This document shows, one piece after another, positions 1 through 64,000 of a stretch of DNA of 64,000 bases. The stretch's first letter is position 1. Each line of letters starts with the position of its first letter. The stretch lies in NCBI GenBank assembly GCA_946699065.1, contig CAMPDV010000041.1, forward strand, positions 1,116,001 to 1,180,000. The letters are read 5' to 3'. The notes under the pieces are model-generated. The model made no database searches, was not told the DNA's origin, and was given only the letters and a program-made list of their open reading frames with translations. A program made the translations under genes and the position numbers. This DNA comes from Loxodes magnus. Lineage: Eukaryota > Ciliophora > Karyorelictea > Loxodida > Loxodidae.

Positions 1-1500
1 TATGAAAAATGAATTAAAACTATTTTATAAAATATGAAAAATATATTATTTTAATATTAATAAGAAATTAAATATTTTTATAATAGATAAAAAAGAATTC
101 ATTCATGATTTAAAATTATTTATTATATTCTTTATATACTTTATACTTTCTTGTTTAAATTTACTATCTATAAAATACACTTTTTATAATGCAAAGGCTT
201 TAAAATGCTAATCTCGTTTATTTTTTTAATTTTATATATATTTGAAAGTATGATAACCACTTGCTATAATATAGTTAGAAAGAAATTCTCTTCGATAAAA
301 GTATAAATATTACTTATCAACTTGATAGATTTTTAATTCATTACAAAAAAGATTTTTATAATTAGTTTCGTCGAAAATGTTTAAAAATTATTTTTAATAG
401 AAAGAGATATTTGAAACTAAAATAAGAAGTGATTTAAACTCTATTGATATAATTTATTTTATAAATAATTTATCTTATTAAAATTTCCTATTTTAATTAA
501 AAAACAATTAGCATTTTCCAATCTCTTAAACCTAGATTTTGAAAAATTTTATTAATTATAATCTAGATATAATTGCATTAATTATTAAATACTAATCATT
601 ATTAATTATTTTTCTATGAAATTAAATTTATAAAAATAATAAATATAAGATACGTAAATAAATTATAGATAGTATTATTATAATAATACTATTTTCGCTA
701 ATAATTTGTAATTATAAATGAGTCAGTTTTTATAAAATTTAATAACCGTAAATTTTTATTTTAATTAAAATATTTAAATAATATTAAATTTTAAATAAGC
801 AAGAATAATATTCAAATTTACTATCATTTATATTTTTTTTAATACAAATTTATCAAAAAGTTTAATTTATTTTATTTGTATATCTATTGTTCTTAGACAA
901 TCTTTAACTCTCCTTTTAATAAAAAATGCTCCTGTTTCATATTTTTTTATTTGTAGGAATATTTTAATAAATAAAATTAAAATATAAATAAGCTTTTAAT
1001 TCAAAATTTTAATTAATTTTGCTACTTTACTTAATATTTAAATTTAGAATGCTAATATTTAAATAAATTAAATTATTTTTAAAAAATGAAGCTGGATTTC
1101 ATATTAAGTTTAGAAAATAAAAAATTAAATAATTTTTACTTATTTATTCAAATATTGAAAGTTTCCACTTAAGCAGAAGTTTAAAATTTGAAATTAATAA
1201 AAAAATTAGTAATTTTAGCATAATATACATCCATAAGGATGAAAATAGTAAAAATAGCCTATGTTTGAATAGACTGATTATAAAAAAAATAAGAGTTAGA
1301 GAATTTTTTAACATTTTTAATTTTTAATTTGAAACTAAAAATTTATTAGAATAATTATTTTTTTGTTGAGATTCTTTATTTAAAAAGCCAATCGATTCTT
1401 GATTTAAAAGATTTTAATTATTTTTAATATTTATCTTAGACACAGATATTGTAAAATATAAAGTTTTAAATTATAATTTTTTTTTATTTTTAAATTAATT
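1..1500. other. AT-rich stretch without recognisable gene
   Basis: No motif, repeat of known family or RNA gene is visible. The sequence is simple A/T-rich DNA with short poly-A and poly-T runs. I see nothing else in it. Confidence 0.6.
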
Positions 1501-1504
1501 AATT

Positions 1505-3990
1505 TATAATTTTTTTAGTAATATTTGAATAATTTAATAGAAGTTGATAGTATCAATTAAATCAAAAGTAAATTTTATATTCATTTTTTATAGAAAAATT
1601 TAATTTCTTAAATTTTCCTTATAATTTTTCATTTAACTTTTAAAAATATTTTACTACATTTCTAAGTTAAAATATAGATTACATAATTTATTATATGTTT
1701 TATCTAAAAATTATTAAATATTTAAATATTTATTTAAATCATCATTTATAATTATAAATTTTCTTAATATTTTTAAATTATACTTAATTAATGTTTTTAC
1801 ATTTACTTTGGTTTTTTATAAAATATTAAGAGATTTTATATAAATTATTTTAAATTTTTATTAAACATAAAGAAAAATATTAATTTTCCTTATTTTAATT
1901 TAAAATATTATTATTCATTAATAAGAAATGAAATCACAGTTTTATTAAATATTTTATCTAGAGGATAAGAAAATTTCTCATTAATATCTAATTAAACCTA
2001 TTTTTAACTAGTTAAAGTACTTAGAATATTTGCAAGTACAGTTAAAGTAAAAAGAAATTTTCTTTTCAATAATTAAAAAGATGGTGGGAGCTGAGATTGA
2101 CCTTCTGAATCATACTTTCTGGCTTTATGGCTAGGAACAAGTTCCTTTCCTGTCACTGAGAAAGTCCCTGGTCAAAGTCAACCTTTGCAAGGGAACGCCT
2201 TCCTTTGATTATCCACTCCTGGTAGGGGTTCGAAGCCTGGCTGCCCATAGCGATGGAGCTTCCTGGCAGCTGCTTTTCGAAAGCAACAGGATATCCCCGT
2301 TATCCCATGAAGGGAGTGTTGGGGTCGTTAAACTGCAAGAAGTTGCAGTCCAAAACTCTTTAAGTTTAAATTAATTAAAAGGAATTTTCTTTTCAGTTTT
2401 TATGAATTAATATTACTAAATGAGTTAGTAAAGGAGGCTATATATTAAGCAATTTATTTTAAGATAAATAGAGGATTTTAGATATATGAATAATTGACTC
2501 TATTGAAGATTTAAATTAGCTTTTCTTGATTTAATTATGAAAAAGAATAATGTTTTCTCTTTACTATTTATTTTAGTACATATAATTACCTAAATGTTTT
2601 ATAGAACTAGTATCATTAATACTTTAAATTTAATATATTCTTATACTCACTAAATTAAACTTAGATAAATTAAGACTAAATATTTTACAAAATGTATCTT
2701 TTTATCAGTTTTCCAAACAAAAGTTAATTACAAAAGATAGTTAATCAAAAGGAATATATAAATATAATTTAAATTTATGAAAATTATAAATAATCTAAAA
2801 ATCTAGCTAATTTTAATGTCTAGCTTCAAATAATTCTATAACTATCTATATCATCTTTTTAGGTTCAAATCTTTTGTAATAAGATTAATAAATGATGATG
2901 TGCTACAAAGCAAAACATGAAGAATTGTTGATTAGGAGCAATAAGATATAGAATAATAGTAGGCTAATAAAATGTATTAAGAGTAAATATTAATCTATTA
3001 GAATAGTTTTAAATAACTTATATTAACTAATCTAATACTTATATTATCTCATACTTATTACAAAGAAACATATTATGTTAAGTTTACTCTTTCTATTAAT
3101 TCAGAAAATAATAATAGAAGATATTAAAAATATGCTTCCTTAAAAACTTATAATTTTCTTAATATAAAACAACTAATTCTAATAAATAGAGTATTAATAG
3201 TGTTAGCAATATAATTTCTATTTGTATAGAATAATAGAATTAAGTTTTTATCTTTAAATAATCTAGAATAATTTAGGTATTATTAATTTGAAATGATAAT
3301 TACTAAAATAACATAAATAATAAATATAATATTAGTTTGCTATAAAAAGAGAAAGTTATCTAAATGTATTTATTATAACTAATCTAATATCTTTTTAATT
3401 AAAGAGAAATTAAATTTAAACTAATAAAGCTAAAAGGATAAAAAATTAAGTATTTAATAGACATAATTAAACATATTAAAGCTTATTTTAATAATAAAAT
3501 TAAATATTACTATTTAATAATTGTAAGATAAAATTAGTAATACATCATTTATAGTTAGTTTAAATATTTACTTTCTACTACTTCTATTTATTACATTTAT
3601 ATATTTTGCTTAGAATAAACATTAAAATAAATTATATTAGCTTATTATTTTAAGAGAGACCTTTATAAATAAAAGGTTTTAATAAAATAGTAGTAAGAAA
3701 GTGGATAAATAAAAAAGTTTATCTTATAATTATAAAAATACTTTGTTTTAAATAATTTAATGTTTTTTAATATTTATTCAAACTAATTAATAAGAAACTT
3801 ATTTTATTTCATTTTTTTATTAGTAAAAAGCTTAAATAAATTCTTTTTTTAATTAAATGCAAGTGAAAAACAATAACTAATAACAATAGATTTTAAAAGA
3901 ATTGTAATATTTTATTAATCATTTAAAAGGGTCTATAAAGAAATAAAGTTTTCTTATTAAAAGTATTTTATTTAAAGCACAAACAAGTTG
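1505..3990 (+). repeat. Segmental duplication block A, copy 1
   Basis: This block matches 39125-41283 in the same orientation across most of its length, with many small substitutions and indels. Copy 1 carries one extra ~309 bp insert (2069-2377, a SINE). Beyond 3990 copy 1 holds ~2.6 kb (3990-6605) that is absent from copy 2, where block A runs straight into block B. No gene is recognised inside the block. Confidence 0.85.
2069..2377 (+). mobile_element. SINE-like element, family 1 (copy 1, with target-site duplication)
   Basis: This GC-richer ~309 bp unit occurs four times in the window. It is flanked by an 18-bp direct repeat, AAAGAAATTTTCTTTTCA (2051-2068) and AAAGGAATTTTCTTTTCA (2378-2395), one mismatch. 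The duplicated block at 39.67 kb has only one copy of that target and no insert, so it is the empty site. A perfect Pol III B box, GGTTCGAAGCC, sits at about 2226-2236. The 3' part has a 7-bp hairpin (ACTGCAA-GAAG-TTGCAGT). It is read as a Pol III-transcribed SINE; a conserved structured ncRNA gene is possible but the target duplication argues for a mobile copy. Confidence 0.85.
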
Positions 3991-5330
3991 TAATTAATAA
4001 ATGCATATTAAAGTTATTATAATAAGGATATAATTCTTCGTTATAAAACTTTTTATATAATAAATTATCCTTTTATTTAAAAGTAAAAAGATATAAAATA
4101 ATTAAATTTTAAAAGCTTGTACACTATTAGTTTAATATTTTGTCTTGTTTTAAGACAAAAATAGAATTTTCAAATAAATGTTTAAGAAATAAGATATTTA
4201 TAAGTATGATTAATAAATAATTTAATTGTTTATTTAAATTAAATTAAGTCAGCAAAATTATTAAATAAAGTTAATTAAATAATTATTGAAGTAAGTTATA
4301 AAGATAAAATGGAGAAAAAAGAAAAGTAATTTACTAAATGTATTTTTTTAAGAAAACTCTTAAGAGCGAGAAACCACATTTTAGGTAAAGTATCTCTACT
4401 TCATTTTAAGTATGAAATTCTGCCCAATTTATGCTACTAAAAGCTAATAAGTAAGATCATTTATGACCAATGTAAAGGTATTTCTTTAATATTTTTTAGA
4501 CTAAGTCCTCACTGTTCACACTTCATTTGTTTGGTCGGTAGCTATATTAAGTGACCTGAATTGAATTGTATCAGGTTCATAATATCCTGAAAATTCGATA
4601 AAGATCTGGAATTTCCGGACAGGTACTCTCCAAAGAACTATAACAGGACATACTTCAAATGTTAACTTGGTATTAATCTCTCTTGACTCTAAATATATAA
4701 TATCAGCATCTGGTGACAAAACCATAAAGATCTGAATCTTCCAAAATGGTGCTCTCCAAAGAACTTAAACGGGGCAAACTTCTACAGTTTAATTGGTAGT
4801 AATCTCCTATGACTCTAAATATATTATATCGACATATGCTGACTCCTCTATAAAGATCTGGGATTTCTAGACTGGTCAGCTTGTGCGAAATCTTACTGGG
4901 CATTTAAGTTCTGTTTCATCGGTGATAGTGTCTAAGGATAATAGGTATATCATATCTGGTTCTGAGACAAGACAATTAAGATATGGGACTTCTCTTCTGG
5001 TTAGTGTATTCGTACTCTTTAAGGTCATACAGGTGCTGTACGTAGTATTCAGTTAAGTGTTGATTCATGTGTTATATTTTCTGGTTCTGGTGACAGAACA
5101 ATCAAGATATGGAACTTTGATAAGGGTGAGTGTATCTAGACTTTATAAGGATATAAAAGATGAATAAATTCTATAGCATTGAGTGTTGATAATAGATGGT
5201 TGGTATCGGGAGCGGATGATAGGACAATTAGAAAGTGGAGGGTTTCGAGTTGAGTAATTTATGATTTAACTTAACTAAATTTTACGATTAAATATAAATT
5301 ATTAGTTATGCATTTAAATGAATGTTGAAT
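3007..5330 (+). repeat. Large inverted repeat, left arm
   Basis: This arm is the reverse complement of 10655-12613. The pairing runs from a TTTAAATAACTTATA-type end near 3010 to CATTTAAATGAATGTT near 5325. The right arm lacks ~510 bp that match 3340-3850. The left arm carries a decayed WD40 gene and the right arm an intact one. The ~5.3 kb between the arms holds T-rich repeats, a coiled-coil frame and a LINE fragment. Confidence 0.85.
4412..5253 (+). pseudogene. WD40 repeat protein, decayed copy
   Basis: Starts MKFCPIYATKS, as in the intact copy at 10740-11708, and ends at the same terminal sequence (IRKWRVSS then TGA). Only six WD40 blades are present instead of seven, so one blade was lost, probably by recombination between similar repeats. 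A one-base frameshift lies in blade 4 near 4957, inside the GSD..K turn. In-frame TGA replaces Trp in the first 'LNWIVSGS' and in one 'KIW', while another position that is TGA in the intact copy is TGG here (VWSVA). Several GH dipeptides are degraded (TVH, TGQ, QGY). Read as a pseudogene made by the inverted duplication. Confidence 0.85.
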
Positions 5331-5924
5331 GGTAATTATGTTTGTAGTTTTATGAATTGTTTGCTTTATATTTTTTTATTTATTAAAAAGTTGTATATTA
5401 TTTATTATTAAGGTTATTATGTGGTTTATATTTTGTAGGTTATTGAAAATTAGTGAAAGTATGTGATTTAAAAGTGTTTATGTTTAAAAATATTTCAAAT
5501 ATAATTTTGGTAAATGAAGACAAATAGTAAATTTAAGTTTTATTTTATTCTATAAAATTTTATTGATTTATTTTTAAGTTTTGTTTTATTTTTAGATTTT
5601 GTAAAATTTTAAGTTAAGTAAAAGATTTAAATTCTATATAAATTTTAATTTTTTTGTGAAGTTAAAATATTATTGTAATGAAAAATTAGTTTATAATATT
5701 GATTATTATTTAAAAAATTTAATTAAGTGTTTCATTTTATTTATTTTAAAATAAATTATGTTTTTGATTATTTATTATAATTAATTATTATTTATTTATT
5801 AATATTATTATAATATTTTAATTTTATGTTTAATATGTTATGTTTCCGATTAAAAAATAATTTTTCTGATAGTAAGTTTTATGTTTCAATTAAAAGGCAT
5901 GAATTTAAAAAAATAAAAATTTTG

Positions 5925-7010
5925 TTTTTGCTCAGAGTTTAGCACTAGAGGAGACGGAATAAATTTTTATTTCAGGATAAGAAATTCTAAATAGGAGAAA
6001 AATTTTTTATTTCGGAATAAAAAATTCTTAAATTGGAATAAAAATTTTGAAAGTAGTTTTAAAAAATTATTTTTTTTATTTTTTGAAAAACGTTTCTGAA
6101 AATAATTAAAAAAAAATCTAAATGGTTTTAAAATAAAATTTGGAAATTAATTTTAAAAAAATTCCAATTTTTTAGGAATTTTTTTGATAAACATTTCTGG
6201 TACAGTTTTTTTTTTAATTTATAAAAAAAGGGAAAATTTTTGAATTTTGGGATGCTAATTTAATTTTTTAAGTTTTATGTTATATAAATTTATTAAAATA
6301 TACTATATATTGTGCTTAAGTTCGGAATTAAATTTTAATTTTAATGTTAAACATATTTCATTTCCGATTAAAATTATTTTTCTGATAGTAAGTTTTTTTG
6401 TTTATCTTTCAATTTAAGAGCATGAATTCCATGAAAATGAAAAATTAGTTTTTCTCAGCGTTTTACACTACAAAGATTTCTGGGACGGAATAAATTTTTT
6501 GATTTCGGGATAAAAAATCCTAAATAGGAATAAAATTTTCAAGAAAAAATTCCAAATATAAAAGATTTTTGAGAAAAAATAGGAATTAAAAAAAATTTTA
6601 CAATAAAGTATAATTTGGAAATCTTTTTTGTTGAAATGGTATTTTGCAAAAATAAACAGCATTTTTTTGTTTTAGGAAAATTTTTTGATTTGAAAATTTT
6701 TGAACAAAATTTATTTTATTTTTGATTTAAAGAAAAAAATTTTGATAAGGGAAATTATTTTTGAAATGATTAAAAAAATTATTTTTTATGTTTTGGAAAA
6801 AAATTAGCATTTTTAATTTTGAAATTATTTTCGGATAAATGAAAAAATTCACTTTAAAAAAGTTTTAATGTTATAAGAATTTACTTAAATTAAAAGGATC
6901 TCAAGAAAAAAGTAGAGATAAAAAAATAAAATATGAAATCGTGAAAAAATTATCCTTTTTTCGCTCTGAGTTAAAAGCTACAAAAGATTTTCGGGATGAA
7001 TAAATTTTAT
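5925..7010 (+). repeat. T-rich repeat units with a conserved ~45-bp motif, ~510 bp apart
   Basis: A motif of the form TTTTGCTCAGCGTTTTACAC, then TACAA..GATTTTCGGGACGGAATAA, recurs near 5928, 6452 and 6957. The spacings are about 524 and 505 bp and the DNA between is T-rich and degenerate. The same motif occurs reversed at 32.93 and 33.35 kb and forward at 41.61 kb. Function unknown; it could be a long-period satellite or the terminal part of a mobile element. Confidence 0.6.
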
Positions 7011-9003
7011 TTTAAGGGATATAATTTTAAAAGATATGAACAATTTTTTAAAAATGATTTTAAGAAGTAAATATAAAAAAATAAATGACAATTTTATAAA
7101 GAAACAAAATTAGTAAAAAAAATCTCTTTAAGAGTGCTTAAAGTTACCTTTTTTATCAAGTATTCTGAATTGTTATAAAACTAATCTAAAGGAGTTTAAA
7201 AATCCATTTATAAAAATATGAACAGTCAAATAGTAAAAATGAGGTATAATACATTTTTAATTATAAATTTTAGGACAATCTACAAAGAATCCAAAAAATT
7301 AATTAAGAAGGATCTAAATAATATATCTAACTTGATTATATCAAATATATAAATAAAAACTTATTAATCGAGTTTAAAAAATTTGTGCTTTATTATAATA
7401 ATAAGAAAAACATGAAAATTTAAAAAGAAAAGTAAAATTGTTTTGAAAAGAGCTTATTACGCGCATTTTATCTTTTTTTTTAGTTTGTTAAAAGACGCTA
7501 TCTTAGAAGAGAAAAATAAGTTTTTAAGGAAAAATTGCTATATTAAGTATTTATTCTCTTCAAAATTTTTATCATTTCGTAATTTTAAAGGAATAGTTTT
7601 AAAGATAAACTTTCTGATTTTAAGTAACTTGAATATATCTATTGTGTATGTAGAAAATAGATTTTATTTATTAATCTAAAAATTTGAATTCCTAATGAAG
7701 CTATTTTATTAAAGTTGAAAAAAAAAAAAAATTGATTGATTGTTTATCATATAAAAGCATTTGTTAGTAGATTATATAAATAATTTGAATATATGCAAAA
7801 TTATAAAAATCTTCACTTTCTTGTGAAGTATATTATACTTCCATCTAAAATAAGAATAAAATTATATTCTAATATTAAATAATACGAATTACCAAAATGA
7901 AAGTTTAAATAATTAAGAAATCAATATAGTTTTGATTATATCAAAAAAGGTTAAAAGAAAAGCTTTAATCTTTTGTATTAATTAAAATAATATAAAAAAT
8001 GTAGGTTAATAACAATTAGAATTATATCTATAAAAAATGGGAAATATTTCATTCAATATAAAAAAATATATATATATAAAATTAAAAATGCAAAGTTTTT
8101 ACTAAAAAGATAATGCTAATAGTACACAATTTCATAAATAACCTTAATAATGAGCTATTTTGTTTTATTCTAAATTATTAGACACATAAATTATAATTTA
8201 TAATTTAATCATTCCTTTAATAAATATGTGATTTAATATGCAATATAGTATTTTTTAATTTAAGATACTAAATATTCATAAACATAATAATTCTTAAAGT
8301 GTTTATTTAGTAGAAGTTTTAAAAAAGGCAACTAATTTTAATTTAAAAATCTTATCAAGAAATTAAATTAAAATGTTTTCATATTCATTTTCTAATTAAA
8401 AATAGTTATTATTTTTTGTTCATTTATCTATTTTATTTATGACTAAAGATTGTAATTATATGTTTTCTTAATATCTGATAAAAGATGAAAAGTTGCTAGA
8501 TTATTTGAAGATAAAACTTAATTCTTAAAAACAATTCTTTTATAAGATAAACAGAAATAAGGTTAATTATAGTTTAAAAAAATTCTAGCAAACAAGTTTA
8601 TAATTTGAGAGCAAAAATATTACAGTTAATTTCAAAATATTGTATTCCAAAAAACATAGATGTAAAAAATTGTCACACAAATTAAACTACAAATAGATTT
8701 ATTATTTAGAAAATTCCTCTAGAAATAAGAAAAATCAAATAATTTTATAAGAGATCAATTAAAGTTTTGCAAGAATTTGAGAGCAAAAATATTACAGTTA
8801 ATTTCAAAATATTGTATTCCAAAAAACATAGATGTAAAAAATTATCACACAAACTAAACTAAAAATAGATTTATTATTTAGAAAATTCCTCTAGAAATAA
8901 GAAATGTAGCCTTATTTTTAGCAGATTTATTAAGAAATTTAATTTATCTTCAAACTTAATATCTTTATTTATTATTAAATAATAGAAAAATTAAAAGTTA
9001 AAT
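6605..9003 (+). repeat. Segmental duplication block B, copy 1
   Basis: Matches 41284-43528 in the same orientation. In copy 2 it follows block A directly. Copy 1 additionally contains a local ~172 bp tandem duplication (8602-8905) that copy 2 lacks, so that event is younger than the block duplication. No gene is recognised; short standard-code frames here are not supported by any motif. Confidence 0.8.
8602..8905 (+). repeat. Tandem duplication, ~172 bp period
   Basis: The segment starting AATTTGAGAGCAAAAATATT at 8602 is repeated from 8774 with few changes. The homologous place at about 43300 has a single copy. Confidence 0.85.
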
Positions 9004-9267
9004 AAAAAACTAATATTGAACTTGAATTAAACTATATTTTGAATTATAATTAATAACTGAAATCTTAAAATTAAAAAATAACATATTAAGTATAAATATT
9101 ATAAAGCTAACTTGAAATTTTGAACTTTGAATGAGAAAAGAAATATTTTAAAAAATTGGATTTATGTAATAATCTTTGATAGAATCTATAGCTTAAAGAA
9201 TTGGATTATTAAAGCATATTAAGTTCATTACATTTGTAAAAAAATAAGTATATACAAGAATTTAAAG

Positions 9268-9985
9268 ATGCTTTCACAAAAAATACCTTAACTATAGAAT
9301 GATTACACATAGGTTGAAATTTAATCCAGTGATTAAAAAATTCAAACTGTTATTTTGACTTTAGATACGGCTACTAATACAGACCTACTACATTTGGATT
9401 AAATTTCCTAAGGCGAAATTATTGATTCTAAATACATAAAACTGTAGAAATAATACGATTAACTAAATGAGCAACTAGACAATTAAATCAAAGCTTTTGA
9501 TAAAGTTGCATCAGAAAAATGTACTTTAATAGAAAATCTGAAATAGAACCAAATATTAAAGTAGTAAATTTCTTCCAATTTAACATTTCTATCCAAAAAT
9601 TCTGTGAATAATCTTTTTAGATTTTCAACAACTCTCATTTATAAAATCTAAAATAGGATAATCAAGCAAATTCTTTGGAATAAGATTCTATAAATTAATT
9701 AAAGAAAAAATATCCAGATCCATATTTTCCATCTACTAAATAACATATCAATAAAATGGAAGAAAATTAGGCTTTCATAAAAAATTACAATGTTAATTCA
9801 AAATAGCTAAGAGATTTTATATTATCTAACTTTTGAAGAAGAACTAATTTCCAAACTATAATTTAAAACAGATACGTTGCACTTGACTAAGAACTTGATA
9901 AAGGATAGATTGACAGTCAAGTAGTTAAAATTAATATTGATAAGAGATTATTAAAGATATATAGCAGAAAATATCTCTATATTAT
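9268..9985 (+). pseudogene. Coiled-coil protein, unidentified (copy 1)
   Basis: From the ATG at 9268 the ciliate frame reads MLSQKIPQLQNDYTQVEIQ and then a heptad-like stretch (DSKYIKLQKQYDQLNEQL, IKAFDKVASEKCTLIENL) typical of a coiled coil. One frameshift lies in an A run near 9593-9597, after which the other frame continues (NNSHLQNLKQDNQANS, KKYPDPYFPSTKQHINKMEE, SNFWRRTNFQTIIQNRY, with W as TGA). A second copy lies at 52495-53193 on the minus strand. In both copies the text ATGACTAAAATAAAT follows directly, which is the start of a LINE-type ORF1, so this may be the upstream part of the LINE or a host gene duplicated together with it. Function not recognised. Confidence 0.55.
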
Positions 9986-10006
9986 AATTTAATTTTATGA
10001 CTAAAA

Positions 10007-10650
10007 TAAATAACATTAAAAAATTAAGGTTCATTTTGAAATTAGTGGACAAAAAAAGAAATTTTAATTTATGAACCTGGGTTGAAAAGAGGCTCTTAAC
10101 TAAATCAATTAGGAAAACAAATTATTTTAGATCAAGATAACCACTAAAAAAGAAGTAGCGCCAATTAAATTAAGATTGGACATGTCAACATAAATGGAAT
10201 AGCAAGTAAACTATATGCAGTAGAAGAATTCATAAGAGAAAAGTATTGATATTTTTTCAATTAATGAAACTTGGTAAAAACAAGATTTCCCTCCAATATT
10301 AATATAAGGTTATAGGACTTATTACAAAAATTCAGAGAAAAGGAGAAGATGTATATCTAGTTATTAAAGAAGAACTCAATAGTACTGAAGAAACGAATAT
10401 AATTGATGTATCCTAGAATCGATTTATTATAGCTAAACTCGACAATATATTTATTACGTCCTGCTACATGCCAGATAATAGCTAAAATGAGAACATAAAA
10501 GACCAAGCATATGACTATATTAATTTGATACTTAATAAATTCCCAAATAACCCACATATTCTAATGGGAGATTTCAATGCTCTCCTATAAGAATATAAAA
10601 CCTTATAAATAAATAATAAGCATAAAGCAAATACTTCATAAAACTACAAA
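10007..10650 (+). mobile_element. LINE fragment: AP-endonuclease domain of ORF2
   Basis: After the start MTKIN the frame soon leads to an endonuclease/exonuclease/phosphatase domain: IKIGHVNINGIASKLYAVEE, IFSINETWQKQDFPPI (the catalytic N-E-T), FITSCYMPDN, and the hallmark MGDFNA near 10570. This is the target-nicking nuclease of non-LTR retrotransposons. At least two single-base frameshifts break it (near 10238 and 10340, the latter beside a short A/G run). ORF1 seems mostly deleted and the reverse transcriptase is absent, because the sequence ends at the right arm of the inverted repeat (10655). Confidence 0.85.
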
Positions 10651-10654
10651 CATA

Positions 10655-12613
10655 GTCATCATTGAACATTCATTTAAATGAATAACCAATATCTTATATC
10701 TTTAATCGTAAAATTAAATTAAGTTAAATCATAAATTACTCAACTCGAAACCCTCCACTTTCTAATCGTCTTGTCCTCAGCTCCCGATACCAACCATCTA
10801 TTATCAACACTCAATGCTATAGTCCCTATATACGATGTATGCCCTTATAAAGTCTAGATACACTCTCCCATATCAAAGTTCCAGATCTTGATTGTTCTGT
10901 CATAAGATCCAGAAAATATAACACTTAAATCAACACTTAACTGAATACTTGATACATTATTTGCATGACCTTGAAGAGTACGAATACACTAACCAGAAGA
11001 GAAGTCCCATATCTTAATTGTCTTGTCATCCGAACCTGATATTATATATCTATTATCCTAAGACAATATTACCGATAAAACATAACTTGAATGAGCAGTA
11101 AGAGTTCGTACAAGCTGACCAGTCTAGAAATCCCAGATCTTTATGGTTTTATCTCCAGATCCCGATATAATATATCTAGATTCATAGGAGATTACTACCA
11201 AAGTAACATATGAAGTATGTCCCGACAAAGTTCTTAAGAGAACACCATTGAGGAAATTTCAGATCTTTATGGTTTTGTCATCAGATCCTGATACGATATA
11301 ACTAGAGTCTGGGGAGATTACAACCGATATAACATTAGAAGAATGTCCCGTTATAGTTCTTTGGAGAGCACCAGTCCATAAGTTTCAGATTTTTATGGTT
11401 GTATCATCAGATCCTGATACGATATAGCTAGAGTCTGAGGAGATTATTACCGATCAAATGGCATCAGTATGTCCTGTTATAGTTCTTTGGAGAGCACCTG
11501 TCTGGAAATTCCAGATCTTTATCGAATTTTCAGGATATGCTGAACCTGATACAATTCAATTCAGGTCATTTGATATGGCTACCGAGTAAACAGGTGAAGT
11601 GTGACCAGTAAGAGCTTAGTCTTAAAAATATTAAAGAAATACCTTTACTTTAGTCGTAGCTGATCTTGTTTATTAGCTTTTAGTAGCATAAATTGGGCAG
11701 AATTTCATACTTAAAATGAAGTAGAGATACTTTACCTAAAATGTGGTTTCTCGCTCTTAAGAGTTTTCTTAAAAAAATACATTTAGCAAATTACTTTTCT
11801 TTTTTCTCCATTTTATCTTTATAATTTACTTCAATAATTATTTAATTAAAATAAATCAATAAATTTTATTAATTTAATTTAATTTAAATATAAATAAACA
11901 ATTAAATTATTTATTAAGCATACTTATAAATATCTTATTTCTTAAACATTTATTTGAAAATTCTATTTTTGACTTAAAACAAGACAAAATATTAAACTAA
12001 TAGTGTACAAGCTTTTAAAATTTAATTATTTTATATCTTTTTACTTTTAAATAAAAGGATAATTTATTATATAAAAAGTTTTATAACGAAGAATTATATC
12101 CTTATTATAATAACTTTAATATGCATTTATTAGTTACAACTTGTCTGTGCTTTAAATAAAATACTTTTAATAAGAAAACTTTATTTCTTTATAGACCCTT
12201 TTAAATGATAAATAAAATATTACAATTCCTTTAAAATCTATTGTTATTAATTATTGTTTTTCACTTACATTTAGTTTATAGCAAACTAATATTATATTTA
12301 TTATTTATGTTATTTTAGTAATTATCATTTCAAATTAATAATACCTAAATTATTCTAGATTATTTAAAGATAAAAACTTAATTCTATTATTCTATACAAA
12401 TCTATATTATATTGCTAACACTATTAATACTCTATTTATTAGAATTAGTTGTTTTATATTAAGAAAATTATAAGCTTTTTAAGGAAGCATATTTTTAATA
12501 TCTTCTATTATTATTTTCTGAATTAATAGAAAGAGTAAACTTAACATAATATGTTTCTTTGTAATAAGTATGAGATAATATAAGTATTAGATTAGCTAGT
12601 ATAAGTTATTTAA
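10655..12613 (-). repeat. Large inverted repeat, right arm
   Basis: Reverse complement of 3007-5330, with ~510 bp missing relative to the left arm at about 12275. It contains the intact WD40 gene and its upstream DNA. Confidence 0.85.
10740..11708 (-). CDS. Seven-blade WD40 repeat protein (322 aa)
   Basis: From ATG at 11708 (MKFCPIYATKSQQTRS) to TGA at 10740 the frame is unbroken for 323 codons. It contains exactly seven WD40 repeats, each with GH, a GS.D turn and KIW, for example GHTSYVTLVVISYESRYIIS and SGSDDKTIKIWDFSSGQ; the last is IRKWRVSS. TAA/TAG fall at glutamine-like places (CIQTLQGH). Four in-frame TGA codons sit exactly where tryptophan belongs: 11556-11558 (LNWIVSGS), 11454-11456 (IWSV), 11395-11397 and 11259-11261 (both KIW), while other KIW positions use TGG. 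A propeller this complete should be a protein-interaction scaffold. It may be a detached C-terminal domain of the NACHT-WD40 family seen elsewhere in the window. Confidence 0.85.
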
Positions 12614-12724
12614 ACTAAAATTAATGTCACAAGAAATCCTAGTCAAGTTGGTTTTAGTCATAAAATTTAAAAAGAATGTAGTCCTTAGTAGTAATAAGAA
12701 AGGATTTAAATAAACATAATGAAA

Positions 12725-13564
12725 AAAAATGGAATAATAGGTCCGTCTTTCAAAAAACTAAATAAGGAAAGCAAGAAAGCAAGCGACGAAAGAGGAACTA
12801 AAAAAATAAAAACAATAATAAGAATCTAGCTCTTCGCCTGAAGGAAAAATAATGATAGGTCCAGCTGAGTCAGTTAATCCACAAATTTAGAGTAACGACT
12901 TTCTTCAAGATTAAATTGAAAAATTGAAAGCAATGATCACTAAATAAGATGAAATGATATTCAATTACGGAGATCGAATTCGAGAACTTATGGATTGCAT
13001 CGAAGATTAAAACAACGAATTAAAAATATTGAGAAGCTAGTTAATAAAAAGTAGTTTAGTTACAGAATAGTAATTATGAGAAATGTCATAATCAAATTTT
13101 AAATAATCTCAATGCATGATTATAGAAGAAACTCCAACCCAATTTTAGAATACATAATAAAATAAACCTAGTTAAGAATAGGCAAGTACGGATTTAACTA
13201 AAAGAATTGAACAACTGGAAAATAAAATATTTAAAAAGAAGAACACTGAAAAATAAATAAAAAATTGCTGGTATTGCTACTCACGGAATCACTTACTAAG
13301 ACACTGCCAAGAATGAAAGAATTTACAGATAAGAGAAGAGCAGAAAACATGAAGAACTTTAAATAAACTATGGATTACTGAAAATGGAGTTTACAGACAA
13401 AAACTCTTAATACACAACAAAGAAAATTAACAGTGGTAACCATCCACTTACAAAAAAGGTCGGGGAAGACTTACCACGTAAAAAAATTGGTCTGTAGGTA
13501 CCTGGTTGAAAGCCCAGGGATAGCAAGCTTTTATTTAACACTAAGTTCATTTATTATTATTATT
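12725..13564 (+). mobile_element. ORF1-only LINE-like element with 15-bp target-site duplication
   Basis: The 840-bp unit is bounded by a perfect 15-bp repeat ATAAACATAATGAAA (12710-12724 and 13565-13579). It holds one reading frame from ATG at 12729: a Lys/Gln-rich start, a coiled coil (DQIEKLKAMITKQDEMIF, RIRELMDCIEDQNNELKIL), and a CCHC zinc knuckle, CWYCYSRNHLLRHC (C-x2-C-x4-H-x4-C, about 13264-13305), then a basic tail. TAA/TAG are read as Gln and three in-frame TGA as Trp (e.g. HCQEWKNLQ). No RT is present. It resembles half-LINEs that keep only ORF1. An LTR-type gag is less likely because the target duplication is long and no terminal repeats are seen. The copy looks whole. Confidence 0.8.
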
Positions 13565-13579
13565 ATAAACATAATGAAA

Positions 13580-14200
13580 GTGAGAAGCAAATTAAATCTA
13601 CAAGATAAGAGTTTTAAAGCTTAAATTGAAGTTTACTAATTAAAAGATTCAAGAATATTATTTGCAATCTAGAATGAAATAGCTTCTAAATTACAATTTT
13701 TCTCAATATATTAAAATAATCAATTGCAATGAAAATGCATGCTTGATATTTAAAAAATATTTAAGCTTTCAAGTAGTTACAGATTGGATATTGAGCATGG
13801 TTTAACAAGTGTTTCTTAAGATAAAATAGAATAACAAAAGTTTTACAGAAGAATTAAATAATTATAGAATTCCAGTGTTTCTAAATGAAAAAAGCGAAGT
13901 CACTAAAATTTAATTGGTCGAAGTCATAAATAAAAAAGCTGCAAATAAATAAAAATGTACATGTTTAAAAGGGTGTGCCAAAATGTCTACTTCGAACTTA
14001 TAAATCAAAGAATTATCTTTTTGAAAAATTGAAAAAATGTAAATCCTTCTAGAACAACAAATATTCAATGGCTTTTTTAAAATTTAGATTGAAATAATCA
14101 TGCAATAGTTTGAAATCTAAATTTTCGAAGTAGCATAATTATACACACTCTTTAAGTTTTCATTTTCTTGATTATCTTAAATCAAAAATTTTCAATTTAT
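13580..14200 (+). other. Coding-like sequence interrupted by the ORF1-only element, unidentified
   Basis: The DNA on both sides of the 12725-13564 element has a coding texture. To the right one frame gives SKLNLQDKSFKAQIEVYQLK and YRLDIEHGLTSVSQDKIEQQ; another frame gives a Cys-rich piece KCTCLKGCAK near 13958. I do not recognise the protein and cannot choose the frame with confidence, since every frame is open in this code. Confidence 0.3.
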
Positions 14201-14627
14201 TTTCTTTTAAATATTCTAAGGAATATAAAAATATCAGTCTTTTTCTCGAACTTTGCAATAACTTAGACTTGAATTTGCTGATTCATTCACTACACTATTC
14301 AATAGGATAAATTTAAATCAAAAAATTACAACAATATTCATACTTTAGTCTCTTAAAAACATTATCTATCTAATCCTTTAAAATTCTATCTGCTTAACTT
14401 ATCTTCTCTTCATTTAGATATATTACCCTATTTGATTTTCCTAATATATCTAAGCTAAAATAAACCTAAAATATTAACTACCATAAAAAGCATTAAAGCT
14501 AAACTTTATTTTTAAATTAGTTTATGGTATTTATTAACAAATATATTGTAAATCAAAACTTAGAATGAAATATATCGTATATTTCAAGCTATAAAGTATC
14601 TTATTAATATATTAATATATTAATATA

Positions 14628-15552
14628 CTATTATTAAAATAATTAAGTTTGCCAATTTTCGAGGATTTTCACCTCTTCATGTCGATTCCAGATTGCTCCG
14701 GGATTAAAAAAAGGTTTATAGGTCTCTACTCCTCTCCCACCCATTTGTTCTTGTTGTCTCTAACTATGTCTTCAGTTCAGCAAAGGTTTCTTCCTATAAA
14801 AATTTCCAAGCTAGTTCATGAATAGTCTCTCTCTAATTTTCCTTTGTTATAGTTGTCTCATTTTCTTTTGCTACACTTGCTGTTTCCTCTATTTTCTCTA
14901 ATACTGGTTCTTAAAGTTTAGGAATTATTCACATCTTCTTCATAGGTGTTTCTCTGAATTACAGTAGTAGCACTTTTTAACTACTTTGATTGGCTTGGCC
15001 TTCTTCTTCTTGTCAATTACCTCTATCAGCATTTGATCGCCTCTTTGCTCATTAAGTTTCATTTGCTGTTGCAGCTTCTCTTCTATTTCTCCAAGCTTGT
15101 TGCCCAGCTACGTCTGTTTCTATTGCTAATTTTAGAATTAGCAGTTCTGACTTTGTGATATGTTCCAAAATGTACTTAATTCCCTTTCTTAGGAGTTAGT
15201 CTTGACTCGATTTCCTCTTGCTTGTTCAGATTCTCCATTAGCCTGTCGTTGTCCTTCTTTAGTCTCTTGACCTCTTCCTGGAGGTTTAGAACAATTTATA
15301 TGAGCTGTTCCATGCTCATCTGGCCAGAAGGATTAAATTCCGACACCTCCTGGTGAAAAGCAGACTTTGCCTTCTTCTGTTCTTCTTGTTAAATTCTAGG
15401 TTGTTAAGGTTGTAAATATTAAGAAAAAGGTTAAAGTTGTGAAGAAGACGTCATCCAAGAAATGGCTTCCTGCTTCCTCCCTTCCTTCTTAGCTTAGAAA
15501 GAGGTGGTATAGAAGCCTTTCTTGAAACCTTCCACCATTTTATTTTTATTTT
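14628..15552 (-). mobile_element. ORF1-only LINE-like element (copy 2) with 13-bp duplication
   Basis: This ~925-bp unit is flanked by ATATATTAATATA (14615-14627 and 15553-15565), though the target is AT-simple. The frame starts MVEGFKKGFYTTS at 15538, passes a Gln-rich region and a coiled coil (MEQLIQIVLNLQEEVKRLKK), then a CCHC knuckle CYYCNSEKHL-W-RRC at about 14950 in which the Trp codon is TGA, and ends GVETYKPFFNPGAIW. It is close in length and sequence to the unit at 62035-62955. It is slightly broken. It sits at the 3' end of another ORF1 unit (15575-16444), i.e. nested or tandem insertion. Confidence 0.8.
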
Positions 15553-15574
15553 ATATATTAATATATTAGAAGAA

Positions 15575-16444
15575 GAAAACACTTTAAATAAGGATAAGGA
15601 TAAATTAAGTTTATAGTCTTAGAAAAGAGCTCCAGGGTTCACTTGTTTTTGTTCCTGCTCTTTCCTGAACTAAAGGACTACGTAGGACTACATTAGTCCG
15701 CCATCCTTATCTCTCCCTCATCCACTAATTATCGTTATAGTTTCTTCTTCCATTTTTATAAAACTCGTTGTTTCTTGAGTTGTAGAATTTCTTTCTGTAT
15801 ACTTATCCTGTTCTTGTTGGTCATATTCTGAAAAGTTAGTCTAATATTTATTACTTGCTAATTTTTTCAATTTCTTGTTTCTTCCAGCATTTTTTCCAGC
15901 AATGATTTTTCTAGCATAAATAGCACCGAATCTTTTTGCGATAATAATTGATCTTATTTATTTCTTATTATTAGAATTCCGATTCGATTTCCATTGGGAT
16001 ATTTGATTATTAATCTTATTAATCTTATAATTTTTAAATTATTACTTGTTATTATTCTTGTTTTTCTTAAAGTTGCTTTATTTGATATTCAATTTAAGAA
16101 AAATTAAATTGGAACATTTGAGGGACTTCGTTAAATTATTTATCAATTTATTCCAATTTAATTACTATTTACGATTAGATTTTATCTAATGATTCATCTA
16201 TGGATGGGAATTATAGGTTTAATTATTCCATTAATTTTTCTAGTAAGTTTTCTAAATTTTCTATTTTTTATCTTTGCTTTTTCAAGTAATATTGGATATT
16301 TGATATCCTTTGCTGAACTGATTATGCAAAGTATTGGTTAGATTATTAATGTTTATCTTATTAAGGGTATTCTTCAATTAAATTAGGTTATTCTTATTTT
16401 TTAAAGTATTTGTTAATAGAGGTCTATTATTTCTTAGGTGTCAT
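15575..16444 (-). CDS. LINE-like ORF1 protein with coiled coil and CCHC knuckle
   Basis: From ATG at 16444 the frame is continuous for ~290 codons without any indel: MTPKKQQTSINKYFKKQEQ, a heptad-rich coiled coil (IENLENLLEKLMEQLN, IKLEQIDKQFNEV), a knuckle CYLCQKNHCWKKC near 15900 (C-x2-C-x3-H-x4-C, one residue short of standard), and a basic tail with GQVYRKKFYNS. The 3' end AAACTTAATTTATCC is shared with the element at 62 kb, marking a common family. The product should be a nucleic-acid-binding ORF1p that packages the element RNA. No target duplication was found for this copy. Confidence 0.7.
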
Positions 16445-16599
16445 TTTATTTGATATTAAATGAAATAGTTTTAAAAACTAGATGATTAAAGGTATCTTCA
16501 TCTAATAAGCATAAGTTGATTTAAAATGTAGCGCTGTTTGTTTGATAGGTAGTTATATATAAAAGGGTTTTAAAAAGATATATATAATATGATGATGAT

Positions 16600-18780
16600 T
16601 TGGTTAAGATATGGGAGATATAGTTATATTATATTGAATACACTATATAATTAGTAAAATGATAATAAGGTTTATCTAAAATGAATACTAAGCAAACTAT
16701 AAAAGCATTTAAATTAATTATTAGCAATAACTTACATTAAATCTATTATTGCATAAAGAAAATATTTACTAAGCTTTTAAGAAAATATCAATATCACTAA
16801 TATTATTAAAGAAAGATTAAAGTAAAAGTCTTAGTCAATTAGAGATATATCAAATTTACTAGTATTATTGTGAGAATACTAGAATCTTAAATAGAATGTA
16901 ATAAAATGGACTGCAATATTTAGGATTAAATTTCTAGTTAAGTTTATGAGCCTCAAGGATAATCGCATCTTATCTATTATAAATTTTATATCCATTCTGC
17001 AATTTTATTATTTCTGATGATATCTCTTGTTTATTCCTCACTATTAAACATCCTCTTTTTTTGGTACCTTGGAAAATATAAAATTTTACCTAGATTGGTT
17101 GGAAGTGAATTAAGATTGATTCATAAGAATTTATCGCTTATATTAATAGAATCTTAATCTAAAAATTGAGGAAAAGTTATGAAGTAATAAAGCTATGAAG
17201 AAGGATAAAACTAACAAAAAAGTAGCTACTTATCTAATAGCTTGCTATTTAAGTTAGTATGTATTTAAATAAAAATAAAAAGATGAAGAGGAAGAGGAAA
17301 TAGTTAAAAGCTAATATAATTAAGAAGTATCTAATTATTAATTATCTTTAATAAATAGAAAGATACTCTATTGTCAATTTTTGAATGCTATCTTTAATTA
17401 AATCTCCCGCCTTTTTTAAATAAAAGAGTTGTAGACTTTAAGATTAATTTGACTATTTATTTGGATGTTATAAATATATAAATATTAGATGAGCATAAAG
17501 AGGTTATAATTTTAAGAAGATATGATAATATTATGTAAATATTATAATTGATAGATATTGTAATTTATTAACATAAATATAGGCTAAGTAAATCAAACTT
17601 AAATATAAGCTTATCTTAATAGACTTGCTTATTCCTTAATTTTATGTTTAGTTTTAATAAATTTTTATTTATTACAAAAGAATAACCCTCTCATTATATC
17701 TACTCTTCATATATTTCAAATAATTTTGCTTCAAAGAATTATTTTTTATTTCTAAATTTCTTGTACCTTTATAGCTTATATTTTAAGCATAAAGAAGATT
17801 GCATTCCAGGTTAATAATTTATAATAATTATTTGTAAGTCAGTCTTGCTTTTTCATTATAGCTAATTAATTTTAGTTCCAAGATTATATTTTTTTGGTTA
17901 AAGTGTTAAAACAATTTGGTAATAGGTAGATAATAGATTTGATTTTAAAGGATGACTAGAGTATTAGAGTAGTTAGTAATATTGATTAGTAGGAATATTA
18001 ATAAGTAGCTTTATAATATCTTAAGTTAATTAATCTTACAATTATACTAATTATATGTTTAATATTAGACTGCTAGATTATTTAAAATAGCTACTAATAT
18101 CAAAGAAATCTAACAGTTATATAACTTTAGTTAAAACAGTAAGTAAAATGCTTGTAAAACTAATATATTCATAATTCAAATTAATCCTATTATTTAATAA
18201 CCAATCTTAGTCATAGTTAGAAGTGCTTAAGTCAATATTATTACTATAACTTATTAAATCATTAATACAACTAACTTAAATCTATCATTTTACCAAATCA
18301 TCCTTAATAACCATAATATCAAGCAAAACATTATATAGCCAAGTTCTCAATACTCTTATTTAATTATACTTCAATAAATCTATTATTTTAAAACTATCTA
18401 TTCATGTTTTAGCTTGCTTAGTAAGAATAGATAGAGCTTTTCATTAATCATTAATAAATAGACAATAATTTATTATCATCATTTGATATTCTTGTTTTGC
18501 TATCTAAAGGAATTAGTCCTAAAGTTTTAAAGCTAAAAGATGTTTTCGAACAACTTTAAAAAATTATTTAAGAATTTATGCATGATTATTAAATCTTTTA
18601 AATATTTTGCGTAATTCAATCAAAATGATAAACTTACTTTTATAGTTTTCAGTCCTTTATCTAATTTAAGCTATGGCTTAAATTAAAGCAAGATATTTTT
18701 TCAGATCTATCTAATTAAGTGACTATATCTCGTTAATTTATTTTTAAGTTTTTTCAAAAGTATCCCTGAGTTATTCATAT
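16600..18780. other. AT-rich stretch without recognisable gene
   Basis: No family motif or repeat shared with the rest of the window was found. Short Gln/Leu/Asn-rich frames exist on both strands but cannot be told from chance in this code. Confidence 0.5.
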
Positions 18781-18789
18781 GTATTTAGA

Positions 18790-20700
18790 CACTAGGAATA
18801 ATATGCTCTTTTTATTTCGTATGATTTATTTTTTACTTTTTTTTGGCTGAATTTACTGAAGCTAATCTTCTTGAGGCCTCCAAGTATTTTATGGAGTTAG
18901 TGGCTAATTATCTTCAACTCCTAGTAGATAAGTTTCTATTTTAGTCGTAGCCATTAAAAATCGCTGAAGCAGTTGTTTCTAAATTTTTTGTTTAGTCAAT
19001 TTTTTCTTCAGTCTTTTCTAATTTTTTACTAATTGACATGTTTCCACCTTGCCAGAATATTCTTATAGTAATCTGAGTACTTTTTTCTATTTTTCTAGTA
19101 ATATAAAGCTGAAGCCATACACTTTTCTCTAAGTTAAATTTTTTAGTTATTTATGTCTTTTTTAAGTAAGCTTCCGATATCTTTTAATAGATAAACTCCC
19201 AAACCCGATTCAATTATTTAGAGTCTTGCTAGTTATTGTCAGCAATATTTATTTTATTTCTCAAGGATCAGCAATCAAACTTCTTAGAACTAACGTATAT
19301 AATCTCAACGTAAGTTTAAGCTTGAATGTTAAAAATTCTAATTTAGTTTGCTTTAATCTTTTAGTGCTTATTTAAAGCTACTGACTATTCCATATTTATT
19401 CAAGGTAAATTTCTTTTTTATGCTAAATTAATAATCCAGATGTTTCTTAAGTTTATTAAAGAATCAATAGGGTTTTCTTCTTCATATTTAGTTAGTAACT
19501 ATTTTCAGTCGGCAAAATTTTCTAAAGTAATCATGCTAACTATTTCAACCTATCAACTCTCTCCCCAACACTCAGACCCGAGAATCTGCTTTTCTTAATT
19601 CTCTAGAAATTACAAAGAAACTTACAAGTTTCACTTACACTTATAATTTTTCCTGTCAAGCTTTAATATCTCTATCTTTACTAAGTTTCCTCTACTTTAT
19701 TAATTAGATCTGTACTTTATAAATTAACTTAAAAATTCCAAAATTACTTGTGAGGAATTAAGAGCACTTGAAGTCTAGCTTGTTAAAAAGAAAGAGTTGC
19801 TTTTCTAATGTCTCTTTAAATTTATTTAAATTTTGCTGCTAAGCTATAAATTATCTCTTAGAATCCGTTTTAAACTCCTAATTACTTTTTAGATTTTATA
19901 GCTGCTATTTTTTCAGCTTGTTATAGAACTAAGCCTCTTGAACTTTTAAGATCAAAAAGCTTGGCAAGTTCTAGAATAAATAGATATTTTTCTAGCATCT
20001 AAATAAATAATACTTACAGTATTCTTTATTTGCTATAAGATATGCATAAACTCTACTTTTTATGAACTTAATGAGATTCAGTTTAATTTAGTATCACCAG
20101 GAAGTCTTAGTGATTTTCAGAATTTTAATTGCTATGGAAAATTCAAACTCTTATAAAATGTCTCAAAGTTTGACGAAACCTTTGGCTCTTTCAATGTTTG
20201 CTAATATTAACTCATCTTAAAGTCATTAACTTAATTCTACTCCTATTAAAATTTTAGGCCTTATCACCTTTTGCCTTTAAGTATTTTTTGATCGAAAGAT
20301 AGTTCCAATCTATTTGCTTTCCTAATCTTTAATACTATAAATATTATACTTTTAAGGAGATGCCTTTTTTTCTTGGAGATCAAAGCTAACTTAATCTTTG
20401 ATTAATTAGAAGAAAATACACTAAAGATATTCCTCAATCTACTAATTATATTTTAGCTTTAGTTCTTTAACTTAGATTAAACTTTCCTAGTATTTTTTCA
20501 GAGTAAAAGTATTAGATGGGATTTAGAATAAGAATCTTCTATCAATTTAGCTATTTTAAATAGAAAGATTAATCTTTCGTTTCTTTATTTTCTAAATGGT
20601 TGCTAGTCTTTACTTTTTGTTGTGAATTAGTGTTTCTATGTTGTATTTTGAATACTATCCATTTTATTTGATTTTCGAATTTTAAAATTAACTAGAATTA
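18790..20700 (-). CDS. Unidentified protein, probably split by very short introns
   Basis: The minus strand has a clear coding texture. Near the 3' end one frame reads MITLENFADWKQLLTKYEEE, SKQLNRVWEFIYQKISEAYL and SISKKLEKTEEKIDQTKNLE without a break for hundreds of bases. Upstream the best frame changes at places that look like short introns: GTAAGTATTATTTATTTAG (19 nt, plus-strand 19999-20017) joins FMHILQQIKNT to MLEKYLFILELAKLFDL, and a 23-25 nt GTAAGT..CTAG candidate lies at 19603-19625. No domain is recognised. The start (possibly MDSIQNTT near 20679) and exact exons are uncertain. Trp is sometimes TGA. Confidence 0.45.
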
Positions 20701-21609
20701 AAAAAGTTATTAAGCTAGATTACATCTAAAGCAAATTTTTAGAGTATTATTAAAGTTAAGAGATAATTAAAGTTATTTAAATATATCAATATATTTAACT
20801 AAAAAAGATTCTTAAAATTAAAGGAAGATCTTAGTTCTATAGAAATAATAATCACCAATCTAGTTTTAATATTCTAAATTTTATTTTTTTATTTGATATT
20901 CTAAATTTATAGTATTTCTTATTTGTATTTTAATTCTTTCTTATGAGACAACCTCATAAATAATTAAGGCTTAACTGTAGATTTTATTAATCAATCTTAC
21001 ATCCAAAATTAAGACTTTTTTAATACTATAGGTAAATAAATTATAATTGTTTATTAAATTAGTGATTATATCTATAATCTTTTATTTAATTATTCTAACT
21101 GTGAATCAAGCACAGTATTTCATATATTTTATTTTAAAATCTTTAGTATCCTAATATTTTAAGATAACTTTCAGCTAATGTAGTTCATTCAATTATTTTA
21201 ATGAAACTGTGGTTTAATAAGTAAAAATAAATAATATGCTAATAAAATAAATAGTAATAATAGTAATAATAGTTATAAGATATCTATTGATTAAGATTAA
21301 CTTAAGAAAGGAATATTTAATTTATTAGTTATTTTTAAATTACTAAGCTTCTTTATATTAGTTATTTAGCCTTAGTTAAATTACATATATAAGCTTACTA
21401 ATGCTATTATTTTTAACTTTAATTTTATTATTAATTTCCTTTATTTAGTTTATAATAATTTATTATTTTAGCTATAGACATTTCCTTATAATTAAATACA
21501 TTTAGTAGTTATAGATTAGTTAGTACTTCTTTTATCTATTATTTATAAAGTTTATATTTTAAAGATTGTAAAGAACAATAATTAAATATACTTAGTTAAA
21601 TATTTATAT

Positions 21610-22180
21610 TCTAGCTTTAATCTTTTAAAATTTCTTCAGTTTTTGCAAGATACAAAGGTAAGTTTTATAATCCTAATTTAAACTTAAGATATCTTAAATA
21701 ATTTTGTGAAATAGTTGCTAAAAATCCCTCAGGCACTTCTATAAGTACAGGCTAAGAAAATTTGACTAGAGAAAATTAAAATTGGCTTTCTAGATTGATT
21801 TCATTTTAGTTATCTTTATCTATGTCTTATTTCATATTTTTTATTACATTAAATATCTTTCTTTAAATTTCATTTTCCTCTTTCCATTTATAGAATTGAA
21901 AGCTGTAGCTCATTTTTATGGTTTTTAATTGTTTTTTATATCTATTTTTTGTCATTTTTGTAATTATTTAATGAGGCATTCCTTTCTTTTTTGAAGATTT
22001 TTCTGAATCTCTAAATGAAATTTAATCTGATTATAATACTTTCTTCTTGTTTATTTTATATTTCTTGATTTTACTTTCAGCGAATATTTTATAGTGCTTT
22101 ATACTTATTCTGCCCAATTAATCCTTTTTCTCTTTCAAATAAAAATAGTTTCAATAGCTTCAGTAAATCCTTAAAGTCTT
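21610..22180 (-). CDS. Unidentified coding-like frame
   Basis: One frame reads SIKHYKIFAESKIKKYK, MSYSFQFYKWKEENEIQRK and SLVKFSQPVLIEVPEGFLAT, then ISQNYLRYLKFKLGLQNLPL. It is protein-like (charged and hydrophobic residues well mixed) with no TGA over ~190 codons, which is unusual for chance in this AT-rich DNA. No domain is recognised and neither end is defined. Confidence 0.35.
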
Positions 22181-22199
22181 AAAATTTTAATTTTGTAAT

Positions 22200-23650
22200 A
22201 TCTATTAATTTCTTTTAGATTTATGACTTAAACTTTCTTATTTGTAAATTATCATAATAATTCTTATTAATAAGCTAAGTCTCCAATTCTAATACAATTT
22301 AAATAAATATAACTAGTTAAAATAAATTTTTATTTTACCTTATGCTTTACTTTTTATTAAATATAATATATATAATCTTAATTATTATTACCTTAATTAT
22401 AGAAATTATTATATTTTTATGTTATTAGATATATGATTCTACTATTATTAAAAGCTTTATTTAAAGCTTATTCAATTATATTAATAAGCTTCTTTTGCTT
22501 ATTTATTTAGTTTTTATGATTAAGAAATTTTAGTGAAAATAATATATTAAATAGTAATCATTTTCCTTCTTTAACTAATAAAAAACTTTTTTAGTTTAAA
22601 TCTATTTTTTGAGCTTATTAATAGACTGTCTTCTTTAGATTTTCTTTTTTAGTTTTGAATTTGTTATGAAACTAATTATTTATTTTTAATTATGTAGAAT
22701 CTCTTCAATTAGTATTACAATTAGTATCTTAATTATATTATTCAGTTAGGAACTTAAAATACTCTCAGTAAAATAGAAAATAAAAGCTTTTAGACTTAAT
22801 TATTAGATTTATTTTAAGCTATGTAAAAAATAAGCAAATATCTGGCTATTTTATAAGTTACTTGGATATCAAATAAGATGCTATCAGCAAAGCCTATTAA
22901 ATTAATAAATTTAATGCTTACCATGTATAAATTAGCTGTTTTTCAATTTGATACTTTGCTACTTATCTATTTATTAGCTTTTTAATTGTGATTCATTAGA
23001 TTCTTTTTCTTTTTACTATATTTAAGAATTAAATCTATTTAATAGACTTAATTTAAACTAGCTGACTTTAATTAGTTTTAGGTTTATAGAGTTAGAGTAT
23101 AAAATGATTTAATTATTTCCTATTTAAACAATTAGCTTTTACAGTTATAGAAGATAAAGCTAATATTAATTTATTTTATTTAATGTTTTATATAATTTAA
23201 GGTATTTAAGAGAATTTAGTCTTTAAGATAATAAAATGTTTACTGGAATTTGCAATTCGAATTGCTATCTTTTCAGTTAAGTTCTGAGAAACTATCAAGG
23301 CTTTCAGTAATAAAGCTAGACAAATGATTTCTTAAAGTCACATATTCTTTTAATCCGATTTGGTTCGCCTTTCTTTATGAAGACAATTAATAACCATCAA
23401 AAGACACTAGAAAGGGATGAACGCTAAACTTCAAGTAATTAAATGAATGAATATGAATACAAGAATCATAAAGAGAGTTAAACTTTCCTAGATTCATAAG
23501 ATGAACAAGTTTCAAATAATTAGATAAAGATCTCTTTATAGTAATCTCAACAATTTGAATATTATAACTTCCTTCAAAACATTACTTATTTTGCTGATTC
23601 AAAAAGGCATGCAATTACAAAGTGCTAGAATAATTAAATGAATCTTATAG
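22200..23650. other. Intergenic stretch before the NACHT gene
   Basis: AT-rich DNA without a recognised feature; coding texture rises shortly before 23707. I see no promoter element I can name. Confidence 0.4.
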
Positions 23651-23706
23651 ATTAAAAAATTAAGCTTATTTCTAATAAGAGAGATAAGCTTAATATTTAG
23701 AAAAGA

Positions 23707-26302
23707 ATGAAGATAAAAGGAGGAGGTTGTTGTGGTTCTCAGGATAAAAAATTTAAAGATTAAAAAAATAAAGATAAGTAGAGTAATTAGCCAGTATCAA
23801 AATAAGGGTTAAGCAATGATAAAAGTTAGAAATATCAAGAAAATGAACAAATTTTTGGTAATAAGGAACAAAAGATTTATCAAGAAGGATTGTAGCTCTT
23901 AAAAGAAGGTTTGAATGAATAAAAGATGGATAAAGTTCTACAAGGAATTCAAACAATTCAAAAGAATAAGTTTTCCAACATCAAAGATCCATTAGTTCTT
24001 ATAAATCAATTCATTGAAATTATTTCCCATAAGTATGCTGAAGGATGGTCTTTGCTTTTGAAAGAGTAGCTTGTACGAAATCTTCCTGAGTTATTGGCTA
24101 TGTTGCTTTAGAAGAACGAGTAAAACTCCTTTATAAATGAAAAAAAAAAGAAGAGCTCATTTTAAAAATAAATGATAGCTTAAAGTTAGTAAATAAAAAT
24201 AAAAATAGGATTGGAGGTCCAGAACTAGATTTTTACTTAAGATTTAGTTTGATGATTATGGAGAATATTCCAGATAGCAAAGAAACCGAATATTTTGGAA
24301 TTCTATGTAAGATTTTAAAAGTTGCTTAATGAATAATTGCCTTGACGTTTGGAGTTGGAGTTATAGGGTCAGAAGTGATCTCTATTATAAAGGAGTTTTT
24401 CTTATAAGGAAAAGGTTGGGTAAATTAGAAGCTCAACTATAAAAAGATTATTAGATTACGAGTCTTAGATGCTCTTGCATGTGATTTAGTGAGACAATAC
24501 TCAAAATAAAATTTTTACTAATTTTGAGATATTGTTTTGAAAGAAAAAATAGACTTAATATTTAGAGCATGCTATCTTCTAAAACACATGATAAAAAACC
24601 TGTAAGCTAGTGCAGAATTGGTAGAAGACTCATGTAAGCTTTTAGAAAAACTATGTGACGACAAGGATTGGTAGATAAGGTACTATGCAATGAAGACATT
24701 TTTGGAATTGACTTTAGAAAAGAACCAAATAGCTTGCACTTATAAGGAAAGAATATTTAAGTTGAGAAAAGAGAACTTAAGCAAGAATGTAAAAGAGCGT
24801 TAGATAATTCTAGAATTATTAATGGATCCAGAGCATTTTGTTTTATTTACTTAAACAATAGAAAAGAATTGGTTGGCACTTAAGGACATTAGCAGTAGTA
24901 TATATTAAAATATGATAAGGACTTTAAAAGAAGAGGTTTCGGGGAAGCAAGAATATTATGTAAGCTTACTTTGCGCTCCTAATCCTAATTCATAAGCTGA
25001 GGATGATCTTAACCTTGAAATTTTGAAATTTTTAGAAAACGATACTAAGATAGGATTATTACTTCTGGGAGATTCCGGTTCTGGAAAGTCCTTGTTCCTG
25101 AAGATTTTAGCCTTAAAATATCTAGACTAGAAACATGAATACTTATCCATATATGTGTATCTCCCAACTATAAAAGCATTCGAAGACAAATTAATAGAAT
25201 CTGCTTTAGATAATTATTAAATAGAAAGAAATGAGACATTGAAATTTAGAAAGATTCTGTTCTTATTTGACGCGTATGATGAGTTGGGAGAATGCAAGGC
25301 TATTATCAGTAGTAATAAATTAAAGCAAAAGTATCCTCAGGCAAAATATATAATAACATGTAGAGTAAATTATGCATTAAAAGAAAAAATTACCAACATT
25401 ATTTTTCACCATACAGTAGCGAAAGAGTCTAATTATAAGAGTTATAGGAACTGTATATAAAGCCATTCGATATCGTTTAGATAGAAAAATATATAGAAAA
25501 AGTCCTAGTTAAGAAGAACCAGTAATAATAAAGTGCAAGTCAAGTTTCAAGACAAGTGGAAGCATCTTAAATATAAGAGATGATGGCATTAATATAGAGA
25601 ATACCTGGTCTGAAAGAAATTATCGGTAATCCCTTTCTGCTATATATTTGTTTGAATGAGGAAGAGATATTAGATTATTTAAAAAGTGTTTAAGTAGTTT
25701 AAAAGTCTAGAATATATGAGATTTTCATAGTTTAGTGAAACAAAAGAACCTAAGAAAAATTGTAAAATCAGGGTTTAAAAAGTAAGGTGCTCAACTAGTA
25801 AATAAAGTTGTTTGAAAGTATCTAAGTGAATGCGGCATGGGAGATGTTACAGGGTTCGGTGGAGATATCAAGCTTTGATGAAGTGAATCAAAAGTGGATA
25901 GAATAGTTTACGGACGATTAAAACCATATAGGGTGTTTGATATAGACAAAGGAATAGAATAATAAAAAGAGGTTTGAGTTTATTCATGCGTTGATAAGAG
26001 ATTAATATGTGGCAAAGAATATTATAGATTTAGTTTCATCCGCTAAGGCATAAGCAATAGAGGTTCACAATATAAATAAATTTTTGAAAGTGGACAATCT
26101 GGAGATACTATAGTTTGTGAGAGAGATTTATAATTCAAATTCTGCTAATAATAATTCAAGTGTGTAATAAAATCTATTGGAGATAGTGAGAATGTCCAGT
26201 ACTAATGTTTCTTTATAAATAGTGGCAACTAATAATATAACGATATTGAATTGGAGGGATTACTAATTTACATCTTTGGATCTATCGGGTATATGTGTGT
26301 CC
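23707..26302 (+). CDS. STAND NTPase with NACHT domain (NLR-like), C-terminus cut off
   Basis: From ATG at 23707 (MKIKGGGCCGSQDKK, a Gly/Cys start that could be lipidated) the frame gives an alpha-helical N-terminal half with a HEAT-like helix pair (CDDKDWQIRYYAMKTFLEL), then a NACHT NTPase: Walker A GDSGSGKS at 25068-25091, Walker B ILFLFDAYDELGE at about 25254-25290, sensor YIITCRVNY, and the helical arm (IKPFDIVQIEKYIEKVL, IYEIFIVQW, RFEFIHALIRDQYVAKNI). At the end YQFTSLDLSGICVSEI starts a pentapeptide-like part that stops at an inserted ORF1 fragment. Two single-base losses, both in homopolymers (A10 at ~24140 and T5 at 25402-25406), shift the frame. In-frame TGA sits at Trp places (24330, 24525, 25736), beside seven TGG. 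Ciliate relatives continue into pentapeptide and WD40 repeats. It probably senses a ligand through its C-terminal repeats; that part is missing here. Confidence 0.85.
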
Positions 26303-26475
26303 GAAATTAAAAATTCTAGCCAGATGAGCTTGGAGTGGCTGATTAAATAGTGATAAACCACCAAGCAGAGGTTAGGAAACTGAGAAAGGATAATGAGAAG
26401 CGAATGGTAAAACTCAGCCTACCGGAAGGAATAGAATCGATCTTATGACTTGAGAAAGAGAACTAAGACCATCAT
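26303..26475 (+). mobile_element. Truncated LINE-like ORF1 fragment
   Basis: The sequence from CCAGATGAGCTTGGAGTGG to AGAAAGAGAACTAAG is ~80% like 62275-62425 in the ORF1-only element (coiled-coil part, ..RKLRKDNEKLMEKL..). It interrupts the NACHT gene exactly where the pentapeptide region begins. Both ends are lost. Confidence 0.75.
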
Positions 26476-27320
26476 GAAAAAAAATAAAAAAACATAATAA
26501 AAAATTCCGAAAAAAAAATTAGCTAAAAAACAAAAAAATCTAAAAAATAGACTGGAAAAACTAAAAAGAATCTAGACAAGCGCAGAAAGTAACATTCTAT
26601 AAAAAAAATAAGTAAAAGAAAAAGAAGATAAAGCAAAAAAAAAAGTGAAGAAATGATACTTTCGCGATTCGAAAGAAATCTGAGTGAAGAAACTGCAAAA
26701 AATTCTATGATCAAATAAGTACAAAAGAAAAAGAAAAATAACATAAGAATAAGGAGGAAAAAAAGGCAACTGAGAAAATAAAGAGAAAAAAGTTTCTGCG
26801 ATAAAGGATTTAATAAAAAAGATAAACATTTAAATGAACAGAGAAAGATTAAAAAAAAACGAAGAAGAAATAGAAGTAAAACCCTAAAATGTATTTAAAT
26901 AAAAGTTATTTCAGTAGTTACGAAGGAAGAGGGAAATCGATTTAAAATTTAAAAAAAAGTTAGTACTCAAATAAATAAATTATCTATTTAAAGAAAAGAA
27001 GTATTTACTCATTAGCGCTTAAAAACACAAAGAGAAAAAAATTTAAAATCAAAAAAAGCTATATGTCTTAAAAGTTTTAAAATCGGAAACATTTATGAAA
27101 AACTAATCAGAAAAAAAAACCAATAAAAAAAAATAAAGGGTTAAAAAAATATGTTGAAAGTAAGCTGCAAGAGATATGAGACAGTATTATAAGAAAAAAA
27201 AAGATTAAAAAAATCTGAATATGTAATTGGAAAAATTCTAAAATTAAAAAATTAAAGGCGAGAAAAAAAGAAACATACTTCAATAAAAAAACCTTAATCT
27301 TGATGAAATATTTTAAAACT
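26476..27320. other. A-rich, purine-biased low-complexity stretch
   Basis: Nearly all A with scattered G; long runs of AAAAAA and GAAAAAA. No motif recognised. Two short standard-code frames on the minus strand are only the T-rich reverse of this. Confidence 0.6.
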
Positions 27321-30300
27321 AAAAATTGTTTTCACTTGTCATTGCCTACTCCTCCTATTTCTGCCTTTTCCGATCAGAAATTCCAAATACAACTCCTACA
27401 AAAACTTATAAACCTCCTTTTACCCTTAAAAATCGTTTTCACTTGTCAAAAAGTTTAGATTTATATGAAATGGAAAAAGTAAAAAAGGAAGACATAAAAG
27501 AGAGACTGAAACAAGAATAATTAAAAATTGATGAGATCAAGATTATTATTAAAAAACATTAAAAACATTTATTAGAGTCTCATTGAAGGAAGCAATTCTT
27601 GCAGTTATAGATGTCAAAATTTTTTTTATTTTAAATTTAAATATAAATAAAACAGTTTCTTACAATAACTCTTTTATTAAAGTGAAATATTATTACTAAA
27701 TAGCTTTTTATTACCCTTAATTTTTTAAATAAATATTGAAATTTAAGTTCTAAAAACTATTTAAATTGCTAACGAATTCATTTAAAGAACTCTTTATTTA
27801 ACTTTAATTAATAAAACACGAAGAATATAAAGGAAGAAATACCTTAAAGGAATTTTAGTTCTAAGTAAAGCAAACGAAACATTAGCCTTATGACTTTAAT
27901 AATATAAAATTCTAAATGATAGCAAAATATAGTTAAATAATACTTTATAATAGTAAGATATTAATATTAAAAATACTATATAAAAAATATAAATTATATA
28001 ATAATTATATGTTTAGATAGAATTAATTATCTTTGTATCAATTAAAAATTAATAAAAAGGAAGCTTTTCATAATTTTTATATGAATTTTAAAAATTGGTT
28101 AACAATAAGCATTTGATTACTAGATTATAAAAATAAAAAGGTTCACATTTGATAATCAATGACTATAACAATTAAAACTATAATTTAGGGAATTAAAAAG
28201 TAAATATAGTTAAACATATCTTTAGAGATAACTGCATAAAATAAAATTAATAAAGAATTATAAAAAATTATAAATTTAATGAATATATAAGTTTTAGTTC
28301 TAAATAATATAAGAAATTATAATAAGAATCTTAACTAACTTGTATTATATATTAAAGTAAAGTATAAATTATTAATTTATATATAAATATCCAATTAAAC
28401 ATATTATAATTATAATTATGTAAAATTAATAATTTTATCAATGCCAGTAAAAAAATTTAAATAAGACATTATTATTAATTTGCTATCAATAAGAAATTCA
28501 TACTTACATAAAATATTCAACTATAATTAAATTACTTTATTCCTATTATTTAAAAACATATTTTAACTAAAACTATCATTTAATATTATAAATGCTAAAA
28601 GATTAAATTTTATTTTTCAATCATTTTAATTAATTATATATATATCAACATATATATTAGAAAATTGAAATATTTAAATGAAAAAATATAATAATAAATT
28701 CTAATTACTAACAAATTTTCTGATTTTTAAAATTAATAAGTTAAAATAATTATTCGCTATTTAAAAGTTTAAATAATAAGTCATAATAATAAACTATAAG
28801 AAATTAAATATTTTGATCATTGAGACATAATTGTAGTATTATTGGATTTAACAAGCAAATTTCGGTACCTTCATAATTATGAAATATCTTTTACTTATAA
28901 ATTTTATAAAAATAACTAAAGAATATTCAGGTTAAAATATTCATCCTTCAATATTTTCTTACATTTTTATCTATAAATTTTTATGTTTTTTTAATCTTTT
29001 TAAATGCTTTTTTGAATTTTCAGTATTTTTCTATCTTAGTGATAAATTATAATTTATGTAATTATTGCTTAATAAGATTTCTTTAATCATTAAAAATAAT
29101 TTAATAAAAATTAAAATGATGATTATTTTTCTTTAAATTTAAAAAATTTCTCATTTTAAATATGTTTTTCAAATTTTATAAAAATTGGAAAAAGATTTAT
29201 AAATAATTAAACTAAGATAAACTTTTTTGTTATTCCATATTTAAGATTTTGCTAAACATTTGTAATTGTTTGTTTAAAAAATACTTTTCTTATTATTTAT
29301 AAATATGTTTTTTATTACATAAAAATATTGTGAAAATAATGTATTTATTTGTTTAAAAAAATAAAATTTTTATTCTTTGAATTTAAGTTATTTAAAATCT
29401 CTTTTAATTGGATTTAAATAAAAGTAATTCATTAATTTTATTTACTGTATTTTTTAATTTAAAAGTTCGAAGAAATAATTTATCAAAATACAAGAAATTT
29501 TATAAAAATAATTTTGCATTTATATCAAATAAAAATTAGGAAACATTTATTTTTTAAACTAGTTTTTTTCTAAATTTGTAATTATTAATTTCTCAAGATG
29601 AAAAAGAGATTAAGAATTACCTATTAGAATTTTTGTTACTATCAAAGATAAAAATGATTTTTCTCATTTTAAGTTTAAATAAAGTGTAAATAAGAATCTT
29701 AAATGATATTAAAATATTTATTATAAATAAATTTAATTTTTTAAATAATTTAAAGTTACAATAAAAAATTGAAATTTTTTAAATTTCTATTGATTGGTTA
29801 GCGATTTTGTTTAACTAAAAAGAGTTTCTTTTATGAGAAAAGCTGATGCATTTTTTTATGCTCCGTACTCAAATCAAATTATAACTTTTGCTATTTATCT
29901 AATTCAACTAAGTTTTTTTTTACTAAGAGAATTATTCAAATAATTAATTTTATAACTTCATTTTAAGTTTAACAGATATACATTTTAATAAAGGTTTCAT
30001 TCTTAAAACATTTATATTATTTCTAGCGTGCTTTAAAAACTGAGAGTTTTGGCCCAAAAAAAAAAAAATTACCGCGTTTACTTCAAATGTAATTTCTTAA
30101 ATAAATTTAATATCTATGATAAATAGAATACCTTTGAAAACATTTATATTATTGTTTTCTTCTCAAGAAGAATCTGCTAGTTTGAATAAATAATATGAGC
30201 TAATAAGGCTCTAACAAAATATTTTATAAATAAATGCCCCTAAAATAGTATTCTGCTATCTTTAGGACTAAAACTTAAAAATAAACTTAAAAGCAAACTA

Positions 30301-33300
30301 TTCTTACTTTCTCAAGAATTTGAAAATTTTTTTATTAAATTTTTTACAACAAAAAAAAATATAAATTTTATAATTTTGTATGCTTTTACAGTTTTTTTAA
30401 CTCTTAACCTACTTTGTTTCCTTTTCAGTAATGAATAATATACAAATAATTCTTATTGCTCCTTTTCGATATTATTTAAAAAAATATACGTGATGTCGAT
30501 ATTTTCTTTATTAATTAAGAAGTTTGATAATTTATAGACTAATTTCAGAAGAAAAATTATGATGTAATAATTTTTTTAATTTTAAATTGATCTTTAGTTA
30601 AACTGTATAAATAGAAAGCAGAACAAAAATGTTTATTTTAATCTGTAAACATTTTTACAAATATCTAAAAAGTGAAAGAGGTCAGAACGTCTAAAATTTA
30701 CTTATGTAGAAAAAAATTAAAAATTATTAAATTGTTTTAATAATATTTATAAAATTTAAAAGATACGAGCATGTCAAAAATAATTTATTTAGAAAAAATA
30801 GCAGTATTTTATTACAATAAAAAAAAAGTACATACGCAAAGGAAAATTTTATTAAAATTATGTAATTTTTTTTGCTAATCATTTTTTTCGTTTACATTTT
30901 TTATATTCTTCAACTAATTTTAGATACTAATTTTTTTTCGAAATTTATTTTATCTTATCTAAGATTATGAAAATTATTTTCGATCATCAGTTTATTAAAT
31001 AATTAGGATAATTTAATTTTTATTATTTGTAATAAAGATTTTTTGCTTTTTTTATGAAATTAATTTATATATTAAAACGAAGTTTTAAATTAGATTAAGA
31101 TTTTCAGTTATAGATTTAAATAAAATTGATCTTAGTTTTACTTAAAATTAATTCTATAAATTCTGATCAAGATATGATTTATTTTTTAATAATTTATCAA
31201 AATTTTGTTAAATACTCTTTTTTTATAATTTCATTTAATTTTGATGAATTTGGTTCGAAAATTATTTTTAATATACTATTTATTTAGAGACCGCTTTTAT
31301 ATTATTTGTTATTACTATTATTAAATTTAATTAAATAGAGTTTAATAATATTTTAGATAGTATTAATTAAATGTTTTACTTATGATTTAATAATATTTAT
31401 TTATAGCTATTTTAAATAAATTTATAAAATTAATATGAGAAAATACTTTTCGAGGTTATGTTTTCATTATTAATATTTCTGTAATACTATTCGATAAAAA
31501 GAATACATAAATGATTATTATAAAAAATGTACTTCTGATTAATTAAATGTTAATAAAATTTCCTATGAATATTCATTGATTGCCTCTTTTTTAATTATAG
31601 TTTAAAGTTTTATAATGAATTTAAAGATTTTATTTGATAATTTTTTTAATTATATGTCTCTATTAAGTTTTAAAACATTACAGTAGTAGAGTAAGACTTT
31701 TATAAATAAATTGGAATTTATATTTCAGTCAAATATTTAAATTGTAAAAATTTAGTACATAAGAATCTTGATTAAAAGATAAAAATATTATTAAATATTT
31801 GCCTTAGAGAATTTAACTGTGAACTAATTTTCTTCTATTAATGTACTTTTATCAAAAATAGATATATTATTTTTCATGAAAGATTAAATTAAAATAATTT
31901 TATGCTTAAACTATGATTAAATCAATAGTTTCTATTACATTTAGGATTTTTAATATGTTACTCTCATCTAAGTCCATTATAAGAAATTTAGAACATTTTA
32001 TTAAGTAATTTATTTGTTTTGAGAATAAAGTAAATTTAAATCTTTAACGATGTTTTATAATATATTAGATATAATAGATTTAAATAAGATACATTATATT
32101 TTAATGAAAAATTTCAATTAAATTCAGGGCGCTTAGATTTTTTACCTTTAACTTAGTGGTTTATAGTTAATGTTAATTTTTTTATGACGAATTTAAAAAA
32201 CTATTTTTTTAAGGTAACTATATCTAAAATGTTCTAAGCGTTTTTAAAGATTAACAAAATCTTATTTTTAAATAGATATATATAGCAACTAATGTCTTTA
32301 TTTTTACTTCAACTAAGATTCTAATTTTGTTTTATTTTTTATTTTCGATATAAAGTTCTTTTTGTATTTAGTTCTGAATATTTCCAATTTAAATTAAGTA
32401 AGAGCAATATTTTTATTTTAGATAGGTTCAGATTTTTTATGGTTTAGTTTTTAACTTCTTTTTCAGATACAGTTTTTTCTATTTACTTAATTATTAAATC
32501 TTTTAAAATTTATAAATTTTTATTTTTTTTTATTTTCAAAAACAGAGTATGTATTTTTTTTAAACTAGATCTTAATTAATTTAAAAAAAATAAATAAAAA
32601 ATTCAAGAATATTATTATTTCTCATTCGAATTCTTTTTAAAATTAGGTAAGCAAAATATATTTTATGTAAATTTAAAACTCATTGAACATTATTCTAGAT
32701 GTTTTTTAAGATGATTATGCTAAAAATTGCATTTTTTTAATATTTATTAACCTTCTAAATATTTTTTTTAATCTTTTAAGTTGTTTGTAAAAAAAAAACA
32801 AGTAAGAAATTTAAAACGACAAAAAAAATCTTTATTTTTCATCTTTTCTAAAAAAATTTAAATTTTAAATGATTTTCTTAGATAAGAATATTTACAGACA
32901 TAAAAAATTTTTAAAAAGATTTATTCCTTCCCGAAAATCTCTTGCAGTGTAAAAAGCTGAGCAAAAAACAAAAATAAAATTTTTGCTTTTTTTAACTTAT
33001 ATCCTTTTTGAATTTATGTCAAAAAAATTAAGCTTTGCTTTTTATATAAATCCGAAAAAAATAGCTTTGTATTGAAAAAAAATAGACTGAATCCAAAAAA
33101 AAAAATTTTAAATTAAAAAAAATTGGACTTCTTAAAATTTTGAGCTGCTTATTAAAACTTTTTTCTACAACTTTTGTCCTAAAATTACTTTATTCCGTTT
33201 TTCCTTTTGAAAAACTATTTAAATAAAAAAAATCATTTACACATTATTCAGTTCTTATTAAAAAATATCAATGAAAATAACCTTTTTACTTTTTACATTG

Positions 33301-34450
33301 CCCTTATTCCCTTTCAAAAAAATTATCCCGATTCTCGCAAGATTATTCCGTCCCAAAAAATCTCTTGTAGTGTAAAACGCTGAGCAAAAACGAAAATAAA
33401 ATTTCTGCTTTTTTAGCTTATATACTTTTTGAATTTAAAACAAAAAAATATAAAAATTTTTAGAAAATTAAAAAAAAATGTTTTAAAAATCCGAAAAAAT
33501 AATTTGTGTTAAAAAAATCAAAAAAATTTGAAACTAAAAACAAAAAATTTTTATGGAAATTTTAACCGCTTATTAAAAAAAAATCCATTTCTAAATTCTC
33601 TTTCACAAAAAAAAATTGTATTTAAAAAAAAATCGAAATTTTTAAATTATTAAAACTTTTTCTAAAAAAATCTATAAAATAACTTTTATTCCGTTTTTAC
33701 TTTTTTAACATGCTACTTTGATAAAAAAAAATTAAATTCTAATTGATCAAAATCAAAAAAAAATCTAAATCTAAAATTCAAAATTTTTAGAAATTTTTTA
33801 AATAACTTAAAAAAAATTCAAATTTAATTCATAGAAAAAAATTTCAAACTTATTTCTAAAAAAAACAAACAAATTCTAATCGACTAAATAAAAATGAAAA
33901 AATATTATCCCTTAAAAAATTTCAAATACAAATTTTTTATTTGACGACTATTCCTAAAATTTTTTTACAAAAAATTCTAAATACTCTTTTAAATAATTTT
34001 CCTTTATAACCACATTCTAAATTATCGAAATAATTCTAACTTTAATAATTTAAATATTGCATACTTACATCTAAAATATAAGAAATAAATTTTAAAAACA
34101 TATGATATACCTTTTATTAATATTCAAATACAAACTTTATCCAACTATACTCACCTACATCACAGTCATTTAACTAAATTTATTTATTACTCTAACTCTC
34201 TAAACTACTCTTTAACAACCTCTTAAGATTAACACCACTTCTCAATTTTAATCCAATATATAAAATAACATAATATCCAAATACTTAGAAACTATACTTG
34301 TACTTGTAATATTATATAAATTATTATCACTTAAAAAACACTTACTTATAAAGTAAACTTATTAATACCTAAAGTGTATTAGAAAATAATAATTATAAAT
34401 ATATTTTTTAATTCTTAATTAAGTAAAGTTTTAATTTGTTCGTAACGTCC
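27320..34450. other. Long gene-poor AT-rich region
   Basis: About 7 kb without any family motif. The only structure I can support is two reversed copies of the ~45-bp motif at 32.92-33.40 kb and a shift to A-rich DNA from 32.8 kb. From about 34.0 kb the plus strand becomes C-biased, leading into the intron array. Confidence 0.5.
32915..33400 (-). repeat. Two reversed copies of the ~45-bp CTCAGCGTTTTACACTAC motif
   Basis: Near 32930 and 33345 the plus strand reads TTCCGTCCCAAAAAATCTCT and then GTAGTGTAAAACGCTGAGCA (best copy at 33.35 kb), the reverse complement of the units at 5.9-7.0 kb. Their spacing is ~415 bp. Confidence 0.6.
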
Positions 34451-34457
34451 TTCACTC

Positions 34458-36414
34458 TCAACTCCTCACTACATAACATTGAATTATCCCTTACATCCTA
34501 AAATTTATTTAAAAACCTCATTACCCCCTTATAATATTAAAATAACTTACATTCTATATTAACAATAAAATTACACTTACCACCTAAATCAATATTAAAC
34601 ACATTACAATCTGAAAATAACCTATAAAAAAATACTTACATACTAAAATAGACCATTACATTCTAAATGTAACCTTAAACTTACTCCCTTCATTTTCACC
34701 TTAAACTTTAACTTACAATCTTCATTTTCACCTTAAACTTTAACTTACCATCTTCATTTTCACCTTAAACTTTAACTTACTCACTTCATTTTCACCTTAA
34801 ACTTTAACTTACCATCTTCATTTTCACCTTAAACTTTAACTTACTCACTTCATTTTCACCTTAAACTTTAACTTACTCACTTCATTTTCACCTTAAACTT
34901 TAACTTACTCCCTTCATTTTCACCTTAAACTTTAACTTACCATCTTCATTTTCACCTTAAACTTTAACTTACCATCTTAATTTTAACCTTAAACTTTTAT
35001 TTACAATCTTCATTTCACCTTAAACTTTAACTTACTTTCTTAAGTGTTAATTATTAAAATGAAACTTACCATCTTAAGTGTTAATTATTAAACTTGAACT
35101 TACCTAAATTAAGTGTTAATTATTAAAATGAAACTTACTCCCTTTAAACGTAATTTAGTAAAACAAATACTTACAATCTTATTGCGAAACATTTAAAATG
35201 AAACTTACATGCTAAATCATTATTAAATACTAACTTACCATCTAAATATTATAATTAATCCTTACTCCCTATTATTGAAGTTATTTAAGACTTACATCCT
35301 TTTAATTAAAGTAAATCTTAAACTCACCTTGCTCTTTATTAAAGTTATAAAATCTATTTACTGTCTATATTATTGTAAGAAAATTAAATTTGAACTTACT
35401 TAATTCCATTTGCAACCTCTCACTATTCAACATATTTTAACTCGCTACTGTTTAACCGTCATTCAATATAACCTTATTCTTAACGATACTCAAACCGTTA
35501 GGCAATAACTCAGTTTAAGCTTAGATCTATTGCTTTATCTAACCGATAGTAGTCCCTTATTTTACTGATAACTATACCGTTTTATTGTTTGGCGATACAA
35601 TAGTTATCTAGATGTCCTATTACTTAGCCGAGATATTTTGAGGTTATTGAATTTGTTTAGGCTATATCACTTAAGGCTTTACTTGTTACTATTCGATTTA
35701 TTTAACTTGCAGAGATGATAACTGCTATTATTGACTTTAGATTTAAGTACTCAACTTTTATATCTCATTCTTCAAGTAACTATTTTCCTATGTCACTTAA
35801 GTTAGATTAAACTTGCAAGAGTCTAGTTCCTCAAAAACTTTAACCGATACCTGATTGCTCTTCTAGATGATTTTTTAAACATCAGCTATCAATTTTGACA
35901 CCTATTGCTCACTCTATGGAGATTCTTAATAAATGATCTACTACTAACTGCTTCCTTTTTTATCCATCATCTATTTCTACATTTTGAAAAACCTCAACTA
36001 TTCTTAGATTTACTTATCCTGCTAAATCAACTGTCTTTGTAAGCTGATATTCTCCTTAAACAAATAAGTACTCACGTGCTTTATCAATTACTAGATGAAA
36101 AGACTGTAAACCTTGGACAATTAAGTTTAAGCTTGACGAACTCTTGACGATTGATTCTATAACATCGTTATATTTCCCATGAGGTTCTTTTGTTCAAGAC
36201 GCTTAAGTAACTAAGTGTCTTATTGTAAATTTACTGGATGAATTTTGTGAACTTTCTAGCAATTTTAGTCAAAGCATTTGAATGCCTAACTTTTCTAAAA
36301 CTAATCCTGGACACAGGTATAGCATATGTTGTGCTTGCAAGGTAACAACATTGGTATTTTAATCTACCCATCGAAACTTCCTTGACACTAATGACATTTA
36401 GCAGTCTAGGACAT
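34458..36414 (-). CDS. RING finger - coiled coil - ubiquitin-like protein; C-terminal tail encoded by a 30-intron array
   Basis: The main exon (36414-35400) encodes 338 residues with no in-frame TGA. Residues 7-52 form a C3HC4 RING: C7-x2-C10-x15-C26-K-H28-x2-C31-x2-C34-x12-C47-x4-C52 (LPCKHNICYTC). Residues ~60-240 are helical, Gln-rich coiled coil. Residues 269-338 look like a ubiquitin fold: QITIVSPNNKTVQLSV, TTIGQIKQQIQ, VILNDGQTVASQNML, LQMEL. RING proteins of this kind are usually ubiquitin ligases. The exon stops in phase 1 at GAATTAA^GTAAGT. The array at 34469-35399 follows; removing 30 GT..AG units adds 87 nt and an 11-nt last exon, giving a 370-aa product ending ..EWGLRS then TGA. 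All five Trp in the tail are TGG. The splicing is inferred from sequence only; the RING and UBL calls are firm by motif. Confidence 0.85.
34469..35399 (-). repeat. Array of 30 tandem mini-introns separated by single codons
   Basis: Read on the minus strand, the whole 931 bp parses into 30 units that begin GTAAGT (or GTAATG, GTAAGG, GTAAAT, GTGAGT) and end in AAG, TAG or CAG. Unit lengths run from 17 to 35 nt and their interiors differ widely at both ends of the array. The DNA between units is exactly 3 nt in 27 of 29 gaps, 6 nt once (AGCAAG) and 0 nt once. In the centre nine consecutive units are the same 29-mer, with two near-copies. The separators there read ATG, GGA, TGA, TGA, ATG, TGA, ATG, ATT. 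An ordinary minisatellite would not keep 3-nt spacers between units of different length and sequence. Alternative parsing: in the 29-mers an inner AG allows a 17-nt intron plus a 15-nt exon. Confidence 0.85.
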
Positions 36415-36439
36415 TTCAGATTACATTATTAATTTTAAA

Positions 36440-36520
36440 AAAAACTTTTCCTTTTAAACAAAATCCACGTATATATACGTTAAATAATAATAATAATAAT
36501 AATAAAAGATGAATATAAAG
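36440..36520. promoter_or_regulatory. Palindrome and TAA microsatellite upstream of the RING-UBL gene
   Basis: A perfect 14-bp palindrome ACGTATATATACGT lies at about 36469-36482, some 55 bp before the gene start, followed by (TAA)n. It could be a promoter element with a TATA-like core; this is only position and symmetry. Confidence 0.35.
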
Positions 36521-36529
36521 AAAATATAA

Positions 36530-38480
36530 TAATATAATTATTTTTATAGAATTATTTTAAATTAATATATTTAAAAATTAACTTTAATAAAATATGAAAT
36601 TTAATTTAAAAAAATTAATTTAATTTAATGTGCTTTTAATTGCAAACTATATTAAGAAGTAATAAAGTATAAACCTTTTATATAAAATTATTAATATACA
36701 AAAATAGATAGTAAAAAAAATATAAAAATCTCAGAAAAAATTATATTAAACAAAATTCCTAATTAAGAAAATTTTAAAAATACATCTTAATAAAATTTAT
36801 AATTAAAAAAAATTGATTTTTAATATATGAACAATTCTACATCTAAAATATAAATAATAGAAATATTACAAAAAAAATAAAAAAAAAATAAAAAAAAAAT
36901 GTAAGAATATTCTTTAAAGAAACCAAATTACAAAACTAAAAAAATTAAAAAAAATAATAATCTAAATAAAAAAAACTACCTTTATAAACATGATAAAAAA
37001 AGTTAAAAAAAACTATTTTTCTAACTTAATTCAAAACATTTTTTAATGATAAAAAAAATTAAAAATTAAAAATGATTTAAAAATATATCGAAAAACAAAA
37101 TAAACAACGTATTAGAATAAAACAAAAGATCTAATATTAAAGATATTTGTTAGAATTATGTAATAATGCTGAAACTATTAATAGACAAATTTTATATTTT
37201 AATTTACCCTTTGGCAAAATATTCGTAGAAAGTTGTATATCGCTTTAAATCCATTTTTATGACTAACAATTAGGAATAATAAATATTATCAGAAATTTTT
37301 CTACTCAAACAGATTTTGAATTCTTTTTATAACTTCTCATGTTCAGATCTCATAATAAAATTTTTAGAATATAAAATATGTAGATTTTTTAAATTATTCT
37401 TAAAAATATTTTAATTCACCCTGTTTTAAATATGAAATTAAAAAATGAAATCTCATCTTTTAAAAATTAATTTTTATACAGTAAAAATGAGAATTCGATA
37501 TTTTGCTTTTTTAAGATGCTTAAAAATTAAAAAATATTATAAATAATCATTTCTTGTTGAACCTAAGATTTTTTAGGTTTTGAATGAAATTTTATAATCA
37601 AAAAACTCAAAGCTAAGAAAAAATATATATATAAATCGTCATTATAGTAAATTTAAGGGATAATTTTATAGATATAAAAGATCATAAGAAAGCAAAATTA
37701 AAAACTTTAAGAAAGAAACAATCCTTAATATTGAACGACTGACTGGAATTAGAACTAAAACTTTAAAAATTAAATTCATTAAAAAAAGAAAAATTATATA
37801 CTGATATTTCAAAACACTTGTACATAATATGTTCCAATCTAGACAAGAAATAGAGAACAGTGGATAATATATAAGAAAATTTATTTCGATTTTATGCACT
37901 CAAGATGCTTATTTAAATTAAAAAAATATTAAAATTAAAAAGATTCTTCTTATATATAAAAATTATTAATTAATAAATCTGAATTTAATTGAACTAAATT
38001 AGAAAATCAAGGAAAAATATAAATAATTTCGTAAAAACCCTTGAAACTAATGAAACAAAAAATTTGAAAATAATACATTTTTTTAACTAAAAAGTTATGT
38101 AAATAAAAGAGGTGACATCTAAAATGAGAAAAAATAAGCTCTGCAATCTATTCAATAGTTTAATTAGTACTATGAATTAAAAAGAAATACTAATAACTCC
38201 GCTCATAAAAAGAATTGCTAATTTTTAGCTAAAAATTTCTGATTGAAAAATATAAAATAATCACATAATATTACGTTTTGAAATTTCAAATCAAAATTAA
38301 ATTAAAAATAAACGATTTTTTTACATCTCTGCAATGAATTTCACTTAAAAAAAGAAAAGAAAAAATCCGTAAAAAAATGTTCTTAAAAAATATAATTAAA
38401 AAATCATTGTTACTTAAGAGCTCAGAATAACCACAAAAATATAAAAAAAATATTACTCAAGATCACTATCTTTAATTGAT
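36530..38480. other. A-rich stretch without recognisable gene
   Basis: Long A runs, low complexity, no motif. A slightly more complex patch at 37.66-37.92 kb has no recognisable product. Confidence 0.5.
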
Positions 38481-38487
38481 TTCAACT

Positions 38488-38768
38488 AAAAAAGTTTTTA
38501 TACCGGAAACTCCTTTCCGATTGCACAACCCGACGCTCTCTTTTTATGGAATAACTGGAATATTCTGTTGTGCTCAAGGCACAGGTGCTAGGGAGCTCAA
38601 TTTCAATGAGTAGACAAGCTTCTAACCCCTACCAAGAGCAATAATCGAAAAGAAAGTAATCCCTTAGGAAGCCGACTCTAATCAAGAAATTTATCAGCGA
38701 AACCAAAAGTAATTTGTTATTAGCCATAAAAACAGAAAGTGTCGTCACAAATGGCATTCTCAGCTGAA
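38488..38768 (-). mobile_element. SINE-like element, family 1 (copy 2)
   Basis: Reverse-complement relative of 2069-2377, diverged: the plus strand carries GGAATAACTGGAATATTCTG and CCCCTACCAAGAG-like blocks. The terminal hairpin is CGGAAA-GGAG-TTTCCG, a different stem in the same place as copy 1. The B box is degraded (GGTTAGAAGCT). No target duplication found. Confidence 0.7.
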
Positions 38769-39045
38769 AAAATCATTTCACTTATTCAAAATAAATATCT
38801 TTAATATGTATAATGAATGCTCATAAAAAGTGAACAATAAATGAAAAAGTAAAAATTTAAAAATAAGAAAAATCGTATTAATGAAAAAATAAAAATAATG
38901 CTTAAAAAAAAATTTGTGAAAGTTAAAAAAAATAAAATAAAAAAACCCTCGAAAAAAAGACAAAATTTATAAAATAAAATAAAAAAAATAAACCGAAGTA
39001 ATAAAAAATCATAAAAAGAAAGAAAAAAAAATTAAGAAATAAAAA

Positions 39046-39112
39046 GTAAAAGTTTAAGGTGAAAATGAAGTTGGTAAGTTAAAGTTTAAGGTGAAAATGT
39101 AGTGAGTAAGTT
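39046..39112 (+). repeat. Inverted fragment of the mini-intron array
   Basis: On the plus strand this piece has the end of one 29-nt unit, TTG, a full 29-nt unit (GTAAGTTAAAG..AATGTAG), TGA, and the beginning of a third (GTAAGTTATAC). It is the same unit as the central part of 34469-35399 but in the opposite orientation, 4 kb away, at the edge of an A-rich tract and of duplication block A. No RING or UBL coding is seen beside it. Confidence 0.8.
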
Positions 39113-39124
39113 ATACTTTATTTT

Positions 39125-41283
39125 TTTTTTATAATATTTTAAATAATTTAGTAAAATTGATAGTGTCAATTAAATAATTAGTAAATTTTATATTCTCTTT
39201 TTATAGAAAAATTTAATTTCTTAAGTTTTCCTTATAATTTTTAATTTAACTTTTAAAAATATTTAACTACTCTTCTAAGTTAAAATAGAGATTACATAAT
39301 TTATTATATGTTTATCTAAACATTAATAAAATATTTTAAATATTTATTTAAAATATCATTTAGAATTATAAATTTTCTTAATATTTTTTAAATTATATTT
39401 AATTAATGCTTTTGCATTTACTTTGGTTTTTTATAAAATATTAAGAGATTTTTTTGAAATAAATTGCTATAAATATTTATAAAACAAAAAGAAAAATATT
39501 AATTTTCCTTATTTTTATTTTAATTTAAAATATTATTCTTCATTAATAAGAAATACAATCACTGCTTTATTAAATATTTTATCTAGAGGATAAGAAAATT
39601 TCTTATTAGTATCTAATTAAATCTATCTTTAACTAGTTAAAATACTTAGAATATTTGCAAGTACAGTTAAAGTAAAAAGGAGTTTTCTTTTAATTTTTTA
39701 TGAATTAATATTATTAAATGAGACAGTAAAGGAGGCTATAATATATTAAACACTTGATTTTAAGAAAAATAGAGGATTTTAGATATATGAATAATTGACT
39801 CTATTGAAGATTTAAGCTAGCTTTTTTTTATTTAATTATATAAAAGAATAATGTTTTCTTTTGACTATTTATTTTAGTACATATAATTACCTAAATATCT
39901 TATTTTTAGAACTAGTATCATTAATACTTTAAATCTAATATATTCTTATACTCACTAAAATAAACTTAGATAAATTAAGACTAAATATTTTACAAAATGT
40001 ACCTTTTTATCAGTTTTCCAAACGAAAGTTAATTACAAAAGATAGTTAATCAAAAGGAATATATAAATAATCTAAAATTCAAACTTATTTTAATGCCTAA
40101 GTTTCAAATAATTCTATAATTATCTATATTTCTTTTAATATTTTAATCTTTTGTAATGTATAAGATTAATAAATGGTGATGTGCTATAAAGCAAAACATT
40201 GAGAATTGTTGATTAGGAACAGAAAGATATAGAATAATAGTAGACTAATAAAATGTATTAAGAGTAAATAATAATCTTTTAGATTAATTTTAAATAACTT
40301 ATACTAACTAATCTAATACTTATATTATCTCATGCTTATTACAAAGAAACATATTATTTTAAGTTTACTCTTTCTATTAATTCAGAAAATAATAATAGAA
40401 GATAGTAAAAATATGCTTTCTTTCTTAAAAAAAGCTTATAATTTTCTAAATATAAAACAACTAATTCTAATAAATAGAGTATTAATAGTGTTAGCAATAT
40501 AATATAGATTTGTATAGAATAATAGAATTAAGTTTTTATCTTTAAATAATCTAGAATAATTTAGGTATTATTAATTAGAAATGATAATTACAAAAATAAC
40601 ATAAATAATAAATATAATATTAGTTTGATATAAAAAGAGAAAGTTATCTAAATGTATTTATTATAACTAATCTAATATCTTTTTAATTAAAGATAAATTA
40701 AATTTAAACTAATAAAGCTAAAAGGATAAAATATTAAGTATTTTAATAGACATAATTAAGCACATTAAAGCTTATTTTAATAATAAAATTAAATATTACA
40801 ATTAATAATTGTAAGATAAAATTAGTAATCACCATTTCTAGTTAGTTTATATATTTACTTTCTACTACTTCTATTTATTACATTTATATAACCTATTTTT
40901 CTTAGAATCAACATTAAAAGTAATAAATTATATTAGTTTATTATTATAAGAGAGACCTTTATAAGTAAAAAGTTTTAATGAAATAGTAGTAAGAAAGTGG
41001 GCAATTAAAAGAGTTTATCTTATAAATTCTAAAAATGCTATTTTTTAAATAATTTAATGTTTTTTATATATTTATTAAAACTAATTAATAAGAATCTTAT
41101 TTTATTTCATTTTTTTTAATTAGTAAAAGCTTAAATAAATAAATAAATTTTTTGATTAAATGTAAGAGAAAAACAATAATTAATAACAGTAGATTTAAAA
41201 AATGGTAATATTATATTTATCATTTAAATTAGTCTACAACGAAAAAAGTTTTTATTATTAAGAATCTAAAGCACAAATAAGTA
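39125..41283 (+). repeat. Segmental duplication block A, copy 2
   Basis: Direct copy of 1505-3990 lacking the SINE; the uninterrupted target (AAAAGGAGTTTTCTTTTA) is at about 39677. It joins block B directly at 41284. Confidence 0.85.
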
Positions 41284-43528
41284 GAATTTGGAAATCTTTT
41301 TTGTCGAAAAGGTATTTTGTAAAAATAAAAAACATTATTTTAGGAAATTTTTTTGATTTTTCTTTAACAAAATTTTTTTTTTTTTATTTAAAGAAAAAAA
41401 CTTTGATAAGGTAAATTATTTTTGAAATGATAAAAAATTTATTGATTATGCTTTTGAAAAAATATAATTTTTGATTTTGGACTTTTTTTCGAGTAAATGA
41501 AAAAATTCGCTTTAAAATATTTTAATGCTATAAGAATTTACTTAAAAGAAAAGGATCTCAAGAAAAAAGGAGATATAATAAAATAAACCATGAAATCGTG
41601 AAAAAACTATCCTTTTTTCGCTCTGAGTTATTCGCTACAAAAGATTTTCGGGTGGATAAATCCTTTTCTTAAAAGTATAGAATTTTAAAAGATTTGAAAA
41701 ATTTTTTAAATGAATTTTAAGAAGTAAATATAAAAAAATAAATTACAATTTTAGGAAGAAATAAATTAGTAAAAAAAACCTCTATAAGAGTGCTTACCGT
41801 TTATAATAGGTATTATGAATTGTTAAAAAACTAATCTAAAAGGAATTAAAAAATCCATTTATAAAAATATGAACAATCAAATAGAAAAAATTAGGTAATG
41901 CAGCTGTAATAATAAATTTTAGGCCAATATGCAAAGAATTCAAAAAATTAATTAAACAAGGATCTAAATAATATGTCTAGCCTAACTACAACAAATATAC
42001 AAATAAAAACTTACTAATCAAGTTTAAAAATACCGTTTTATTATAATAATAAGAAAAGCATTAAAAATTTAAAAAGATTAGCAAGAGTACCTTGAAAAGA
42101 GCGTACTACGAGCAATTTATCTGTTTTTAGTTTGCGAAAGAAGTTAATTTAGAAGAGAAAAACGATTTTTTAAGAAAAATTACTATTAAATATTTTTATC
42201 TTTAAAATTTTTTTAATTTCGTAATATTAAAGGAATAGTTTTAAAGATAAGCTTTCTGATTATAAGAAACTTGAATATATCTACTGTGCATGTAGAAAAT
42301 CGATTTTATTTATTAATCTAAAAATTTTAATTCCTAATGAAGCTATTTTATTAAAGTTGAAAACTTTAAAAAAAGTTGATTGATTGCTTATCTTATAAAA
42401 ACATTTTTTAGTAGACTGTATAAATAATTTGAATATATGCAAAATTATAAAAATCTTCACTTTCTTGTGAAGTATATTATACTTCCATCTAAAATAAGAA
42501 TAAAATTGAATTCTAATATTAAATAATACGAATTACCAAAATGAAAGTGAAAATAATTAAGAAATCAATATAGTTTTCATTATATCAAAAAAGGTTAAAA
42601 GAAAAGCTTTAATCTTTTGTATTAATTAAAATAATATAAAAAGTGTAATTTAATAACTATTATAATTATATCTATAAAAAATGGCAAATATTTCGTACAA
42701 TATAAAAAGAAACATATATAGTATAATAAAAAGCAAAGTTTCTACTAAGCCGATAATGCTAATAGTACACAATTTCATAAATAACCTTAAAAATGAGCTA
42801 TTTTTGTTATATTCTAAATTATTAGACAACTAATTTATAATTTATAATTTAAGCATTCCTTTAATAAATGTTTGCTTTAATATAAGATATAGTATTTTTT
42901 AATTTAAGATACTAAATATTCATAAATATTCAAAGCATAATAATATTTAAAGTGGTTTATTTAAAATAAATTAAAAAAAGTGACTAATTTAAATTTAAAA
43001 GATCTTATCAAGAAATTAAATTAAAATGTTTTAATATTCATTTTCTAGATAAAAATAGTTATTATTTTTTGTTCGTTGATCTATCTTATTTATATTTTAA
43101 AGATTGCAATTATATGTTTTTATAATGTTTGAAAAAAGCTGAAAAATTGCTAGATTATTTAAAGATAAAAAATTAATCTTAAAAACAATCCTTTTATAAG
43201 ATAAACAGAAATAAGAGGAATTATAATTAAAAAAATTCTAACAAACAAATTTATAAGACATAAAATTAATTTTATAAAAGATCAATTAAAGTTGTGCAAG
43301 AATTTGAGAGCAAAAATATTACAGTTAATATAAAAATATTGTAATCCAAAAGCCATAGATGCAAAAATTGATGTTCAAATTAGACTTCAAATAGATTTAT
43401 TATTTGGTAAATTAATCTAGAAATAAGAAATATGGCATTGTTTTAACAGATTTGTTGAGAAATTAAATTTATCTTCAAACTTAATATCTTTTTATTTATT
43501 ATTAAATAATGGTAAAATTAAAAGTTTA
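41284..43528 (+). repeat. Segmental duplication block B, copy 2
   Basis: Direct copy of 6605-9003, including one copy of the CTCTGAGTTA..GATTTTCGGG motif at 41.61 kb and a single copy of the segment that is tandemly duplicated in copy 1. Confidence 0.8.
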
Positions 43529-43608
43529 CTATGTAATTTTAAAGCTTTTTATTATATGTATAGTTATATTAAAATTATATACGAATTATTTAAAAATTAG
43601 ATAATTAA

Positions 43609-43922
43609 AAAAATGATGGGAGCTGAAATTAATTCTCCGATAAAACCTTTTATCCTTTTGGATAAGGTCAAGTTCCTATCCACTGAGAAGGCCCATGGCT
43701 AGAGTCATTCTCAGCAGGAAAACAAAATCTTTCCGTTTATTCACTTTTGCTTGCAACTTGAAGGTTGTCGGCTCCTTGTTACGGAAATCCCTGGTTGAAG
43801 CTATTGAATTAAGCAACAGAATATCCTCTCTATATGCATTGAGAGAGTACCCTGGGTTGTCTAGCTGAAAAGGAGTTTCCGGTCTCTCGAAAGAGAAATT
43901 TTAAAGTTCATAATTAATTAAT
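43609..43922 (+). mobile_element. SINE-like element, family 1 (copy 3)
   Basis: Same start (ATGATGGGAGCTGA) and overall order as copy 1 but diverged in the middle, where the B box is lost. The end keeps a GAAA..TTTC stem. Flanks show no clear duplication. Confidence 0.75.
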
Positions 43923-45379
43923 TGTAAACTGATTATTACTCCTAAGGATAATATTTAAAGATTTAAAATACTTAATTGAAAAGATTTGCTTGCTATGTTT
44001 GTAGAAATCTTTATAAGTCAGTATTAATAAATATTCGAAAATAGTCCCCATTTCAGTTAAATATCTAAATCAAAAATAGGTGAAAAGAAAATAAGTAGAA
44101 TTGTCATGATATAGTACAAAACTGAGGAAGACTGGCGAAGTATTTAGATAAAGGAAATGACTTTCAATTACTTTAAGTATTTACCAAGGTGGTATCACTA
44201 TATCTCGATATTGCTCTTATTATATAGAAATATTACCAAAATATAGAAATTAAAAAATATAAAATTTGAATTAGTTTTTAAGATAAGACTAAAATTAAAA
44301 TATTTAAATGTAAAAAATAAATAAATTAAATATAAATAAGAGCTTAATAAACTGCTTAGCTATAAGCATTAAATAATAGCTATTTTAACAAATTTATTAT
44401 TTTACTAATTTCACTTTGTTTTCATTTAAACAAATTCTCTTTAATTTTAATTTATAATATAATTAATAAAAATCTATAAGCTTGTTTTAGTTTAATAAAT
44501 GGATTAGTAAATTATAAAAGTCCTAAAAAATAATTTGGTTCTTAGAAAAGAATTCCTAAGATACTTCAATGTAGTTGCTTAATGTGTTCAAAGTGTATTA
44601 AAATTGGCCTTATGTCGCTCAATAAATATTTTTTAAAACACATTAGTAAATATTTAAAGGCTAAATATCTGAGTTAAAAGACTTGATTTCAACTGAAAAA
44701 TTTGAGAAGAGCATAATGAGTTTCAATAAAAAGCAAAACTAAATGAAAATTTATAGAATTGTTTGCAAATATTTAAATAATAAAAGATATAGTAAATTAG
44801 CTTAATTAAAGTTTAGTGATGATCTAAAAACTCTTTTCTAATATAATCAATTAAGTATGTACTTAAAACCACAAATAATATTAAAGGGCAATTATAAAAT
44901 AATATAAGAAAAATCTAAGAAATAATTTAAAATTTAGAAAAAACATTACATTTACCATCATAAACTAGATAGTAATAAGAAAAAATAGTAGCATTATTAC
45001 ATTTATTAAATATCAATACGAGCAGATAAAGTTAATGATTTAGAAATATAACTAAGTTAAAAATGAAGAAGTAAATGTTAATTAAACTTCAAATCAGTTA
45101 ATTAAAATTATTTTATCGTTATGAATTTTATTGCGGAAAAGGGCAAAATTAAAATTCATAACATTATAATATTACAGATATATTAAATAAATATTTTAAA
45201 TAATAAATTAAATACGATTTTACACTATTAACAGTAGAGAATGTTGCTAAGTTCTTAGAAAAATTTTAAAATAAACTTTTGAAAATACTAATTTGTAAGA
45301 AAATCTTTAAATTTTTCTAACATATGTAATAATTAAGATATTTGATTAAATTCAAACAGTTATCAAGTTAAGACTTTAT

Positions 45380-46450
45380 AAAAAAAATTGATTGATATCT
45401 AGAATATCTAAGGCTGATATCAAAGTAGAATAAGCTTCTGCAAATGCGATAGCAATCTTAAAATGTTTGAACTATAATTTTATATAAAAAATTTATGAGG
45501 GAATGAGAATCTAAGGTGCTAATTGAGTGAATCAAATTTTCAAGATTGTAATCTAAGAAACTCAAATTTATAAGTGGTCAATCTAAGAAATATGAAGAAT
45601 ACGAAGCTAACCAACTGCAATTTAAATGGAATAAATTAAACTAAGATGTAATTGGAATTACCCTAATTTCTTGACACTTTGCTGAAACATATGGATTGAA
45701 TTTATTCGATAGCGGTCACGAGTGACTAGAAATAATAATATCAGAAAGAAATGAACCGACTATAAAGATTTTGAGATTTTCTGAGTGATTTCTATAAGAG
45801 TACTTTGACCGAACGAGCGAATGAAATTTCATCGGAAGCTGTAAAGAGGGACTAGAAATAAATAGTTTCGGGAAGTTATGCTAGTACAATATAAGTATGG
45901 AAATTTTTGAATGTGACCCCAAAAAGTACTTTGAATGGACACACAAATTATGCTAGATCGATAGTGGTAACAAATGAATTGTCTCGGGAAGTTCTGATTA
46001 AACTTTAAAAATATGAAATTTTTCAACTGGTTAATGTATTTGAACTCTCTAAGGATATCAAGATTCAATAAGAACAATAGTATTAATTCATGAAAAAAAT
46101 TAATAATATTTGGATGTCATGAAAAAAGCAATCGAAATATGAAACTTTCCAACAAAAAAAATCATTCAAACTTTATTGCTACAAATTTAATGAGAATGTT
46201 AGTAATAGTAACTAATAATAAGTTTATAATATCTGGATCATATGACAACACTATAAAAATATCGAATTTCTAAACAGATGAGAGGTTAATATTATTACGA
46301 GGACATTAGGGAGAAATTTACGAATTAGTGCTGACTGGGGATATAAAAGGAGTAATATCGGGAGGATAAGAGAAATAGATAAAAAAGTAAAATATTCAAA
46401 ATTATTACAAGATCTTAAAGATGGTTAAGTATAAAAGAAGGTAAGTATAT
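45380..46450 (+). pseudogene. Decayed STAND gene: pentapeptide repeats and WD40 blades
   Basis: Fragments in different frames give a linker (EQASANAIAILKCLNYNF, MRIQGANW), pentapeptide repeats (LSESNFQDCNLRNSNLQ, TNCNLNGINQTKM), then WD40 blades (KWIVSGSSDQTLKIWNFSTG near 45970-46030, SIVVTN). This is the order found downstream of NACHT domains in ciliate STAND proteins, so it is probably the 3' half of a relative of the gene at 23707. Two KIW/EIW positions are TGA. Several frameshifts are present. The NACHT part upstream of 45380 is not recognisable. Confidence 0.75.
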
Positions 46451-46599
46451 AATTTAAATATAAATAGGAGTGAATTTAGAGTGAATTACAATAAACATCT
46501 TCTATTCAAATAATAATTTGTAGTTTTGAGAAAATAGTGGCGAGTGAAAGCATCAAGAAAATGTCGAATATGAAATAAGTTTTAGAATATGAATTAAAA

Positions 46600-49560
46600 A
46601 AAAGAATTTAATTTAAATTTAAATTGATACCTTAAAAGATATGTAGCAATCTAAAGTAATTTTAGCTTAACAACAGTCAAAGCTTTCATAATAAATAAAA
46701 AGATTAAACTTAAATTATTTTTACTTTGATTTTTTAACTATTAATTATTTGAGTATGGATATAAAATTTTGGTACTATAAAATTATTTAAAAATCAAAAA
46801 AGCAATATACTAACTTTTATTATAAATTTTACTTTTAAAAAATTAAAAAAATAATTCTGCTTTAATTTTTGTAAATTTGTAATAAAAAAATGAAAATAAC
46901 GCTTAATTAAAAAAATTATGAATTTATTTAAATATAATATGTTAATAAGTTCTGGATTTTGGACTTCCGGAGATCAGTTAGTACAAACAGCAATATTCTA
47001 AAGAGAAGTTATTTTACTACTAAAAATTTGAATAAAACATTATTAAAATTAAAAAAGAAACCTGATTAAATCTGTGATTCTTTTACAATTAAAGATTTAA
47101 GGAAGGAAACTAAATTATTTTAGAAGATTTTTAAAAGATTAGATCTTTTGTTAAAAACAGTATATGATAGAAAATTCGAGATGCTTGACAAAATGTCTAA
47201 AGAATTAAGAATTTAAAAATTCATAGAATAAAAACAAAAAAAATCTAAAAATTACAGAATTTTATTAAATATAATAATTTTATTGCCAAAATTCTTAATA
47301 TCTAGATAAAAAGTAAACAATTCTTTATATTAAAATGATTTTACTTAAATTATTAAATTATTTAAAAAAAACTTCATTATATAATGATAATAATTTATAT
47401 AATTTACAGTAATAAAAATAAATAAAGCTAAAATTTAGTAGAATTAGTCAAAATAAAAATAAAATTTAAACATTTAAAATTCTTAAGAAACTTCAATTTA
47501 TTAATAACTTTTATATTAATTCAAATGGAAAAATAAAAATGTATAATTTAAAAAAGATATAATTTTTAGATTAGGAAACATGAAAAACATAACTATTAAT
47601 CGTTATATTTTTAACGTGTCTCTTAATAATTTAACAAGGATGTATTACAAGACATTTAACACAAATACAAACTTCTATGTAAAATTCATATAATAAAATT
47701 TAAATTTCACTTGTAGTTTTTTGGATGCGTTCTCTTCAAGATATTAATTCTAATTAGGAATCACTTTAAGTTTATGAATTATAAGAAAATACTTAATACT
47801 TTTGCTAATTACGATTTTGTTTATATGATAAAAAAACTAATGGAAAACTTTAGAAACTTTTACCAAAAATCTTGAAGTGAATCTGTATCATTTGCAGATA
47901 ATTTCGAGACTTAAGGAAAATTGATTTCTAAACTTAAGCTTTAAACAAAATAAGTTTGTCTTTTGTTTGCAGAAAAATTTTATTGTAAAATAAGCAAAAA
48001 ATCAAATCTAAATTATCGAGAAATAAATTATCTAAAGAAAAATTCGCAAAAGAGACTTCCTTAAAGAAAATATTTTTCTCTTTAAGATTAAAACTTAATT
48101 CTCTCAGAAATTGTGATTTTACAATTAAGGTTGAATTATTTTATTTTTGTAGTTCTTTTTATTAGTTTAATAAATTTATATTTAAATAGAAATTAAAATT
48201 AATTCTTTTTTAATATTCTTTGAAGAGTGCTTATATCTCTTTCTATTGCTTATAAGAATTGATTTAGTTTTTTAGATGATTTAAATTGGAATTTTTAATT
48301 TGATTTGATATAGTACAATTGTTAATGATAGTTAATTAATTTTAGAAGTTATTTGGTTGATTATTATTTTTAGATTTTTATAAATATTATAATCTATTTA
48401 TTAATCTTGCTCCTTCATAAAAGTTTTAGTTTGTGTATAATGTTTAATTTTAAATAATGTCAGTAAATATATGAAACTTATTATTTTAGATTTTTTATTT
48501 ATGCTATATGCTTTAAATCTTAATCCTCATCTATTTTTTAATTATAATAATGTGCAGAATAAACTTAATGAATAATTAACTTTGTTTATTTAATTCTTAT
48601 AAGCAACAAAGCTATCTATATTTATACTAATAAATATTTAACTAATGAAACTATACATTCTCTCCATTTAGTAAAGTATCTGTTTAAATAATAATTTTAA
48701 ATAATTAGAAATTTATAGTAAACATACTATTTTAAACTATAAAATGTAATAAAACTTATAAATTTAGAGTAAGTAATTTAAACATAGCAAAGATATTCTA
48801 GATAATACAATATTAATAGATAATATATTCAACTTTTACTAATCAAATCATTATTTAATATAGCAAAATAGCTATTATCAGCAAAAGAATAAACATTTGC
48901 TAAACTAAATATTATCAATTAATTAATTAATAAAGTGGTACCATACTTTTATTTAAGATTCAAGTAAATCAAAATTAAACATATTTTTACATCAAAATAA
49001 ACACTTAATTTGAAAAATTAACAATTACTGATAAGTCATAGTAAATAAACAGTCTTGCTAACTTTTAGATATGAAACTTAATAATAGTATCGAAGTTAGA
49101 AAATTTTTTCAAATGCTCATAAATTAATAATATCCCATGCCATTTAGATAATTCTCTTATCATAGTAAAGTATCATATATTGATTCTCACTTATATATAA
49201 ATAATAAGAATATAAAAACTCATAAAGAAGGAGACTGCTTATAAATTAATTGAAAAACAAGTAAAATTTAGAATGCTTTGAAAAGAATATCTAGATAATT
49301 GAAAAACGAAAAATCAATTAGGCTTTATTTAAAATCTTTGAAATATCCGGAAAAAACAATTGAAAATTAAAGGCAATAATTAAGTTTAAATATGATATCA
49401 AGTTAGAAAGAAGAAATTGTTTCTAGAATTTAAAAATAAAGAGAAAAATTAATTACCACTGAGGTTTCTTATTTAGAGGTCATAAGGATGAAAAACCCTT
49501 AAAAAATTTAAGAAGGGTTATTATAACTAAGATAATTTGCTAAGTAGCTGAAAGATTTAT
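46600..49560. other. AT-rich stretch without recognisable gene
   Basis: No motif or shared repeat seen. Confidence 0.5.
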
Positions 49561-49570
49561 CAAATATTAT

Positions 49571-50045
49571 TTTTTAAAACCGCCATATTTGTTCGAAGGT
49601 GAACAACAAGGTTATCTTCATCAGAGGTTGGGGAAGTTAAGTACCCATAATCGACTTTATGTCTTCCTCTGCTTTGGTTTGGCCTCGAGACATAAGATTC
49701 TTAGACCTTCGGCACTGGCTTCGTTTATTTTTAACTCTGGAACGAAAAAGAAATAATATTGCGAGCTTCATATGAGGTGGGGAATTTAAGTACCCATAAT
49801 TGACACATGTCGTCCTCTGCTTTGGTGAAGCAATGAGACACAATCCTGCCATGTCCTTGGACCTCCAGCAAGTATTAAAGATTACGAGTATTCTAAAATT
49901 ATACCAGTATTGAACAAGGTTTATCAGTATCTGATAATTTTATCAATAACAAACATTCTTGTCAGTATGAAACATTTTTTTTAAAGAGCTGCGCATCAAC
50001 GAGAGTGCTACGCGCTCTATAATAAAATTTATTTAATTTATTTAA
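49571..50045 (+). mobile_element. SINE-like repeat family 2 (copy 1)
   Basis: A ~470-bp unit present three times. It starts with a hairpin (TTGTTC-GAAGGT-GAACAA) and contains an internal near-duplication of ~75 bp with the text AAGTTAAGTACCCATAAT / GAATTTAAGTACCCATAAT and CCTCTGCTTTGGT. A run of (C)CAGTATTGAA-type motifs follows. It ends with GTGCTACGCGCTCTATAAT and an ATTT-rich tail. The last ~45 bp are the same as in family 3 (53471-53915), as expected when SINEs share the 3' end that a LINE reverse transcriptase recognises. Confidence 0.75.
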
Positions 50046-50049
50046 GTGA

Positions 50050-51410
50050 ATAAATTATTTTAATTAAAGGACTGATTGTTGATATAACTATGCTTGACTA
50101 TCTTAAAGTTAAATTATAATAATTTATTATTTGATAAATCTTAATCCACTTAAGGTATCTATTTTAACTATATGGTTTTTAAGTAAAATATTATATTACA
50201 TGGTTGATTATTGGATAATTAAGTGAATATATGAGAATACTATTATTTCTCTTTGTTATTATTATTTTACCTAAGATATATTAAACTCTAATGTTAATAG
50301 CTTACTTTATAAAGTGTTAAAGTAATTTTATAGACTTTATATTGTTTTGATAATTTTCTATTTAGAACTAATTATCTAGGCCCAAAAAGTTATTCTTGAT
50401 GGCTTAATTTAAGCGTGTCTTATTATTATATTGGTTCAACTTATGTAAGATGAATGGTAATAGAAAATAAATGGTATGATAGATTGAGTATAATTATATG
50501 GTTTACTAATAATAACTAGAAGTATTATTATTATATCATACAATTACTTATTATAATCTATTTAACATTAATTTTAATTATTATATCCTTTTATAAACTG
50601 GATACTATTTCTATTTTTAATTCCTATATCATTTAACATTTGTAACAGCATACTATATTTTTTTATTTAAAAGTATTAGGGATTTCAATAACTTTAAGTT
50701 TCATTATAACTTAGATTATTAAAAAGAATATTCAATTACAAAGAAAAAAGTGCTTAAGTATAAAATAAAAAAGTCTGAAGGAGTATCATTATGTGCTTCT
50801 CTCAATCTTAGTATACTAAATAATCTCCTAAAATCCTTAAAAATATTAAATTCATATCTAGGAGGAAATAAATTTATGCTCTAAGAGAGATTCTTAATAT
50901 GATTTTCTTGAGGTATGCAGCTATGTTTACTTTATGATTTAATAAAACTTACTCAAAGTTAATATAGTAACGTAAGGCAAGACTTATAAGGGAATATTTC
51001 TTGTACTGTGGATACTAATGAGATTGTCAATTATCTTTTCGAATTAAATTTATTTGCCAGTAAATTAAGAATTAATCCTTATATCTAATCTAATATATCC
51101 TTAATAAGCTATTTTCTTTATTACCTAGCAAACTTTAAGGTTTTAAAATATTGTAATTTAATAATAGTTTAAAAGGAATAAATTATATAAGCTATTCTAT
51201 TAATTTTAGCTTTAATAAATGAGATTTATTTTATTTTAAGTTATTTAGTTTAAAAATAACTAAAAATAGATGAAAATATCTAGATTATGTAAAAAGGGAT
51301 ATGTAATAAATTAAGTAGCAGTTAGTAAAATAGCAAAACTTGTTACTTTAATAGAGAATTATAGGGAACTTTCTCTTCACTAAATTATAATAAAGATTAA
51401 TTTAGATTTG
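50050..51410. other. AT-rich stretch without recognisable gene
   Basis: No motif or shared repeat seen. Confidence 0.5.
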
Positions 51411-51429
51411 AATTATAAGTATGAAGCAT

Positions 51430-52469
51430 ATATTACATTAAAATCATTAAAATAACTGTTCGCCTTCCGGCTTAATTGAAGTTTTAAATGTATAAAATCT
51501 CCTTTCATGCATGTTCGTTCCCTGTGCTCTTTTTCCTGGACTTCTCTCTTTTTAATAGTCTGAGTTAAGAATTTGTTTTTTTCCAAATTTTCCCATTTCC
51601 CGATGGGAAGAATTCCGTCGCTCGCCATTTCATTTGCTAATAGTTAATATTACTCTAAATATTCATTCTTATTCTTTTCTATTGGGGACATTTTCGCCAT
51701 AGATGTCAAGTACTGTTGCAAATGTAATATATTTTCCTTGCTCTAGGAAATATCTTTTCCTGTTTCTCTATTTCCATTGGAATTCCTTAAGAAGGCTTCT
51801 ACAGGTTTTCTTCTATTAATTTAAGTCTGGAATCTAATTTTACTCAGTTTTTCTCGTCTTACTCTTGCATTACTCAAATATCATTCTCTAAATTTTAAAT
51901 TGACTCATAGAATCCGACTTTAGCTCTTCGGTCTACCATATGGACTTCGTCATCATCTTCATGGTTTATCAGATCCTGACTTATTGTAAACATCTCTTCC
52001 TTCTGGGAGTTTAATTCCTCTTCGAGTTTTTTTATGTTTCTAATAAGTAGATGAATCAGCTGTTTCATCTATTCAGAGTTCATTTGTTCTATTTCAATGT
52101 TGTCTAAATCAAAGGTAATAGGATCTATATTAAATTATCGTACTTTACCTTCTTCGTTTATTTTTTATTTCTTCGTTATTATTTTTATCGATTCAGTTGA
52201 GTGGTCTCTTTTTTCAGTTTTCAATGGAGGCGCTGAGAGTTGTGTCAACTTTTCTGTTCTGAATTTTTGTCTCAGTTCCTAATTGTCCTTTGATGGAAGA
52301 AGTCCGCTTTATTTTAATATGTAGGATTTAGTATTTTTTATTAGTTTTTCTAATTTATTTTGTTTTTCTGATTATTTTTATTAAGAAGAGCGTTAAGTTG
52401 AAGAAGAAGTGGTGAGAATATTTGCTTCTGGTTTTCTCTCCTGTTCTGAGGAGGATTTATTTTAGTCAT
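51430..52469 (-). CDS. LINE-like ORF1 protein with zinc-knuckle remnant
   Basis: From ATG at 52469 (MTKINPPQNRRENQK) the sequence encodes a Lys/Gln-rich start, a coiled coil (MKQLIHLLIRNIKKLEEELN) and a knuckle remnant YYICNSTWHLWRKC near 51690, where the first Cys is not conserved. The Trp codon of HLWRKC is TGG here but TGA in the related copies at 14950 and 62640. It lies directly after the coiled-coil frame 52495-53193, as the LINE fragment does at 10007. It is moderately broken. Confidence 0.7.
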
Positions 52470-52494
52470 AAAATTAAATTATTATATAGAGATA

Positions 52495-53193
52495 TTTTTT
52501 GCTATATATCTTTAATAATCTCTTGTCAATGTTCATTTTAACTACTTGACTGTCAATCTATCCTTTACCAAGTTCCTAGTCAAGTACAACGTATCTGTTT
52601 TAAATTATAGTTTAGAAATTAGTTCTTCTTCAAAAGTTAGATAATATAAAATCTCTTAGCTATTTTGAATTAACATTGTAATTTTTTATGAAAGCCTAAT
52701 TTCTTTCATTTTATTGATATGTTATTTAGTAGATGGAAAATATGGATCTGGATATTTTCTCTTTAATTAATTTATAGAATCTTATTCCAAAGAATTTGCT
52801 TAAGTATCCTATTTTAGATTTTATGAATGAGAGTTGTTGAAAATCTAAAAAGATTATTCACAGAATTTTATAGATAGAAATGTTAAATTGGAAGAAATTT
52901 ACTACTTTCAAATTTGGTTCTATTTCAGATTTTCCATTAGGGTACATTTTTCTGATGCTATTCTATCAAAAGCTTTGATTTAATTGATTAGTTGCTCATT
53001 TAGTAGATCGTATTATTTCTACAGTTTCATGTATTTATAATCAATAAAATGCACTAGGAAATTTAATCCAAATGTAATCCAGTAGTCGTATATAAAGTCT
53101 AAATAACTGTTTGAATTTTTTAATCACTGGATTAAATTTCAACCTGTGTGTAATCATTCTATAGTTAAGGTATTTTTGTTTATCTGAAAGCAT
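52495..53193 (-). pseudogene. Coiled-coil protein, unidentified (copy 2)
   Basis: Inverted copy of 9268-9985; similarity extends upstream to ~53455 (matching ~9010). Frame: IKAFDRIASEKCTLMENL, SLEQDSINQLKRKYPDPYF. Unlike copy 1 this frame crosses the A-rich site without a shift, but it has its own indels near the start (MLSDKQKYLNYR versus MLSQKIPQLQN) and further on. Confidence 0.55.
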
Positions 53194-53470
53194 CTTTAAA
53201 TTCTTGGATATACTTATTTTTTTACAAATGTAATGAACTTAATATGCTTTAATAATCCAATTCTTTAAGTTATAGATTATATTAAAGATTATTACATAAA
53301 TCCTATTTCTAAGAATATTTCTTTTCTCATTCAAAGTTAAAAATTTACTGTTAGTTTTATAATATTTATACCTAATCTGTTATTTTTTTATTTTAAGATT
53401 TCAGATATTAATTATAATCCAAAATATAGTTTAGTTCAAATTCAATTTTAGTTTTTTATTATATTTTATA

Positions 53471-53877
53471 AAATGGATGTCGGCCGCGTCAACCAAATAG
53501 TAAGTAATCTGGTGCAATGTATACTGCATTGCGAGTAATCTCGCACTAGATGCCACCACGGGGAAGGGTGGATAAGCTCCGTTGAGACATACCTAACTTA
53601 CCCCGAGGTTCTTTCTAGCAGTATGAAAGTTTGACTGACGGGCCTTCTAATTACAGACTTAATAACTAATTCTTATTTGGATCTTATTCAAGAAGGCTGA
53701 AGCATTTGACTTAAGATTTAAGAATAATTTTTAATAAGAAGATTCCCCATTTGGAGAAGCTGACATGACTCATCAGACCTCTAGAATTTTAACAAGAAAT
53801 ATGAGAACATTTTCTTAATATTAAATATTAATATTGAAAAAACTGCACGCCAATTAGGTGCTACGCGCTCTATAATC

Positions 53878-53908
<31 letters not shown>

Positions 53909-53915
53909 TATTTAT
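53471..53915 (+). mobile_element. SINE-like repeat family 3 (copy 1)
   Basis: GC-richer ~445-bp unit starting AAATGGATGTCGGC and ending CACGCC..GGTGCTACGCGCTC, TATAATCATTT and an ATTT-repeat tail. A second copy lies reversed at 60492-60918. Its 3' ~45 bp match family 2. The 5' part shows no clear tRNA, 5S or 7SL match by eye, and a B box is not convincing. Confidence 0.75.
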
Positions 53916-54364
53916 CAAACTTCTTAAAGTAGTTACCAAATGTATTGTTATCCAGAAAATTACTATTATTAGAATGAAAGTTATTATTTTAAATATTCCT
54001 ATTTTGAATATAATAATGATTCTTCAGTTTATGTTTGATCAATTTCTAATTTTATCTATTGCGTTTACGCTTCTTAATTTATAAAAACTCTATTGTTAGT
54101 TTAAGTTCTTTACTCAATACATTTTATTATAAAATCTGTTTAGACAGTTATCTCTTTAGAATTGACATAAGTTGTTTATACTGATTATTCGTGAACTATT
54201 ATTTACTCTTTTGATTAAAATGAAAATTAATTCCTCTCAAATTTTTATTTAAAATTTTTCTAAAGTAGTTATTAATTATGTTTTACTATAGAAAGATATT
54301 ATTTATAAGTAACATTATCTAATGAAAATTGTTCATTTTAATCTTCTACTTTAAAATTATTAAT

Positions 54365-54676
54365 TAATTAATTTTAAATTAAAAGAGTTTTTGGACTGCA
54401 ACTTCTTGCAGTTTAAAGACCCCAACACTCCCTTCATGGGATAACGGGGATATTCTGTTGCTTTCGAAAAGCAGCTGCCAGGGAGCTCCATCGCTATGGG
54501 CAGCCAGGCTTCAAGCCCCTACCAAGAGTGGATAATCAAGAGGAAGACGTTCCCTTGCAAAGGTTGATTTTGACCAGGGACTTTCTCAGCGACAGGAAAG
54601 GAACTTGTTCCTAGCCATAAAACCAGAAAATATGATTCAGAAGGTCAATCTCAGCTCCCACCATCTTTTTAATTAT
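54365..54676 (-). mobile_element. SINE-like element, family 1 (copy 4, with target-site duplication)
   Basis: Reverse-complement copy, closest to copy 1 (~90% by eye), flanked by a perfect 17-bp repeat ACTTTAAAATTATTAAT (54348-54364 and 54677-54693). The B box is GGCTTGAAGCC and the terminal ACTGCAA-GAAG-TTGCAGT hairpin is intact. Ends agree with copy 1, which fixes the element borders. Confidence 0.85.
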
Positions 54677-54899
54677 ACTTTAAAATTATTAATAGGTTAT
54701 TTTTTATATGTTATAATATTTAATTATTTTTGCAATAGATTTTCCTAATAATATTATAAGTCAAATTTTAGTAATTATTTTTATTTTTTATTTTTTTGAA
54801 TTAATTAATTAAAATATAATAGTTTCAATATTTAAGAATATTGAGACATAGTTGTAATAAATATAGCTTAGACTATAAATATTACAAATATGTTGAAAG

Positions 54900-57000
54900 A
54901 TAAAAGTTTGTAAATGTCAATTAAGCTTCTTCTGTTCTTTCTCTATTATATTTTTTTATTTATTGTCTTGATGAATATTGTCTTTTTTTCCTTCTAGAAA
55001 CTCTTCTAAAAGCCCATCTTGTAGTTCAAACATTTCAATACGCTTTTTTAGTAATTCAGAATGAAAATTTTTGATTAATTTGTCTATTTAGGAATTTGAC
55101 TCTTTGAAAAATGTTTGTTTATATAGTTTTAGTCATAAAGAATTAGTTTTTTCTTGTCTTTTTCTTTAAAACCTTTATGACTTTCGAGTTCCTCAATAAT
55201 ATCTGCATAGTATTAGCAATCAAAAATATGATCAGTTTCATCAAAGTCTTAGCCACATAAGCAAATAATGCTATATCTAACGTTAATGTGGCGATTACTA
55301 AGTTCTTATTGAAAATTATAAGAAAAAGTCCTCAGTTTATAGATAGAAATAGTCTCTCTAGAATAGTGTTTATTATATTTGGTATAAGTAATTTCAGGAA
55401 ATACACTTTAATTATTTTCTATTTAGTCTATAATTCTTTTTGCTGTTGGCATAAGTGTATTCCTAGAGAGACATTCCATTAAGAATTTATGATTTATTTT
55501 TTATTCTGTGAGCTTATAAAAATCCATCTTACTCTAAACATGTGACATGTCAAAATTATACAAATCGATACATTTCTTTATATGTTTCTAGTATGGTAAA
55601 TTAAATTTAGTGCATTTTTCTAATAGAAAAGCAGTATTTGAGTTAGGATTTTCTTTGCTATATTACATTAATTTTTAATAAAAAAGCATTAAATTTTTAG
55701 TTGCTAAAGGAAGCCAGTTTAGGTCAATAAAGCATGACTCATTGAATGTGAATTCTTAAGATCTAAACGCCTATCTTGAGATAAGTCTTTACGATTTTGT
55801 TATCTTGTTTTTTATTCCTTTAATTCCAGAAATAGTAGCTCACGGAGTAATATCACTTCCATATTCAACTTTAGACAAAATAAAAGTTCTACAAAGAGTT
55901 TTGAAGCTGAGAGGGAATACTAATCCATATTTAGAAAGTATTGCAGTAGCTTTTTAAATAGCTACTCTGTAGTTGGTAGCTACTGCTGTACAATGTAATT
56001 TATAATTTATAATTTTACTTTATTCCTTAATATCCTAAATAGGTAACTTCATCTTTTTAAGCAATTGGAATCCCATTGAGCTTTATAGTAATAGAAGGTT
56101 AGCTTTCTTTTCATTGATTTTTTTCAAGAATTCTATTACTTCACATTTAGCTACATTAATTGTAAGTTTTACTCAATCAAAAACTGTAGATGTAGCTTGT
56201 AATAATTTTTAGGCATTTTTCTAGCGACAAGGATTAGTCGTAGGCTCGTACTACGAAAGTTTTAGATAATATTTAAAATCCTAATTTCTTCTGATTATCT
56301 TCTAAATATCTTATAAAAATATCATAGTATAAAATTGCAAGTACAGGTGCATGGCTACTTTCTTATAATACTCCATTGTTATATTTAATTGTTCTTGCAA
56401 GATATCCATCAATTATAAACTTAGCATCAACATTATCGTAAAAAGATTCTAGTGCCAATATTAGGTCCAAAAGTAGCCTAAGTCTTCTAAGATGATCAAA
56501 AAGTAAATTCCTAGATATGCTATCAAACATTTTTTCTATATCTATTAAAGTAGCAAGTAATTACTTTTTATGGACCATCTACGATGCAAGTCTATAATTT
56601 ACTAAATAGTTAAAATTTGCTAAGTAGTGGAGCGTTTATGAATAAATCCAAATTAGACTGGATGTAAAATGCTTCGTTCATAAATATAATTATAAAGTAA
56701 TTATGTTAATACTTTATCATAAATTTTAAGTAGACAGTTCAATAAAGCTATAGGTCGTCAATTACATCAATTACTTTTGCTTCCCTTTTTGAAAATCGGA
56801 AGAATGCTTATTTTTTCATTGCATTAGGTATTTTAAATGTTCTAAGCATGTTATTAATGAAACTTGTTATAATTTGATGCAAATCTTAACCTCCATATTT
56901 AATAAGTTCAGCTTTTAGACCATCATTACCTGTAGCTTTATAATTTGCAAGCTAAGATATAATTTTTTTAATTTAAAATCACGTAAAAAGAGGCATATTT
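54900..57000 (-). mobile_element. LINE ORF2: reverse transcriptase and C-terminal CCHC domain
   Basis: Reading down from 57000: NYKATGNDGLKAELIKYGG (RT domain 0/1), ILPIFKKGS, NWRPIALLNCLLKIYDKV, HPVQFGFIHKRSTTQQ, ATLIDIEKMFDSISRNLLF (motif A), YNNGVLQESSHAPVLAILYY (motif B), DWVKLTINVAKCEVIEF and EVTYLGY (motif E), SKVEYGSDITPW, then CLCGQDFDETDHIFDC, the C-x-C-x8-H-x4-C finger typical of LINE ORF2 ends. The catalytic YADD box is degraded (RAYDQSL). At least four frameshifts lie in the RT core, but the last ~350 codons are unbroken. Trp of NWRPI, DWVKL and DITPW is TGA. The endonuclease part is missing at the 5' side. Confidence 0.9.
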
Positions 57001-57384
57001 TATAAATGACTTAATTTCTAATTTAAGATAAAAGATTAATTTCTAAATATTCCCTCTATTTTTCTATTTTCGAATGTTTATCAAAAACGTTAGTTTCCCA
57101 ATTTTCAATAAATTGCTATTGTTAGTTAAAGTTAAAATTCATCTAATTACGAATTTTAGGTTTATTAGATTTTTAGCTTGTTTAAACATTATTTAAGCAT
57201 TTTTGAGCTTTGCTTTATAGGACTTAACTGAATACCATTTAATCATATGATTTCTCTAAGATTTTATATCTTTTTATGAAATACTATAAGAGAATATTAA
57301 TCTTCCTTAATCATTATTAGACTCACTCTTTAAGTATATCTGAAAAGAAAGATAATAATATTGAGATTAAGAAACAAGAATATC

Positions 57385-58020
57385 TGAATATTACGAAATA
57401 GATATTAACAATTAGGAATATAATAGTAGCATTAATATTTTTAAGAAACATGTTAAAAATAAGATTTAACATTAATTCTATAAAGTAACTACTTAAAGAT
57501 TTAAAAGGATCCTCATTGCATAGTTATTTATTGAATAATTATAATAAATATTACAGCAACTTACTTATCCAAAATTAAATAAATAATATTGAAGAGAAGT
57601 TATTAGTATATCCAAGCTCAGAATTAAAACTACAATATGGCTAAGACCTTTAAGATAAACATTATTTAATGCAGAATCCACTTTGCAACTGTGGAGAATT
57701 TGATTAATTTGAGAATATTCTGGATTACGACTGTTATAATGACAAGTGAGAGCGGATAGTAAAATATTGGAAAAATGTAGCATTAGAAGATTAATAAATT
57801 ATGATAAAAACTATATTTATTTCCTTTAAAATAATTAAACTACATTGATCTACAAAACATACTTTTCATAGGATGTTACTTAAGAGAAGATTAGAATTAT
57901 TTGAATTGGAAAAATATGAATGATAAGAAAGCTCTGAATTTTAGGGAGAAGAAGTGAAAGACCAAGAAAATGAAGAAGAGAATGAATACAATAATGAAGA
58001 TAATATCAATTAATATGACT
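57385..58020 (+). mobile_element. LINE ORF2 C-terminal fragment
   Basis: The frame gives NPLCNCGEFDQFENILDYDC (C-x-C finger), then LLKRRLELFELEKYEWQESS and an acidic tail rich in Glu and Asn. It is the 3' end of a second, diverged LINE in the opposite orientation to 54900-57000. No RT core is seen upstream on this strand. Confidence 0.65.
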
Positions 58021-58500
58021 TACTATATTTAGAATTGGTAAAAAATGTTTATTTTAAATTTTATTTATCAGTCCTAATTTAATTTCTGCCCATATTTATC
58101 TTCTTCCTTTTCTACTACTCCAATTTTTTCCAGTTCCTTCTTCATTATAGAATTTTATCATTTTATTTGAGAATTTAAATTATTCTTCTAAGTAGCTTTT
58201 AGTAAAAGCTTTTAATTCTTATATCGATTTCTTTTAACTTCTTTTAAGTAGGAATTTAAGACTAAGATACTTTTGATTTTATTTTAACATCTTTAGTAAA
58301 TTATAATTTTCAAATCTTGAAACTCATAAGCAAGATCTTGAAAAGCTCATATTATTAAATATGTACTAAGCTATCTAATTCTACACAGATGCGAATCTCA
58401 GAATGTTGAATTTTGAAGTGTCTTTATTATAAGTCATATTAGAAATTATAGAAAAGATTCTAAATTTGTAAATAGAAACTATTTCTATTATTATATAATA

Positions 58501-59038
58501 TTTTTTAAAACCGCCATAGTTGTTCGAAGGTGAAAAACAAGGTCATCTTCATCAGAGGTTGGGGAAGTTAAGTACCCATAATCGACTTTATGTCTTCCTC
58601 TGCTTTGGTTTGGCCTCGAGACATAAGATTCTTAGACCTTCGACACTGAGTTGACTTAGTTTATTTTTAATTCTGGAACGAAAAAGAAATAATATTGCGA
58701 GCTTCATCAGAGGTGGGGAATTTAAGTACCCATAATTGACATATGTCGTCCTCTGCTTTGGTGATGCGATAAGACACAATCCTGCCATGTCCTTGGACCT
58801 CCAGCAAGTATTAAAGATTACGAGTATTCTAAAATTATATCAGTATTGAACATTTTTATCAGTACTGAATAATTATACCAGTATTGAACAAGGTCTACCA
58901 GTATCTGATAATTTTATCAATAACAAACATTCTTGTCAGTATGAAACATTTTTTTTAAAGAGCTGCGCACCAACGAGAGTGCTACGCGCTCTATAATCAA
59001 ATTTATTTAATTTATTTATTTATAAATTTATTTAATTT
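58501..59038 (+). mobile_element. SINE-like repeat family 2 (copy 2)
   Basis: Full-length relative of 49571-50045 with the same start hairpin region, internal ~75-bp duplication, an expanded series of CAGTATTGAA / CAGTACTGAA motifs, and the shared GTGCTACGCGCTCTATAATC tail. Confidence 0.8.
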
Positions 59039-59039
59039 A

Positions 59040-59700
59040 GTATATGCATAAATTAGAAATTATCTTGTTTCATTATTAATTTCTTAAATTAAAAATATGC
59101 AGTTTACATAGATCTTATCCTGTCAATAGCATCTTAATAGATTTTTTATTTTATTTTATCTAAAGCTTTATATATATTATTGTAATGTTAAGATAAGTTT
59201 TAGAAATAAATTTCATCTCCCAATTTCCATATCCCTCTTACTTATAGATGGATTTTTAATTTATTTTCTTTCAATCTCTGTTTGCGAGATGCTAATTATT
59301 TCTGTAAGTCTTTACAAAATGGAAACACAAGTAATCATTTCGTGACTTAATGCAAATATCTTGAAATATTTCGTGATTATCCTACAACAAGCACAAAACA
59401 AGCCGCAAACAACTTCCTTACTTATTTAAACATTTTTTAAGGAGACTAATCAATTACTTCTCTTCTTTTTAAGTCTATTTTATTATATTATCAGTAACTA
59501 CATTTGTCTCTATTTGCTTTAATATTTTTCTTATACTAGTTATATTACTTCCTAACTTACTCTTCTCTGATATATGGTTTCACTCTATTAACTTTTTATG
59601 CTTATTTCGCAGCACTAAAACTATTTATTATCCTTTAAGATAGTTTGTTAATAGTTAGTATTTTAACTATTTATTCTAGGATTGCTCAGTATTATTATGA
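59040..59700. other. AT-rich stretch, no assigned gene
   Basis: A patch at 59.28-59.43 kb has coding texture (METQVIISQLNANIL) but no motif; I cannot assign it. Confidence 0.35.
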
Positions 59701-59713
59701 TATAATATTTAAA

Positions 59714-60430
59714 ATGGTACCTAAAAAATAGCAATCTCCAAACAGGACAAACTAAGTATAATAAGAAATATAGAATGCTCTTTAATGGCTACAAAACTAA
59801 AACCTTAAATTCTAGTAGATACTCTAAGAACTTTCAAACAAAGTTTGTGTTCTAAGCTAGCAAGTTGATTAGCTGAAAAGGAAAACAATGGATTAAAATA
59901 GGATATCGTAAATATACTTTTGATCGGCAAATATACTCATTAATCCAGCAGACCGAAGAAAAATTACAAAGAATAAATTATTAAAAAATCAGGAACTGCA
60001 AAATAAGATAAACTATGATCCCATGGATGTAGAGACAGAGGGAGAAGGGATAAATTAAGCGCTAATCTATACATAAAGAAGACCAACAATAAGGTGCTGA
60101 TACTGCAAGAAGTAAAGCCTCTTGGTAAGAAACTGTTGGAATTTTAGGAAAAAAGAAAAAAAGAAAAACGAAAGGCATGAAATAAAATGTTTAGAATATA
60201 CTGCATAAAAGAAGCTAAATTATATAGAAGAAAAGAACAATAAATAATCCAAGCAATACCTCTAATACTATCGGAAACAAGAGAATGGAATAAAAGATAT
60301 TATGGATTTGATGTAGAAAAGTTTATGAATGTAAGTTTTAGTGGAAACAAGGGAAAGCGAGAAATAATTCAAGTCTACTCCGAAGAAGAAGATTTCTGAT
60401 AAGAAAAAACTTATATAAACTCTAATTCCG
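59714..60430 (+). CDS. LINE-like ORF1 protein with altered zinc knuckle
   Basis: ATG at 59714 gives MVPKKQQSPNRTNQVQQEIQ, matching the style of the ORF1 at 16444 (MTPKKQQTS). A coiled coil follows, then CWYCKKQSLLVRNC near 60095, a CCHC knuckle with Leu in place of His. The Trp of CWYC is TGA here and TGG in the copy at 13264. It ends in a basic tail. Small frame breaks are likely. No target duplication was found. Confidence 0.65.
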
Positions 60431-60491
60431 TGATTAACCAAAAAAAGGTGAAATTACTTTAATGAATTATGTTATGTTATAAAAAATTTTA

Positions 60492-60918
60492 ATAAATAAT
60501 AAATAAATAAAAATGATTATAGAGCGCGTAGCACCTCGTTGGCACGCACTTCTTTCAATATAAATATTTATATTAAGAAAAAGTTCTCATGTTTCTTGTT
60601 AAAATTCTAGAAATCCAATGAGTCATGTCAGTTTCTCCAAATGGAGAATCTTCTTATTAAAGATTATTTTTGAATCTTGAATCAAATGCTTCAGTCTTCT
60701 TGAATAAGATCCAAATAAGAATTAGTTAATAAGTTATTAATTAGAAGGCCCGTCAGCCAAACTTTCATACTACTAGAAAGAACCCTCGGGTAAGTTAGGC
60801 ATATCTCAACTGATCTTATCCACCCTTCCCAGTGGTATCTAGTGAGAGATTACTCGCAATGAAGTATACACTACACAAGATTACATGCTAGTTCTCTAAC
60901 CGGAGCCGACATCCATTT
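60492..60918 (-). mobile_element. SINE-like repeat family 3 (copy 2)
   Basis: Reversed relative of 53471-53915, from an AAAT-rich tail through ATTATAGAGCGCGTAGCACC to GCCGACATCCATTTTA. Differences of a few percent to ~15% along the length. Confidence 0.75.
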
Positions 60919-61129
60919 TATATATAATATAGTTGTATTAATCTTCTGAATTATCATCTTTAATTAAACTCAGGGAACGATTATTAAAGGGTTTCTATTG
61001 AACTTTTAAGCATTTAACTATTGTTAGTTCTGAAAAATTATCTGTGTCAAGTCCACTACTGGATAAAGTTAGAAATGTAAAGAATTGAATGATGCTAATA
61101 TAGTAACTTGTTTTAACTTAATTATTGAA

Positions 61130-61390
61130 TTAAGTTAATTAATAAATACAGCTTCAAAAAGCATCAAAAAACTGACTCTTAGAGAATAGAAATAATGAGA
61201 AAGAGAAAGAAGAGCAAGAAGAAGAATAAGGGAAGAATAGAAGGAATAACAATAACGATGATGATCTAGATGAATATGAAAGCGAAAAAAGCGAGTATTT
61301 TTTAAACAAAATTATAAAACATAAAAATGAAGAAAGAAAATCAAGCAATGAAAATATTTATAAAAACTCCTTTTTTTTTAATTAATTTTG
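61130..61390 (+). mobile_element. Possible LINE ORF2 acidic C-terminal tail
   Basis: A Glu/Asn/Asp-rich frame (NNEKEKEEQEEEQGKNRRNN, DLDEYESEKSEYFLNKI) resembles the acidic end of the LINE fragment at 58.0 kb. The similarity is of composition only, so this is tentative. Confidence 0.35.
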
Positions 61391-62009
61391 ATGTATCCAT
61401 TTAATTTTATAAACAGCACATTATCTTATAATTTCTTATTTTTATATTTATTTAGATATATATTATAATAATAAAATTAATATATAATAAGTAGTAATTT
61501 CTAGATATTACTAGTAAATAATATAGGTATAAATATAAGATATAAACATATTAGAGACTAAACTTTCTGTTCGAATAAAAGGTTCCAAAAATGAATAAAT
61601 ATGAATATCTTAAGATGAATATGCATATTTATTAAGCAATAGACTTGCTTTATTTGATAGCAATAGATTAATATCACACTTTTATTCAAATACTAGCAAG
61701 AAGTATGAGACCAAATTTCTATTGCTTTATGTTATTCTAACTTTACTCTCTATGGTAATTAACTATATAACTATGCTTAAACTAAATTATAAGGGGTAAG
61801 TAAATATTTAGCATATGAATTAAAGAAGTTAACTTAGAATAAGAGGTAAGATAAATAATGCTGAGAGTTAGAAGGATAATAGTTTTAAGTGTGTGCTTCT
61901 TTTATAATTTACCTGTTTAATTACATAAGTAAAACAAAGCTAACTAACTTACGTTCTTTTTATTTCTGGCATTTTATTCTATTTAAACCTTATTCATAGT
62001 AGTTTATAA

Positions 62010-63617
62010 ATGGAATATAATATACATTAAGATTAAAAAAATAGAAGGATTCAAAAGAGGTTTCTACACCACCTCCAAAAAGTTGGAGAGGAAACCTGAA
62101 TCCAATCTTGGATAGTCTTCTTACCCTTAACCCTAACCTTTTTCTTAATTCTAACAACCTGAAGAGGAACAGAAACAAGCTCAGAAGACAACATAATTCC
62201 AACCTCAGAAGAGAAGCCCAGAAAGTAGATGAAATCTGCTCTGCACCAGGAGGTCTCAAAGTTCAATCCTTCTGGCTAAATGAGCATGGAACAGCTCATC
62301 AAAGTGGCACTAAACCTTCAGGAAGAGGTTAGGAAACTGAGAAAGGACAATGAGAAACTGATGGAAAAACTCAACATGGCGGAAGGAATAGAATCCAGAC
62401 TTATGTCCTAAGAAAGAGAACTAAGCGCTTTCTGAAACATATCTTAAGACCAGAGTAGCTAAGAATAAAATTAGCTTCAGAAACAATCTGATATGAGTAT
62501 TAGACTGGAAATACTAGAAAAGAAATTAGATGAACAAAGGGGAGATCCAATGATGATTGAAGAGACCAATAGGAAGACTAAGGTTAAAATCCAAAAAGTA
62601 GTGAAGAAATGTTACTACTGCAATTCGACAAAACACTTATGAAGACGCTGCAAGGAATTCCAAAATTTCAAGACGTAGTACTGGAATAAATAAAGAACAT
62701 ACAAGCACAGTAGAGGAAGAAAAAATAAATGTAGTAGAGACAAATAAGAGAAAGATTATACTTAAATGAATAAGGATACATTTACAAGAGGAATTATAAT
62801 TAGAAATAAGGCTAGATCCGGAAATGACAAGAGTAATGGGAAGAGAGAGGAGTAGAGACATCTAAAACTTTATTTTTAACACAGGAGCAATCTGGTATAC
62901 AGCATGAAGAGATGAAAATCCTCGAAAATTGTTAAACTTAATTTATCCTATTATTATATACATTAAGATTTCATAATCTCAAGTGAAGATTTAAAAATAT
63001 TCGATAGAATTGGAAGTTTCGGTACAGTTTATAGAGGATAATGACTAGAAAATACTGAGGTTGCAATAAAGGAACTAAATAATCAGAATCTTACAAAAAA
63101 GAGTCGAAGAGCTTTTAGAAGAATTGTGTACATTATTAAAGCTTAATCATCCCAATGTAATAAAATTATATGGATACTGCAATTCTCCGATGAGTGTGGT
63201 AATGGAGTTAGGTTAAAAATCTCTTTATGATTTCTTAGAAAGTTAAGAAGAAATATCATGAGAGCTAGAATACAAAATGAGTCTAAATATAATATTAGGA
63301 CTCTAATATATTCATGTATTGGATATAATTCATAGGAACTTAAAGAGTAGTAATATTATATTGGATGCTAATAGCAGCCCAAAAATTATTGATTTTGGTT
63401 TAGCAGGGATAAAGACTGGAATAAAACCCTTTAGTACAGTTACGCCGTAAGAAAGATAAATCGAACTGTACCTGAGTTGATTACAAGTAATCCTGAGTAT
63501 ACTAAGAAATCAGACGTATATGCGTTGGGAATGGTATTTTGGGAAATAGCAGCAAGAAAAATTCCATTCATGAATGTTGAGGATACACTTATAATGAAGG
63601 AAATATAAAATGGTGTG
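62010..63617 (+). pseudogene. TKL-type protein kinase, split by an ORF1-only element
   Basis: The start MEYNIHQD (62010-62033) is separated from the rest by the 62035-62955 element; the 15-bp target is duplicated. After it: IGSFGTVYRGQ-W (Gly loop), VAIKEL (Lys), [47 protein letters not shown] (catalytic loop with HRN instead of HRD), IDFGLAG (DFG), KKSDVYALGMVFWEIAARKI. Two Trp typical of TKL kinases (GQW before VAIK, ISWEL) are TGA. At least two frameshifts lie near 63095 and 63448. The 3' end is lost at the family 2 repeat from 63618. The HRD-to-HRN change (GAC to AAC) suggests an inactive or decaying kinase. Confidence 0.85.
62035..62955 (+). mobile_element. ORF1-only LINE-like element (copy 3) with 15-bp target-site duplication
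   Basis: This 921-bp unit is flanked by a perfect ATATACATTAAGATT (62020-62034 and 62956-62970). It encodes the same protein as 14628-15552: EGFKRGFYTTS, a Gln-rich part, the coiled coil (MEQLIKVALNLQEEVRKLRK) and the knuckle CYYCNSTKHL-W-RRC with TGA for Trp, ending near GVETSKTLFL. It is slightly broken. No RT, no terminal repeats. Length and ends agree with copy 2, so both are full-length. Confidence 0.85.
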
Positions 63618-64000
63618 TTTGTTATTGATAAAATTATCAGATATTGATAAATCTTGTTCAATACTGGTATAATTATTCAGTACTGATAAAAATGTTCAAT
63701 ACTGATATAATTTTAGAATACTCGTAATCTTTAATACTTGCTGGAGGTTCAAGGACATGGCAGGATTGTATCTCATTGCATCACCAAAGCAGAGGACGAC
63801 ATAATGTCAATTATGGGTACTTAAATTCCCCACCTCTGATGAAGCTCGCAATATTATTTCTTTTTCGTTCCAGAATTAAAAATAAACTAAGCCAAGCCAA
63901 GATAAGCCAGTGTCGAATGTCTAAGAATCTTATGTCTCGAGGCCAAACCAAAGCAGAGGAAGACATAAAGTCGATTATGGGTACTTAACTTCCCCAACCT
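63618..64000 (-). mobile_element. SINE-like repeat family 2 (copy 3), 3'-truncated, runs off the window
   Basis: Reverse complement of 58.56-58.95 kb, from ATTGATAAAATTATCAGAT to GACTTTATGTCTTCCTCTGC reversed. It cuts the kinase. The shared GCTCTATAAT tail is absent; the 5' end lies beyond base 64000. Confidence 0.75.

Follow-up and report, generated by a model that had tools for sequence, protein, structure and literature searches.

Genes of a large family in the ciliate Loxodes magnus end in long runs of mini-introns that are separated, for the most part, by single codons. Comparison of the copies reveals this architecture, the keeping of a reading frame across it, conserved codons in its tail and hypervariable codons in its middle. 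From the same comparison we infer that the mini-introns are spliced. We interpret the array as probably being a spliced minisatellite, in which the repeat would be the intron and one hypervariable codon per unit would reach the protein. If RNA confirms the splicing, this gene design is a new category. It would be an extreme split gene, with 25-47 introns and mostly one codon between them.

The window, a 64-kb stretch of the L. magnus genome (C41:1116001-1180000), contains one such gene on its minus strand. A sequence-only reading had divided positions 34469-35399 (931 bp) into 30 GT..AG units of 17-35 nt. Parsing the stretch anew gave exact agreement, also for the 29 gaps between the units, of which 27 measure 3 nt, one 6 nt (AGCAAG) and one 0 nt. 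The start of the array at the end of exon 1, in phase 1, was likewise as claimed. The argument that the constant spacing is not a by-product of a repeat held only in part. Flanking units differ in length and sequence yet keep AG and the next donor 3 nt apart, whereas about 11 central units belong to a near-perfect 32-nt tandem repeat (34670-35041), so that their constant spacing is a by-product. On the minus strand of the 64-kb window, 22 of the 24 matches to AGNNNGTAAG lie inside the array, and patterns of the AGNNNGTAAG type with other spacings (0-12 nt) give 0-6 matches per strand. GTAA..AG units joined by 3-nt gaps form chains of up to 21 units in the array and of up to 2 elsewhere on the minus strand; the longest chain on the plus strand, with 3 units, lies at 39046 in a fragment of the array's own repeat. 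The head zone of the window gene reads NKQGWNAYW in phase 1, with lengths and codons ordered in a similar way in paralogues, and the middle introns are mostly copies of GTAAGTTAAAGTTTAAGGTGAAAATGAAG. The array accounts for the last 32 of about 374 residues of the predicted product (Table 1).

Table 1 Features of the array-bearing gene and its surroundings in the window.
Feature	Position	Strand	Description
Exon 1	35400..36426	-	Code 6 translation; ends one base into codon 343
Parts of the exon 1 protein			Residues 11-51, RING-like finger; 67-156 and 170-246, long helices; 274-340, ubiquitin-like domain
Head zone	35104..35399	-	Nine mini-introns of 35, 28, 29, 27, 24, 27, 31, 33 and 35 nt
Head zone separators	35104..35399	-	ACA AGCAAG GAT GGA ATG CAT ATT GGA and one 0-nt junction
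Middle, hypervariable zone	34685..35103	-	13 introns of 28-31 nt, one 3-nt separator after each
Tail zone	34469..34684	-	Eight mini-introns of 22, 17, 29, 24, 27, 23, 27 and 26 nt
Tail zone separators	34469..34684	-	AAT TAT ATT GTG AAT GGG GAT; read ..LYCEWGL
Last coding bases and stop	34458..34468	-	TGA stop at 34458-34460; its position is kept among aligned copies
Stop and 3' motif TGAGAGTGAAGGACNTTACGAACAAATTAAAAC	34428..34460	-	Exact matches counted genome-wide
Two units of the array's 32-nt repeat	39046..39105	+	About 2.6 kb upstream of the gene start, opposite strand

The ubiquitin-like domain encoded by exon 1 scores 26.2 bits against Pfam PF00240, above the cut-off of 25.4, and residues 270-340 match ubiquitins in the PDB. 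The RING-like finger scores 22.4 bits (zf-RING_UBOX, E 1.3e-4), below the Pfam cut-off of 25.2. Neither a Pfam match to the B-box at E 0.01 nor, by inspection, an N-terminal signal peptide was found in the exon 1 protein (P0001). A single-sequence AlphaFold2 model of it has low confidence (pLDDT 58.6). The median dN/dS of exon 1 is 0.35 (346 pairs of 27 full exons, duplicates included), with 0.27 in the RING, 0.33 in the middle and 0.46 in the ubiquitin-like part. By these ratios, exon 1 is under purifying selection. Searches elsewhere returned no homologue of exon 1 at E 1e-3, and none of the array with the 32-nt unit in viral_contigs or genome_contigs. TRIM/RBCC E3 ligases form a large family characterized by a RING, a B-box, a long coiled coil and a variable C-terminal part (SPRY). 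The Loxodes family resembles them in its long coiled coil, variable C-terminus and size, its RING-like finger scoring below the Pfam cut-off; it differs in having no Pfam B-box match, and in carrying a ubiquitin-like domain and an apparently codon-by-codon tail instead of SPRY.

To place the gene in its family, we searched the L. magnus assembly (705,730,643 bases). Exon 1 has at least 118 scored matches, most of them full-length, out of 2196 first-look candidates; some of the 118 are partial, and near-identical pairs on different contigs are included. The genes in L032, L034, L036 and L037 are additional to this list. Unit counts had suggested about 450 genes, an estimate no longer upheld since units are also present in long arrays that are remote from scored genes. 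Paralogue proteins are 50-92% identical to that of the window (tblastn, ciliate code). Our first sample consisted of 32 loci, duplicates included: the window, 10 loci retrieved with the repeat unit and 21 retrieved with the gene. L041 is the window gene itself, L039 and L043 are one place, and L056-L058 as well as L038/L061 are near-identical. The gene lies just upstream in 10 of 10 loci fetched by the unit, which were taken from the first 101 of 5186 places and are no random sample. Conversely, the array is present in 21 of 21 loci fetched by the gene, duplicates included. Among the first 101 of the 5186 places, 11 of 13 clusters are genic and two are fragments upstream of a gene (C41:11535 and 39054 of the window). 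The same array plan was found in seven later stretches, three of them independent; one group, L064-L066, has GTCAG as its first donor. Judged from these copies, the structure is family-wide and hypervariable, both of which the sequence-only reading had missed. Counts over loci are not independent, since the loci share ancestry.

Twenty-seven non-redundant loci yielded 912 mini-introns of 17-42 nt, 909 of them GT-AG and 3 GC-AG. The donors are GTAAG (748), GTAAT (65), GTAAA (48), GTGAG (31) and others (20, including 3 GCAAG), and the acceptors AAG (585), TAG (303) and CAG (24). Since the parser demands GT(GC)-AG ends, what these introns tell us lies in their spacing and in the GC donors. The 885 separators in these loci measure 3 nt in 813 cases, 6 nt in 27, 0 nt in 41 and 2 nt in 4, so that 881 are multiples of three. 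Three of the 2-nt separators lie in L053 and sum to 6, and the fourth is in L038; 4-nt separators are absent (0 of 885 in the 27 parsed genic arrays). The 0-nt junctions (AG|GT) include 11 consecutive ones in L045. The parser favours 3-nt separators, and with an equal cost for every length it still returned 3 nt in about 750 of 828 (25 loci). Measured back from each GTAAG, the nearest AG is at exactly 3 nt in 642 of 696 cases, whereas for 83 control GTAAGs from other parts of the window this distance is spread over 0-40 nt. Parsing reached the stop in 24 loci, which contain 25-47 introns each. L040 ends at the contig end, and L036 and L048 were parsed short of the stop; L036 has GC donors and L048 one broken donor (ATAAG).

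Across the family, the head introns measure about 35, 28, 29, 27, 24, 27, 31, 33 and 35 nt with the separators ACN AGMAAG GAT GGR ATG CAT ATT GGA, and the tail introns about 28, 17, 31, 24, 27, 23, 28 and 26 nt with AAC/ATC TAT ATC GTG AAT GGG GAT. Between them, the number of units varies, mostly as 29 + 3 nt, with 8-30 three-base separators per locus. In most of 25 translated loci, the spliced phase 1 reading gives N-K/E-Q/K-G-W-D/N-A-Y-W, a variable stretch and L-Y-R-E-W-G-L-x-x-stop; L034, L038 and L048 are mis-framed in this translation.

Counted from where exon 1 ends up to the TGA, the spliced sequence is a multiple of three nucleotides long in 22 of 24 scorable loci. As for the two exceptions, L037 has a one-base offset in the search motif, its own TGA being in frame, and L038 has one 2-nt separator. 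Alignment of 24 copies puts the TGA at one shared position in 23 of them, that of L037 lying slightly further on. Just upstream of the stop the 24 copies differ by 3 or 6 nt, and gaps of 1 and 4 nt occur only downstream. The stop had been placed at this TGA by the sequence-only reading, correctly on our evidence. Its additional argument, that no earlier TGA occurs in that frame, is weak, since TGA is reported to be tryptophan or stop by context in L. magnus (PMC11441545). The maintenance of the stop across paralogues is better evidence. The head tryptophan codon is changed from TGG to TGA, also tryptophan in the L. magnus code, in L035 and L056, and the tail shows the silent changes GAA to GAG and TTG to CTG. 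Phase 0 was weighed for the separators since the variation of ACN and GGR looks synonymous there. Three observations led us to set it aside: exon 1 ends in phase 1; L038, L047 and L055 (of 24 copies) have no TGA directly after the last separator; and phase 0 would contain 40 in-frame TGAs (phase 2: 83) versus 2 in phase 1, where shuffled separators give 5.4 (25 loci). For phases 0, 1 and 2, respectively, the silent changes number 18 of 57, 4 of 53 and 7 of 52 in the head separators and 5 of 16, 10 of 24 and 2 of 14 in the tail separators. Thus, the synonymous test for phase is mixed, the head alone fitting phase 0 better and the tail phase 1.

The middle of the array is where the copies diverge. 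When 350 middle units are compared between loci, the separators differ by 0.648 on average and the intron interiors by 0.048, so that the middle codons vary 13 times more than their own introns. In a set of 359 middle units from 25 loci, filtered for GTAAG, a length of 29 and a final AG, 250 introns are identical, and the variability is at most 0.56 bits at intron sites and 1.56-1.71 bits at separator sites. Nine triplets (AAT ATT GGA ATG CAT TGA AAA TTG ATC) make up 328 of the 359 separators. Their order between loci is near that of shuffled sequences (edit distance 0.793 vs 0.801, 276 pairs), as is their order within loci (mutual information 0.155 vs 0.159 shuffled). Identical neighbours occur in 64 of 391 cases vs 54 expected, a value reached by 71 of 1000 shuffles. 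The middle triplets encode 19 amino acids in phase 1 and 17 in phase 0. This small alphabet in near-random order is also what would be seen if, with the same splicing, the codon diversity were neutral, about nine old unit types being shuffled by recombination with neither selection nor recognition. Six of the nine triplets (GGA ATG CAT ATT ATC AAT) recur among the separators of the head or tail, and each of the remaining three is one step removed. However, the codons would then be expected to be homogenised equally with the intron sites of the same units, which show the thirteenfold lower variation. We consider neutral shuffling unlikely, if worth serious attention; its odds overlap with those of the preferred spliced minisatellite, both sharing the splicing. 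The nine-triplet alphabet speaks against a different proposal, that mobile introns were inserted into ordinary coding sequence, as do the middle codons, which do not align between paralogues.

The tail behaves in the opposite manner over its last five separators, ATC, GTG, AAT, GGG and GAT, whose diversity (pi 0.104, 0.082, 0, 0 and 0.028; 24 loci) is lower than that of the introns before them (0.204, 0.115, 0.129, 0.163 and 0.214). The first two tail separators (0.367 and 0.221) are more variable than their own introns (0.079 and 0.095) in the same 24 loci. Among the head separators, GAT (0.078 vs 0.109) and ATG (0.147 vs 0.164) vary less than their own introns, ACN (0.259 vs 0.071), CAT (0.180 vs 0.120) and ATT (0.306 vs 0.121) vary more, and AGCAAG and GGR are about equal to theirs. 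The same upstream exon, the spliced frame in 22/24 loci and the lower variation of the last five tail codons all support the original proposal that the tail may be assembled codon by codon. If instead the first GTAAG were joined to the last AG and the whole array discarded as one long intron, the outer splice sites would be present and a content that is largely tandem repeat would be unsurprising. Such an intron would span about 0.8-2 kb, far beyond the length range reported for L. magnus. It would also leave the GT..AG in every unit and the 3n gaps without a reason, and it does not agree with the constrained tail separators or with TGG-TGA exchanges that keep tryptophan. We therefore regard a single long intron as highly improbable.

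Introns detected by RNA-seq in L. magnus are reported to have a mean of 19.3 nt and a mode of 17, with 93% at most 25 nt (PMC11441545). The array introns are unlike these, as 116 of 912 are at most 25 nt and 796 longer. The 29-nt intron has an internal AG which would make an intron of the modal length, 17 nt. The array could thus be read as an alternation of 17-nt introns (GTAAGTTAAAGTTTAAG) and 15-nt exons (GTGAAAATGAAGNNN), which would encode repeated pentapeptides whose ends vary. An exon of 15 nt is a multiple of three, and the internal AG is found in 407 of 439 units. However, it is absent from 32 of the 439, the GT from 4 and the final AG from 39 (26 of these 39 read GA, as expected from one-base shortening), and with the first AG 15-22 nt past the donor as acceptor the spliced length falls 10/9/5 mod 3 over 24 loci. 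These results rule the parse out as a general rule, and we rate it very unlikely altogether. Given the reported intron lengths and the lack of canonical IESs (PMC11441545), tiny introns are normal in L. magnus and DNA elimination is unlikely. Removal of the array by developmental excision of DNA in the manner of IESs, with no RNA splicing, is suggested by the host being a ciliate. Against it, the assembly agrees in size with that of the somatic (MAC) genome, reportedly without canonical IESs (PMC11441545), and the unit ends are GTAAG..AG; we give this reading almost no credence.

Units of the array also occur away from scored genes. Genome-wide, exact matches of the unit number 5186 with a 3-nt separator and 169 with a 4-nt separator. 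Among the first 100 listed of the 169, 2 belong to one genic array (C2004), and 57 are found upstream of a scored gene that lies on the opposite strand no more than 20 kb away. The other 41 are further than 20 kb from any scored gene, and unscored genes may be present there. The 4-nt-separator matches extend over kilobases in C675 (204.5-216.6 kb) and C1005 (134-150 kb); C1570 and C746 also carry long arrays. The pattern fits a frame that is kept in genes and relaxed outside them. One particular 1-nt deletion in the intron has 10 genome matches. The long arrays away from scored genes might suggest a selfish or regulatory minisatellite that is never spliced, either translated through or lying in a 3' UTR; the frame of exon 1 is indeed open into the array as far as 34888 if TAA/TAG are glutamine. 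Against this, the genomic (unspliced) length does not keep frame (24/19/13 mod 3 over 56 loci, from coordinates only), high variability is found at no sites other than the 3 bases that separate AG from GTAAG, and 4-nt separators are lacking in the parsed genic arrays, with only the 2 of the first 100 listed being genic. An unspliced element is thus a very improbable account. The motif TGAGAGTGAAGGACNTTACGAACAAATTAAAAC has 62 exact copies in the genome, 56 of which are within 4 kb downstream of a scored gene copy on the same strand. Opposite-strand fragments of the repeat like that at 39046..39105 were also seen in L031, L034 and L040.

In the preferred spliced minisatellite, the 32-nt unit would consist of a whole mini-intron of about 29 nt (GTAAG..AG) and a single 3-nt exon. 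By intron definition, which is expected since L. magnus introns are mostly 17-25 nt, the spliceosome would remove the 25-47 mini-introns and leave about 80-150 nt of an array of about 0.8-2 kb. A C-terminal tail would then be built codon by codon, beginning with an NKQGWDAYW-like segment, continuing through a variable stretch and closing with YREWGL-x. Because a spliced unit adds a multiple of three and the recombining part is the intron, units could be gained, lost or exchanged between copies without cost to the frame; the intron would serve as recombination homology and the codon as its cargo. Such exchange, and selection for codon diversity, are likewise inferred. To explain why the codons vary and their own introns do not, one would need either selection that favours codon differences or a mechanism that inserts codons out of a small set. 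The head and tail codons may anchor the variable peptide on the E3-like scaffold, and the tail may, as a guess from the domain plan, be the recognition peptide of an E3-ligase-like family. Silent cassettes serve as donors in other variable gene families, and the upstream opposite-strand arrays could by analogy act as donors here. Counting against this account, the genome yielded no spliced retrocopy of either the tail (3 mismatches allowed) or the head (1 mismatch allowed). A bolder version, which we consider doubtful, is that the genome encodes a peptide library: more than 100 RING/coiled-coil/ubiquitin-like genes would each carry a different quasi-random tail from single-codon cassettes, with long arrays, many of them upstream and on the opposite strand, renewing the expressed arrays as silent donors and with exon skipping, for target recognition in ubiquitination. 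Exon skipping could give many tails per gene without shifting the frame, since nearly all exons are 3n and most middle introns identical. If the arrays are indeed spliced, they would put intron definition to a demanding test and reveal a new route to protein diversity, in which the recombination repeat is spliced out and only the hypervariable codons are translated.

The sequence-only reading knew of no described gene with such a run of one-codon exons, and we likewise found no earlier description in the open-access literature. TAL effector repeats are tandem units with a constant, translated part and a few hypervariable positions. The zinc-finger minisatellite of PRDM9, for which positive selection and concerted evolution are reported, similarly consists of a tandem unit with a constant part and few hypervariable positions (PMC8925151). 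The Loxodes array shares with both the constant DNA part with hypervariable positions. Whereas the constant part is translated in PRDM9 (PMC8925151), in Loxodes the frame is kept only without the constant 29 nt, which appear intronic and are expected to leave no trace in the protein. Schistosome MEGs also have many tiny symmetric-phase exons per gene, form multigene families and are suited to protein variation (PMC4015677). They differ in that the exons of MEG 10-3 are 27 bp and variation is by exon skipping (PMC4015677), in contrast to array exons that are nearly all one codon long, introns of about 29 nt and variation between genes in Loxodes. Micro-exons make up to 75% of the MEG coding sequence (PMC4015677), as against 32 of about 374 residues for the Loxodes array, and most MEGs have a signal peptide (PMC4015677), whereas the Loxodes proteins begin with the RING-like finger.

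The 1-nt exon of Arabidopsis APC11 indicates that spliceosomes can join exons of 1 nt and 3 nt, and its authors favour intron definition with recursive splicing (PMC4674806). Since isolated exons of these sizes exist, a 3-nt exon should be no obstacle to splicing. The APC11 exon (PMC4674806) and plant microexons (PMC8831610) are isolated and invariant, in contrast to the variable runs of 25-47 in Loxodes. The AG|GT junctions of 0 nt resemble recursive splice sites and stwintrons (PMC8469720), and in Loxodes are a minority within a run of 3-nt exons. The L. magnus somatic assembly of 706 Mbp is reported to contain 231 Mbp of tandem repeats (PMC11441545), and the whole words ubiquitin, RING and minisatellite are absent from the main text of that report. 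Minimum exon anchors and repeat masking would probably cause ordinary annotation to overlook a gene class of this kind.

Closely related copies were also compared. No difference separates the members of the pairs L062/L063 and L067/L068 over 1.8 kb, and L064 and L065 are 99.6% alike with zero separator differences. Over 2528 aligned bases, L038 and L061 show 4 substitutions and 4 gap columns, and three separators differ; two of these differences are single-base gaps that break the frame in one copy each and could be sequencing errors. The window also carries a NACHT-like gene, whose in-frame TGA agrees with the reading of TGA as tryptophan.

Of 11 scanned loci, 4 carry fragments of the 32-nt repeat, a mini-intron of about 29 nt plus a 3-nt separator, on the opposite strand upstream of the gene: the window and the paralogous loci L031, L034 and L040, where the short fragments lie ~2.0-2.7 kb upstream of the gene start. 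Among the matches listed, longer opposite-strand arrays of the repeat occur upstream of genes on contigs C469, C675, C1570 and C2203, and contigs without a scored gene carry kilobase-long runs with frame-breaking 4-nt separators. In the array of another paralogous locus, L045, 35-nt introns are joined by 11 successive 0-nt junctions (AG|GT), a recursive-splice-like arrangement.

Chains of a few GTAAG..AG units, each unit ~15-22 nt long and set off from the next by a 3-nt separator, also occur elsewhere in the genome, among other places at the five listed below. These chains show no obvious identity with the 32-nt repeat, and are perhaps other genes with single-codon exons. The count of such chains was 69 forward and 626 reverse (control, 1 and 4), inflated by a GTAAGAAA microsatellite on C240.

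Coordinates of repeat runs, chains and the NACHT-like gene
Feature	Location	Strand	Remark
Short fragment of 32-nt repeat	window 39046-39105	+	opposite strand, upstream of gene
Long 4-nt-separator repeat run	C1005:134025-149781		contig without scored gene
Long 4-nt-separator repeat run	C746:913-11934		contig without scored gene
Long 4-nt-separator repeat run	C4762:76-1132		contig without scored gene
Short GTAAG..AG chain, 3-nt separators	C10:1010367
Short GTAAG..AG chain, 3-nt separators	C77:487859
Short GTAAG..AG chain, 3-nt separators	C301:109705
Short GTAAG..AG chain, 3-nt separators	C313:10359
Short GTAAG..AG chain, 3-nt separators	C373:58566
NACHT-like gene	window ~24.2-26.4 kb	+	Pfam 25.1 bits, below cut-off 26.7

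Downstream of the gene, window ~30.0-33.7 kb shares 94-95% DNA identity with the paralogous loci L033, L035, L038 and L039, higher than the 84-91% of the gene region itself; together these stretches form mosaic segmental repeats.

Repeated ORF pieces at window 14.7-16.8 kb and 62.2-63.1 kb seem by eye to contain CCHC-like knuckles and look Gag-like or LINE-like; a Pfam scan of one piece (14943-15638) gave no hit. A GC-richer patch amid very AT-rich DNA (window 38500-38760, +) has by eye the look of a structured RNA, with no Rfam match. The NACHT-like gene contains in-frame TGA, read as Trp, and window 25416-25441 is a possible 26-nt intron of it, whose removal mends the frame on inspection by eye.
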